A DNA stretch of 64,000 nucleotides, taken from NCBI GenBank assembly GCA_006384855.1, contig VCJN01000761.1, forward strand, positions 1 to 64,000, in the 5' to 3' direction. Source of the stretch: Tetraselmis striata. Lineage: Eukaryota; Chlorophyta; Chlorodendrophyceae; Chlorodendrales; Chlorodendraceae. Below, piece by piece: positions 1 to 64,000 of the stretch (position 1 is the first letter of the stretch; every line of letters starts with the position of its first letter). The notes below the pieces were generated by a model, which saw only the letters and a program-made list of their open reading frames with translations, was not told where the DNA came from and ran no database searches. The translations under genes and the position numbers were made by a program.

Positions 1-2022
1 TAATACTCGTATAGGGACTAGGCAATCCTCAGTCGGTAAACGCAAATAAGATATGCTGCCGATTTCCATCACATGTATGTGTGGAAGTAACGAATCACTA
101 ATCCTTAGTAGCAAGCCAGACGATATATGGTCGCTACTACGATCCAGCGCGCCAGCATACGAGCATACCGGCCCTGACTAGCAGTACAGCAGCAGGCAGG
201 GTGGCACCCATACTACAGGTCACACAAGAAGGCACCCCAGTTACAAATACGCGCGTAGCTCTAAGGCTCATGTATCGTATGGTACATCGTTGACTAGGCT
301 GCTTGCCACACAACATAAAAAGCAGTCTATTCGCCATGCGACCTCGCCCTCCTACACCATAGGACTTTGCACTCATAGGATCCATTTGCAATGAACGCGA
401 CAGTACGTACACCGTCGCATGCTGGTAGTGGAAAACGCACTCCCGAGCAGTGCTTCAGAAAACTTATGTAATGATATCAACCAGTATGAAACATGAAAGT
501 ATGAAACAGCTGCATGATATCTACGTGATGTACAACCAGGTATGGCTAGGGTGTTTTACGCCCCACTCACAGAGCATACCTGTCTATGTGGCGCGTGTCA
601 TCATATGTCACGAGCGCGTGCCGACGCTCGTCGTTGCTGCTTGAATATTCCATAATAATGTCCAAACATTGGTGTGCGAAAACGGCCGTTTTCTGGTAGG
701 AAAGTAGTGGACAATCATATGAATTATTGCCGGACGGGGGGCGCAATATTTACAAGCCGGTGCAGCTATCTCTACCCGGGCTCGCACCCGCGCCCGTTAC
801 TTGACGCCCAAGCCCAGGCCCAGGCCCGTCGCGAGTGCAGTGCGCCTGTGTGTTTTTGTATTTAGCCGTGGCGTTTTGCGGATATCCCGGAATTAAAACT
901 TGCGCTCCTTGCGCAGCGCCGTGCGCAGGGAGCGACTTTTGTAGCCAAGACCCGGTGCTCGTTGGCTAAAGCAACAAATGCCTATTTGCCTAATAATACC
1001 CCACCCCATCGGGACAGGCCGCGTTCGGGGTGCGGTGATTAGTCAATGCAGGTAGAAAGGGGTGCCGTTATTATGTGATCTGCAGTAATCTGGCTTGCCA
1101 GGTACAGCAACAAAACTGACACATACTATACAACGATATTAATTAAGCAGTTCCGCGCATAATATTATTATCGCGGCTGATATGAGAATGACATATCCGT
1201 AGTCGCAGTACTTGTGTATGTTGCCGAGATTCTTTGTGTAGGTGGCGAGACTTTCACTCAACCGCAACCCACTATATATTCAGTGTTTATATCACGTGGC
1301 GCGCACACGTTTTCTTGATACTGCAGGGCTTTGCGTGACCAACTCTTCCTACACTTTACATGCTGACCGAGTGTGGAGAACATTGGGTAATTTTCAATTA
1401 CACCGGTGCACAAGCGCCGACTTAAGCTTACAAAACCATCATGTTGCCCCCCAGGTCTGTGCTGAATGCTGTGGGCTCGGGCGCTGGAGCGGCGCCAAAC
1501 TGACCCACGTTCCCACGCTTCAAAACCTGCAGGCGGAACAGATGGCATGCCCATGTCAAGCTTCAATGACCCCTCCAGCCGCGCCAGGCACGCATAAAGA
1601 CATTGTTACCATGCTTCGGTTCGCTATATATTGATGTTTTTTAGTACCTTACGGCGCAGTAATGCTGACACTGCGCATAAGAGCGAGCCATGCCTGTCAA
1701 GCGGTCAAATCACAACGAAGCTACATCGGAATTGTATACCCATAGCGCAGTGTTCCTATCTATGGGTTACATGCAACCCCAAGGTAAGGCTTGTAATAAG
1801 AGTTCCTGTGCATGTAATAGAGTTAGCCGACCCGCATACATAGAAAGAGAAACGACACATGCCTATCACTCTACCTGCATACAGCACAAACAGCACGGAG
1901 TCTCTGACTCAACGATGCAAAACAATTCATTAGTTTCGCGACCCCAAGCCCGATTCAATATGGATAGCATGCAGCATACACATCAGGCGGCGCCGCCCGG
2001 CACAATCTTCCTCGCGGCACGT
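1..2022. other. Region downstream of IFT81 without a recognisable gene
   Basis: I see no ORF here with family motifs or coherent coding structure; open frames are short and overlap on both strands. Base composition is more AT-rich than in the IFT81 exons. The part next to 2022 must hold the IFT81 3' UTR and polyadenylation site, but I could not place a signal confidently. No RNA gene was recognised. Confidence 0.5.
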
Positions 2023-5000
2023 TCACTCCCTCCCTCGCGCAGCGCATCGCACCTGCAGCTTGGCCTCCATGAGGCGCTTCAGGTCCCGCATCATCGTCAT
2101 CTGCTCCTGGCTGGGCGCAGAGCTGTCCTTCAGGTGCTTCTGCCGGTTCTGGAGCGCCATGGGGCCACATATGGGTCAGCCTCAGACGGGTTTACAATAG
2201 TCCACACAGGGGCGCGAATGGCCGCCTAGGGCGGGCGGGATGATGGGGGGAGGGGGGGGGGGGGCACCTTGAGGTCCGCGTGCTGGTCCTCCGCCTCCTT
2301 GACACGCCGCTGGTACTTGTCTCGCAGGTTCAGGCTGTCGCCGCCCTGCGTGACCCGCCAGATGCTGACGTCCACCAGCTTCAGCTGGCAGTTGACCATG
2401 TGGTACTGGCTCTCCGCGGACGCAAGCTCCTCCTTGTAGCCCGACACCTCGCCGTCCAGCTTGGACATCCTGGACTCGTGCCCCAGCTTGGCGGATTCGT
2501 ACGCCTTCTTCTTGTCATTGTACTCCGCCTGCCCAGTGTGGCAATGGGGAGAGTGAGCCGCCATTCCCGATGAACCGCTACCTTGTTGGGAACGTCACAG
2601 TTTCATCTGCGCCGCTACTTATTTCCTCCGAAACACTTGTTTTTCATCCCTGCTGAAACATGTCTTATCCAGATCAATTTCATCTCTACGAAACATGTGT
2701 CTTCCCGCCTCGGCAACGGGCGCCACCCTGCTTTGGGCTTATTAGGGTGTGAGGCATGGTGTGAGGCATTCTATATCTATGCGATTTTGTAATCGGGGCA
2801 GCATGACAAACAAAGAAAGCAATCCAACATCCAAAGCGAAAATCATTCAGCTTTAAAAAGACCGGAAACTCTGACGTTCAGAGTGTCCATACATACCCAC
2901 CTCGCCATCCTTTGCCACGATATGCTCCATGGGGAACCCCAAACATGCACGCACCCTATCAGACTTCTCCCCCCCCCCCCCCCCCCCCCAAAAATACACT
3001 AACTATAAACAATCATTGAGCCTTTGACAATCTTAAAACCCTGAACATAGGGTGTCATACCCAAGACAAAACTAATCATCATAGACGCGGCTAATATGCT
3101 CCTAAGGGCATCGCAAACCCTAAACGCGAATCCCATTAGATCCCCACCCTCCCAAACCACATTTTACACAATCATTCAGCCCTTAATAATCCCAGAACCC
3201 TGATACCTGAAATCCAACACCGCACACACCTCAAACTGCGCCGCGTCAGGCTCCATTTGGCATCGCAAACCCTAAACCTGAGGCCCGTTGCGTCAGAGGC
3301 GGCCCGCACCTCCTGGTCTTGGAACTGCTGGCGCATAGTGCGCAGCTCCTTGATCTGGGGCGCGAGGTCCGTCTTGCGGTCCTTGATGGCCTGGTTGATC
3401 TCCGTGACTGTCTTGCTGATCTCCTCCAACATGCTCCCCTTCTGCTCGTCGATCGCGCTCTTGGCCTCCGAGATCTTCTCCAGGCTGGCCTGCGTCTCGC
3501 TGAAGCCCGCCACGCCCTTCTCGCGCTCAATGCTCTGCACCTCCGCCATCAGCTCCCGCTCTGTGCCGCCCAGCACCTCCAGCGTCCGCTCAAGCACCTG
3601 CACCTCCCCCTCCAGGTCGCTCACCAGCTGCAGTCCATCCAAAAAGGCGGCTGTTCAGTCACTCGGCGCCCCCCCTCCCCCTCCCCCCCCCCCCCCCCCC
3701 AGACACACACCTCTGTCTGCCAGCCGCAGCAGCAGGGTTGTAGCAGGGCTAAGCCCCACAACTCCCTTACGTCACCAGAGTGGGGCCTCAGTACCCGGTT
3801 GTCACCAGGGTTGATCGCAAGTTTGGAGTCATGGCAGAAGGCATAACAAGCAACATTAATAGATATAATACGCCATACCTGCTTTCCAAAACCCTGTATC
3901 AAAGGGCATAACCGTGCTGCTCAGCCCAGCTCTCCATTTTCATATGTTACTAAGCTTACACCGGGAAGGAGCTGACGTGTAGTCGTCCTTCTCTCACCTC
4001 GGCGGTGCAGCAGGTTTGGCGGGGGCAGTGCAGGGGCCCCATGACAGCAGCCGTATGCAGCAAGGGCGTTGACATCGAGATATAGCGCACATTTTAGGAT
4101 CTTGCAGTGTGCAGTCATCTGCCCCAGCGAAGTCGCAGTGCATGTTTAACACTTAATATGTACCGCTTGATGTGCTATTCTACCCTTGATGATTGCGCTG
4201 TCCTTTGATGATAAGCAAACACCATTGAATGTCTGGCGAGTGTATTAGCTATTATTTCACTGCAAGATATACCTGGCCACAAAGAATGCACCAATTCCCG
4301 AACACATAATTATGACGTACTTAGGAACGCATCTTTCAGTTATGCCCATGATGGCGCCATGACTATATTATGCCGGTAAAACATTTCCCTGTATGCTTGC
4401 GGGTTTGGAAATTAATGAATTGCTTCGCAGCAAGGAGTCAAGAGATCTGTGTGGTATTCGTGTTGTTCTGAGAAATGTGGTCTGTTGCTCTTCGCGGGTA
4501 GAAGTGGGTGGGGGGGGGGGGGGGGGGGGGGTTAAATACAATGACATACCACAAATCCAAATCGTGGCCTTGGTAATTCCAGGCTTATGCTATCAAGAAC
4601 TAATGGAGTTGTGCCTCACGCTGAAACGCTTTGGAGTATTGAATCCTATTCATAAATGGTCTACCTGTGCCATATCATAACCAGCTCAAATCAAGGCTGT
4701 GCGCAACCCTCATTGTCACGTTGCACAATCTAGGCCGACATAGAACACGTACGTTGAGTGAAACTCAAGGTGAGTCGGCGCAATGGAGCTAGCCACTATT
4801 TGGAAGTCAAGCCAGCTCTGGTCAGCATGCGTACTGGTCAGCTGTTGGCTGGGGTTCCACGGCCAGATGGACTCTAGGGTTAAGCGCAACCGCCTCAATG
4901 CCCCTGAATCCCCTTGCCGGTGCGGCGCACCTTCTTCTTCTCCTTGTACTCCGGCAGCTTGGACTTAATCTCCGCGTACTTGGCGCGGTACTCCTCCTCG

Positions 5001-7029
5001 CTCACGCCCGCCGCTGCGCCGCCAGGTCCACCCCCGTCAGAACAGCGCGCAGAGTGGCATCACACGAGTGGTGAAGTGGTATCTCCGGAGGCATCCCCAG
5101 GGGACAAATGGGGGGGGGGGGGGGGGGGGGGGGGGTTCCCATAATAACATCTGAAGCGACGGTCGCTTTGCTACTATGGCTGAGTTGCTCGCAGGATGGC
5201 CACACAGGCAATGTGATGGGCCTCTTGTCACGTCCTGTCACCGATGCCAGGTGCACTGAGATTAATACAAACGATGTATACATGTACACAAACAATACTG
5301 GTGCCGATGCACTGATAAGAACACTGCTGTAAAGAAAACCTGCCCTACCTGCCACAGTTGAAAAACTACAAACGAGGAACCGTGGTTACCCTATAGGCTG
5401 CATGCAAGCCGATTTGAGTCTTGTAATACAATGCGAGTTATTGTAGGTGCGTTGGCACCCACAAGGTACATTGACATCGGTGCGTCGGGAGCGGGACATT
5501 CATTGATAGAAAGCGCAAATTTGAGTGTGAGGACTGTTGCCAATTATGGTGGTCAGAGCGGCCCGCAGCCCGGGGGAGGGGGGAGAGAGGGGGGGGGGGG
5601 GGGGGGGGGGGCAGAGGCAGAACCCACCCGGCGCTCTGCTGGGCGCTGGCGACGCCACCTGGCTCGCCGGCTGCATGGCGCCCTCCTCATGCGCGACCCG
5701 GCGTCCATACTCCGTCTCCAGGGACTCCTTCTTGTCCGTCAGACGCTCCAGCTGGCCGCGGCGGCAGACAAAAGTGTGGGGGGGGGGGGGGGGGGGGGGG
5801 GGGGGAGTGGAGGGGCATTGACATCCATCAGCATGCGCAACCAGCAGCACTGGCATCGGCAATCGTATCAGGACAGAAAGGGGGAGAAGGGATGTGAAGG
5901 GCTGAAGGCTTTTGGGATAAAAGACATAATCCGGCCTAACCTGCGAAGGGGAGGAAGGGGGGGGGATGTAGGGTTTGGTCGAGAACCACAAATCCAATGA
6001 ACTCAAACCTGGGAAGAAGGGAGGGGTTGGGGGGGGGGGAGGGGGGCATCACCTTGGACAGGATCTCCTCCTTCTTCTTTGTCATAACGTTGGCCATCTG
6101 CTGCGTGGCCCGCAGCTGCTGGTACGCCTGCGCAACATGGCGTTAATACGCGGGCTTTAGTGCCCCGCAGCTACCACGCTTCAGGGTGACCACTACCGTT
6201 GCTTTCCACCCCCTCGCGAAGAAAGACAAAAAAACGGTTGGAAGTCTATCAGAATCCACCACGAGTACGGTATAGGGGTCCCCATTGCCGTATCGGCACC
6301 AGTACTTGTAGCACAGAGATCAAAAACAAATGAGGGGAGAGGGGGGGGGGGGGGGGGGGGGAGCGGGGGATGAGCGGCGCACGCCTTGTTGCCCTGCGCC
6401 TCCTTCTCGGCGCGCTGCCGCCGCTCCGTCACGGCCGCGATGTCCGCGTTGATCTCTGCCTGGCGCTGCTTGAGCGAGTACAGGTCCGCCTCCGTGTTGA
6501 AGTTGTCGTGCAGAACCTGCTCCACCGCCTGCGAGCGTGCCCCGCGCCGCGCGCCGGCCGGGAGTCGTCAGCGTCGCCAGCGACAACGCTGCCTCCGCCA
6601 GGTTGCTCCCAGCCAGGCCATCCCGGTGCGCGCGGTACCGCATCCTATATCGACTACGGAAAAGTACAATTGACTGACCCTAGGCTCTACCCAGGTGTTG
6701 TAGCATGCTGAGTGGGCCGGACGGTGAGTGTCTCAAGCGCCATCATACGGGCAACTAATGCCCGAGCCACGCCCATCCTGCGCCCTGCCCTGCCAGAGCA
6801 GCTCATCCGGTTTCCCGATGGTGCTGGGGATGGAGCAGGCAGTGCTCACAGGCGCGTCAAGCTCTCGAGGAGCCGATACGAGGCAATGGTCCAGATACCG
6901 GTGCAGAGCATGTCCCCAGATCCCACCAGTCACTCGGCAGGGCTCCATGTTCTATGAGGTTGGCCGGAGTCGGCATGACCCGCGCAGGTGCCCCCCCCCC
7001 CCCCCCCCCCGCGCGCTAAACACTCTCTA

Positions 7030-7065
<36 letters not shown>

Positions 7066-8416
7066 CGCCGCTCTGCCTGCACCTGCAGCCGCTTCTGTCG
7101 CTTCTCCATGTCACGCGGCATCTTGTCCGAGATGAGCTCCCGCAGCCGTGCGTGCTCGTCGCGCGCCTGCTCCAAAATGCCTGAGGCGGTGCCGTCCATC
7201 GCGGTGGCGCGCACCTGCGGCAATCAGGCAGGCAGGAAGTTAGGCGGGCAGGGGCTGGGCACCCCTCCCTCCCCTGGGACCCCCCTTGCTTTCCCCCGCC
7301 TTCACTGCTTGCCGAACCCACCTCGCGCAGGCGGGCCATGTTGCGCTGGTACTTGTGCTCTGTGTGCTCCAGCTGCTGCCGCTGCGACGCCAGCTGCTGC
7401 ATCAGGCTTATCTCCTCGTCCTGCTGCTTGCGCAGTGCGCTGCATGCCTCGTGCAGGACCTGCGGCCAGGGGCAGGGCAGACGGGAAGGGGAAGGGGGGC
7501 GCAGTGGAGCCGTCAGAGTACCGGTCGGCAGCCCCTCTGCCCCCCTCCCCCCTGGTATCCCCCCACATGTGGGGCAGGGGCCGGGACGGCGCGAGGACCT
7601 TGAGGTTCTGCACCCCTGCTGTCTTGCCCTTCACCCGCTCGATCTTCTCCCCCAGGTGCATGCGCTCCTCCTCCAGCTGCTTTGTCTTGGTCTTGAGCAC
7701 TTGTGGGTCCCTGGGGAAGGTAAGAGAGGGGGGCTACCCTTAGCCCCGCCCACAACGTCCACCCCACCCCTGAGGCGCATGCTACACCTCACACCCCTTG
7801 CCCCCGTTTCCATGGCATGCACTCCGTTGCATCCCGCCGGTCTGATCCCCTGCTTACCCCCCCTTCCCCCTTTGCTTCTTCCCTGGCGTGCACTAGGCGC
7901 GCGGCAGATGGCCACGCAGCACCCACTTGTTGAGCGCCCGCTGCGTCTCGCGCTCCTTGTGCAGCTCCACAAACTGCTGCTGGTACGCGTTGATCTCGTC
8001 GCGGATGGCCGCGACCTCCGCATCCATAGACAGCTCGTCCGGCATGAGCACCGGCGTCATGTAATAGCCGACAAATGCACGCTTGCTGAGCGCGTCGATC
8101 TGGGAGAGCACCCACTTGAGGACAGGGAACACCACGGAGGGGTCCGCCTGCGCCATATACTGCCGGAATTGCATCCTGCCGGTGATCAGGAGGGGGGGGT
8201 AGGGGGGGGGGGAGGTTGTGGGTGCAGGCTGTGGGGGATTGAAAGGTGCCGCGGGGTGCAGGTGAAGGGAGGTTTGGGGGGGGGGGGGGGGGGGAGGGGA
8301 GGGGACATACTGGTCCATCTCTGGCCGGTACTTCACCATCCGCAGAAACTCCATCAGCCGCTGTACCACCATCTCGATGGGCTCCCGCGCGACGTCTAGG
8401 CGCTGCAGTGTAGCAA

Positions 8417-8453
<37 letters not shown>

Positions 8454-8934
8454 CTGTCCTCAGCGGCCTACCAGGCAGGCAGACATGCCCATAGCAGGCC
8501 GGTGCCGGCATGACAGAGAGGCCACCATGAGGGAGAGTGTGTGTTGCTTGAGGGCGAGGGGGTAGGCTTGGCGGCGGGAAGTGTACATGGACAGGGTGGC
8601 CACGAGGGGGAAGGGGAGCGAGTGAGGCACTTGCCGGGTGCTTGGGGCTGATAACCGCGAAGACGTCGCTCATCAGCTGGAGCGCCTCCGTGGGCGACTT
8701 CTCTCTGATGGGGGGAAGAGGAGGTGCCGGCCGGGGGGGGGGGGGGGGGGGGGGGGAGGGTACGACGAAGAGCAAGGCGCGAGCGGGGTCAGGCACCCTG
8801 TGGCTGTGGTACTGGCAGGGGAGGAGGGGAAAGGGTGAAGGGGGTGAATTAGTGGCTCACGAGAGGCCAATGAGGGTGACGTCATATCTGAACGGCGCCG
8901 CGTTCAGCTTGTCGACGATGAAGCTGAGGTCCAT
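2023..8934 (-). CDS. IFT81: Intraflagellar transport protein 81 (IFT81), 14 exons
   Basis: Coiled-coil subunit of the IFT-B complex that pairs with IFT74; in the family the N-terminal calponin-homology-like domain helps bind tubulin cargo for flagellar assembly. Exons (minus): 8934-8861, 8704-8635, 8402-8311, 8175-7927, 7710-7599, 7459-7322, 7214-7083, 6528-6385, 6127-6053, 5751-5628, 5013-4931, 3627-3310, 2528-2268, 2148-2023. They total 1998 bp, 665 residues plus stop, and all phases agree; vertebrate IFT81 is close to 676 residues. The start fits the family N-terminus (MDLSFIVDKLNAAPF); an upstream in-frame ATG is unlikely. Exons 1-4 (residues 1 to about 160) give the CH-like domain, the rest coiled coil. 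Ends such as KLPEYKEKKK and MMRDLKRLMEAK align with the animal protein with almost no gaps. Introns 2 and 8 need GC donors. Confidence 0.95.
6529..7082 (-). repeat. IFT81 intron 7 with CT/GA microsatellite and poly-C run
   Basis: On plus, a C run (about 6991-7010) is followed by a CTAT/CT dinucleotide microsatellite (about 7027-7063), placed just past the donor of exon 7. An open frame runs through the GA repeat as an Arg-Glu stretch, but alignment to IFT81 puts the donor before it (exon end at 7083, ...KRLQ), so the repeat is intronic. Confidence 0.75.
8403..8634 (-). other. IFT81 intron 2 with GC-AG boundaries and the longest poly-G:C run
   Basis: Phase and protein alignment require the donor after CCG at 8635, giving GCAAGT, the usual consensus for GC-AG introns. 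A 37-base G run on plus (8417-8453), poly-C in the sense strand, ends about 11 bases upstream of the acceptor CAG, where a polypyrimidine tract would lie. Confidence 0.8.
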
Positions 8935-9419
8935 GGCGCCGACGAGCGAGGAAGCCTCCTCGCAGGACTGTGGAGTGCCTGGCGCGGCTGAGGGATGGGG
9001 CGAGGGGTCGGGCTCGAAGGTACAGGGCGCCTTCGTTATTTGTCTGGGAGCGGGTGTATAGTACCTATACCAGTATGCCGCCCCTGCGCGGCGACGCAGT
9101 GCAGGCCGGGGAGGGGCGCGGCCCCTCAGCAAGCCCGCGGCCCAGACCACGCGGGGTCAGGTCGGGCACGGCGATCACGGAGCGGGCGGGCGAGTCGCCG
9201 GCCGGGACGAGCACAACATTGTTGTTTGTTTGTTTTCCCGCCCCCGGGACAGGACTGGCACCATTGAAACCCTTGCAGCAGCGTCTCTACGACGGCCGTT
9301 TAGGCAGCAATCCAATTACGGAAAGCCCGGGGTAGGCGACGGGCTGCTATAGTCATCAAGCAAATTGCCGAAGCATTCTGCCAGACTAATTAAAGGCCAG
9401 TGATTAAATTTCCAGCACT
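8935..9419. promoter_or_regulatory. IFT81 upstream region
   Basis: GC-rich stretch immediately 5' of the IFT81 start, expected to hold its promoter and 5' UTR. I found no unambiguous TATA box or other named element, so this is a placement by position only. Confidence 0.3.
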
Positions 9420-10690
9420 GTTGGATCACCGTCTAAAACACTGCCATGAAAATACCCGGCACCGACCACAAAAGGTCCGCCCTACCAATTGGGGAGCGGC
9501 CCATTCGAGAAATGCGAGTTGGGGCAAGCCCCAACCCGCGGAGCAAAGCATTTCGGGAGTGCCATACATGTGCAACAACAAAGAAGGCAATGTGAGGGAG
9601 GGCCCGACGCCATAGTTGGATAAATTCCCATTCCCATTAAAATCCATAACGTGAAGGGAGGGGGACCCCGCCCAAAATAAAGGCAGTTAAGTCCCCGGGT
9701 GTTCATGCAATAACTGGACTACTATTAAAATCCCCGAACTCCGGAACTAACAACCCAAAATTATGACGGTGATACCCCCACCGCGAGCACTCTACCAACA
9801 TATGTTCGATAGTCTCATATTCACCTCCGCCACATGCAGGGCGGTGTTCCAGGAACCGCTCAGGCATGGCATGAATCCGGGCCAATCGACGGGCAGTGGG
9901 AAATACCCGGGTGCGTAATTATATCATAATGTGCAGCCCGGCCACAACCCCTGCGAGGACACCCACACCGTATTGTGGTAACGGGTTTGACGCATAAGAC
10001 GCATGGACATATATAGCGCAAGTTTTATTGCGTGCTAACGATGCCGACGATTCGTAACACGCCCACACCGATGCATGAACTAGTTTAGCGGCACCGCGCG
10101 CGGCTAGTGACCTCCACTCAAGTGGAAGGTGCGCCCCCTCAGCTAGCCCTACGTTCGCCCTAGCTAGTCCCATCTAACCACCGCACAGCCCCCGACGTCC
10201 ACGTGTTAGGGCGCGCCCGAGTTAACTGATCTACTGAATGGGGTTATACATGTATTCAAGTCGGATGCTTTAAGGAACGCCCGAGCCAGTGCCGCAGCGG
10301 CCGTAGCCTCTATGGGCGCGCGCAATATCCAATTCCCGCATCATACAATATCGGTGCAGTGGCCACCCCAGGGGAGTTTTTACCCACCCCAATGAGGCAC
10401 CGCAAGAACTGATTGAGTACGGTTTGTAATTTATTTGCGCCGCTAGTTCTATCCAAGCCCTATCTATACCTCACACCCGCAAGTTAAAACCGGCAGGACA
10501 CGTGTTTTAAAGACATACACACGCACATTCATAGGAATTATGTCCCGCCGACCAACTAATACCGAATCGAGCGCCTCAATAGCGCGTTTCCCCTTCTTAA
10601 CCCGGTCGTGTTGCATACCTAAATCCGACTTAATGACCGTACCCAAATACGTACATTCATTTACAACCGGTACCCATTCCCCCCCAAGCT
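9420..10690 (-). mobile_element. LINE (non-LTR retrotransposon) 3' part, decayed
   Basis: Minus-strand reading gives, in order, the region after the RT palm (10690-10464; CTYLGTVIKSDL, then RVLPVLTCGCEV), decayed sequence with stops, and the cysteine/histidine C-terminal module near 9885-9760 (CGGGEYETIEHMLVEC), followed by a tail resembling the end of the same family down to about 9420. These motifs match the end of LINE-type RT proteins. Several stops and frame changes separate the pieces and the catalytic RT core is absent, so it is a dead 5'-truncated copy. Confidence 0.7.
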
Positions 10691-10699
10691 GCCATCGGG

Positions 10700-12047
10700 C
10701 AGCTAGCGTAACGCGGTCTCGTTATTGTATGCATGCGACTACACTACGTTGCCACCTGTTGTGAATTACAAAACGGCCAGTACCATGTAGTAACAAATCC
10801 ACCGCTAAAAGCAATACTAAAAGATCAACACAACATGAGCATCCTAAAAGCGGCCCGCATCCCGCACGAGGCGGGATGGATTATTGATGCGCGCACGGTT
10901 CAGTCCGGGCCACACGTGCACGTGTGTACGTTGGTGATCCACGGACATGCTGTGCAGCTTCGGCAACGGGATGGCGGACGAATATGCGCCAAATGACGAG
11001 GCAGCGAGCACGCTCTCGAGCCTCCACCAAGCTCAGGACCCCGAGGAAATCTCTTGCGAGTAAGGCCTCCTGGTGATCCCGGGTGGTGCACCGAGTGCTC
11101 CGCGATGAAAGGGCACCCCAATTTGCGGCCATGCATGCGGCACCGCGCACAGTGCGGCGCACCCCCTTGCTCACCTCACCCACTGTGCCGAAGACCGTGC
11201 CCGTGCACTCCGACATATCCACGATATATGCCTCGAAGAGGGCCTTTCTATCCTGGCTCCGTGTGGATGCCGCCTCGGAGGGGGAGGCTGTCATGTGTGA
11301 TGGGATGAGGAGTGAGCCGTCTGTTGCGGATGTTGTCTCCCTGTTGGCCGCTAGCATGGCGCTGGACCGGAGGTCAATGCACGGTAAGGTCTGATGGTGG
11401 GCGTCAACAGTGGGTGTGGTGGCGGATTTGGATTTCTTAGTAATGCCCCCGCCTCAAGCTGAGGTGGATTTGGTGGTTGGCTTGAGTGCGAGAAGTGCGT
11501 GCTTCGCCGCCCCTTTGCTTGTGGTTGTGCGGATGCTTGTCTGGTATATATGTCATTCTGCGCAGGGGCACCGCGCGCGGTTGCCTTGCCCACCTTGGCC
11601 GTCCTGCTAAGGCGGGCCGCCCGCGCTGGGTGGGATAGTCCGTATCCATATGTTCGCCCCCATCGTTGGTAGGTCTTGTCAGTGGTATCGCCCTCTTGCG
11701 GCGCTGCCAGGGGATCCGGGTGCGGCGGTTGTGAGGCGTTCATGATGCTGCCCCGGGGGCTGCTTGTGCCGCTGCCCATATATGTGTCCTTTGCTGCGGT
11801 TGCCGCTGCTATTTGCGCGGGTGCGGGGGCTGTGTTCATTTTGGGGGGGGGGGGGGGGGGGGGGGGGGCTGCGAAGGTGGTATGTAGGCTGCGGGGGAAT
11901 GGAGGGGTGCCTTCTTTGTGGCGGTTGGAGGCATGGGGTGTGGGGCCGCTCCGGGGTGCAGCTGCCGCTGTTGGGGGATTGGGGTGTGGGTCTTGATGGG
12001 AGGGGTGGTGTGGGTTCCTAGGTTGGTCGGATTGTTGGTAGAGGTAT
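10700..12047. other. GC-rich region with no gene I can support
   Basis: Open frames exist on both strands (for example minus 11839-11351 and 11357-10881), but they are proline- or arginine-rich, overlap each other and show no family motif. A 26-base poly-G run lies at 11843-11868. It may be the 5' part of the neighbouring LINE or another decayed element; I could not decide. Confidence 0.3.
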
Positions 12048-12376
12048 GCGGGCGACGGGCGGGCGGGTTGTTGCCTCAGGCCGCGTCCGCGGGCGATTCG
12101 GTACCCCGGACAGCACCATCGCGGTCAAACCATGTAACTACGAGCGCCCCGCCACCCCCCCCCCCCCCCCCCGGCCCCATGGGCCTCTTGCCAGTCTCTT
12201 GGAATGACCGACGACCGACATGGTGGCCGGCTCGCTGTGTGGGTGGGCCATGTGGCAGGGATGATGGCATGGCACCGCCGGCGGCGGCTGTGCCTGACGC
12301 CTTTTGTATTCTCCGTGGTGTATTCGGAATCCAAACTACGGTACGGGTTACCGCGGGAAGCGGTGTGTATGGCCAA
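12048..12376 (+). repeat. Left arm of a long inverted repeat
   Basis: About 329 bases that recur in inverted orientation at 13590-13916 with roughly 90% identity by eye. Both arms contain a homopolymer run (C at about 12155-12172 here, G at 13794-13817 in the partner) and the motif GTACGGGTTACCGCGGGAAG at the inner end. The roughly 1.2-kb interior shows no recognisable gene. The pair could be terminal inverted repeats of a nonautonomous DNA element or a foldback duplication. Confidence 0.8.
12341..12360 (+). repeat. Dispersed 20-base motif, copy in left inverted-repeat arm
   Basis: GTACGGGTTACCGCGGGAAG. Other copies: 13604-13623 (minus), 16523-16542 (plus), 27858-27877 (minus) and 28606-28625 (plus, one change). 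Flanks differ except for the inverted-repeat pair, and partly 16.5 and 28.6 kb. Confidence 0.85.
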
Positions 12377-13589
12377 CTGTGTTTGGGTCATCATGGTTCC
12401 GGGATGGGTTTGGCCATCGGGTTGATTGGTGGGAAGTTGCCATTGGGATGGGATGTCGCGGGCGACAAGGTGTGCAACCCAATGGTGTAGTGTGTGCAAC
12501 GGTCTCGGGGGGCACGGTTTTTGGTCAGGCGGTAGAGACTAGGGAGGAAGGGGGTTGGGGTCTGTGTGGGGTGGGATGTGGGCATTGGCACACTAGGTGA
12601 GGGCATCGGTGTAGTGCCCCCCTCCCCCCCCGGCATTGATTTGCGGTAGGTGTTGACCGTGATTCTTGCATGCGCGTGCAACATGTCGCCTCTGTGAGGG
12701 TAGGTGTGGGCGAGGAGAACTGTCCATGGTTCGTCGGACGTTGCTACCATAATAATGTAGGGCTAAGGTGAAACTGGGATGATAATCGAGATTTTCATGC
12801 CAGATGTGAGGCGGGCCAGGCCTGCGCGGAACCATGTACCGTCTAGGTAGGAGAGTAGTGGGCTGGGGTGGAGAATGGGAATAGGCGGGGAGGTTGTATT
12901 GCAGTTTGTTTGTGAGTTTGTGAAGTATTCTTGGTAGGCAACGTCTGGTCCGGGAGGACGCCCGTGTCTTGGTCTGGGCATGGGAGAGTGAGGAGGGACC
13001 GGGATTGGGTAGGGATGCCGGCTAGGAGGGCCAGTTGCCAGTGTGCCTCCCATTCTCCGGGGGCTGTTTCTGTGAGCAAGGGAGGGGGGGGGGATTGTTA
13101 TAAATATAGGCCCTCAGCATGTCTCGTAATTACACTGTAATACCATGAACTCATAATGTAATCTTACCAGTAGTATGACACTCGTCTGTAGTCATTCCGT
13201 GACGCACTCGTAACAAACTGCATCAGGCGCATATCACACGTCCTCGCGACGCTGCATCCAACGCGGAGTATTTTTACATCTGCCCCTTGAAGTCCGACAA
13301 TCTCGCTACGCTCTGGCCTAATCCGCGATAGCGCGCGCGCGGCGGCGCCAGTGAGCGGGCGCGCGGCAGTGGGCGGCGAGGCGCGCGGCAGTGGGCGGGC
13401 GGAATAAATTATTTACATCCGGTTTTGACCGGGACCGCCTCGGCGGCCGGCCTGCTGCTCACGGGTGGCGGCAGCGGCTTCGGCGGCCCGGCGGCCGGCC
13501 CGCGACCCGACCGCCCGACCGCCCGCCCTGGCCCCGGCACCACCCCGGCCTTGGGCCAGCCCTCCAGCCGCCAGCTTGGCAGGCTGCTT
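12377..13589. other. Interior between the inverted-repeat arms
   Basis: About 1.2 kb without a recognisable gene. The right half becomes extremely GC-rich (13330-13560), with a short local duplication around GCGCGGCAGTGGGCGG near 13360-13400. No transposase motif was seen. Confidence 0.4.
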
Positions 13590-13916
13590 GGCCTTCCACA
13601 CCGCTTCCCGCGGTAACCCGTACCGTAGTTCGGATTCCGAATACACCACGGACAATACAAAGGCGTCAGGCACAGCCGCCGGCGGTGGTGCCATGCCATC
13701 CCTGCCACAGGGCCCACCCAAACCACGAGCCGGCCACCAGGTCGGTCGTCGGTCAGTCCAAGAGACTGGCAAGAGGCCCATGGGACGGGGAAAGGGGGGG
13801 GGGGGGGGGGGGGGGGGCACTCGTAGTTACATGGTTTGACCGCGATGGTGCTGTCTGGGGTACCGAATCGCCCGCGAACGCGGCATGAGGCAACAGCCCG
13901 CCCGCCCGTCGCCCGC
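13590..13916 (-). repeat. Right arm of a long inverted repeat
   Basis: Inverted partner of 12048-12376. Outer ends share the sequence around GCGGGCGACGGGCGGGCGG, inner ends share the dispersed motif. The poly-G:C tract lies at the same place in both arms but differs in length, as expected for an unstable homopolymer. Confidence 0.8.
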
Positions 13917-13944
13917 AAAACGCGAGTAACTAAGGCACCAACTA

Positions 13945-14990
13945 TTGTTGTCGACGGCCTCGACCCGCCAAGGCAAGGACGAGGCCTCGAACGAGGCGCG
14001 CGCTGGGCGCTTCGTCAGCACTGCGCGTGGGCCACGGCGCTACGCTGCCCGCCCGCACGCCGGGCGCGATGGCGCGGTCGCCTCGTTGGAGTCGCACCTG
14101 GCGGCCGCCCAATCAACAACACAGGAGCAATAGCTCGCACGCTGGAGCGTGGAGGAACAGCTGGCTGGGCTGCAGGCTGAGGTGATGTAGCTCTGTGAGG
14201 GCGAGGCCGTGCAGCGCGCCGAGCAGCCCGCCCGGGCGGTAAAAAGGACAAGGAGCTAGCCGGCATGCGCGTCTCACAATTTTGTAAAGGGCATCGTGGA
14301 CAAGGCATACACGTGCGAGTGCTGCAAGAAGATGATCCGCGATGCCCCCCCAAAGAAGATCAAGAACGAACTGCGTGAATTTGCAAGGCTGCATGCTGCG
14401 GAGAGGTACGTTATCTTGAATGGTTTTGCAGCGTTTGCATGTGTACTAATATGTTTCATGCTGATTCGTAATACTATGTTGTTGCTGATTTTTTATAACT
14501 ACATGCACATTGCACGTACCTCAAACCCCCACTGCTACACATCTAAGCCAAGCATAAGGTACATTATCTCCTGCACACCAACCCCCGCATCACGGCGGGC
14601 ATGCCTTATCCAACGGTAAGCGCCTCCGATGATGTGAAGGTCCAGCCCGCCTTGGAAATTTGCAAGCAGCTGTGGGAGCTGCTGCTGGAGCCCGTGGACC
14701 CAACTCGCGCACCTGGCACCGCCCAGCTGCCACCTCTGCACTTGCAGAAGGCTCGCGCACAACATGTCAAGCAGGTGGCAGAGAAATTCGTGCATGCATT
14801 TGTCAATGATGCAGGTGAGAATGATGCTGCCACCGTGTACTGCCACATTCTGCAATGCCATATCCCTGATTACATAAGCTAGTATGGCGACCTGCTGAAA
14901 TGTGATTGTCACGGGTATGAGCACGCTCACTTGGTCACAAAGACTGCCTACCGGAGGGGCGCTGCTGGGCACCCGGAGTTCAGGGTGGGG
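13945..14990 (+). pseudogene. Decayed gene with a CxxC motif and transposase-like C-terminus
   Basis: Plus-strand frames with internal stops read as a helical, Glu-rich segment (about 14140-14270), a putative zinc-binding segment (14296-14405; YTCECCKKMIRDAP), an AT-rich intron-like stretch, and a second coding block 14601-14880 that continues past a stop as YGDLLKCDCHGYEHAHLVTK. That block resembles C-terminal segments of several algal DNA-transposon proteins, but I cannot assign a family. In-frame stops near 14130, 14880 and 15020 argue for decay. Confidence 0.4.
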
Positions 14991-15659
14991 GGAGGTCCTT
15001 GGCCACATGAAAATGCATGAAAGCCACCAACATGCGCTGCCCACACAAGAGCGACCGAAGCGTGGCCCACAGGGCAAGAAGCGCGCTACGCCCAGTAGAG
15101 CGCCCCCCCCCCCCCCCCCCCCCGGGCACCAAGCGGGCAAAGCCCACGGGAGCCGCAGCACCGCAGCCCTTTCCCCCCATAGAAACATTGTAACAGCTTT
15201 TTCATGACAATTGCGATGCAAAGTTTGAGATATGTTGTGAAAAGATTACAGCGCGCGGCTAGCGCCTGGCTGCCGCCTTCTTGTCAGCGAGCATCTTCTT
15301 TCCCTACCGCATTCTCTTGCCCTGCTCTCTCTCAAGGCGGGTCTGGGCATCTTTAAGCATGCCGGCATGCAGCAGCTCTAAGGATGCTGGGGGACTCCGT
15401 GTTCCTAATACCGCCTTACTTGCCTACCGGCCTATCGGCGCGCCGGGCCTTCCGACCGTCTGGCTGCCTTGGGGTGGGAGAGCGCGGGTGGCTGCCGGCG
15501 TCCTGCTTGCACGGCCGGCAGAGCGTGCCGGCCGGTATCCTGAAGGGCGGGCCGGGGGAGGCAACAGAAAAGTTAGAAAAGCATGTAGCGAGTACGACTG
15601 GCATTTACAGTTAATTGTAATTATCAACCACCCAACCCCACCGCCATCGCACAGGCACG

Positions 15660-18058
15660 TTGCGGCGCTCACTTGTAGAGCATGCCGGTGGGCTGCCCGC
15701 CATCGACGTCCGTGATGTTGAAGACCTCCGCCTCGGCGAGGCACGGCAAACAATAAGCGGCACCGCGCTCGACAGTGCCGTGCTTGATGAGACGCTCCGG
15801 GGGCGTCAGGACGCGCCCGGTAGTCGGGGACAGCTCCAAATCGTCGTCCTCGTCGCTCCCCTCGTACTCCCACTCCGACCCACTACCCCCCACGTCCTAG
15901 TCCTCATCCGAGGAAAGGTCCAGGAACATGGTGCCGTCGTGGTTCGGGTAGCGGGGGTTGGTCCGGGCTGCGCGGCCAGGTTGGCTGCGGGTGGGTGCCG
16001 CGCCCCCGCCGGTGCCATCCTCCCACTCGCGCTCTGCCACAGAAATACCCATCCAGGGAAACGCGACTGAGGGACTGTAAAACACACGAGGAGAGAATCC
16101 ACGAGGTAGAAAGTTTCCTAATACACATGGCTAGGTCTCCTAACCGTGAAATGCACTTTTCCTAGGCCGAGCAAAGCAGCTGCATTGGTGCGAAGTTGAG
16201 GGATGAGGGTGGGTTGGCGTGCGCGTACTGCACAAGGTCTTGAGGGTGGCCACGGAGATGCCAAACTGCTTGGCCTCTGAGGCCAGAGCAGCCGCGCCAG
16301 GCAGCTGAAAGTCCCGTTTTGGGTCCATTGGGCCCCCGCGGGGGCCGGTGCTTCGGTTGGTTGCGCGGGGGGGGGGGGGGGGGGGGGCTGTGCCTCAGAA
16401 TGTGGCAGGGTGACGAGTGGGTTGGCGTGTACATGGCGCTGTGCCGCACCCGCACGCGTGCAGCTGAGTGGGCGGAAAACGGTATTTTGGATATAACATC
16501 TTCGGGCAGGTTTCGCACTACGGTACGGGTTACCGCGGGAAGCGATGTGTCTTGGCCGGGGGCTCCGGGCTACTGCCCTCGTCGACGTTGTCGCCGTGGA
16601 CGGCTTGCGTGGCGGCCATGTTCTTGACCGCGTTGGTGTTGTGCTTGATGATGCCGCCCGCCCGCTTCTGCTGCTGCGGCTGCACGCCCACCAAGCCGTG
16701 GAGCTTTGGCGACGCAGCGGTGCCCGCCAGCGGCAGCGACACGAGCTTACTTGTTGCGCTGAACAGTCGATACGATCGGCTTACCGCCGAACGTAGGGAT
16801 TGGGCGAAGGTCTGACACAACAATTGCGAAAGTCAGTATGCGTGTTGATTGCTTGTCGAGTCGGCGGTGGCTGTGTAATCGAACAAGTGCGGGAACAAAC
16901 GCGACTCACCAGCGGCTTCCCAGTGCGGGGTCACCTCGCAGACCTCCTCCTCTCTCTTGAACATCACGTCACGAGGAGGGCACTTGCCGGCTTGGTAGTA
17001 CCTCCCCAGCTCGCTCTGGTGCCATGCCTCTGCAAGGTCGATGGCCTTTGCGAGTCCGTCCGCGCTCGGCAATGGTCCCTTCTTCCTACCTCCTTGGCCG
17101 TCCTTGCCCTCATCCTAGAAGTAGTGCCGAGGTAGTTCCTCACGTTCCCCTGCTTCATGTACATCACGAGGTGCACCGTCAGCACAACCCACAAGGATGG
17201 TCGCAGTGGGGCTGGGAGGAAGGGGGAGGGGGTGTACTCTTGGAACGCGGCAATGACGGTCCCCTTGGCGTAGACGTTGTTGTCGGCTGTGTAGCCAGCA
17301 CGGAAGTTGAAGGTAGCGTAGCAGATCCGCTCGATGTACGGGGGCGCGGCGACGGGAAACCTCAGAGTCTTCTTCAGAGGGTAAGGGATCCCCATTTGAG
17401 TGTCGCGCGGCCATCATTCGTCAAAGAGATTCGACAGCACCGCCTTGTCCTTGGCTGCAGGAGCAAACAACAAAACGCGACACGGGGCGGTCAACGCCTG
17501 TGAAATTCAAATCCACCACGCAGTCATGTCAGCCACTCGCCGACTCAGTGTACCTTTCAGGGTGGACTGCAGCCCCCGGCTCGTAGTGAGAGTATGGGAT
17601 GGACCGTCGGCGGAGGCGTTCTTAACGCCAGTGCCCATGTTAGATCATGCGGCGGGGGGGGGGGGGGGGGGGGGCGCCGCCTCGGGGGCTGGGTTCAAGA
17701 TCAGGGCACGCGTCGCGTCGGGTACGCACGAGGCAAAAATACAACGTGACGACACCCGAATCGGACACTTGAAAACCTGCCTCAAGCATGTGCTTCTTGC
17801 CGGCTACGTCGTACTGCTTTGGCTCGGCGCAGTTGTTCAGTATGTCTGCGAAAGCATAGCCGAACGCGTCCTCGCCCTAGGGTTGCTATGGGTGAACGCG
17901 GATATGGTTGTTGGTCGCCTGGCCGCGGAACAGTGCCTGCCGCACGTCCTCAACGATGCAGCCCGTGCTGCACAGAGCACCGAGTGGTATGGTCATGCGC
18001 TCAGGCCTCACAGCTCTGCCGTAGGGGGTGCATGGGATTAGCTTGTCGTGGGTGACCA
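15660..18058 (-). pseudogene. Decayed multi-exon gene of unknown function
   Basis: Minus-strand coding blocks: 18058 to about 17700 (starts MVTHDKLIPCTPYGR, two stops inside), 17460-17240 (after a good CAG acceptor, one TGA, then GIPYPLKKTLRF...), 17075-16915, 16815-16545, 16330-16230 and about 16045-15671, ending in an acidic stretch (EYEGSDEDDDLELS) and a TAA-type stop region. The blocks have plausible splice borders and uniform composition, so they probably come from one gene, but the stops show it is broken. I do not recognise the protein; an accessory protein of a mobile element is possible. Confidence 0.45.
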
Positions 18059-18426
18059 TGATGGAGGGTGCGTGCTGGGGGATGAGCAGCTACGGTACTG
18101 TCTAGCGGGTGCGAGTGTGCGTTTGGCGGGCGCAGCTGCTGCTTTATTAAAGAAACACCAAGTCCGGCGCCGCGCGCCCAGACGACTTCTCATCGCGCTC
18201 CACTGTTAGCGCACTCCGGCTTGCTGTGTAACCATCGCGTAATGTCCCATATATATCCCGTATTTAGTGTTTGCATGAGGACACATTTGACACACACTTG
18301 CGACATAACCGGAATTCGGCCGTAGCTAACCTTTAACGGAGAATGGTTGCGTACTCCGCTTTTAAATCGACTGCACTTGTCTACTGCACAAGCCCAAACA
18401 GTCAGACAAGCGGCTGATTATACGTC

Positions 18427-18939
18427 ATGGCTGCCGACGGTGGGGTAGGTCATAACAACACGTGTCGTACCGCCCAGCTGCGCGCGATGGATGCAGCCCC
18501 GGAAGTGAAGCCACAGCCCGTGGCGAAACGGGCAGCCCCCGGACCCGAACCCGACGAGTCGGTGGAGGAAACGTCAGCCCCCGCGCCCGTACCCGGTGAG
18601 GTGCTGCACTGCCCGTGGGACGATCTACCTGAGGACGTGTGGGCGAACAATCGGGAAAGGGCCGCTAATAGCTGCCCCGTAGTGTTTGGCGCCCTAAAGG
18701 AATGGCTCCCTCGAAGGACTGTGAGCCGCGCGTGGTCCCAGGCTTGGCTGCCCCTCCAAGAGCACACAAGCTTCAAAACTATTTGGCGGGTTCGAGAGGA
18801 CATATGGAGTAGGCGACCATACGTGCCTAAGTTCAAACGAGGCGATCTTGTGACGCCTCCTGCTGCCTTGCCCGACCCCCCCCCCCCTTTGCCAAGGTGG
18901 GAGATACTAGTTATCCATAGCGGGGGAAGTACAAAGTAA
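18427..18939 (+). CDS. Hypothetical protein, 170 residues, possibly an exon
   Basis: Clean frame from an ATG in good context (GTCATGGCT). The N-terminal 50 residues are Pro/Glu/Ala-rich; the middle (about 58-140) is Trp-rich with DLPEDVW and two further aromatic clusters; the end runs into a C13 tract (about 18876-18888) and may be an intron rather than the true C-terminus. It points towards the 3' end of the element-A transposase, the same convergent position that the accessory gene has in element B, so it may belong to element A. No family recognised. Confidence 0.45.
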   Translation: MAADGGVGHNNTCRTAQLRAMDAAPEVKPQPVAKRAAPGPEPDESVEETSAPAPVPGEVLHCPWDDLPEDVWANNRERAANSCPVVFGALKEWLPRRTVSRAWSQAWLPLQEHTSFKTIWRVREDIWSRRPYVPKFKRGDLVTPPAALPDPPPPLPRWEILVIHSGGSTK

Positions 18940-19228
18940 GTAGCGAGTAGCAGCACGCAGAAGTGCTGTAATTTTAGGATTGTGTAACAGTCTGGCAAGC
19001 CTTACCCCTGTGACTGTTCCAACTGTGTCACCTCTCTTTGCAATCCCTCGTACCCGGCAGACTGCTAGCAGGGGCTGTTTAAAAACCGCCGTGGATTCAG
19101 ATTGCAAAGGGGGCTAGGTTTATTTGGGCGATGGGTGCGCAGGGCATCAGCGGCGCCGGGGCGCTGCGCGGAATTGCTAGGCAGCATAAGTTTAAGCGAT
19201 TTCATTTACGAGCTAGACGGTAATTCAG

Positions 19229-22200
19229 CTAGTAGTGCAAGGTCATTGTGTTATATGTGCACCACACATACAGCCCCACATCATGTGAGAACATGCCAAA
19301 CTTGGATAAGTGCTGGTCTGTCACTATGTCCGCCGGATCAGCATAGAAGCAGCACAGTTTCTCCTCGATGTGCTTCAACGCGACAGGGAAGGCGTCATGC
19401 CCCTTGCGAAGGTTTGGCCGAAGGAGCGCCTTGCTCTGCCACACACCAGTGCCAAGGGGGGACCCTATCACCACGCGCTCAGCTACGTGCAGACGGCACA
19501 CGGCGAGGGTGAGTTCCGGCACCGAAGGGCTGGTGTGGGTCACCTCCAGGGAAGTACAGTATTTCCCCAACATACACGTCGTTGTCATGGTGCTCCACCT
19601 CGGCACGCCTGTCTCGTAGTATGGCTTGCTTGCCGTACTCATCAGTGGGCACCCACTGCTCGTCCCATGTCTTGTGCTTTAACACCACAGGCCTGCGTGT
19701 CTCGGGCTTCTCATGCACGACATGCATGTGTGTGTCTATACCAAAACTCAGCAGGGCAACACTATGTAGGCAGTTTGGAGCCAGGCGTGGGGGGAAGGGG
19801 TGGGGGGGGAGAGGGTTGCCTTTATCCAGTAGTTGCGCTTCCGTCCTTGTGTCCTGGTGTACGATACAACGGTAGCCAGGAATGATGTCCCCTCCCCTAT
19901 CTTGCACTGGTGATACAGGTTGTACCTGCGGGGTGGTGGCAACAACCTCATAAATCAGAATCAACAATCAGAGAAAATCAGTCTTGACCGCAGATAAGAG
20001 TGAAATCGACTCATGTCCGTCGATTTCACAAACCGCATTTCCTTTGCTAACGCGGCCGGGGCGGCGGGGCGCCAGCGCGCCGCGGCCGGGGCGGCGGGGC
20101 GCCAGCGCGCAACGGCCGGGGCGGCGGGGCGCCAGCGCGCAGCAGGGTATGTGCTAAGTAGGCAGATCACATGGTGGTAGGAAGCTGAGTATATACCCGG
20201 AACATGCTGCGTTTAGATTATGACCTGTGACCTGCGTTACGATTCCAACAATATTGGAAGGTGTATAGAGGGCGGCATGGGGCCGGGAGGGGAGGGGGGG
20301 GGGGGGGGGGTTCACTTGATTTCATGGGGGTCGAGCCCCCTTGCATCATATTCCTCCTTCCAGGCCGGCTCAGGCTCCAGTGTGCCAGTTCCTTCACAGT
20401 ATTTAGCCGGCGCCACCTCGCAGTCCGTCCAGGTGGCGGGGGCGCCTGAGGTGCCTGTCTGCACGGCGGCGCCCCAGCAGCCCGGTCCCGTGCCCTCAAA
20501 CTTATCCACCGCATCGTCCGCACCAGCGGCCTCCCACTGTCCCACAAAGCGTGGGCGCCACAGAGGCATGCTAGGAAGTCTGGGTCCAATTCTGCACGCA
20601 GGAACTTGATGCGTGTCTCCAGTATGAACTGCCGCCCGTAGGCCCACTCCGTGTCAGTGGTGCCACCGCCTCTGGCCACGCATTTCACGTCCCGCATCTG
20701 CATATGACATAGGGCATGTATTCGTATGAAAGCACCCTAGACACATTGCGTATGAGGGAAAGGGGGGTGGGGGCGCACGGTACGCTCCATCCAGAGCTCT
20801 CAGTCGCGGGCAGTGCTGCCCCTGGCCGCCTCCTGGGCTCTGACTCGGCAGACCAAGTTGTGCAGGTTCAGTTTCATCATGTCATCATGCAAATGCATGC
20901 TGCACATCTGCGCATATATAGGTAAGCAAGCAGTTGAAGCCCTCGTCCCGCTGCTTCTTGATGTACTCGTTGACACGCCGGCACTTCTCACTGTCATCAG
21001 GAGCATCACACTCCTCGCAGTCCCTCAGGTAGTGGATGACCGCTCCTTGCAGCATATGCCACATGACTGCCAGGTGTTGATGCTCTGCGCTGTCAAACAT
21101 AATCCCTGCAGCAATTGCCGCGCAGGTCACGTACTCAGCTCACAGCACCCCACTATAGCGGAGCTGGGCTGTGTTACTCCTAGCAATAGCAGCGAGGGGC
21201 CCTCACCCAAGGACCAGCACTGCCACAGTCTCCGCGAAGTGCAGGAAGTCCTCGCATGTCCAGTTGGCACACACCACACCGCTTGTGCCGGCTGACGGCA
21301 GCATCGGCCGGACTGGCCTGCCAAAGTCACTGGTCCGCGTGACCAGCGCCATCCGCCTGTCCATCTTCTTCATCTTGGGCCGCATATCCTGTGAGGGCAC
21401 ACACATATCGTCAACGCCCCTTGCGGCAGGAACCACGGGCGGGCAGCAACAGCGATGTGAAAGCTCACTAACCTTCAGGGTGCCGACATACTCCCAAAAG
21501 TCCTTGACTACCCCCAGCAGTAGTGCATGTGCTATCGGCAGGGGCCAGAAGTCAACATAGCTTATATACAGCAGCCAGCGCACAAATGGGGACAGGCCCG
21601 AAGTGCCGGCTATCGTGGGTACGATGCGCCCTGCGCCGGCCTCCTTTGCCAGATACCGCATATCTGCGCTGGACAGCTGCAGGTGGGCATCCCCGCAGTA
21701 GGCAATGCTGGGTTCGTAGTCATCGTCGGCAGTCTTTCCCTGCGCTGCATCCATCACCACCATGTGCATGCCGTCTGTAAAGCCATTGAAGTAAGGGGCG
21801 TCTGGACGGCAGACTCCAAAGTAGTACTTGCCTGCACCCGAAGCCGCCCCCGCCCATGCATGATCAGCATCATCCATAGCAGTAACACGATATCTGCATG
21901 TAGACACTTAAGACATGCACGGTCACACCTTTTTTCTTGTCCCTGCCCTCTGTACTCTATAGCAGACAGTAGGAGCAGCCGTGCCACGATGTAACTCCAC
22001 CACGCTTCATAGCCTTGAAGCGTCCATGCATGTCAGCAAAGAAGGCGCCTATATATATCGGTGGTCCATTATCCCACATTGTGCAGGTCAGTGTTACATG
22101 CCGGCAGCAGCCAGCCGCAGGCCGGTATACCCACTTCGGGTTGACAGTGGGTGCACACTTGATGCTGCAAGTCACGGCGCACTCTGGACTTGTTGCCATC

Positions 22201-24508
22201 GCTGTCAGTCACCTCATACACATCCTGAACTGTCAATGCGCCCTCCGCGCTCTGCGTCCTGGCAACTGCCTTGAGTGTCTCCTCCACATATATGTCAATG
22301 TGCTTTGGTGCAAAGGGATGATGATCAACACCTTCATGTTGCGCTTCTCCCCCAGATTTGATGACGGCATATCTTGACACCTGCAGTAACATGCCACATT
22401 GCACTACAGGAGGTCAAGACCACCAACTAGAATTATACTCATATATCTCGCAGCATGCAAAAGCACGGGGGTACGAACCTAATGCCATATATCCAGCAAG
22501 AATATGCTTTGCTGAAGTGCGGCTCCACCCCATCTCCACATAAATCATACACCCCGTTGTCTTTGTGAGAAAACTGCCGTTGGTGGCAGCATTCATGGCC
22601 TTGCACGCTTCAGAGTTCCAAAACCCATTGATAGATTGGTCTCTGCATGTGCCTCGGCGCATAGCCCATTCCTCATCCCAAAAGAATTGCTCCACCACCT
22701 GCATCATCGTGTTTCGTGCAACAGCAACAATAACTCAATAAAGCTTTGCGCTGAGAATGCTGCCAATGAGTGGGGGCAAACGGAAGGGGGCGGGGGCGCA
22801 CCACCTCACAGACGTTGTAGTCGTAGTAAAACTTGCGCGGTTGAGGCGTGGCGGGGCGGGGGTGGCGCAGTGACGCGGGTGTCCAGCGCGTCAGATTGCA
22901 TCGAGGGCAGCGGTCGTCGTAGCTCCGGTCACCATCCAGAGAGTGGCCGTACCGATGCTCGTCGCACGGGCAGCAGTGAACGATATACTTCTTTATGTCA
23001 GGGACGTCTAGGCACTGCTCCATTTGGTACCATGTCTCGGTATGCTCTGACCCGTCCTTCGGTAGCACGTGCTTCTCCAGCAGCTTCGACAGCCTCTCGA
23101 ACGCCGCCATCTTTATGTTGCGCTTGAGCTTCCACTCGCAGATATTGAGCGCAGCCTCCATCAGGGTGGCGTCGGCACTGGTGTACAACTGACGGCGTCT
23201 GTTGCGAAGCGGGGTGGAGGAACTGATGTTAGCAACGGACTAGTAGGCGCCACACAGGGGGCGGGGGGGGGGGGGGGGGGTCCGACACGACACATGATCA
23301 CCTCTTCTCGTCGTCGTATTTCCCTCGAGCGATGTTGGTCCCGGTAACGAAGTCATACCTCGCGCCAGCGTCTCCTTCACCGTCGCTGTCGCCACGGCTG
23401 TCGTCGGATGGGTTGTCATCCACCACCCCCGCGACAATGCCTTCGGCGTCGCTATCGGCGTTGCTGTCGGCGTCCATAAGTTCGCGCAGCTCCTGTCAGG
23501 TGCACATGCGCGCAAGCATGTAAACCAACGCGCGGGTAACCGTTATCATCAGCAAATCATCATTTGCACCTTGCCAGTGCGATATTCTTTCCAATACAAA
23601 AACTATGGGGCAACAACGCGGGCAAGCACCCCCCGAAGGCACCGTCGGTGGGTGCGCAAGGGGGCGCACCGCCAGTAGGTCGTCAATGGAGCCTTGAGGC
23701 AACCTGCGAGTGAAATCGCTCAGTTGCTCTATCGTCAGGTATAGCGGTTGTATCTCCGACTCGGTTACCTCTTCCTCATCGCCGTCGGTGTAAATCACCT
23801 TCATCAATAGCTCCCGATCCGCCGGGTCTGCGTCCTCGTTACCCCATCTCCAGCTGACGACTTGTACGTTGGGTGATACACACGGGTGGCTGTCACCTGG
23901 CGGCGGTGGGCCTATGGCAGGTGCAGTAACGGGACGTCAGGGAGGGCAACATGGGGGGGGTGGGGGGGGGGGGGGGGGGGGGCTACCTGGCCGAGAAAGC
24001 TCCCCCGGGTCCCGAACGTCTTGGTTATGACCGTGCCCACGTGAAGCTCGGCATTCGTCTCTTGCGCTGCCATGCTTGCTGCCAGGCCACCATCACACGA
24101 CACCGAACGCCCCTCCCCACGGCTGGGTAGTGCGGGGCTCGCTGATTCGTTTCGGGGAGACGGGAGCGGCGGAGAGAGAGGCCGGGGGGATGGCGGCGGC
24201 GACAGCATCGACGCATCACCCAGCTCGCCCCGCGTTTCGGTCTGACCGGGTCCGGACGGAGCAGAGGCGTGACGGACGTACGGTGCAGCAGGGGCGCCAT
24301 CACCACCGGCTGCGACAGGCGTGGCGGTGTCCGGAGGCTCGGCGCACGCCTCCGTCCACCTGTGAGTGTCGTAGAAGCGAGTCCTCGAGACTAGAGCGCC
24401 ACACGCGCCGCAGCGCACTCTCTTTATCGCCGCTTCCCAAGTCCCCGTGGCAGGCGTCCAGCCCTCCTTGCCCTCAGGCATACGGCGCTTGGAGTTGTGA
24501 CGCCCCAT
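19229..24508 (-). mobile_element. CACTA-like DNA transposon A, transposase gene
   Basis: Minus-strand multi-exon gene. In order: zinc-finger-like N-terminus (24508-24400; CGACGALV then H and C ligands), a Tudor/chromo-like segment split by an intron (VGTVITKTFG ... KVIYTDGDEEEVTESE, about 24050 and 23770), an acidic linker (23505-23290), a cysteine module typical of the region before tnp2 (23030-22900; CPCDEHRYG ... CPRC), the core with WDNGPP and a G-T-S-G-L-S segment followed by a Asp/His-rich stretch (21860-21480), the NLHNLV motif near 20870, and a C-terminal domain (about 19950-19300; HQCKIGEGTSF). This order matches CACTA (En/Spm) tnp2-type proteins. Frames change near 20610, so at least part is damaged or spliced in a way I could not resolve. 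No TIR was found. Confidence 0.6.
20051..20140. repeat. 30-bp GC minisatellite, three copies
   Basis: Three contiguous 30-base units (20051-20080, 20081-20110, 20111-20140) that differ only in the first bases of the third. They lie near the 3' part of the element-A transposase gene. About 25 of 30 positions match the unit at 31871-32034 after rotation and reverse complement. Confidence 0.9.
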
Positions 24509-24694
24509 GGCACACCACTACTCGGCGCCGGCGGCTCGCAGTGGCGGGTTTGTGGGTAGGAGATAGTCACTGGCGCTCCGGTTGCTCCGATGCATGGTAA
24601 AGTCCCGGGACTTGCATCAATATTCAGCCGGCGGTTTGAGGTTGTTGGCCGTTGAAGTGTCGTCACGGAGCGTCTGACACAGCGTTTAAGTACA

Positions 24695-24714
24695 GTGTGG
24701 CGAAAGTGCCACAC
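24695..24714. other. Perfect 7-bp-stem hairpin upstream of transposase A
   Basis: GTGTGGC, a six-base loop, then GCCACAC. It sits between the transposase start (24508) and a divergent plus-strand ORF starting at 24723. It could be a protein-binding site or part of a worn element terminus; this is only a position-based guess. Confidence 0.4.
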
Positions 24715-24722
24715 GTTACGGG

Positions 24723-25214
24723 TTGCCGCGCGACCCGCGATGTTGGTACAATGTGCTGTGGGGATGGGACATGCTATTGGTAGCCTTGAATTACGGACCG
24801 CGGCCAGCCGGGGACTTCATTGCGACTACCGAGCCTAGCAGAAAAGTGGCGATTACACGGTATGTGGCGGGCATTGCCGCCGTCGCGCTTATGAAGAAAC
24901 GGCGCGACAAGGCTCACGCGCGTCAAGCTCTCGATGCCGAGCGCGGACGGGGACCTGCCCATGCCGCGACTACACGGAGGAGGACTCGCATTCGGTACGT
25001 CAGCGCGCAAGGAGGTGCCTCTCCCCGTAGGCTCCCGGAGTTCACGCAGTGGCATCTTGAATATGTCGACAACGTTGAGCATCTGGCGGGTGGCGAGGCC
25101 GAGATCTTGCCGGAGGAGTTCCGCAACAATTGTAATCCACTTTCCCTTCCCACATCGTCAAATCTTGCCAAACCACCGAATAGCTGCACCAGAGCAGCAG
25201 CATCCTCGCTCTAA
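24723..25214 (+). CDS. Hypothetical protein, 163 residues, divergent from transposase A
   Basis: Open frame with a charged middle section (LMKKRRDKAHARQALDAERG) and a segment FTQWHLEYVDNVEH; the C-terminus runs into the first units of the 43-bp tandem array, so the true end is doubtful. Its place matches the divergent accessory ORF of element B. Sequence gives no family; a minus-strand frame is also open here, so coding status is uncertain. Confidence 0.3.
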   Translation: MPRDPRCWYNVLWGWDMLLVALNYGPRPAGDFIATTEPSRKVAITRYVAGIAAVALMKKRRDKAHARQALDAERGRGPAHAATTRRRTRIRYVSAQGGASPRRLPEFTQWHLEYVDNVEHLAGGEAEILPEEFRNNCNPLSLPTSSNLAKPPNSCTRAAASSL

Positions 25215-25820
25215 AAACTGATACAGATGCAGCAGGGCAGCAGCATGATCGCTCTATAAAGTGATCCAGCTGCAGCAAGGCAACAACATGATCGATGTAC
25301 AAACTGATACAGCTCCATCACGGCAGCAGCATGCTCGCTGTATAAACTGATACAGGTGCAGTAGGGCAGCAGCAAGATCGCTTAAAATAATGATACAACT
25401 GCGGCAGGGCAGCATCATGCTCGCTCCATAAACGGATCCAGCTGCAGCAAGGCAACAACATGATTGTTGTATAAACTGATACAGCTGTGACAAGGCAACA
25501 ACATTATCGCTGTATAAACTGATACAGCTCCATCAGGGCAGCACCATGCTCGTTGTATACCCTGATACATGTGCCGCAGGGCAGCAGCATGATCGCTCAA
25601 AAAAATGATATAGCTGCGGCAGGGCAACAGCATGCTCGCTCTATAAACGGATCCAGTTGCAGCAAAGGAACAACATGATTGCTGTATAGACTGATACAGC
25701 TCCATCATGGCAACAACATGCTCGCTGTATAAACTGATACATGTGCAACATGGCAGCGGCACTATCACTCAAAAAAATGATACAGCTGCGGCAGGGCAGC
25801 AGCATGCTCGCTCTAAAATC
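25178..25820. repeat. 43-bp tandem repeat, about 15 copies
   Basis: Degenerate units begin with TGATACAG(C)TG and contain GGCAGCAGCATG followed by CTCGCT-TATAAAC. Unit starts near 25261, 25304, 25347, 25390, 25433, 25476 and 25519 give a steady 43-base period. Some units resemble each other at four- or five-unit spacing (starts 25262, 25433, 25648), hinting at higher-order growth. The frames through it only reflect the repeat. Confidence 0.9.
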
Positions 25821-26154
25821 TGATGCAACCGTAGGAGATACGCCGCGCAGTGAGGCAGTAGGGACATGACAGATGGGCAAGAGGCAGCAATTTCAAATAT
25901 ATAGTAATGAGCGAGGGAGGGGTAGCATCGTTACAACGTGCGTGCAACAACTCCATTGACGATAATGCTGCAGAGGCTGCAATAGCAGGCACGTCGATGC
26001 TGGTAACGCTATTGTTGGCCAAGTTCATGGACATACTTGTCGGCTCAGAAAGTGATTGCAATGCAAATGCGTGTTGTGGGGTACCTGTGGGAAGCATTGC
26101 AGTTGCAGTTTGACAGCTTCCATGGCTGCAAGCCTTTCCTTTGCAGCTGCAGCT

Positions 26155-26427
26155 TTATTTCGCAGCCTCAGCTTGCTCTTTGATGTGGACAACTTGGCTG
26201 GTCAGTGACCCTTTCACTCCCAGCAAAGTGTTGGAGATGAAATGGTCACTTGACGTCTTGTCCACCTCGTCATCCTCTGTAGGCGCTGGTGAGTCTTGGG
26301 CCTTGCCACCGGTAGCGGTGCTGGCAGCCACGCCGCCGCTCTTGCGCTTGGAGGGGCGCTCCTGGTCTTCCTCCTCGGCGTCAGCAGCCGCCTCCTGGCG
26401 AGCTTTCTTGCCCTCAGCGGCGCGCCC
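26155..26427 (-). CDS. Orphan terminal exon, charged protein of unknown function
   Basis: Minus-strand frame opens after a TAA at 26430-26428 and ends at TAA 26157-26155. It encodes an Ala/Glu/Lys-rich segment (EDQERPSKRKSGG) then a less biased tail (SDHFISNTLLGVKGSLTSQV). There is no ATG; a sense-strand poly-C run (plus G at 26481-26501) just upstream resembles the intron pattern elsewhere in the window, so this is probably the last exon of a gene whose other exons I cannot see. Function unknown. Confidence 0.4.
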   Translation of the reverse strand, partial: GRAAEGKKARQEAAADAEEEDQERPSKRKSGGVAASTATGGKAQDSPAPTEDDEVDKTSSDHFISNTLLGVKGSLTSQVVHIKEQAEAAK

Positions 26428-27056
26428 TTACGGGCGGGCAGAAGCGGGGCTTGCGACCGCGGCGGCGCGGGCGCGCGCGCGGGGGGGGGGGGGGGGGGGG
26501 GTTGTTGGCCATCGCGAAAAGTCGCTTGGGAGTGTTGTAGCTTGAGCACCCAACACGGCACGATGTGGGCGGACGACCGGGAGAGAAGCCATGTCAGTGA
26601 CGTTTGACCGCACCCCCTTAGTCCTGTGAGTTCAAACGTTCAAACGGGCGTAGCATCAGCACGCCATGGCGCCCGGGCTGGTGCCGGGCCGAGCAGCAAG
26701 CAGGCGCCGCCTGGCCACTACGACCCTTTGCGGCCGGCTTGTTCATTGTGCTGATGAACATGTATATTCTGCGTAAAATATTACTTCGAATTACGGCTCA
26801 GTGAACCATATTTAGGGCGGTCGTAAATATTGCGATATTTGCGACCAGCGAGGCCGGCCGCAAATCCTCGAGCCGCAAATCCGCCAGTTTACGGTTACGG
26901 CTCAATAATACAACTCCGTGTTAAGCGTTTACGACTACTCGCGAGCCGTAGCCGTAAATTCGTACCGGGTACCCGTACGATTATTTGCGGTTACGGCCGA
27001 AAATGAAATGCAGCCTAAGCTTTGTGTTGGGTTTGGGAAAGGGGGTTTTGAACGAT

Positions 27057-30000
27057 ATTGGTGATTTCGTCGTCCGATGCTACTGATGAGCGTCGGCACG
27101 TACCAGTACCAAAATGTGAGGGAAGTAGAGAGTACACCGCGCGCACTCGCGATGCAAAGTCGTCGCACTCGAACCAGACTCGAAACCCAGGATTCCCCCC
27201 CGCCTACCGGCCGCGTGGCACCCTCTCAAACACCAAGTGGAAATCATGCTCGCCACCATCAACCCGGACCCGGATTCCCTGCCCACGGGGGGATTCTACT
27301 TCTGTGTCCGGGACGCATACCGACTGGTGCTCCACAAGCCGGACGGCAGAGCTTCCCATACCCTCGACCGCCGAAGGGTCGAACACCTCCACTTTCTCTT
27401 CAGGCCGGGCCGACAAAAGAAGACGTTTGCAGAGGAGGCTCATGCGCTCCTAGGCAGAGTGGGCACCCTTACGAGTGCCGACGACAATGCTAAACACCAA
27501 ATCTGAAGAAGCATATGGGCCATGGATGACCGCTTTACACTGGCAACCAATGACCGCCCTCCACGCCCGCACGGAACTTTCGGCGACCGCTTCAATAAAT
27601 CTATCTAAACCTCCTATAGTATCATAGCATATAACCCGAGGATGCAGTTTTCGGCGCAAGACCCCCCAACGACCTATACTTGCGGGCTGAAACGTCCCTC
27701 GCCAAAGCAACCCCGAATAACATTAAAAATGTATGATGAAAGCGGTGCAACACGCTCACCGTAGCGTGCACGCTCAGAGACACGAGTCTACCGCCACACT
27801 GCTCATCCTTCCCGAGGGGACAGACATATTATATAAGAAAAGTCATACCCCACAACACTTCCCGCGGTAACCCGTACGACATTCTGCGATCCGAATTCCG
27901 AATTATCTGTCCGCGCGCACCCCGCCCCTGCGCCGCGGGATCCGCGTCGCGCCGCCCGAGTTAACCGCCCGGCACTGCGGGTGGCGAAGCATGCATCCAC
28001 TAGCACACCCCCGTCCAGCCCACTAGCTCCCGCCCACCCCGTAGCCCTACCTCCTGCCCCCTTCGAGGAAACATGGCGATCATGGCTAGCTCGGGGCGCG
28101 TGTATGTCCCGGGACGGCGGCCGCGAGGACCACCCTCGCGACTGCCGCCCGATTGACCAACCCCATCAAGGATTCGCGTTTTGCTGATACCATACGCCTT
28201 TAGGGCCAAAGCCGCTCGGATAGAAAGGCAGTGTAGTCAAAATGTAAGCATAAACAGTGTACGTTATCCCCAAGCTGGTCCGACGGAGCCTGTGCCATCG
28301 GTGCAAAGTTTATAGTTGGGGCGGCGCTCATATCGGTTACTGCGGGGTCGCCACGGAGATCCCGCAGCACGCCGCTAACCTTGCGTGGCCGTAGCGGTCG
28401 CGATCCGCCCACCACCGCCGCATAAAGAGATACTTCGGACGCTACGGGCGGTCGCGGTGTCTGTGGTTGACAGTCGTGGCCTTACCAAAGGCTAGAGCAT
28501 GAGCAATGGGCCCTGCAATGCGTCGCGTCGCGCTACGCAAGTGCACGCTCTACTAACTGCGCGAACCGCGTATCGGATCTTATGTTCGGGCAGTTTCGCA
28601 ATGTTGTACGGGTTACTGCGGGAAGTGTTGTGCCTCAACCATATCCCTACATGCAAAAACTGTGCGAGCTTCCCGCGGACCTCACCAACTTCCGGTCTCC
28701 AGACCAACACACCCAGATAGCCCCGAACACGGACCTCGGCACCAAATGGCCGGTGGGAGTGTACTTCCGCCCCCTACCTCACGAACGTCAACCCAGTAGA
28801 AGTTTCAGCCAAGATGACGGCTGCCCTCAAGGCCGCACTCCGCACTTACACCTCAACACCAACCAACGGCCAATAGGCTTGGACGTAGCAAGAGCCGCAA
28901 CGGCATGCCCTCGTCTTCCCATACCGCCCCGCGACTGGCAAATGCACCACCCGCCGCACCGGAACTCCGCCAGCTGACAATAATACCAATCCCGTCCACA
29001 ACACCCCTGGAACGACGGCACGACCCGAAACGCTTTACATACACCCACGGCTCCCGTATCCACCGCGGCGGAGTGGTGGGAATCGGCGGTGGGGTCTACA
29101 CGCCGGGCCATAAACTTATCGCAGCGCGGGTGGACACAAACGTAGTTCGCCGCACCACCACCATAGCCAAAATGGCCGCCATTTCGGTTGCACTGGAGTC
29201 CGACTTTCCGGAGAACATCCTCTCAAATAGCGATGTCTTTCTTCACCTAATAGAACGCATGATGTACCGCCCGATCACCTTACGATGCCACGCTCACAAA
29301 ATACCACTCGAATGCATAGTACGCCAACTCCGACACCGAGCGGGTTGGGGACTCCGAACCATCCTCCAGAAAGTCACAGCCCATACTGGATTCGAAGGCA
29401 CCTAAAAAGGTGACACCACCGCCAGTAAAACAGTCAACGGCACGATCTCACCTACACTATTTTGACCGTAGGCGTGACTCCCGAACCGGCCGATGACCTG
29501 TGGCTGACCCCATGCCAAGGCGCGCCGACAACCACTCACACCCCCCGCAACCTGAAAACCGCCCTCCGGAAACACGCCAACGCTATAGTAGGCTGCGACG
29601 CCTCCGACGAAACCCTACACTCCCACCTCATAGACCAAGCGTTGACCACAGGTGCAATGCCGAACCTCGTCACCCCTCGGACATTACCACCTCGGAAAGA
29701 ATCCACATGACATAATTCATGTGGGGAACACACTCAAGCCGAATGAGTCGCAAAGGCCAAACGTCCTTCACATGCGGAAAATGCGGCCAACACCTCAGCA
29801 ACGGCCATATGGCAGGCAATTACCCCTCCATGGCCGGCCTCAAGACAGACCGACACATCAGCACGCTTAAACTCCTCCTCAACGAGGCGGAAATCCTGAA
29901 CGGCGGTCGCTGGCAACAAACCTTTGACCGACTCCTCCTCCCCCAACAAAGACAGTAAGCCTCCCTGATCTCCGACCTAACCCACCGAATCAAACACACA

Positions 30001-30101
30001 ATCTCGTGCATCAACATCTCTGACCGCCTAGCGGACACCCATGAAGGGGAAACCGAAGATCCCAGCGCCACCAAAGCACCCATCCTGCGTCCCACGACCA
30101 T
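27057..30101 (+). mobile_element. LINE remnant with RNase H and C-terminal module, 5' segment
   Basis: Recognisable parts are an RNase H domain (about 29025-29403) with FTYTHGSRI where an active enzyme has YTDGS, an AKMAAISVAL helix, a SNSDVFLHLI strand and KVTAHTGFEG near the end, followed by the cysteine module CGKCGQHLSNGH (about 29780-29815) and a tail up to 30101. The first catalytic Asp is His, and frames are interrupted. Sequence before 28.9 kb fits the same element only loosely (for example 27243-27504). The tail appears to resume after element copy B1, at about 34108. Confidence 0.6.
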
Positions 30102-30211
30102 AATGGCCGGGCAGTATCCACACCCACACAGGCACCGCCGCTCACCTCCGACGCGGATGAACCGCCTCCCAAAGGAAACATGCCGGTTGGTGGTAAGCCC
30201 AGCAGGCGTGC

Positions 30212-30913
30212 GTGGGGTGCCGGCGCCGGTACTGGTGCGACGGAGCTGTCGCGTCAGGAACCGCACCGCATGTGGAGCAACACATGGCGGTGCCGGCCCC
30301 ACCTATGTCTAGGGCCACCTCCTCACAACACCCCGCCACGACGGCGTCGGCCACCGCCGACGGCGCCGTTGCGGGGGGGGACGCCCTGCCAGGCGACGAT
30401 GATGCGCCTGGTGCGCCGCGTCAGGAGGCGGAGGAGGCCGTGGTCGAGGCGACTGATCGGGCTGAGGGGGTTGTCGAGGCGAGCGAGGCTGCGCTCGCGC
30501 CACCCGCCCCGCAGCCACCTGCGGGACATGCCGACTTGCTCGTCGCCATGTTGACCGGAGCACTACGAGCAGTGGCGGGAGGCGGCCACATGCACTATCA
30601 TGTGCGTGTCCTGGCCGGACGCCCGTCACGCGTGGACTGCGGCCAACGGACGGACTGGGAGTGTTGCTGCGACGGCACCCCGGCTTTGTGCGGCCCCAAG
30701 TACCCATGCATGGCGACCCATCAGCGGGCAGTCCCCTGCCCGACCACGGCCACGAAGAGGGCGGAGTTCCGCCATGTCAGGGACGCGTTCCACGACGCGA
30801 CTCGCGCCGCCGTGTGTGAGGCTTCCGAGAAGGCACGCGCGGCTGGTAGGGTGCGCAGGGTGAGGCGGCGGACGGCCCAGGAGCTGAAGGAGAGCGAGAC
30901 ATGCCGTCAGTGA
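30212..30913 (+). CDS. Element-B accessory protein with zinc-binding module (copy B1)
   Basis: 233-residue frame, nearly the same as the minus-strand protein at 58162-58986. It has an acidic Ala/Glu-rich middle and a cysteine cluster CGQRTDWECCCDG followed by LCGPKYPCMATH, resembling the C-terminal Cys/His modules of transposase-type proteins, then a basic tail (VRRVRRRTAQE). In this copy the first cysteine-pair residue reads as Asp (VDCG where B2 has VYCG still keeps only one of the pair intact by my reading), and the N-terminal exon is cut off. Conservation between the two copies supports coding. Confidence 0.5.
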   Translation: MGCRRRYWCDGAVASGTAPHVEQHMAVPAPPMSRATSSQHPATTASATADGAVAGGDALPGDDDAPGAPRQEAEEAVVEATDRAEGVVEASEAALAPPAPQPPAGHADLLVAMLTGALRAVAGGGHMHYHVRVLAGRPSRVDCGQRTDWECCCDGTPALCGPKYPCMATHQRAVPCPTTATKRAEFRHVRDAFHDATRAAVCEASEKARAAGRVRRVRRRTAQELKESETCRQ

Positions 30914-30956
30914 GGTCGGGCGCAATGTCATTGGGTGGGGCACACGGACGTGTAAC

Positions 30957-31264
30957 ACTTGCACTTTGCGCGTACTGCTGGGTTACATCCAGGCTGCGTC
31001 ACACTATGCAACCGGAAAGGCTGCGTTGCTACTGCAAACGATGCGACGCCTCACTCTGTAGCAACCGCTGCCGCGCCTATCCCACAGCCGCTGCCCCCCC
31101 CCCCCCCCCCCCCCCCGCGCGGGATCCCCGCCATCAGCAGCTTGCACTTGCACTTTGCGCGTACTGCTGGGTTACATCCACGCGGCGTCACACCGGAAAT
31201 GCTGCGTTGCTACTGCAAACGATGCTACGCCTCACTCGGTAGCAACCGCTGCCCCGCCCATCCC
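30957..31264. repeat. Local tandem duplication of about 120 bp around a poly-C run
   Basis: Sequence starting ACTTGCACTTTGCGCGTACT occurs at about 30957 and again at about 31147, each followed by a homologous stretch ending near the CCGCTGCC block; a poly-C run (31086-31116) separates them. Copy B2 has it once (about 58000-58120), so the duplication arose in B1. Confidence 0.8.
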
Positions 31265-31870
31265 ACTCGGGATGCTGAGAGCAGCTAAAGGGCACCGGGG
31301 GCGGGGCAAGAGGGAGCAGGGCCAATGATTGTGGAAGAGCGGGGACCCGCTTGCATGCCATCGTATTATATCTTGCACAATATCTGTTGCTGCACTCATA
31401 TCTCACATCACTAGCTTAGCTATAGTGATTCCCCCCCCCCCCCCCCCCCCCCCGCACCGCGTACGCACAAGCCTGGGTATACGCATCAACTGCCCGCCGG
31501 GATGAGAAACTGGTATTGGTAGTGTGTCTGTGGGGTGGAGGGGGGGCAAAAGAGCTGCCAATTGCTGCCAAGCTGGTGCGTTACGTTTCATTGGGGCAGG
31601 CGCTGGGCAGACAATTGGGGCTCGCTTCAGAGCATTGTCTAGTGCCTATGCGGCTGCGCCGCCTCCGCCGCATGCAGACTCTGCGGGCTCACCAGCACCG
31701 CCACCTCAGTCATGCGGCCCTGCATCCCGCAGCCCGCCGCCGTCAGCCAGATCAGAGGTATCCAGAAGCCAGTGCTGGGGTTGTTGCGGCATGACCGCAT
31801 AGTTTTCAGCGGCTGCCGTCCACAGCTTGTAATGCATCCCTTTCCGCCGATTCCGCTGTATGCGCTGTCT

Positions 31871-32034
31871 TGGCGCCGCGCTGCCCCGGCCGCCGCGCCT
31901 TGGCGCCGCGCTGCCCCGGCCGCCGCGCCTTGGCGCCGCGCTGCCCCGGCCGCCGCGCCTTGGCGCCGCGCTGCCCCGGCCGCCGCGCCTTGGCGCCGCG
32001 CTGCCCCGGCCGCCGCGCCTTGGCGCCGCGCTGG
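31871..32034. repeat. 30-bp GC minisatellite, five and a half copies
   Basis: Five identical 30-base units plus 14 bases of a sixth. The array begins exactly where B1 stops matching B2 (B2 near 56730), so it marks a replacement junction. It is related to the unit at 20051-20140. Confidence 0.92.
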
Positions 32035-34103
32035 GTATCGAGTCCTCCCCTCCCTAGTGAGCGCGTCCACCTGCGCCTTGCGCTCGGGGCCGTCCTCCTC
32101 CGTCACCACATTCTGCAACCCCCACCGCGTGACGAACCACGCAGCTCCTTGCATGCGCTTGCACATGTGCCCAAGCACCGCCTGGGGACGCGAAGCTCCT
32201 TCTCGGTCATGATCGCCTTCACCCGGGCCTCCTCGAGCAGCGGACCGGCGTTAAGAATGGAAAACGTTTCCATGTGGTGCAAGCAGTCCTCCATGACCCA
32301 GCCGGACTGCACCGTCACCTTGCCTGACCCTGCAGTCATGGAGGGGAATGCCGTCACGCCCACGCCCACGCCCACGCCCGGGGGGGGGGGGGTTACCTTT
32401 CGATTCTTGGACACTGCAAACGAAGGGCGCAACCCGCGTTCAAAGTTGCTGGGTATCGGGACTAAAGCCTGGCGCCGGTCTTCCTGCTTCATAGCTCGGA
32501 ATCCAATGTGGCCCTGCACGGTGACAAATTTCCTCCAGAAGTCCCTTCCCAAGCCAAAAAAAAACAGGTGGAACGGCGCGAGGGGGAAGAGGTTGATCAT
32601 GCTGACATAGCCCAGGACCACATGCACATGGCACACGCCATGGCAGCCAGTGTTCTGCTTGGCCTCCGCCAGCCGGGTTGTGTTGAACGCACGCCGGGCA
32701 AGGTGCGTGATTCACTGGACAAGTCATCGCCTTGATGGACGGTTACCAAGCGAGCCTCCCCGTCCGCATCCACAGGGGGGTGCTCCTGGGCAGCCGCCAT
32801 AGCCTCCACAACCTGCCACGCCGACCGGGCGGGTGCGTGTGATTCCATACAACCGCAGTTGAGTGGTGCCACCAGCACGCAGGCCGGGCCCACTCACCTC
32901 TGAACGCAGAAGGTCCACAATGTCACCGTCCTCGAAAACAGCGCGCCACTGGGTCGCCCCGCCGTAGTCCTCCAACACCCACTCGGTAACGACGCCGGTT
33001 ATCACGCCGTAGTGCCATACTCCCCGGAACTTCTTGGCGATGACCTTCATGTAGAAGTCTCCGGGATCGCCTTTCCATATCACGCCCTCATCGCGGGTTC
33101 GACGCCCGCCGGCGGCCACGCAGGCGCGTCGATGTCCATACCGTCTTCGCCAACGGGGTCCTCCCCCACGCCCATCACATCGTCCACCTTCGAGCCGCCG
33201 TCGTCCGAGACCGGCGCCGGCGGGCCGTTTCCGACGGCTGCAGCTACTCCTGCTGGCGCCCTTGTTGCTGCTGTTGCTGCTGCTGCTGCTGCCGCCCCTG
33301 CTGCTGCTGCTTGTGATAAGGCGGCCTTGCGGCGCAACTTAGCCGCACGCTTCAACGAGTGGCTACAGTTCGGGAATTTTAGGAAGTGCCGCTCTCGCGC
33401 CGTCCTTTCACTACTGCCCGTCACGATGCCGTGGCAGTGCTTGCATGTGTACACGCCATCCTTCGACACACTCGCTATCCATCCCTTTGCCGGCATGCCT
33501 GCTGCCGCGCGCGGGGGGCGGGGGGGGGGGGGGGGGGTTGAGAGTTGGGGTGGATGTAACCCACCACCGGCAGGCAACACAGATGCGAGTGCGCGGCTGT
33601 CCGCGCTTGATTCAACGGTGAGCGGCGGTGACCGTGAGGCGACCCCGTACTTCATGCGCGTGCTGGGGCGTTACACAATCATCAGCAGTTAGGGCGGCTG
33701 CATTAAAACGCGCACCTACGAACACCACCTACCGCCTACCACCTACCGTACCACCTACATCCGCCCACACCTCCGCCCGTCGTGCCGCACATCGCGGCAC
33801 ACCGCGGGGTCAGCGGTCAGCGATGTGCGGTCAGCGATGTGCGGCGATGTGCAATGAGTGCGTACATCCGCCTGTACTTAGCCCGGGTGCTCCGCGTCGG
33901 CGGGCGACACGCGAGCCCGCGTGCGCATATCAATTTGATGAAATTATGGAAACGAGAAATTCATATAGTACTTTACAGGTCGCGCGCGATAGTCGTCGCT
34001 ACTGGGTATGAAATCCACGTCCCTCGTCCGTCCCGTATCGTCCCCGTATGTCGTCGTTCGTCACCAGTAGGGCACATTTACGTCACATCTGAATCTCACA
34101 GTG

Positions 34104-34750
34104 CATTCTACCCCCACCTCCGCCCTAAACAATGCAACCTTGACGCAGTACGCGTCGTCGGATTCGAGTGTGACCCGGCCACCGATACCATATCTCCCAG
34201 CGGCGATCCATAGCAGTCCAAAAGTTACAGATAATCGCATTCAAATACTGCACTGATCTCAATCATACCACCGTACATGCTCTCATCCTCAAAAATACCA
34301 ACACATGGTGAACGCCCTACGTCAACAAGGCTGGTAGTGTCCGATTGAAATAAATAAATAACACCCGTCACCTTCAACCGTAGCGGTACCATGCACAAAC
34401 CCACACTAGAAGCCATCCACAACCTCACGGCCCTCCGCCCCAAGGAGAAACTCCCCGACAAACCCCCTCCATCTACTCCCTAGGGCGCCTTTGTAGAAAA
34501 CTCAAAGACACTCAATCGGATGGCTACATACACTGCTCCGCATATCCCGACAGTCCATCAAACCAGCAATGTCCAACCCCAGCACCTCCCGCAAACTTCA
34601 CACGCACAACACCCACGTTAATATACACGCTTCCGCAAAGCACCATACACGATACCCCCGCTACAGCAAAGGGACAACTATCAAGCGGCATGAAAGGAGG
34701 AGGGGCGCGGGCGAAAACGAAGAAGGCCGGAAGCTGCATGCGTAATCCCT
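34104..34750 (+). mobile_element. Probable continuation of the LINE tail beyond copy B1
   Basis: Plus-strand frame reading CNLDAVRVVGFECDPATDT (about 34135-34192), then KPTLEAIHNLTALRPKEK (about 34396-34449), resembles the end of the LINE protein whose RNase H lies at 29.0-29.4 kb. Frames are broken. If right, copy B1 landed inside this LINE. Confidence 0.4.
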
Positions 34751-34766
34751 AGGGTTCCCACAACGG

Positions 34767-36405
34767 TTGGATAAAGCAGATCCTAAAAGCAACTCGGCTT
34801 GGGCAGTGGAGAGCAACAAGTCAACGCTTTGTAAATCAATTCCTATTTCTATTTCCTTTTCTCACTGCGGCGCGTTCGACAACCATCTGCGGCACCCCGA
34901 CTTCGCGACAACCTCCCACGGGGTGCGTCGCACCGAGCTGAGCATGAAGCGACGTCAGGCGTTGCGCAACCACTTCTGTGGCTGTCGCATGCTCCCCTAC
35001 ATGGACGACTTTTCGTTGTTTGCGTCAAGCTGGGTGCAAGCCTACGCTGTGTGCGACCGCCTCACCTCCTTGCTCGGAAGGTTAGGTATTAGCCGACACC
35101 CCGACAAGGGTCAGTGGGACCCGTTAATACAGCGGCTGTAGCACCTTGGCCCGAAGTTCGACTCACATAGCGGTACGATTCGAGCTCCTTCCCTCGAAAA
35201 CTCGATTAAATTTCTGCTACTGCCCTCGGCCTCCTCTGCCGTGCTAACCGAGGCACGCGATGGCTGCTGTGCGAGAGCTCGCGTCCCGACATGTCTTGCT
35301 CAGTTCATGTTTCTCGCCTTCAAGCCGGCGCAATTCGATTTGCGCGAGCTGCACGACGTGCTCCGCACGAGGGACTCGTGGAGCGGGCGCGTCCGGATGA
35401 CGCACCAGCTCCGACGCAACCTCAAATGGTCGTTGGCGGTCCCCAACCACAGCAATGGCCACTCCATCTACAAGCCCGTAGAGACAGGCTACATGCACGT
35501 CGACAGCTCCGGCTACATGTGGGGCACCGTCCTCAACGAGACCACCGAGGCGCGCGGTTTCTGATACGACTGCGACCGCGAGCCGCACATCACTTACAAG
35601 GCGCTCAAGGCTGTCCGGTACGCCGTGTTCACCATCCTCTCGGAGTTGCGAGGTCGACAAGTGCCGCTCGTCCACGAGGACAACATGAGGGCGGTCCACA
35701 TCCTCGCCAACCTCACCTCCCGCCCCCTCCGCTAATGAGAGAGCTACGAAAACCGTGGTTCGTCCTTGACTCCCACGACATCTCCATCCCTACGCGCTAC
35801 ATCAAGACCACGGCGAACAACTGGGTTGATCGCTTAGCCGCGAGGTGGACTACGACGAATGGGCGTTCAACCTCCGCCACTTCAACCACCTCAACAACAT
35901 GTGGGGGCGTCACACCATCGACCGCTTCGCTGCCATGGAGAATGCGCGGCTCCAACGCTACAACTCCCGCTGGCGTGACCCTTGCAGCGAGGCTACCGAC
36001 AACCCGCGTCTCTCCGATGGCGCGTGGCATCCCGAGCAGAACAAGTAGAGCCCACCCAGGGGCCTCATCGACGACCTCGTCATCAAACTCCTCACCTCCG
36101 GCGCGGCGGCCACCGTCATCGCACCCTACTGGCTCGACCACGGCTGGCACCACCGCCTCTCGGAAATGGGATCCGAGGTGGTTGTCTTCCCGCCCTCTCC
36201 GGACTACCTCATCTTCGCGCCTGGCCGCCTCGGCGTGCGCGTTGGCGTCGGTCCTCGTCCCTGGTGGCCAGTGGTCGCCGTTCGGCTCCCCCTGCCCGGC
36301 CCCGGGTTTTTGACTGCCACTCGTCTGCCCCTCGGGCCGGCCGGCGCCCTCCTACGTAGTGCCCCAAGATCGAGCTCGGCAAACCACACATCCCCCTTCG
36401 TTTGA
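34767..36405 (+). pseudogene. DIRS-type reverse transcriptase / RNase H, decayed
   Basis: RT palm motif LPYMDDFSLF (about 34992-35021), a connection region, RNase H with GYMHVDSSGYMWG (about 35488-35526) and a later VHEDNMRAVHILANL, then a post-RNase H segment with TIDRFAAMENARLQRYNS (about 35913-35970) and VIAPYW (about 36118-36135). This domain order is typical of DIRS/PAT-like retroelements of algae. In-frame stops near 35139, 35562 and 35733 and several frame changes show it is dead. Gag and tyrosine-recombinase parts are not adjacent. Confidence 0.75.
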
Positions 36406-37200
36406 AATGTTTATTACCAATAGTTGGGGTTTCCTTTCCACCTAGCGACGACCACGCGCGCTCGCATGCGTACACGTTACAAATGTGGAGGGCATTCAAC
36501 GCACGCAGCTATACATCGTACTCAAACCACGGTAGTACGAGTGTGCTTCAACACCCAAAATATGATTGAAAGAGAAACTGCCGTACAAACGAGCACGCTC
36601 AACTCCATCACGACGCCGTGAGTCGACCCCATTCGAGGTAGGATTCTTATTTAATACTATTATTCAATTCTAGACTACGGGCTATCTGATGTCCCCATCT
36701 TCCATCTTCGCGCCCCGCCTACCATGTGGCGGGCCGCGTCCCTCCCCATGTCCCTCACTTCGTGCTTGATGTTCTTGCGCCCTTGTGGGTTGCAGCCTGC
36801 CTTAGAAATCACTGAAACAAAAGCCAAAGCGCCTTTTCGGCAGACAACACATCCCCCTCGCTTTGAATCATTCCTAACAGTCACTGGCCTTCAGTATTGG
36901 TAAGGATGCTTCGGCAATAATCTCCTTATTGCGGGATGCTTCGGCAATAATTTCCTTGTTGACTATAACGGAGCGCGGATATTACATTACATCACTCCGA
37001 CCTCCCCCGACCCCCGGCTTTTGGCTGTGGTGTGGCCGGTGGGGGTTCAACACCGTGGGGCGTCCTCCGGCCCCTCCATGCCCCTCTGCTAGGTTGTCTC
37101 CCGTGGGGGTCGCGGTCCCGGCGGGGGCGGCGGTGGTGGTGGGCGCGCGGCGCCGCGATGGCGCGGGTGCAGTCGACGACGCCCGGCGGGGGCATTGACA
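36406..37200. repeat. Non-genic spacer with short duplications
   Basis: No gene recognised. Two related 35-40 bp stretches occur at about 36374-36410 and 36836-36872 (both contain ACACATCCCCCT/CTCG then TTTGAA). A 29-base unit GGATGCTTCGGCAATAATC/TTCCTT is repeated twice in tandem at about 36905-36962. Confidence 0.6.
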
Positions 37201-37210
37201 TGCAGTTCCT

Positions 37211-40210
37211 GTGTTGAGATGGCAGCTTCGGACGCACCCACCGGCGGCCCGGCCCCGTGTGCACGCATGTGAACCACGGGATGGAGTTCGACGACCCGGC
37301 GGTAGCTGCCATGCATCTCGCCTACGCCGCGTCTTTCGACCCCTCTGTGTATGTGCGGTGCGCCTCACGAGCGGGATGCCCGCGCTCGGGCCACCACGTG
37401 TTCAATGGCGCGCCGGCGGCGGCCCGTGCCGCCACCTGCGAGTTCTGCAGCCCCCCTCCTCCCACGGCTTCGCCCCCCGGTGTGGCTCTCCCGGCGCCGG
37501 CAGCTAGCGTGCGGGCACTGTAGCGCCAGTGCGCGCCGGCTGCTGCCTCATGATATGATGCCGCCCTCGCGGCCGCCGCTCGGTGGTGCGCTACCAGCGA
37601 CGTCTAGCGCAAGATGCCCCGTACGCCGCTGCAGGGTATGGCTGTCGGCGTCTGTCCCGCGGCTCGGCCTGTCCTCTTCCCCCTGGCAGACCGTACGCTG
37701 GCCTATGTTGACCGCTTCCCTCCTACCGATGACCTGTCGTACGGGGCCGAAGGCGCTGTCTGCGAATTTGCGGGGCTACTACTGCGACCCTACCCATCCA
37801 GCAATCTCGCAGTTGTGCGGAAATTGGCGGAGCGGCGAATGCGGTTGTGGGAGGCAGGGGATGATGCGCGCGCCGGCTTCTCGGTGTGCGGGTGCAGCAA
37901 CTGTGGCGCGAATCGCGGGATGGCAGCGAGTTACACAATTCCCATATGAAGCAGGTGAGCTGCCGACGACCACATCTCGGAGTGCCCGCAGACGGAAGCG
38001 CCGGCGATCTGCGAGGGCGCGGGCGGCTTCTGCTGAGGCTTCGGCAGGGGGCGCCGATGCTGCGGCGGATGGGGTGCCGCCGGCGGTGGTGGATGCTCAC
38101 CACCTAGCGGCGAAACTCACCGCTGTGCAAGAGCTGCGCGGCGTTCGCCTGGCGCTGGACACTGCCGACCTCGGTATGGTGTCAGACGCCGCTGCGGCGC
38201 TCCCTGCCCTCGATGCCCTCCATCCGCCTCCTACTGCCCGGAGTACTCTCCCCCCGAAGGACCGCCGGACCTGCAAAGGGCGCCGCCGTCGTGGGGCGAC
38301 AATGCGGATGAGGTCAGGCGGTGGGGGGAGGACCCGCGGCGGGTTATGAATATTGCACCCCGCCTTTCCGCTGTGAATGTGGACTGGTGGCGTGGGGAGC
38401 ACATCATGGACCTAGACGTACCTTCATGGCGCATGTGGGTGAACCGCTGCCTGGCGGGGCGTTGCCACTCGCGCACCGCGGCTTTATTGGCGAGTGGCAC
38501 CGTCTTAGCGCTCCACAAGGACGACCCCGCCGCGCGCGAGGAGCGGGGAAAGAGCGGTGAGCCGCTGCGAGTAACCCCGCTCGGCGTCGGCTCCGTGCTA
38601 GTGCGCTTGGCCTCCGCTCAAGCTCTGGGGCAAGTGGGCGCGGATGCGCGGGAGGTCATGGGCCCGGTGCAACGCAGCTTTCAGTCGGGAGCTGGCTGTG
38701 AGACGGCGTATATGAGCATGCGGGTGGCGCTGCAGCTTTCGGCGGGCGTGGTACTGGTGGGAAGGGCTGCTGCTCCTGGATATTCGGAATGCCTTCCATG
38801 AGGTATCCCGGGGTGCGATACTTTACGGTTTGCTTCAGCACCCGCGTCTACATGGCATGGTCTCTTTCTTCCAGATGTTGTACGACCGCCTTAGCGACCT
38901 GTACTACTACGCGCCGGATGATCCCGGTACTTTGCGCGCCACCCTTCAGTCTCGTACGGGTGTACGCCAGGGTAATGTCCTGGCCCCGCTATACTTCTGC
39001 CTCGCTATCGTTGGCCTGGTGCAAGCGGTTGTGGCTCGTACCGCCGCTGATACTTTCTGCCAGAGTTTTGCGGATGATTGCGGCGCGGCCACTGCCGCGG
39101 CTCACGTTCCGCGCGTTTTCGACGAAAACTGCACGGAGCTTTCCAAAGTCGGATTGGTGGTACATGATAGTAAGACGAGGTACGTTCGTCACCCTGGTGA
39201 CAGCGAGTCCGAGTTGAGGACAGTACGGGAGAAGTTGGCCCCGGAAGGATTTCGGGCCCCGGGCGATGATCCTGTCCAGGAAGACCAGGATGGCGCCGTG
39301 TACCTAGGTGCCCCTATTATCCATTACCCCGAGTGGATGACCGGCGCGTTGGGGCGGCGCCGGGAGGCCCACGCCACACTGGTGGAGCGCATCGCCTCCT
39401 TTGGCACGTCGGGATACGGCTGCCACCATGGGGCCATGCGGTTGCTGGTCGTAAGCGGGGCGGCAGACTGGCTTCCTCAGCCGCATGACGCCGCCGTCGG
39501 AGCTGGGCCCTTTTTTTGAGGCCGTGGACGCCGCCAACATTTCGGCTTCGTTCTCGCTGCTTGGCATGGAGGCTTGCGACCAGTCTACACCGCCCATGGA
39601 GGCTGCAATCGTTCAGATGAATATGCCCGCGGATTTCGGCGGTATGAATCTGGCATTGCTGCAGTATGAGGCCCCTGCGGCATTTTATTCCGCGCTGTCG
39701 GTTGTCCTGCCAAAGATGGTACGGGAGTACGGGCCCACCCTTGGCCCCTTGTACGAGGCGGTCCGCGCCGAGGTGTCGTCTGTGGCTACGAGTGCTTTGC
39801 CATGAACGCGTGAGACGCGCCGCGTGTACGAGATTGTACGGGCCTCACCACTTTACCGTAGGAAGATGTGCGGCGCGCACGCTTGGCGTATGGGCACGCT
39901 CACGAGATCTTCGAGCTACTTACGGTCAATAATGCTACGACCACCGTTGCATCGGATCCAACAGCTGGTACTATGGCCCGTACGGGTACGAGCACTAGCG
40001 GAGGAATGCGCGTCACCCATCTCCTTTTACGACCACTCCTCTTGGAGTTGGTAACAGTAATGCAACCTATTTTGCACCGAGGCACGCTGTGCATGGTGGT
40101 TAGTAGGTCTAAATATGGGTTTCGGCAACAATGGGATTGACAGCTAATATGAATGCCGGTTGGTTCATTTTGTGCCAACTCTGGAAACCAATTCCGTTCA
40201 AACAAGGACA
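37211..40210 (+). mobile_element. LINE with reverse transcriptase, broken in several frames
   Basis: Successive plus-strand frames: N-terminal segments with cysteines (37257-37523, 37614-37949), a pre-RT region (38346-38801) including LRVTPLGVGSVLVRLASAQA, then after a frameshift near 38800 the RT core (about 38775-39519) with LLDIRNAFHEVSR, TGVRQGNVLAPLYF and SFADDCGAA (metal-binding DD), and after another frameshift the thumb/tail (39485-39805). These are RVT_1-type LINE motifs. Stops after the N-terminal part and at least two frameshifts mean the copy is inactive. No endonuclease domain was identified. Confidence 0.75.
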
Positions 40211-40219
40211 AATCAAAAG

Positions 40220-40382
40220 AGTGAAGGAAACGGGATGATTACAAGAAGTTTGCGCCGTCGGGCGCTGAAACTCTATCCAAACTGGGGCAAAAATAAGGGC
40301 GGGGGGGGGGGGGGGGGGCGTGATGGCTACAAGTAGTTTGTGCCGTCGGGGGCTGAAACTCCGTCAAAGCTGGGACAAAACA
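40220..40382. repeat. Duplicated segment flanking a poly-G run
   Basis: Two similar segments of about 60 bases (40225-40290 and 40325-40382; both contain GCCGTCGGG then GCTGAAACTC) lie on either side of a G run (about 40301-40319). Confidence 0.7.
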
Positions 40383-40404
40383 TATGAGCGGCTAATTTTG
40401 CGGA

Positions 40405-43400
40405 ATTATACTACATATCATCATCTTCGATCACATAATCCCCTCGACGCTCTGCCGCCTCGAGTCTCCTTTTCTCCGCCGATGCACACTCTGCCCGCTC
40501 CTCTTCCTCGGTCATTGGAAGGGGAAGACCCGGCCACTTGTCGAAGTCATCTGGACGCAGTCTTTGAGTCTCGTCCCATGGATTCTCCTTGAACCATGAT
40601 GTCATCATGGACTTCATCCCGACGGTTTGCGTCTTTTGGTTGTCAATGAGAATCGTCTTCAAGTTCCTGTGTGTGAACGAGTAGGTCGGATGCATATGGT
40701 CCCACCACACGGAAAAGGCCGCAGCGACCTAAAAGGAGTTGCAAACCGCACAAGGCGTTAATGTTTTATATTGATCCCATTATGTCACTCACCCGGGTTG
40801 CACCCCTCACGCACCGCGGTTTTCCCGGTTACGGCTGTGACGTCGACGATTGTTGTCCCGTATGTTGCCGCCATCTTTAGGTGCTTGACGAAGAGAGCGA
40901 TAGGCTTTTGGTACTTTTTCACCGTATGTCTGTTATCGTTCTTCAATTTCGCAGTGTCTTTGAAGTGACCCAGCATGATGGATGTAGAGAATCTGGAAAG
41001 GCACAACCGGCTCAGCGAGTGATGATAAATACAAGCCGGCTACTTTCCACGAACCAGATCTCACCTTTGGGCATCATCGAAACGAATGTCGTCAGCTATG
41101 ATGCTTGGCGGGGGCTTCCTTACGTAGAGGTAGTACTCAACGTCGTGACGCAGAGAATCGCCCATCTTCAGCCCGCAATTCTAGGCCCAAGTCAGAACGT
41201 GATAGATGAAGTCCTCAGCTTGTTTTTGTACGGCTGTGATTGCGGATCCAAGCTGCTGGTCCGAGAGGTGAATGAAGAAATGGCACCCATCAAGAGCAGT
41301 GTAGACGTCAGAATATCCAGCCAGGATATTCACCTGCCTGCGGGGAAAATCGGAAATCAGGTAAATGAAAGCACAGCCATTTACGTACCCGGGTTGTGGG
41401 GGGTATCTTGCTTGGCGAAAGCAAACACGTCGTTGAAGTCGTCCGTGCCCCACGCAGCATCCTTCGAGTCCCAGGTGTGCGAACCAGCTCTGAGAAGTGC
41501 GTCGGCAATGACGACTGTGGCCTTTCTGGCACAAACTGCCGACATGGCGTCCGCGACGAATTGTTTTGTCGCGGGAGCCTTGAACTCCCCCTCCACGATG
41601 CAAGTCTTGCAAGGCTCCGTGTTCAACCAGACCCTATCATCCTTGTCGACCTCTTCGCCCTTGGGCATCAGCGGAAGTTCATGGGCCTGTGTGTATTAGA
41701 AAACATATTCGGATTAATTAAAAGCTCAAAATGAAAATTCAGAAGAGCATTTGTGGTTGCACAAGATCTTACCTTCATCAATATCCATAGCTCATCAGAA
41801 ACATTCGGAGCGGAAACCGCGATAAGCTCCGGAGCACATGCCAGAAGAGCAAACTCTGTGAAGAAGGAGATCATCACCAAGTCCGGCATCTGATTCTTGA
41901 TGCGATACGCCTCACACCTGATGTTGGTGTTGGTAGCGGCGATATGTTCTCGAACCGGTAGTGGTGTGAGACAATCGGCGGAATTCATGCCCCCCCCCCC
42001 CCCCCTCTGGCAAGAGGGGTCGGCAAGACCATCAACGGACCGGAGCGATGAGCACCTTTGGACAAATCCTGGAACTTTCTGGGGAAGCCTGTTGGGCCGA
42101 GGTCATCAGCCTTGGCTCGGAAGTTGGTGATGGCGTCAAGGCGAGCGACCGCTTGCTGGCCCGACACTTTGTCTTCCACGTCCCAATCGATGATGTGGTC
42201 CGAGAGATATTTCCCCCAGTTCCTGGCCGGTTCGTCTTGCGTGAGCAGTCGGATTGCCTCCCTGCCCTTTGCCGTGTCGATGGCATTCATGACCTTGATG
42301 CTTGCTCGATGCAAGAGATCGCGAAACCTCCTGGTCTCAATCACCGCGAGCCACTCCGTGTTGGTGTGCGTAACAACCATGGGGCTTTTGTCGCCGTCAT
42401 GCTTTACGTCATCCACCAACTTGTAGAGGTTCGGGGTCGCATTGTGCTCGCCTTGGATGAGCAATCCAAACCACCAAGTACATCGAGCCTACGGGAAGAT
42501 CCGCGCTGTCGCTCTGCTTGGCAAGAGACGGCTCGTCAAGCCAGGGCGCACCGGGGCCAAAGCCATTATCCTATGTCGAAAAACAAAACTTCAGTACGGA
42601 GAAAGGAATGATAGTATTCCATGTGATGAATAGACACTGGCGTAGGTCACAACTTACCTCCATGAGGGCGACTCGGAAGTGAGCTCTGTCTTTGCCGAAG
42701 CCGTACTTATCGTTATCGAGGATAGCATTGATAGGCTTCCGAATTGCTTCGTAAACTTCCTCACTTCCTTCGGGGAAAGTTGCCTGCCGTAATTGAGACG
42801 CTCGAGTCTATCGAGTTTTTGCCAGTAGAACACGAACATGTCCCAGAGTTTGGTTCCGGCTTCGTCCCATCCTCGAACCCCGGTAGGCTTCAGAAATCTG
42901 CTCAAGGGGCTCAAAAACACTGCGCAACTCAATTGACCGAATCTAGCAGCAGTAACAACAACATATATATCTCATTCATCATGTAGGCAGCTTACCGTTG
43001 TGGGCGCGAGAAGAGGTCAATCAAATTTGAGAACTCACTGCTCTTCTCATCTTTGATGCCGACCTTCTCAAGTTCAATTGAAGAATTTCAGATTTCTTGA
43101 ACTCCTTCACGACTCTAATTTGCGGAAGTTCCCTAAAGCCCGGACGAGTTGCAGCCTGTTGTGCATCCCTGCTCTCGAAACATCTGCAAAGGTTATGCAT
43201 AAACAATCCGATGTCAAAATTCCGAACCATTATGTACCTCTGATGATAGACCGTTTCGTCCCGCTGATGGCAAAACATTTTGTCCCACTGATGACATACA
43301 GTTTCGTCCCACTGATTACGGACCGTTTCGTCCCACAGATGACAGAACGTTTCGTCCCGCTTATGACGAAACGTTTCGTCCCGCTGATGACAAAACCATT

Positions 43401-45580
43401 TGTCCCACTGATGACAGACCTAATTCGTCCCGCTGATTACATACCGTTTCGTCTCACAGAGGACAGACCGCCTTCATCTCGTTGATGACAAAACGTTTTG
43501 TCCCACTGATGACATACCGTTTCGTCCCACTGATGGCATACCGTTTCGTCCCGCCGATGACAGACCTATTTCGGCCCGCTGATGACAGACCGTTTCGTCC
43601 CACTGATTGACAGACTTGTTTCGCCCCGGTGATGACACACCTATTCCAACCCACTGACGACAGAACAATTTTTGTCACACTTGACGCCTATTCGGTCCCA
43701 CGGTCAGCTTAGTAGTAATGTGGGAGATTTGGTCGCTCACAAGGAGCTTGTGCATGGACGTGTCTCCCACGACGGTGTGCCCCGCCTCGTTGAGGTTCAT
43801 AGACATGTAGCGGCAGACTTCCGGCGAGAGGCCGATGTACATCTTGTCCGATGTGAAGCGGATGCCTTTGTTAGTTTCGTAGATTTCCGGATAGTTTTCC
43901 TTCACCATGCGCTTTGCCTCCCGTCTGTGGCTGCCGTCGATGTTGGCTTACTTGAAGCGCGCCCCGGGAGCCCAAAAAGTTGATGATGACTTCGATCTCT
44001 GGCTTGTAGAACTTGCATCCGCCAACCGCGGCTTCTCCCCGCCTTCGAATGCTGCGACTGGGTCCTTGAAGTTGGTCATGGTCAGAGCGAGGGGCTCGTA
44101 CTCTTCGGAGTAACAATTGCCGTTCTTGTGGACTATTGGAAAGGACTGTGAGAAATTCTCGGCGGACATGGAAGGATTCGTCTGAATAACAAATGCAATA
44201 GAGATGTCAGTAAGTTGCATTGTGTATTAACTTGGATTTGTTTACGCATTTGATCCGGATAGGTACAACATGAAACGATAGGCTTTTACCTTGTAGCTTT
44301 GCGCCACCATATTGCAATCTTGTAGCTTTGGGGAACGGAATTCAAACTCATGCGGCGGAGCGACGAACTTATCGGATGGGAAGCTGAAAATGTGATGTAG
44401 CCCCGTATCCTTGTCGGTGACGAGGTTGACTCTGTCGGCGTATAACGTGTTGATGTCGCCACCGTGAGATGTCTTCACCTCTGGATCAACAATCTTGACT
44501 TTGAGGTGGCCGTAAGTGATCGTGTCGACGGCACCGGTGTTGCTGAAGCCATTCAAGGCCGGCCGGACGGCAAACGTATCGACGTATGGAAGCGCGTTCT
44601 CAAAATCCTTGTCAATGTTGGCCAAGTCATCGATGTTAATCGTACCATCCGCGAAACCTCTCAGCGCCTGCGCCGGCACATTGCGCTCGACCAGAGTCCA
44701 TGCGTAGTAAGATTGGAACCGCGGCTGGGAGGAGAGTGGCGGCTGGATCGCGTGGAGTAGCAACCTCTCAAAGACCACGTCGATCATGATCTCCTTGTAC
44801 AATCCCAAGCGATAAGGATCTAGACATATTCAGATCTGCGGAAACAAGCATTGGAAAATTAAAACTTGAAAATATTGACACACAAATTCTGAAACATCGG
44901 CTGTGTTTTACTCACCCCGTAGCGTCCGGCCGAGTCCAGCTCGAGGTCCTTGATCTTTCCGCGGCACGCGAGAAGTGGCCCCTTCGGATCATCGAAAAAG
45001 TCCTTGCCAGTCAGCAGGCTCGCCTTATGCAATTCGATGTACAAATAGATCTGTACCTCAGCACTTGTATCCTTGAACCAGTTGAGAGTCCAGCTCCGCG
45101 AAGTGAAGTTGTTGTAGCCCCCATTATGTGCTTGGGAGTCGTTGCGGTCGTCAAAGAAGTCGCTGAAAGAGGCGATTGTCATCAGCTTTGTCTGCCTCTC
45201 GGGTCCAGGAGTGCCGGTGATGACGAGAGCTTGCTTGCGCTTCTCTGCCGCCCGTTGCCTCCGTTCTTCCTTTGTGCCGAAGACCTCTTCAACCGTGCAC
45301 ACACTGAGGAATTCAGGAACCCTTCTTCTCGGAGCCTCGGCAATAGAGGCTCGAGGACCAGAGGCTCCATAACCGGACGCTTGCCCGGTAGTCGGCGCTG
45401 GAGTCTCAAGCTCGCGCTCCGGCTCCGGTTCAGGCTCCGGCCTTGGCTCCAGCCGAGTGGGTCAGTTTTAGACTCATGCTCAGGCTCGGGCTCGGGCTCA
45501 GTGGGCTATGTTTCAGGCTCCGGCTTTTCCTCGGGCTCAGGCTCGGGCACCCGCTGAGTGGGCTCAGTGTTATACGCCAT
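40405..45580 (-). pseudogene. Large decayed multi-exon gene of unknown function
   Basis: Minus-strand coding blocks with good GT-AG borders: start ATG 45580-45578 (context GGAAATGGCG), a Pro-Glu repeat region with one TAG and a frameshift (about 45510-45440), EEVFGTKEERRQRAAEKRKQ up to a GTGAGT donor near 44925, 44830-44290 (donor GTAAAA), 44175-43680, about 43090-42970 (donor GTAAGC), 42935-42660 (frameshift near 42770, donor GTAAGT), 42570-41990, 41965-41770, 41690-41385, 41345-41185, 41010-40790 and 40730 to about 40405. The C-terminus is highly charged (TEEEERAECASAEKRRLEAA). Composition is more AT-rich than IFT81. At least four disabling changes are visible. I recognise no domain; viral or transposon origin is possible but unproven. 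Confidence 0.5.
43240..43672. repeat. 27-bp tandem repeat, about 16 degenerate copies
   Basis: Unit close to GATGACAGACCGTTTCGTCCCACT with steady spacing of about 27 bases; several units are diverged. It lies in an intron of the minus-strand decayed gene. Units touch without spacers, so it is not a CRISPR array. Confidence 0.88.
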
Positions 45581-45596
45581 TTCCCTTTAGCCATAA

Positions 45597-45980
45597 TGTT
45601 CTGCTACACTAGCAGGTATAACTCCCCGCAAAGGTAGTACGACTACGCATCCGCGGAGTCGCTGTATATATTAGTATTGCGGGTATAAATACTAGTAGTA
45701 TAAGGTCGAAGACTTTTCTGGAATTCTCTAGAGTTCTCTGACTCAAGCCTTACGTGGCTAACACAGCACGGGTATCCCATGACACCCGGCTAACATAGCA
45801 CAGGTATGACTATGACCTCGGCGGGTATAAATACCGCCTCGGACAAGTCTACTAGGTAGAATTCAGAGACAGAACTATAACCCAGGAACCCCTGTAACCA
45901 GAAGAGATTGGCCATACTTTCTAAATCCTTCCGCTGCATCCTAAAGGGCCTAAAGAACAGGCTTAAGCTAGAGCCTAACA
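45597..45980 (+). mobile_element. 5' LTR of a Ty3/gypsy retrotransposon
   Basis: Begins TGTTCTGCTAC and ends GAGCCTAACA, so the ends are TGTT...AACA as in LTRs; length 384 bases. It holds a TATA box (TATAAATA, 45826-45833) and is followed two bases later by a primer-binding site. No second LTR was found in the window. The left edge is 17 bases upstream of the ATG of the minus-strand gene ending at 45580. Confidence 0.75.
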
Positions 45981-45982
45981 CT

Positions 45983-45994
45983 TGGTTTCGGAGC
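45983..45994 (+). promoter_or_regulatory. Primer-binding site, initiator-tRNA-Met type
   Basis: TGGTTTCGGAGC lies two bases past the LTR end and closely resembles the plant PBS TGGTATCAGAGC complementary to the 3' end of initiator tRNA-Met. Confidence 0.7.
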
Positions 45995-46019
45995 TTAGAC
46001 AGCGGTAAACGACGTAAGG

Positions 46020-47180
46020 ATGGCTACACCAAGAGAGACGCCACCTGAGGACAGCGGAAGCTTTCCGGTAGCGGCCACTGCCGGCGAAGCACAACCGATT
46101 CCGCTCGAAGGAGGTCAAGAGGGCACGCAACCGACCCTCGCAAACATGATGAGCATGCTTCAACGACTAGCCGACCGAGTCGAGACTATGTCGACGGAGC
46201 AAGCGAAGATGCAAGAAGTAGCGCAAGCTACAACGGCGGCAACGGCGGAGATTCGCCGCTTGGACGAGTACGTGCGACAAGGCTTTAGTCATTTCGACGA
46301 CCGAGTGAACCGGAGCCGAGTTGTAGAGCAGCATATGCGAGACCAGCTTCGTTCTGCCCGGATCAGCGACATGCCTGGACTCATGCCGAGCGATGTGAAA
46401 CCAGCGAAGATCGAGAAGCTATCGACTACGAATATCGACGAGCTACGGAACTGGTTTCGTCATGCACGGGGCTACCTGAAATATCACAACGTAAACCCGG
46501 AGGAACCTCGTAGCGTGTACTGGGCATCTGGCTATTTTCACGGACCTGCATCCAAGTGGTGGTACGCGCAAGTGGCAAGTACGCACGACGAAATTGGCGG
46601 CGGTTTTACCGGTATTACGCACATGGAGGCGGCACTAATCACCGAATTCTGTGGACGTACACCGGCGAAGCAAGCTCGTATCAATCTGGATCGCGCGACA
46701 CAGCGGACTACAGTACAGAAGTACGCGAATTATTTCCGCGAGCAACTACTGGAGTTACCCCATCGTCACGAGGAAGATAATGTACATGACTTCCAGCGCG
46801 GACTGAAACACCATATTCGAAAGGAAGTTGCCCTGAAAAACCCTAAGACCCTGGCAGAAGCTGTACAGGCAACCCTGGCTGTTGAAGCTGCGGAGCGGGA
46901 GACAGATGTACACCGCGAGATCCGTCGCGAGCGCCGTAACATCATGGACGACGATGACGACGACGACGAGCAATACTACAGCACTGCTGAGGGTGAGGCT
47001 ACAGAACAAGAAGACGACATGTTGATGGCGCGGCGATTGACCGAGGAGGAGTTTGAGAGATTTAAAAAGGAGGGACGCTGCTTTATCTGCAGGGCGAAAG
47101 GTCATGTTGCGTCCGCGTGCCCGAGCAAGAAGAAGAAGATTTCTGATTATCGACCGAGAAAGACCCGGCCGGGAAACTAA
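46020..47180 (+). CDS. gag: Ty3/gypsy Gag protein
   Basis: 386 residues, single intact frame, ATG 26 bases after the PBS. N-terminus Pro/Glu-rich, then coiled coil (about 40-110), a capsid-like core (about 135-290) with WFRHARGYLKY and KWWYAQV, an acidic run (seven Asp in a row, about 305-315), and one CCHC zinc knuckle near the C-terminus (C354, C357, H362, C367; spacing CX2CX4HX4C) before a basic tail. It would form the particle and bind element RNA. The gene sits between the PBS and the methyltransferase-like segment and looks undamaged. Confidence 0.88.
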   Translation: MATPRETPPEDSGSFPVAATAGEAQPIPLEGGQEGTQPTLANMMSMLQRLADRVETMSTEQAKMQEVAQATTAATAEIRRLDEYVRQGFSHFDDRVNRSRVVEQHMRDQLRSARISDMPGLMPSDVKPAKIEKLSTTNIDELRNWFRHARGYLKYHNVNPEEPRSVYWASGYFHGPASKWWYAQVASTHDEIGGGFTGITHMEAALITEFCGRTPAKQARINLDRATQRTTVQKYANYFREQLLELPHRHEEDNVHDFQRGLKHHIRKEVALKNPKTLAEAVQATLAVEAAERETDVHREIRRERRNIMDDDDDDDEQYYSTAEGEATEQEDDMLMARRLTEEEFERFKKEGRCFICRAKGHVASACPSKKKKISDYRPRKTRPGN

Positions 47181-47319
47181 GACGTGAGTCGGCCGCGCGC
47201 GGCACGCGACAGGGTGAAGGACTGTCCCCTAAAACGGCTCGCGAGACTACAGAAGTACAGCCCTCGTATCCTCGAACGACACTGAGGCCTGATTTCTCCA
47301 CAAGGATTTCGGCGACTGG

Positions 47320-48143
47320 ATGGTACATCGCGAATTATTTCACGAGTACACGAAGAAATACGGACCCTGCGACCTGGACGGAGCTTGTGATAATGACGGC
47401 CTGAATTCTCAAGTTTCTGATAGTTTTTGCTGTCCGACGCGCCCATTTCAGGAACAGGATCTCGGAGAATATCGGCGTATCTGGCTAAATGCCCCGTATG
47501 ACCGAATTGAAGAATTTTTGGGCCACTACCTTCGACAGAAGTTATTGCATCCGCATCTACGAGCAATTATTGTGGTCCCAAAATGGTCGCGTAAGCCGTG
47601 GTTTCGACTACTTAGAAATTTTCGTCTGGTGGATGAGTTGCCCGCGGAGACTTCCGTGTTTACGTGTCCAACGAACGATGGCATAGAAGGTGCGAGACAA
47701 GATGTTGGCCCCACTCGATGGGCGACACAGATCTACGCTGACGATGGCGCCGGCGTACGGTTTCTACCGCAGCACCTGAGAACCCCACCGAAGCCTGAGT
47801 GGACGCACTCGAAGGTTCTAGTAACCGATGGAAGACGAGTGCTTCTGACTGTAGAAGACAGCGGACTGATTTGGTTTCCAGAAGGAAGCGCGGCGACACG
47901 GACGCGACGCCGGAGACAGCAGCAGTACGACGATTACTCGAGCAAACTGGGTACCGGGTACAGGAGAGCAATCTACGGTACCTCGGCACTCAGCGGACGG
48001 GAGGCAACCGGTGTCATGTATACCTGTATCGCGTTCGTCGTAATACTGTACCTACGAAGACCCCTTTGAACCGTGCACTATGGACAACCTGGAAGAAATT
48101 ATTGGAGGCACGAAGTACGGGTTATCTGGAGACGGAGACAGTA
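47320..48143 (+). CDS. Methyltransferase-like domain of the gypsy element, interrupted
   Basis: Frame 47320-48069 opens with EYTKKYGPCDLDGACDND and contains RRIWLNAPYDRIEEFLGHYL followed by AIIVVPKW, resembling the adenine-methylase-derived module found in some retroelements of algae and oomycetes; the expected D/NPPF/Y catalytic motif reads NAPY. After about 47900 the better continuation is in another frame (47799-48143; AVRRLLEQTGYRV ... CHVYLYRV), so a frameshift is likely. It ends at the insertion point of the nested element; the frame resumes at 51290. Confidence 0.6.
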
Positions 48144-48329
48144 TGATCTAAACTAGTTTATGGGGTTTCCATCCTTGACCTAACCGCTTTTTAGCTACAA
48201 GTGCTGCTCAGTGGTACGGGAACTAGTAACTGTTGTTGCGCCCTTGTTGGGTGCAGCACGAGTAGACATAAAAGCAGCCAGAACAGCCGAGCCTGCCATC
48301 TTCCAGTTTTCGCTGCGTTCCACGCAGCG
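48144..48329 (+). repeat. Split direct repeat A1
   Basis: 186 bp, left terminus of the nested element, begins TGATCTAAACTAG and ends CCACGCAGCG. Matches 50986-51171 with only a few substitutions. Confidence 0.92.
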
Positions 48330-48409
48330 ATGTAAAAACTGTCTCGTAACCAGTTGCGAGCAAGGTCACCCCATGTTGTTCAAGACCACACCCGGCTCGC
48401 CATCCGAGT

Positions 48410-49234
48410 GTGATATTCTCGTCCGTACGTCCGTGCGTTACTATGTCAGATGGAGAAGAACCCGTCGTTGAGCCGACGCTCAAGTCACTGCAAGCAGATG
48501 TGCGTGCGTTGGCTACGGCTGTAGCTCAATTGACGGCTCGTGAGCGTGTTGTTGATGGAGAAGGGGCACATGGCTCTCGCTCCGGGCAGCGCATCGCGGG
48601 ACAGCCGACAGGCAGCGGGGGAGCCGCAGAGCGCCCCGACTTGCTAGAGCTAGCCCAGAGCGGCCGTGTCGGAGCAAAATCCGTGAGTGCCGAGGATGAC
48701 TACCTCGCGGTGCCAGAATTACTGCAGAGAGCAGAGTCTGGTTATGAGGCCGTTCGACCGGTCAGCCGAGTGCCTGGACTTTTTCCCTTGAGCACCGACC
48801 TAACGAACGAGTACCTCAAGCAGGATGACCGGCGTTTGCCGGCCCAGGAGGAGTATTTGTGGATGTCGTGTTTCGGGGCCCACATGGCCGCGCTTTTCGT
48901 GGCTCTCGACGAGCTACTGCCCTACGTCCCTGCCACCAACCAGGACTTCACCCCCTACCTCGCGAGAGCTCGGAACCATGCCGAGGCCATCGACAAGGCG
49001 TTTCGGTTTCGTTTGGCCTTCCTGCGGAGGCTAAATGAGATCAAGCGTGTGCACGGTGACCAAGGTGTTCTGGATGTGCTGCGAGCCCAGCATTTTCAGC
49101 CGGCTTCGGAGCATCTGGGCTCCGCGATCTTTGGGGACCTCATGCTGGACTACTGCACGAGTGGTGGCTGCAGCTGCCGGTCGCGGGCGTGGGCGAGGAC
49201 GTGGTGGTGGGCGTGGGCGTGGCCGCGAAGGTGA
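48410..49234 (+). CDS. Gag-like protein of the tyrosine-recombinase element
   Basis: 274 residues. N-terminus (1-45) is a predicted amphipathic helix (TLKSLQADVRALATAVAQL), then a low-complexity Gly/Ser linker, then a folded region (about 85-250) with LWMSCFGAHMAALFVALDELL and ARNHAEAIDKAFRFRLAFLRRLNEI. The position first after the left repeat and the helical content fit the putative Gag of DIRS-like elements. The last 25 residues are Trp/Arg-rich; another frame over the same bases encodes an RG-box tail (about 49185-49243), so a programmed or accidental shift may give the real C-terminus. Confidence 0.6.
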   Translation: MIFSSVRPCVTMSDGEEPVVEPTLKSLQADVRALATAVAQLTARERVVDGEGAHGSRSGQRIAGQPTGSGGAAERPDLLELAQSGRVGAKSVSAEDDYLAVPELLQRAESGYEAVRPVSRVPGLFPLSTDLTNEYLKQDDRRLPAQEEYLWMSCFGAHMAALFVALDELLPYVPATNQDFTPYLARARNHAEAIDKAFRFRLAFLRRLNEIKRVHGDQGVLDVLRAQHFQPASEHLGSAIFGDLMLDYCTSGGCSCRSRAWARTWWWAWAWPRR

Positions 49235-49280
49235 GCACGACTGACGGTGTGGGGCGCCTTTCGTCGGAGCTGCTGGAGCT

Positions 49281-50906
49281 TTGCGAGGCCACCTTTCGGT
49301 GACCGCCGCAAAACGCACCCTTGCAGCTCAACGGCGAGATGAGCGCCCCGTGTTAGGGCCTGACCCCCCCACCTTACAGACTTCCTTTAGACCTTCCTCG
49401 GTGCGGCGCTTCTCACAGCTACAGCCGAGTGCGGCTCAACCATCCGCACACCTGCACATGGCGGCTCAACTAACCGCCTCCCGTACCATTCCACCACTGC
49501 GTCCGTCGGTTGTTACACTACGTGTTACAACTGGTTCGCAACGACCAAGTTTCGCGCGGGTACGTTACGCGCGAGACAGGCGCTACGAGCGCGAAGGGCG
49601 CGCAGGGCGGCCCTCTTACCTGAACCTAGCCCCGCAAACCCGTACCGATGCTGTTCCAAACCCGTCCAGCAGCTACCGGCCAACCGCCGGGAACCTAACT
49701 GCTGCTGCCGAGTACTTTGCGAACAGTAGTCGTACCGGTGGAACTCTGTCAGTAAAACGACGCACTTACGTAATTGACGAGCCCGAAGCTGTCGCTCCCT
49801 GGGCTGCTTCATTGCGAGCTCGGCTGCAGGACGCGTTCGGCTCAGATGAGCTGGGACAGCGGACGCTCGACCTACTCTCCAGCTCCCTCAGCGCTCAGAC
49901 ACTCAAGAGCTATGCCGGCCGGCTGTCTCAGTTCGCGGAGTTCTGTCACGACTCCGAGAACATCAGCCCGCTGGAGGCGACTACTGCGACTGTCGTTCGG
50001 TACGTTGCCTGGATCGGCGAGCGGGGGCACATCGCCGCTAAGTCACTGCAACCTTACCTGTCTGCGATCAACACGTTCTTCGAGCTGCACAACCTCGACC
50101 CAATCGCCAAGGACAGCCTGCACTTAACTTCAGCAAGGCGTGGGCTGATGCTGCGTCAGCGCCGACTGGACGCTGCCCCTTTGCGTGTCCCTCTGCCTGC
50201 GGATGTAGCTTACCGCTTCGTCACAAAGGCCGAGCTGATTGTGTCTGCTCCCTACCCCGAGTACCACCACAACTTCCGGGCCCTCCTGGCCTCGGTTGTC
50301 AACTTTATGTTCTTTGCCAGGGGCCTTACTGGCGTGTCCTGTCGAGTGCGAGACGTGCATGTCGACGACTACAACATCACCCTGCAAGTGTACCGCGAGA
50401 AGGGTCGCGCTGGTCGACGGGGACCCGACGACCTACGCGTACTTCTCCTTCCGGTGTCCGAGCACCCTCGAGTGGCACGTCTCCTGCACCACTTCATCGA
50501 CAACGTCCAATCTGTCCCCCTAACTACTGTTGACTTGGCTACAACAAACTTCTGGGCTGTCACTGCGGCCGAGCAGTCAAAACCTTGGACTGCGGCTACA
50601 ATGTCAGACTGGCTGTCTGCAGCCATCAGTCTAGTCAACGCTGCCCCCCCTGCTGGCACTTCCTGGACTTCACACAGTCTTCGCAAGGGCGCAGCTTCTG
50701 CAGCTAACGCCATCGGAGTGCCACTGTCCCACATCCGCTACCAAGGCGGTTGGGCCACTAACTCTGATGTCGTTCTGGACTACATCGACCCCAACGTTCT
50801 TCCTTCTCCTGGCGCGTGGTTCTTCTTTGGACACATCGCCCCCCTCCGCCACTTCCAAGTCCAACAGGACTCCGCAGCGGTGGCCTTCCCAGTGCCTCCT
50901 TCATGA
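49281..50906 (+). CDS. Tyrosine recombinase of the nested element
   Basis: 541 residues, intact. Residues 1-170 are basic and poorly ordered; 185-290 form the core-binding SAM-like domain (SAQTLKSYAGRLSQFAEF); 310-530 the catalytic domain. Catalytic residues visible: Arg347 (FFARGLTG), His465 and Arg468 (HSLR), Trp491 in the third His/Trp position (QGGW), nucleophile Tyr501 (VVLDYIDP). DIRS-like elements use this enzyme to insert a circular DNA copy without target duplication. It lies between the Gag-like ORF (46-bp gap) and repeat B1. Confidence 0.9.
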   Translation: MRGHLSVTAAKRTLAAQRRDERPVLGPDPPTLQTSFRPSSVRRFSQLQPSAAQPSAHLHMAAQLTASRTIPPLRPSVVTLRVTTGSQRPSFARVRYARDRRYEREGRAGRPSYLNLAPQTRTDAVPNPSSSYRPTAGNLTAAAEYFANSSRTGGTLSVKRRTYVIDEPEAVAPWAASLRARLQDAFGSDELGQRTLDLLSSSLSAQTLKSYAGRLSQFAEFCHDSENISPLEATTATVVRYVAWIGERGHIAAKSLQPYLSAINTFFELHNLDPIAKDSLHLTSARRGLMLRQRRLDAAPLRVPLPADVAYRFVTKAELIVSAPYPEYHHNFRALLASVVNFMFFARGLTGVSCRVRDVHVDDYNITLQVYREKGRAGRRGPDDLRVLLLPVSEHPRVARLLHHFIDNVQSVPLTTVDLATTNFWAVTAAEQSKPWTAATMSDWLSAAISLVNAAPPAGTSWTSHSLRKGAASAANAIGVPLSHIRYQGGWATNSDVVLDYIDPNVLPSPGAWFFFGHIAPLRHFQVQQDSAAVAFPVPPS

Positions 50907-50959
50907 CTTGGCGCTACCCCTTCTCCGTCAATCCACCGCTCTCTACGTTCGCTCAAGAC

Positions 50960-50985
50960 TGGCAAAACCAGACTCAACTTTGAAA
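50960..50985 (+). repeat. Split direct repeat B1
   Basis: 26 bp from TGGCAAAACC to TTTGAAA, directly abutting A2, as in the circle junction expected for DIRS/PAT elements. Same sequence as 51264-51289. Confidence 0.92.
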
Positions 50986-51171
50986 TGATCTAAACTAGTT
51001 TATGGGGTTTCCATCCTTGACCTAACCGCTTTTTAGCTACAAGTGCTCCTCAGTGGTACGGGAACTAGTAACTGTGGTTGCGCCCTTGTTGGGTGCAGCA
51101 CGAGTAGACATAAAAGCAGCCAGAACAGCTGAGCCTGCCATCTTCCAGTTTTCGCTGCGTTCCACGCAGCG
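50986..51171 (+). repeat. Split direct repeat A2
   Basis: 186 bp copy of A1, immediately after B1. It is followed by 92 bp of unique sequence before B2. Confidence 0.92.
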
Positions 51172-51263
51172 CCCCCCCTGACTCCGTTTTCCCTCCACGC
51201 TTTCGCTAAACCATCCTGCCAATTTCGGCTCTTGACCGTGTAAAACTGCCTGCGCGACCTTTT

Positions 51264-51289
51264 TGGCAAAACCAGACTCAACTTTGAAA
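51264..51289 (+). repeat. Split direct repeat B2
   Basis: 26 bp copy of B1 forming the right terminus of the nested element; the interrupted gypsy frame resumes at the next base. Confidence 0.9.
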
Positions 51290-51550
51290 CGCTACCCACT
51301 ACGGTACGAAAGCTTCAGCGAACAAATTGATGAATATGTCAACCGTAACGTCCGACTACCTGGCGAAGACTCCACATCGCGTTTGTGCAACGTATCTTCA
51401 CCGAGTGGTACCCGACTACTGACCGTTATTGGCGAATTGCGAGGACGACACTGTAAAATACTGGTGGACTCTGGTGCAACCGAAAATTTTGCGAGTACTG
51501 AATGGGTACAATTGCATCAGTGCCCTACACTATCCGGAGGAAAACTGTAG
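51290..51550 (+). CDS. Ty3/gypsy aspartic protease segment
   Basis: Frame resumes straight after the nested element and runs to TAG at 51550. It holds the retropepsin motif ILVDSGATENFAS (catalytic Asp in DSGA) preceded by LLTVIGELRGRHCK, the usual strand before it. Only about 90 residues remain: no RT, RNase H, integrase or 3' LTR follows, so the gypsy element is truncated here. Confidence 0.8.
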   Translation, partial: RYPLRYESFSEQIDEYVNRNVRLPGEDSTSRLCNVSSPSGTRLLTVIGELRGRHCKILVDSGATENFASTEWVQLHQCPTLSGGKL

Positions 51551-51583
51551 GGTTTCCTTGGGAGAAACGACCTAGGAAACCCT
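51549..51583. other. 10-bp perfect inverted repeat at the gypsy break
   Basis: AGGGTTTCCT (51549-51558) and AGGAAACCCT (51574-51583) with a 15-base loop, exactly at the place where gypsy homology stops. It could be a deletion-prone hairpin or the terminus of an unseen element. 51584-51752 shows no gene. Confidence 0.6.
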
Positions 51584-52411
51584 GGTTTTCGCAGCGCCGT
51601 CAGGGTTAAGTGACGACCCTGCCGGCCCGGTACGCCAGTACCGGCCAGCGCCGGTCCGGCGGCGCCCTTTAGCCGAGTATAATGGGCGGCCGCGGACCGG
51701 GGGCGCCTTCAGTTGTTGGAAGGCACCCGACTATATTGTCTTCTACGACTGGCACTGTGAGATTCAGATGTGACGTAAATGTGCCCTACTGGTGACGAAC
51801 GACATAATACGGGGACGATACGGGACGGACGAGGGACGTGGATTTCATACCCAGTAGCGACGACTATCGCGCGCGACCTGTAAAGTACTATATGAATTTC
51901 TCGTTTCCATAATTTCATCAAATTGATATGCGCACGCGGGCTCGCGTGTCGCCCGCCGACGCGGAGCACCCGGGCTAAGTACAGGCGGATGTACGCACTC
52001 ATTGCACATCGCCGCACATCGCTGCACATCGCTGCACACCGCGGGGTCGTTGGCGTCGCAGTGCGCCACGCTGGAGGGCCGCGCCCCCGGCCCCTGCCAA
52101 GGAGTAATCACTATAAGTACTGGCACGGCCGACTCTCGCACAACAATGGTGCTTAGTTCGCGCGAAGCGTTGCGGCACAGCATGCATGTGCCGGCAGGGT
52201 GCCGGGAGTGCTTGGCAAACCCGGATCGCAGGCTGCCGGCATGCGATCATGGCTTGCGCGGCAGTCACGGCGGAGGTGTGGGCCGGTGTCGCGGAGGCGC
52301 TTTTATTACATTGCTGGGCATCACTTCGCCGTGCGTCGTGGGCGGTGCCCACCACAAAACAGCTCCTGCCTAATGTTCTATACATATGAAATTCAGACTT
52401 TAGGAGGGCGG

Positions 52412-53368
52412 CTAGGGCACCTTCGTGAGGTCTGCCACAGTTGGAAGCCGCGCCAAGTGTTCCCTGGAAGCTGTGAGGATACTGTGCCTCCTTGGGCTTA
52501 CCGTTGGGAAATACCCCTCGCGCCACTGATGAATGGGTTCCATGTGCGCAAGCCTTGGCGGGGAAGTCGCGGTCCACGTCAAAGGGGCATAGGGGAGGAA
52601 AGACCCGACGTGGTGCGTGCTCCCGGGGATTGCCGCTCTGTCTGTCTCCCACTTGTGGGCTTCCTTTGTGATGTCGGACAGGAACCGGCTGAATCTGTCC
52701 ATCTGAATCCATGTGTGGGTGAGGGCTTCTTGCACCACGCGTGCGGTCAGCCGCATGAGTTGGAACAGCGGGAACTGCTCCGCATGGGCCCCAGCGAGGA
52801 GAGGCTCCATAGCCCCGTCGTCATCGTGCTCGACGAGTACAGCGGCCTGCTTCGCAGCGATCTCGAGCATATCCTCGGCGCCTTGCAGCCACACCGAATC
52901 CGAACCGCGGAGGTATGTGAGACGCGTATCAGCGTCGACGATGTCCCCGTCCATATCGGGCTGATCAAGCAGGAAGAGCTTGTACTGGGCGAGGGCGTCC
53001 GCGCCGACATCCAGCAAAGTGTGCCAGTGCCAAGCGTGGCGCAGGGAGCGGTAGAGGGCCGGGTTGCTGGACTGGGTGGGAGTCCAGCCGCCGGGGAGAT
53101 GGATGTATTCCCCTCTCATGTCCTCGTCGGTGAGTCTATTTTGTAGCGTGTTCTCCTCCACGCTCGCGTATGCTAGTTGGGTGCGTGTACAGCGCTCCAC
53201 CATCCTGGGCCTTTTCTGGGGTGTCATGGATAGTGCCATGGTGGGTGGTGCAACTGGTGACACTTCGTCGCCTCTTGTGATTGATACCCTTGCGAAGCAG
53301 GCGGCGTCGGGCGTCCGTACCGTCGCGGCGCTGCTGCGTGCGCGATATACATATCGCGGAGTGGGCAA
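52412..53368 (-). CDS. Hypothetical protein in element B2, 318 residues
   Basis: Intact minus-strand frame, divergent from the transposase. The middle (about 60-230) is helical and acidic (ADALAQYKLFLLDQPDMDGD, LQGAEDMLEIAAKQAAVL), with a Trp-rich tail. No family recognised. In copy B1 the flanking subterminal repeats are contiguous and this ORF is absent, so it was either inserted in B2 or deleted from B1. It could be a terminus-binding helper protein, by analogy with two-gene CACTA elements; that is inference. Confidence 0.55.
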   Translation of the reverse strand: MPTPRYVYRARSSAATVRTPDAACFARVSITRGDEVSPVAPPTMALSMTPQKRPRMVERCTRTQLAYASVEENTLQNRLTDEDMRGEYIHLPGGWTPTQSSNPALYRSLRHAWHWHTLLDVGADALAQYKLFLLDQPDMDGDIVDADTRLTYLRGSDSVWLQGAEDMLEIAAKQAAVLVEHDDDGAMEPLLAGAHAEQFPLFQLMRLTARVVQEALTHTWIQMDRFSRFLSDITKEAHKWETDRAAIPGSTHHVGSFLPYAPLTWTATSPPRLAHMEPIHQWREGYFPTVSPRRHSILTASREHLARLPTVADLTKVP

Positions 53369-53871
53369 GTGCTGCCGTCGCTAGGTGTGCGTGAACATAA
53401 AGATAAGCGGCGATATACACCCGATATTAGCCCGGTGTATTGACGCTTATTTGCGTAGTCGCAGCGCGAGTAGTAGTACGATGTATCGGTGCAGTCGCGA
53501 TGTGCGGCACGACGTGTGCGGCGATGTGCGTCACGTTGTGTGCGGCGATGTGCGGCGCGACTGGCGGAGGTAGGTGGTCCGGTAGCTTAGGTGGCTGGTA
53601 GGCGGTAGGTGGTGTTCGTAGGTGCGCGTTTTAATGCAGCCGCCCTAACTGCTGATGATTGTGTAACGCCCCAGCACGCGCATGAAGTACGGGGTCGCCT
53701 CTCGGTCATCACCGCCGCGCGCTCACCGCTGAACCAAGCGCGGACAGCCGCGCACTCGCATCTGTGCTCCCTGCCGGTGGTGGGCTACATCCACCCCAGC
53801 TCTCAAACACCCCCCCCCGCCCCCCCCCCACCCCCCCCCCCCCCCCCGCGCGCGCGCGCGCGGCAGCAGGC

Positions 53872-56800
53872 ATGCCGGCAAAGGGATGGATAGCGAGTGT
53901 GTCGAAGAACGTGTACTCATGCAAGCACTGCCGGGGCACCGTGGCGGGCACATGTGAAAAGATGGCGCGAGAGCGGCACTTCCTAAATTCCCGAACTGTA
54001 GCCACTCGTTGAAGCGTGCGGCTAAGTCGCGCCGCAAGGCCGCCTTATCACAAGCAGCAGCAGCAGGGGCGGCAGCAGCAGCAGCAGCAGGGGCGGCAGC
54101 AGGGGCGGCAGCAGGAGTAGCTGCAGCCGTCGGAAACGCCCCGCCGGCGCCGGTCTCGGACGACGGCGGCTCGAAGGTGGACGATGTGATGGGCGTGGGA
54201 GAGGACCCCGTTGGCGAAGACGGTATGGACATCGACGCGCCTGCGTGGCCGCCGGCGGGCGTGGAAGCCGCCGATGAGGATGTGATACGGGAAGGCGATC
54301 CCGGTGACTTCTACATGAAGGTCATCGCCAAGAAGTTCCGGGGAGTATGGCACTACGGCGTGATAACCGGCGTTGTTACCGAGTGGGTGTTGGAGGACTA
54401 CGGCGGGGCGACCCAGTGGCGCGGTGTTTTCGAGGACGGTGACACTGTGGACCTTCTGCGTTCAGAGGTGAGTGGGCCCGGCCTGTGTGCTGGTGGCACC
54501 ACTCACCTGCGGTTGTATGGAGTCACACGCACCCGCCCGGTCGGCGTGGCAGGTTGTGGAGGCTATGGCGTCTGCACAGGAGCACCCCCCTGTGGATGCG
54601 GACGGGGAAGCTCGCTTGGTAACCGTCCCTGAAGGCGATGACCAGTCCAGTGAATCCGAAGAGGAGGGCTGGGAAGGGGGGGGGGACGCGGGTGGCGCCG
54701 GGTGGACGAGCGATGAGGAGGAGGAGGAGGAGGAGGAGGCGCACCTCCGGGCGTGGGAGTCTGCGGCTGTGCCGGGGTCCGAGACGAACGCCCTCACGTT
54801 TGCAGTCATGAAGTGCTCGGCCCAGGTGAAGAGCAAGAATTCCAACAACTCCGCTGACAGCGACTGGCAGCTGTTGCATGACATCATGCCCGCCGGCTTC
54901 ACCTGGGGTGGGATGGCCGTGCCAAGCAGCCACAAGGCGATGCGGAAGTTCCTGCGGGTACGGCCGGGATGTGCCTGGGTGCGTGCGTGCTTGACGCGGC
55001 GCGTCTTGGGGTGTCAGGCCCCTCACGCTCCTCGCCTCCCGATGCATGCATGTGTTTGATACATCCAGATATGTCCGGCACATGTGCCCCAAGGGGTGCG
55101 TGGCGTTCAGCGGGGCGCCCGGGAAGGCTGCCGAATGGGCGAACCTCCCCGACCAGCACTGCCCGGAGTGCAATGCCGACAGGTTTATCCGCACGCCGCA
55201 GTCCCTGAAGCTCACGGCTGCACGGGTTTGGTACGTCTTGAGCGTGGTGGACATCATCAAGGGCTGGTTCCGAGACCCTGCGTGGTACGCTTGCTGGAAG
55301 AAGGGGACGGACGTGTCTATCAACGCCTTCCGCGCCTCGTCGGAGGCGGAGCGCCTGAATGAAGGCGGGCACGGCACCGGCCTCGCCGCGGGAGACTTCC
55401 TCCATGCCGACAACGGGATCTACACACTCACAGATGATGGCTTCCTGTCGCACCTTCGGGCCACCCAGTCTGTCACCGGGGTTGGGATCAGGTGTGAGGA
55501 CATGCCGCCCCACATGCTGACCTCCAGGAGCAACTGGCACCCAGTCGCACTCATCGGGCCCCCGGAGCCGCCCAACCTGGGCAAAATACTGTTAGAGGTG
55601 CTGGACGAGCTCGCGGTGCTTGGCGAGCATGGAGTGAGGGTCACCCCCGCAGACGGGGGGGAACAGTTCGTGCACAAGGTCTTCCTCGGTACGTGGGTGT
55701 GTGACGCCTAGGGCAGACGAAAGATCTTTATGCGGGGGGGGGCTAGCCAGCTCAGAGGTTGCCCCTGGTGCCGTCTGTGGAGCCATGTGGAGGGCCCGGA
55801 CGGCACGGTGAAGGTGGCGCCTGCGGGGTATGCAAAGGACGTCATCCAGAGGGTGGATGGCGTAGAGTACCAGGCTGTGCGCACAGGCGCGAGCTGCCTC
55901 CTGCTCTTCGGCGACCAGATGCTGGAGCAGATGGGCGTCATCGGCCAGATAGAGGAGGACTTGGCCAAGTCGGCCCTTGATGGGGATGAGGACGGCGAAC
56001 TGAGCCCCGCTGCCCGGCGTGCGTTCAACACAACCCGGCTGGAGCAGGCCAAGCAGAACACTGGCTGCCATGGCGTGTGCCAGGTGCCTGCGGTCCTGGG
56101 CTATGTCAGCATGGTCAACCTCTTCCCCCTCGCGCCGGACCACCTGTGCTTTTTGGGCTTGGGAAAGGACTTTTGGAGGAACTTCCTCGACGTGCTCGGC
56201 CACGTTGGATTTCGGGCTATGAAGCAGGAAGACCGGCGCAAGGCTTTAGTCCTGATACCCAGCAACTTTGGACGCGGGTTGCGCCCTTCGTTTGCGGTGT
56301 CCAAGAAGTCGAAAGGTAAGCCCCCCCCCCCCCCCCCCCCCCTCCCCCATGGGCGGTGGGCGGCGTGGGCGGGCGCGGGGGCGTGACGGCAATCCCCTTC
56401 ATGACTGCAGGGTCAGGCAAGGTGACGGTGCAGTCCGGCTGGGTCATCGAGGACTGCTGGCACCACTCGGAAACGTTTTCCCTTCTTACCGCCGGTCCGC
56501 TGTTCGAGGAGGCCCGGGTGAAGGCGATCATGACCGGGAAGGAGCTCGCGTCCCCATCAGTGATGCGTGCGGTGTCGCAGCTGGGGGTGCTTGGGCACAT
56601 GTACAAGCGCCTGCAAGGAGCTGTGTGGTTCGTCACGCGGTGGGGGTTGCAGAACGTGGTGACGGAGGAGGACGGCCCTGAGCGCAAGGCGCAGGTGGAC
56701 GCGCTCACCAGGGAGGGGAGGACTCGATACCTAGTGGACATCACCGTGTATGCCCGCCTGGCTGAGGGGAACGGCTTCGTGTCGCTCCTCGTCTCCAACT

Positions 56801-57995
56801 TGCACTCGGCGGTGTGCCGCATGATCCACCAGATGCTGGCTTGCGGGCACCCCCTTGCGGAGCTGTGGATGGAGAACCTCATGGGCTTCTTGAAGGCGGG
56901 CGCCAAGCGCGTGCTGCCGAAGAATGTCTGCGAGACCATGATGAGGGACCTCCTTTTCGCGCAGCAGATCAACCGCATGAAGGCGCATCGCCTCTACCGG
57001 GAACCCAACCCCAACAAGAAGGTCTCTCCCCCCCCCCCCCCCCCCCCCGCCCGCCTCTTGCTGCCTCCTCAGCCACGTGCACCCATACCCACCCACCCAC
57101 CCACACACACACATTCACACTCGCACTCACAGCGACCCATCCACACACACAGGGGTACATGGGCCCAGACGACGCAGGCCCCGGCGCCGTGGAGACGCCC
57201 ATCCGGTTGGTTGGGAGCGCATCCGCTGCGTGGGAGCACGCGGTGGACTTCAAGGACCATTTGGAGAAGCTGCTGGACGACGTCCGACGTACGGTGCAGG
57301 GCTCGCACTCGTATGCACCCATACTCGCGGGGTGGGGTGCGGTCCTGCCGGGCTGGAGCCCCAGCGGTGGCGCTGGGGGGCTCCTGGCCTACAAGGCGGC
57401 GTCGCTTCGCAACGGCGACAAGCCCCGGCTACACCGGGGGGGGGGGGGGGGGGAAGACGGGGAGACGTCGAGAGACAACTCCTTCTTTGTGTACAAGATG
57501 TTGAAGCAAGTCCCCGACGCCGACCCACCCCCCTACACCACCGAGGAGCTGGAGAGCGAGGAGGAGCTGCCAAGAAACCTGCTGGCGGAGCGCGAAGACG
57601 CCAAGTACACCACCATGGTCGCGCGAGCTCAACACTTCTACCTTGCCACGCCACCGCCCCCGCTAGGGGTTGACTCGGACGGCAGCCGTGGCAGCGCGCG
57701 GCCCATTCGGGCTGCATTGTGTACGGTGTGGACGCCGGAAAGAGCCCACACTGCCGTGGGCTTGGACTTGTGGAGAGTGCCGGGCGGCGGCGGTGGATCC
57801 GGCGGGGAGGAGGCCCTTGTCCTACTAGATGGTCCGGGCATCCGCAAGGTGGCTGTTCTCATGGCCCCTGCCGACATGTCCTCCGCGAAGGCTGCCGAAT
57901 TGGGCGTCGACGCCGGGGAGCTGCTGGTGGCGGGGATCCACGCAAGGTCGCAGGACGGTGCGCGAGGGGGGGGGGGGGCAGCGGCTGAGGGATAG
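53872..57995 (+). pseudogene. Element B transposase, tnp2-like, one-base frameshift near the start
   Basis: Multi-exon. BED-type zinc finger (53880-54000; CKHCRG ... RERHFL), Ala-rich linker, Tudor-like domain (GDFYMKVIAKKFRGVWHYG ... GVFEDGD, 54300-54465, donor GTGAGT), acidic exon (54562-54957), cysteine module (55045-55290; CPKGCVAF ... CPEC), core (55700-56315; GCPWC, then GYVSMVNLFPLAP), core 2 (56410-57021) with SNLHSAVCRMIHQMLACGHPLAELWMEN split across a His/Glu-rich helix, and a C-terminal exon (about 57155-57995). Compared with B1, one A is missing at 53985-53987, which shifts the frame inside the zinc finger. Two introns begin GTAAG and GTCTCT followed at once by C runs. Confidence 0.7.
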
Positions 57996-58161
57996 GCGGG
58001 GCAGCGGTTGCTACCGAGTGAGGCTTAGCATCGTTTGCAGTAGCAACGCAGCCTTTCCGGTTGCATAGTAGTGTGACGCCGCCTGGATGTAACCCAGCAG
58101 TACGCGCAAAGTGCAAGTGTTACACGCCCGTGAGCCCCACCCAATAACATTGCGCCCGACC

Positions 58162-59071
58162 TCACTGACGGCATGTCTCGCTCTCCTTCATCTCCTGGGC
58201 CGTCCGCCGCCTCACCCTGCGCACCCTACCAGCCGCGCGTGCCTTCTCGGAAGCCTCAGACACGGCGGCGCGAGTCGCGTCGTGGAACGCGTCCCTGGCA
58301 TGGCGGAACTCCGCCCTCACCGCGGCCGTGGTCGGGCAGGGGACTGCCCGCTGATGGGTCGCCATGCATGGGTACTTGGGGCCGCACAAAGCTCGGGTGC
58401 CGTCGCAGCAACACTCCCAGTCCGTCCGTCGGCCGCAGTACACGCATGACGGGCGTCCGGCCAGGACACGCACATGATAGTGCATGTGGCCGCCTCCCGC
58501 CACTGCTCGTAGTGCTCCGGTCAACATGGCGACGAGCAAGTCGGCATGTCCCGCAGGTGGCTGCGGGGCGGGTGGCGCGAGCGCAGCCTCGCTCGCCTCG
58601 ACAACCCCCTCATCCCTATCAGTCGCCTCTACCACGGCCTCCTCCGCCTTCTGATGCGGCGCATCAGGCGCATCGTCGTCGCCTGGCAGGGCGTCCCCCC
58701 CCGCAACGGCGCCGTCGGCGGTGGCCGACGCCGTCGTGGCGGGGTGCTGTGAGGAGGTGGCCCTAGACATAGGTGGGGCCGGCACCGCCATGTGTTGCTC
58801 CACATGCGGTTGCGGTTGCGGTTGCGGTGCGGTTCCTGACGCGACAGCTCCGTCGCACAGGTACCGGCACCGGCACCCCACGCCTGCTGCGCTTACCACC
58901 AACCGGCATGTTTCCTTTGGGAGGCGGTTCATCCGCGTCGGAGGTGAGCGGCGGTGCCGGTGTGGGTGTGGATACTGCGCGGCCATTAGGGCTCCCGCCG
59001 CCCGCCGCGCCGCCGACCCACGCCGCGGCGTGTGCTGCGCCCCGCATAGTCGCCTCGAATATATTATACAT
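58162..59071 (-). CDS. Element B accessory protein with Cys/His module (copy B2)
   Basis: The conserved frame 58986-58162 gives 274 residues: a His/Arg-rich start, an acidic middle, the module CVYCGRRTDWECCCDG ... LCGPKYPCMATH and a basic C-terminus. A short upstream frame starting at 59071 (MYNIFEATMRGAAH) may be a first exon. B2 has three GCAACC-type hexamer units where B1 has one, changing a Gln-Pro stretch. The gene converges with the transposase; conservation with 30212-30913 supports coding. Similar Cys/His modules occur at the end of piggyBac-type transposases, but the match is not strong enough to name it. Confidence 0.6.
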
Positions 59072-59770
59072 GACGCGGGGAGGGGGGGGGGGGGGGGGGG
59101 GAGTGCGTTTCGTATATCGGCGGAACGGCGTGCGAAGCTGCGGCTGGCGAAGGTGGTGGAAGTAAGCGTGGCGGCGTCGGCGGCGTATTACTGTGCGTGC
59201 ATGCGTGCGCAACCCGGCGGCAGCAAGCGCCGGACTCGGCGTGTGCCGGCGGCAGAGCTACGAAGCCATGGACACGGTACGGGATGCCAAGTTTGGCTAA
59301 GCAACTGCCGAGGCTGGCGGCTTAACCCCCATGTCCGGCGGTTAAGGGACGGAAAGTGCGTAGAAGTTGATCGGCAAAGCGGGCATATAAGCCTGGCTGT
59401 GCTAGGTTCCTATTAAGTAATGGCGGTTTGTGCTAAGTAATTCGTAGGGGTGGACCATGCAGCGCAGGTAGGGGGCGATATAAATGAGGCCGGGCACATA
59501 TACTGCTCCACGAAACGACACTGTCGCACGTGTAGTTGAATAGACCCCCCCCCCCCCCCCCCCCACCACCCCACCCTCCGCCGGGTCGGCCCGCCGACCC
59601 GCCACGGCATGTAATATCTGTCATGCATCGCCGGGGTATGTGTGAGTGGATGCCCCGCCGCCACACCCCCCCCCCCCCCCCCCCATTTCCACTTGTGCAC
59701 TCATTAAGTTTGGGCTGGTTTCGGAGCAGTACATGTACGTCTGTATATACATACAATTGAACGTAGGACT
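59072..59770. other. Spacer with three poly-G:C runs
   Basis: No gene recognised. Homopolymer runs at about 59084-59101 (G), 59544-59564 (C) and 59668-59684 (C). A CATATAA sequence near 59386 might be a TATA box, without a gene to serve. Confidence 0.4.
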
Positions 59771-59773
59771 TGC

Positions 59774-60040
59774 GCGGATAGAGGCGGGGCTGGCGGAGTG
59801 CATTGGGGGTGCGTAGAGTAGTAGCGTGTTGGTGAGATTCGGGGTGCATCGGACGCCGGATGCCCACCCACCCGGCGTAAAAGACGCGTAATATTCACAC
59901 TATATTAACACACAAATGTGTGAAAACCGGACATTCCGTGCCGGATGGGTGGGAATACGGCGTCCGATGCAGCCAAAACCCCAGGGACACGCTATTCTAA
60001 GCACCGCCAATGCACTCCGCCAGCACCGCCTCATTCTCTG
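59774..60040. mobile_element. Foldback/MITE-like element, copy 1
   Basis: Arms of roughly 100 bp with imperfect inverted symmetry: GGCGGAGTGCATTGG ... GGGGTGCATCGGACGCCGG on the left, and the reverse complement (CGGCGTCCGATGCAGC ... CCAATGCACTCCGCC) on the right, around an AT-rich centre with AATATTCACAC and ACACAAATGTGTG. No coding capacity. Confidence 0.75.
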
Positions 60041-60144
60041 TCGATTTCGAGAACGCCTTCACATCATCCACTGCTAATTGCAATTGCCACCGTGTAATGT
60101 TGTCACTATGTGCGCACATACACAACAACACTTACTACCGGTTC

Positions 60145-60450
60145 CGACGCGGATGGAGGCGGGGCATGCGGAGTGCACTGGCGGTGCACAGACTAGTGTG
60201 CTGCAAATAATTGGGGTGCATCGGACGCCGGACGCCCACCCACCCGGCGTAAAAGACGCGTAATATTCACAATATATTAACACACAAATGTGTGAAAACC
60301 GGACATTCCGTGCCGGATGGATGGGAATACGGCGTCTGATGCAGCCAAAACCCCAGGGACACGCTATTCCATGCACCCATATATTATGGTATGCATACCG
60401 CCAATGCACTCCATCCGTAACTAACCCCCGCCTCATTCCCAGTAGTACGT
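60145..60450. mobile_element. Foldback/MITE-like element, copy 2
   Basis: Same structure and orientation as 59774-60040, about 370 bp downstream, with near-identical core (about 60216-60362) and slightly diverged outer arms; the right arm carries an extra stretch around 60380-60400. Confidence 0.75.
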
Positions 60451-60845
60451 GCTTGTGCACACGCACGGAATGCTTCCACTGCTCCGAAACCACTGTCACA
60501 TACCCCGCTCATTGGGTACCGATTGCGGCGCATGCACGGCTAGATATTTGTTTACATAAACCCAGGGGGGGGGGGTACAGGGGGCAATATCGAGTCAAAA
60601 TGGGCACATTTACGGACTCGAAAATGTGCCCCCCACGTGATCGCTTAGACTCGTATATTTACCCACTTTTTGGGTACATTTCAGGTGCAATTTATAACTA
60701 TACGAGAGTACTAACAATGACCATTCGCCGTGTCCTCTTCGCGCCCTCTATTGCGTAAAGTACTACCCGCCTCAACCTAGGTGGTGGGGCTACTTAGCGC
60801 CATTTTGCGCGCCACGGTGGCCCACTCTGTTAAGGATTTCACTCC
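60451..60845. other. Spacer without a recognisable gene
   Basis: A plus frame is open through the foldback element and beyond (to about 60758) but has no family signature and covers the repeat. Contains a short G run near 60566-60575. Confidence 0.35.
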
Positions 60846-62350
60846 TCACTGCTCGAAGCTCCAAGAGACCTGCTGCAGCGCCGCCGTTTTGGGAGCCATC
60901 TCCGCCGGACCCCGCTGGCAGTGGTTGAGATGCGGGCTTGGAGGACCCGCCAGCCTGACGCGGCGCCGCTTCGACCTGGTAGTAGCGGTCATCGACCAAG
61001 ACGGGGGGGGGGGGAGGGGGGGCTTTAGAGACCCGGCTCGGCAGGTCAAGCAGGTGTTGGTGGACATAATAAGCGTTGCTTCTTGATGTGTTGAACGCCG
61101 CGCCGCATCTCGTTATCGTTGCGCCAGTCGCGCACGGTGCGAATCGAGTAGCCACAGTGTTTTACAGTCTTGCTCTGGCACTCCCCGAAGAGGGCAGAAT
61201 CCACGGCAGCGTACCACCAATCTACGGAAAAGTCCGGCGCAACAGCCTGCAAGACAAGGTTCCACGACGCACGGGAGTCGGGTGTGGAAAAGCGTCTCGT
61301 CGTTACAAGAGCTAGGAGCGACAGTACACGGGTTTTTACGCGAGATGCGGGCGTTCACCTGCATGCGGAGATGCGGTACCCCCACCGTCACGGTAAAATC
61401 TCTCCACCCTATGTATCTCTTGCTCGTCAGTCTTGCCAGCGGTGGCCTCACCCACCGCTGGCAAGACTGACACGAGGATGTACTTGTCGTCCTCAAAGTG
61501 GGCCTCCGGGTTTCATTACCGCATCTCTCTCGGCGTAGCCACCTGTAAGACAAGGTTCCACGACGCACGGAAGTCGGGTTAGTTTGGAAAAGCGTCTCGT
61601 CGTTACAAGAGCTAGGAGCGACAGTACACGATTTTTACGCGAGAGATGCGGGCGTTCACCTGCTCTTGCTGTCGAGATGCGGGTAATCCCGCCCCTCACA
61701 CTTAACTATCTCCACCCTCTGCATCTCTTGCTCGTCATTGTTGCCAGCGGTGGCCTGAGGCTCTTCCAAAAGGAGGAGTCGGCCCACGCTTCTTGGAATG
61801 CTTCTTGCGCAGCTTAATGGGCGACAAGCTGCTGCTCTTGCCTCCATAGGCGGAGACGCGGGTCGGGGAGGCGGAGATGCGGCACCGCCACGGGAAGATG
61901 TGGCCCTGCGACTCCCACCAGCGGCACCCGAAGGCGCCTGATGGCTTGACGTGGCTTCGCGTTTCGGCTTAGGCGCCTGGAAGGGTCGTCGTCCTCCAGC
62001 TCTATCGCCATCTTGAAGGAGGACTCGGCCCGCGCTCCTTGGAATGCTTCTTGCGCAGCTTAATGGGCGACAAGCTGCTCTTGCCTCCCGTGCTCAACGC
62101 ACCGTGCGGGCGCTTCGTCGCACTCGAAGGCTGAGGCTCACTCGGCTGCTTGGCAGTCTCCGAGGGACCAAGCCTGCTCGGGGGAGGGGCGGAGCTGCTC
62201 GAAGCTCTATCAAGAGACCTGCTGCAGCGCCGTTTTGGGAGCCATCTCCCCCGGACCCCGGTGGCGGCGGTTGAGATGCGGGCTTAGAGGACCCGCCAGC
62301 CTGACGCGGCGCCTCTACGACCTGGTAGTAGCGTTCGTCGACCAAGACGG
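60846..62350 (-). pseudogene. Duplicated gene fragments of unknown function
   Basis: Minus-strand blocks look coding: 61500-61380 (FEDDKYILVSVLPAVGEATA), 61252-61060 (DFSVDWWYAAVDSALFGECQ ... DWRNDNEMRR) and 61005-60850 (LVDDRYYQVEAAPRQAGG ...). The last block is duplicated at 62350-62195, and the region 61250-61440 is duplicated at 61553-61740 with stops. A short block around GGAATGCTTCTTGCGCAGC repeats at about 61796 and 62040. The pattern suggests one multi-exon gene that was partly tandem-duplicated and is decaying. No family recognised. Confidence 0.45.
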
Positions 62351-62399
62351 TGGGGGGTAAAGAGCTGGCTCGGCAACCTTCCTGTATGAGGATTTTTAT

Positions 62400-64000
62400 G
62401 ACAAAAGGGGATGTAATTGCCCATATGCTTTACAATACTATACAGATTGCAAGGCAGTACCACTAATGCCTGATATTTGCTCGCGGCACGCCGCAGATTG
62501 CTGCAGCGCTGCACCGCAGATGCTGCCTTAAGGCATGCTTTAATTGTCTAGATGGCTGCAAACCATTTAGTATGCGGGGCTGCATGGCATAGAAGGGATG
62601 TGAACACGCACCGGCTTGACGATACTATACAGATTTGCAAGGCAGTAGGGCTAATACCTGATAATAGCTGGCGGCACGCCGCAGATTGCTGCAGCCATTT
62701 TTGCCTAGATGGCTGCAAACCATTTAGTATGCGGGGCTGCATGGCATGAAAGGGATGTGAACACGCACCGGTTTGACGATACTATACAGATTGCAAGGCA
62801 GTACGGCTAATACCTTATATTTGCTAGCGGCACGCCGCAGAGTGCTGCACCGCTGCACCGCAAATGCTGCCTTTAAGCATGCTTTGATTGTCTAGATGGC
62901 TGCAAACCATTTAGTATGCGTGGTTGCATGGCATAGAAGGGATGTGAACACGCATCGGCTTGACGATACTATACAGATTGCAAGGCAGTACGGCTAATAC
63001 CTTATATTTGCTGGCGGCACACCGCAGATTGCTGCAGCGCTGCACCGCAGATGCTGCCTTTAAGCATGCTTTAATTGTCTAGATGGCTGCAAACCATTTA
63101 GTATGCGGGGCTGCATGGCATAGAAGGGATGTGAACACGCACCGGCTTGACGATACTATACAGATTTGCAAGGCAGTAGGGCTAATACTTGATAATAGCT
63201 GGCGGCACGCCGCAGATTGCTGCAGCCATTTGCCTAGATGGCTGCAAACCATTTAGTATGCGGGGCTGCATGGCATGAAAGGGATGTGAACACGCACCGG
63301 TTTGACGATACTATACAAATTGCAAGGCAGTACCACTAATGCCTTATATTTGCTAGCGGCACGCCGCAGAGTGCAGCAGCGCTGCACCGCAGATGCTGCC
63401 TTTAAGCATGCTTTGATTGTCTCGATGGCTGCAAACCATTTAGTATGCGTGGTTGCATGGCATAGAAGGGATGTGAACACGCATCGGCTTGAAGATACTA
63501 TACAGATTGCAAGGCAGTACGGCTAATACCTTATATTTGCTGGCGGCACACCGCAGATTGCTGCAGCCATTTGCCTAGATGGCTGCAACCCATTTATTAA
63601 TATGCGGGGCTGCATGGCATAGAAGGGATGTGAACACGCACCGGCTTGACGATACTATACAGATTGCAAGGCAGTACGGCTAATACCTTATATTTTCTGG
63701 CGGCACGCCGCAGATTGCTGCAGCGCTGCACCGCAGATGCTGCCTTTAAGCATGCTTTAATTGCCTGGATGGCTGCAAACCATTTAGTATGCGGGGCTGC
63801 ATGGCATGGAAGGGATATAAACACGCACCTGCTTGACGATACTATACGGATTGCAAGGCAGTACGGCTAATGCTTGATATTTGCTGGCGGCACGCCGCAG
63901 ATTGCTGCAGCGCTGCACCGCAGATGCTGCCTTTAAGCATGCTTTGATTGCCTAGATGGCTGCAAACCATTTAGTATGCGGGGCTGCATGAATCACCAAC
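62400..64000. repeat. Satellite array, 187-bp unit with a short 155-bp variant
   Basis: GATGGCTGCAA starts recur at 62551, 62708, 62895, 63082, 63237, 63424, 63578, 63768 and 63955, giving steps 157, 187, 187, 155, 187, 154, 190, 187. Short units lack about 32 bases of the CTGCACCGCAGATGCTGCC segment. Units are very similar and the array continues past the window. Frames in it (about 60-75 residues) are by-products. Confidence 0.95.

Follow-up and report, generated by a model that had tools for sequence, protein, structure and literature searches.

A candidate two-component tyrosine-recombinase retrotransposon in the green alga Tetraselmis striata

Retrotransposons of the order DIRS that carry a tyrosine recombinase (YR), among them the PAT-like, Ngaro-like, and VIPER-like elements, have a Gag-like first open reading frame (ORF) and split direct repeats in the order A1...B1-A2-B2. 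PAT-like and Ngaro-like elements typically insert without duplicating the target site. Among green algae, Chlamydomonas has TOC1, a non-autonomous split-repeat element. Cryptons are eukaryotic DNA transposons with a YR and without a reverse transcriptase (RT); they are not known to have split direct repeats or a Gag-like ORF. According to the published accounts, PAT-like elements occur in green algae (PMC3266345, PMC8226300), and SIRE of Trypanosoma cruzi is a non-autonomous relative of VIPER, equivalent to the A2-B2 region of VIPER (PMC6681497), with no Gag or YR ascribed to it as far as that account goes. Some non-autonomous LTR retrotransposons are moved in trans. As described, TR-GAG has retained Gag and presumably borrows the other proteins, while BARE2 lacks Gag, is packaged in BARE1 particles, and outnumbers BARE1 in barley (PMC8704663, PMC3735527); in both of these cases the helper is a complete element.

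We analyzed a 64,000-nucleotide stretch of the T. striata genome (contig VCJN01000761.1; hereafter the window) that contains an element with the layout A1(186)-ORF1-YR-B1(26)A2(186)-gap-B2(26) (Table 1). It matches the PAT-like, Ngaro-like, and VIPER-like elements in its repeats and YR, and its first ORF may correspond to theirs, but here RT-RNase H is found on another split-repeat element without recognizable Gag or YR. Like SIRE, it appears to be a derived, non-autonomous form of a YR retrotransposon with split repeats. It resembles a Crypton in having a YR and no RT and differs in its split repeats and Gag-like ORF. Where TR-GAG is described as two LTRs with a single Gag ORF, the window element has split repeats and a YR. 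Unlike the situation in TR-GAG and BARE2, each of the two T. striata elements appears to hold the part that its partner lacks, and the YR stays with Gag. We think it probable that the window element is the Gag-and-YR half of a two-component retrotransposon, with the RT on the other element and a recombinase site common to both.

Table 1. Features of the window copy of the Gag-YR element and of its insertion site (positions within the window)
Feature	Position	Strand	Remarks
Left part of repeated host sequence at insertion	46020..48143	+	Ty3-type gag 46020-47180; Dam-like ORF 47320-48069
Split direct repeat A1	48144..48329	+	186 bp; first 27 nt, right arm of putative recombinase site
Hairpin, 3' end of A1	48311..48329	+	Repeated at 51153-51171 in A2; RNA fold z -3.77
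ORF1, Gag-like	48443..49234	+	Frame broken in window copy; 263 aa
Deletion in window-copy ORF1	49150..49153	+	Net 53 nt (approximate position); two alignments overlap by 4 nt
TGACGGTGTGG	49242..49252	+	Lies at the stop of ORF1 in other copies and of the first ORF in the complete family
Tyrosine recombinase ORF	49458..50906	+	482 aa from ATG, frame open; Pfam Phage_int_SAM_1, 2.6e-08
Split direct repeat B1	50960..50985	+	26 bp
Putative recombinase site	50960..51012	+	B1 and the initial 27 nt of A2; right arm common to RT-only element
Split direct repeat A2	50986..51171	+	186 bp; with B1 forms internal junction B1|A2
Split direct repeat B2	51264..51289	+	26 bp; right end of element

This layout, with two open frames between the repeats, had been proposed in an earlier note made from the sequence alone, and both the coordinates and the lack of RT and RNase H between the repeats (tblastn, window element) held up. 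The repeats, described there as equal and perfect, are equal in length (186/186 and 26/26 bp) and identical in B (26/26 bp), but A1 and A2 differ at 3 of 186 positions. The element interrupts a repeated host sequence at GACAGTA|CG. All four other copies of that sequence are uninterrupted at this point; three match the flanks at 59-60 of 60 bases on the left and 147-148 of 150 on the right, and the fourth matches at 107 of 150. Because these four empty sites read across the insertion point, both borders are exact and the window copy has no target-site duplication.

Only one of the two reading frames, both of which had been called intact, is whole in the window copy. The YR frame is open, and its H-x-x-R, W, and Y residues align with those of Cre. 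ORF1 has suffered a net 53-nt loss relative to other copies, which shifts the frame so that it stops after 263 residues. Of the 58 other loci compared, at least 27 encode an ORF1 product of 284-296 aa with an RG-rich tail, a lower bound because the search required the start MSDGEEP. We call ORF1 Gag-like from its position, this tail, and the motif at its stop codon, which is common to a family of complete elements described below. It had no Pfam match, a profile comparison with the first ORF of the complete family was not significant (probability 0.8%, E 0.068), and the predicted fold (pLDDT 40) was too low in confidence to use. The ORF1 stop and the YR ATG are separated by 71 open codons, but several copies have a shorter open stretch there, and a read-through fusion of ORF1 and YR is therefore not favored. 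For variants common to at least three copies, pN/pS was 0.12 for YR (30 copies chosen by protein score, which lowers pN/pS) and 0.09 for ORF1 (26 of 59 ORF1s, aligned gap-free and not chosen by score). These ratios point to purifying selection on both ORFs.

The element belongs to a large family. A signature at the end of ORF1 occurs at 1,562 places in the host genome (control, 0); it is present in 30 of 30 Gag-YR loci and in 0 of 5 complete or RT-only loci at up to 3 mismatches. We prefer this number to a count of 2,016 junctions, since the junction pattern at 3 mismatches also catches those of the RT-only element. Place counts may exceed insertion counts, because 2 pairs among 24 copies agree exactly in their flanking sequence, either as duplicates or as haplotypes. 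The YR gave 88 scored matches among 7,263 first-look candidates, all at 94% identity or higher. Some copies lie in tandem arrays, spaced one unit apart (C348, 2915-2924). In loci L001-L060, a small part of the family in which 30 loci span only A1 and about 1.5 kb and two (L001 and L031) represent the window copy itself, tblastn found RT matches in the flanks only; longer relatives with RT at the Gag/recombinase junction, for which the earlier note had proposed a search, were not seen among them. Among the RNase H matches listed, one or more fell in the 9 kb upstream of a junction in 1 of 100 listed Gag-YR cases, the one on C201 described below, and in 9 of 30 cases for the complete family. A candidate longer relative, C225, in which the ORF1 signature precedes the junction by 5.0 kb, proved to be two adjacent Gag-YR copies. 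We also read five pieces lying upstream of junctions for which no ORF1 signature was listed. Three were Gag-YR, and two matched no compared sequence, so that disrupted copies or a third cargo may lie behind such junctions. Scans of viral contigs with the YR and with the RT yielded no relatives, and phage records yielded none.

The genome contains a second split-repeat element, whose only cargo is RT-RNase H-Dam (248 junctions; control, 0). It is outnumbered by the Gag-YR element about six to one. All three copies that were read whole have the layout A1 (179), RT frame (763 aa), B1 (28), A2, gap (80), and B2, and tblastn gave no significant match to Gag or YR within the element. Of the 72 RT copies scored, at least 49 are followed by an exact RT-only junction exactly 13 nt past the RT protein. 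Among the junctions listed (100 of the 248 were used for this pairing), 19 of the other 23 copies had none, one had a junction at 75 nt, one at 362 nt, and two at 5.6 kb. A degenerate pattern for a DIRS RT motif had 0 matches and was a poor probe, since the RTs read later do not have that motif.

A third family, with 281 junctions, consists of complete Gag-RT-YR elements. Two of these, L073 and L074, are 98.6% identical, with the YR frame open in L073 and interrupted in L074. An RNase H piece, P0082, led to this family; lying 4.6 kb upstream of a Gag-YR junction on C201, it was too far away to be part of that element. P0077, in which one gene model joins RT and YR, was a false lead, with an RT stretch that is by our reading of the Ty3 type.

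The Gag-YR and RT-only elements are most alike at the putative recombinase site. In the right arm, formed by the first 27 nt of A, they match at 24 of 27 positions (0 of 2,000 shuffles as good), whereas their matches with the complete family are 11 and 12 of 27 (138 and 206 of 2,000). The likeness ends with the arm. The next 33 nt of A match at 7 positions, and past the arm the A repeats show no alignment (equaled by 1,459 of 2,000 shuffles), so there is no sign of a common packaging signal. The left arm does not help to tell the three families apart: without gaps, 13 of 30 positions match between the Gag-YR and RT-only elements, compared with 15 of 30 for the complete family, and when gaps are allowed, each of the three family pairs beats shuffles (1, 3, and 1 of 2,000). 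A pyrimidine follows B2 in all three. Read as inverted repeats, the junction arms were no better than shuffles (234, 561, and 410 of 2,000).

These comparisons bear on the possibility that the Gag-YR and RT-only elements are unrelated non-autonomous derivatives, each depending on complete PAT/Ngaro-type elements, whether those of the 281-junction family or of some relative with identical ends that is extinct or went undetected. The complete elements are common and could supply everything, and the near identity of L073 and L074 speaks for this reading, as do the similar left arms and the architecture and A-end hairpin common to all three families (RNA fold z, -6.19 in the RT-only element and -2.24 in the complete family). 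At least one other Tetraselmis protein, P0294, appears to join RT and YR stretches. However, the right arm of the Gag-YR and RT-only elements is not found in the complete family, the YRs of these two families are only 39% identical when the Gag-YR and complete elements are compared, and no complete element with their ends was present in the sampled loci, which are a small part of the family. We therefore regard separate dependence on complete elements as unlikely but worth serious consideration.

Further evidence comes from the way in which A1 and A2 vary. At 17 columns of A, minor states were present in A1 and A2 alike in 83 of 91 copy-by-column cases. Across 22 copies, A1 and A2 differed at a mean of 2.5 positions within a copy and 8.7 between copies, and none of 20,000 permutations was as good (22 insertions). 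Such concerted change is as expected if the ends are rebuilt through cDNA, which makes it likely that an RT acts in trans on the Gag-YR element. Gene conversion or unequal exchange could instead have produced it, and tandem arrays do exist. In the RT-only copies, A1 and A2 have 1, 0, and 0 mismatches, which is uninformative because these copies hardly differ from one another.

Concerted change also weighs against a Crypton-like cycle, in which the YR would excise and reinsert a DNA circle without reverse transcription and the RT-only element would be a separate matter. A YR with H-x-x-R/W/Y is encoded and an RT is not, and the tandem arrays point to recombination of DNA across the internal junction or between copies of A. 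Simple excision and reinsertion would not, however, account for the joint change of A1 and A2 in the subfamilies seen; a DNA cycle has no evident need of split direct repeats, and ORF1 is under selection. We thus consider movement as DNA quite improbable, and the concerted change argues, indirectly, for copying through RNA. That the element is a single deletion derivative of no importance is hardly credible, for although the window copy has an ORF1 deletion which the compared copies lack, the 1,562 signature places and selection on both ORFs refute it. The earlier note had offered two readings, a deletion derivative moved by an RT from elsewhere or a distinct lineage keeping only Gag and the integrating enzyme; family size, the lack of RT at the same place in the sampled copies, and purifying selection favor the distinct lineage, combined with an RT in trans.

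Under the two-component reading, transcription of the Gag-YR element would yield a Gag-like protein and a tyrosine recombinase. Its RNA would then be copied by an RT in trans, most likely that of the RT-RNase H-Dam element, which is present in the genome. The internal B1|A2 junction would template the missing ends, giving a circle joined at B2|A1, a step supported by the joint change of A1 and A2. The YR would recombine B2|A1 with a target of about (N)TA|Y, and the circle would enter without target duplication, as at the window copy. In return, the RT-only element would be served by this YR and perhaps by this Gag as well, an exchange that we infer from the nearly identical right arm. Complete elements may act as additional helpers in this proposed mutual partnership.

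Non-autonomous retrotransposons have usually lost functions and are served by a complete element. In this genome, each of two abundant elements appears to hold the functions that the other is missing, and the DNA that they clearly have in common is the putative recombinase site. Whether they form a segmented retrotransposon, in which Gag-YR and RT-RNase H-Dam elements complement each other through one recombinase site in the manner of a multipartite virus, is in our judgment evenly balanced. If so, neither half would be mobile alone, and together they would have spread to about 1,500 and 250 places of a single genome. The Gag-YR family also shows that a YR element without an RT can become very abundant, and RT-based surveys would miss such elements. 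If the partnership is real, it would be a retrotransposon with a divided genome and would raise the question of whether selfish elements stay stable under two-way cooperation.

The element reads A1-ORF1-YR-B1-A2-gap-B2, and the coding content between A1 and B1 consists of a Gag-like ORF1 and a tyrosine recombinase (YR; 482 amino acids [aa]). The YR matches Phage_int_SAM_1 (2.6e-08), and Cre recombinase aligns with its C-terminal part, with the H-x-x-R, W, and Y positions in register (E = 0.0013). Split direct repeats are given as the mark of PAT-, Ngaro-, and VIPER-like elements in passages of PMC6681497 and PMC3266345; parts of two other papers report PAT-like elements in Chlamydomonas and its relatives (PMC8226300) and, in Ectocarpus, both Ngaro and PAT-like families (PMC12477816). 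The insertion lies in a repeated sequence bearing a Ty3-type gag and a Dam-like ORF. All four other copies of this host sequence run uninterrupted over the insertion point, GACAGTA|CG, which gives the window copy exact borders without target duplication. An earlier note had described perfect split repeats and two intact ORFs. The repeats are perfect for B, whose copies agree over all 26 nt, but not for A, where 3 of 186 positions differ. ORF1 is not intact: relative to other copies, a net 53 nt are missing near 49150, which shifts the window ORF1 into another frame and leaves it at 263 aa. At other loci ORF1 spans 284 to 296 aa, starting with MSDGEEP and ending in an RG-rich tail, in 27 of 58 cases, a lower bound because that start was demanded. 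The observation behind the note is real, and its question was the right one.

Coordinates of repeats, host sequence, and hairpins
Feature	Location	Description
A1	window 48144-48329	split direct repeat, Gag-YR element
B1	window 50960-50985	split direct repeat, Gag-YR element
A2	window 50986-51171	split direct repeat, Gag-YR element
B2	window 51264-51289	split direct repeat, Gag-YR element
Ty3-type gag then Dam-like ORF	window 46020-48069	host sequence of insertion
Hairpins ending A	window 48311-48329 and 51153-51171	Gag-YR element
Hairpin ending A	L080 728-768	RT-only element
Hairpin ending A	L073 1537-1578	complete element

The note's claim that the element lacks reverse transcriptase (RT) held. 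Using tblastn with an RT, we found none inside the element in 60 sampled loci (L001-L060: 30 A1 and 30 YR regions, the window copy being L001 and L031, with some loci ending at contig ends); all matches lay in the flanks, where they fell on a Dam-like ORF and on a relic of an RT. The first 97 exact junctions (internal B1-A2 boundaries; contigs C1-C378) comprise 46 with an exact ORF1 signature at 1.5-1.9 kb upstream, 2 (on C225 and C348) with one farther off, and 49 with none among the matches listed. The sequence read at C225 is adjacent Gag-YR copies, and the spacing at C348 is that of a tandem array. Of five upstream pieces from junctions without a listed signature, three were Gag-YR and two were unlike any element compared, with no recognisable RT encoded in those two. 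The pieces unlike any element (L083, C8:40765-40925; L086, C149:197240-197400), 1.5-1.7 kb upstream of exact Gag-YR junctions, would represent disrupted copies or a third cargo.

Counting copies, as the note had proposed, we found the ORF1-end signature 1,562 times (793 + 769; up to 3 mismatches; control, 0) in the assembly (224 Mb, 2,903 contigs), although these places are partly duplicates or haplotypes, with identical flanks in 2 pairs among 24 copies. The signature is present in 30/30 Gag-YR loci and 0/5 loci of the complete or RT-only elements described below. The junction pattern occurs 2,016 times, a count that includes RT-only junctions, which fit it at 3 mismatches, and the assembly contains 959 places with the YR active-site pattern. 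Each of the 88 YR matches scored has at least 94% identity, and the matched stretch is stop-free in 70. Selection, which the note had also suggested checking, is evident in both genes. Across 30 YR copies, variants common to at least 3 copies (12 nonsynonymous, 36 synonymous) give a pN/pS of 0.12 and rare variants (102 and 99) one of 0.37, ratios biased downward by picking copies on protein score. For ORF1, of which 26 of 59 could be aligned gap-free, the corresponding values are 0.09 (10/40) and 0.30 (64/73). The lower ratios among shared variants indicate that changes spreading with the family were strongly filtered.

Two protein matches, P0001 (YR, 91% identical) and P0210 (part of ORF1, 98% identical), each lie on a 5,779-bp JGI contig, probably one and the same, which makes it probable that the Gag-YR element also occurs beyond the present assembly. 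Four successive Gag-YR junctions at C348:1472-10232 (assembly G000), spaced 2915-2924, apparently form a head-to-tail array with A repeats in common. Complete-family junctions lie 298 bp apart at C158:107039/107337 and 302 bp apart at C555:96468/96770, the size of one A-gap-B unit, and would reflect insertion of, or recombination over, this short unit. Tandem arrays with one-unit spacing are as expected from circles inserting at, or recombining between, identical junctions.

How the family replicates was approached through its A repeats, both of which are held by 24 of 30 loci (6 were dropped). At 17 variable columns the minor state occurs in 91 copy-by-column cases, 83 of them in both A1 and A2. 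Once each identical-flank pair was reduced to a single member (22 copies), A1 and A2 differ by a mean of 2.5 within a copy versus 8.7 between copies, and none of 20,000 permutations did as well. By analogy with LTRs, template-bridged cDNA synthesis predicts such joint change, and the family therefore probably replicates through RNA, though without its own RT. The alternative is that repeated gene conversion or unequal exchange changed A1 and A2 jointly. We consider it likely that RT is supplied in trans. Parts of PMC8704663 and PMC3735527 describe LTR elements moved in trans: TR-GAG, with Gag only, and BARE2, without Gag. A hairpin closes the 3' end of A (z = -3.77 in Gag-YR, -6.19 in RT-only, and -2.24 in complete elements; one copy each) and is perhaps a priming or strand-transfer point. 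A1/A2 identity in the Gag-YR element ends at the hairpin.

Unexpectedly, an RT search (270 matches, best 120 listed) identified a 607-aa RT cluster of 77 members (P0264), a candidate source of the missing RT. Among 72 genomic copies scored (4,563 candidates at first look), 40 have a 763-aa open frame around the RT, and in 46 the match is stop-free. Three copies read whole (L080-L082) share one layout: A1 (179), RT/RNase H/Dam, B1 (28), A2, gap, B2, with the RT stop abutting B1. L080 is about 3,050 bp long, with no significant tblastn match to Gag or YR. In 49 of the 72 copies an exact RT-only junction lies precisely 13 nt past the RT protein, leaving no space for a YR; with 100 of 248 junctions listed, 19 copies have none among the matches, and the remainder have their nearest at 75, 362, 5,631, and 5,641 nt. 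The copies whose nearest listed junction is 5.6 kb off (C1006:39518-46883 and C1208:6579-13934) may be insertions or longer elements. The assembly holds 248 RT-only junctions, and their pattern matches 0/30 Gag-YR loci.

The same genome also contains a complete Gag-RT-YR family (281 junctions), another candidate source of RT, represented by L073 and L074 (98.6% identical over 4,918 nt). Their layout is A1 (181), first ORF (355-aa frame), RT/RNase H/Dam (849-aa frame), YR, B1 (27), A2, gap, B2, with domains assigned in L073 and the YR frame interrupted in L074. The complete-family YR is 39% identical to that of Gag-YR over 361 aa, and its RT is 61% identical to the RT-only RT over 668 aa. The sequence TGACGGTGTGG is found at the stop of the first ORF in both Gag-YR and the complete family and suggests that this boundary descends from a common ancestor; between the proteins encoded by these ORFs there is no significant match. 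Likeness of the RT-only element to the complete-family pol frame starts near the point where Gag-YR leaves off, R-A-[ND]-S-C-T-P, so that the two halves look complementary.

The window holds a relic at 35210-36310 that looks like the RNase H/Dam part of a YR retrotransposon and matches the RT-only element with 68% identity across 842 nt. The Dam-like ORF of the host sequence (Pfam Dam, 2.7e-05; 24.3 bits, under the cut-off of 28.1) is 27.7% identical to the RT-only protein over 155 aa (E = 7e-06), a match that may hint that Ty3-type and YR retrotransposons have exchanged sequence.

Among the papers listed by literature searches, in part a weak test, we saw no account of a YR retrotransposon with Gag-YR on one element and RT on another. 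In both halves the crossover is surrounded by TGAAA|TG[A/T]TCTAAACTAGTTTATG[G/T]GGTTTC; with two free positions, this exact site occurs 918 times in the assembly (control, 0), at least 11 of the matches listed being RT-only. The right arm, the first 27 nt of A, matches at 24/27 positions between the two halves and at 11/27 and 12/27 between them and the complete family. None of 2,000 shuffles was as good for the halves, compared with 138 and 206 when either half was aligned with the complete family. Over the next 33 nt the halves match at 7, so the similarity ends with the right arm. The left arm does not discriminate among the three family pairs (ungapped, 13/30, 15/30, and 15/30 matches; gapped, 1, 3, and 1 of 2,000 shuffles as good). 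A pyrimidine directly follows B2 in 24/24 Gag-YR, 3/3 RT-only, and 2/2 complete elements and is thus not specific to the halves. The RT-only element lacks a YR yet retains the right arm of a family that encodes one, which is best explained by use of the Gag-YR family's recombinase. Judging from this sequence likeness, the shared arm is best read as a sign that Gag-YR has its specific partner in the RT-only element, which would itself depend on the Gag-YR recombinase; we hold this slightly more probable than its negation.
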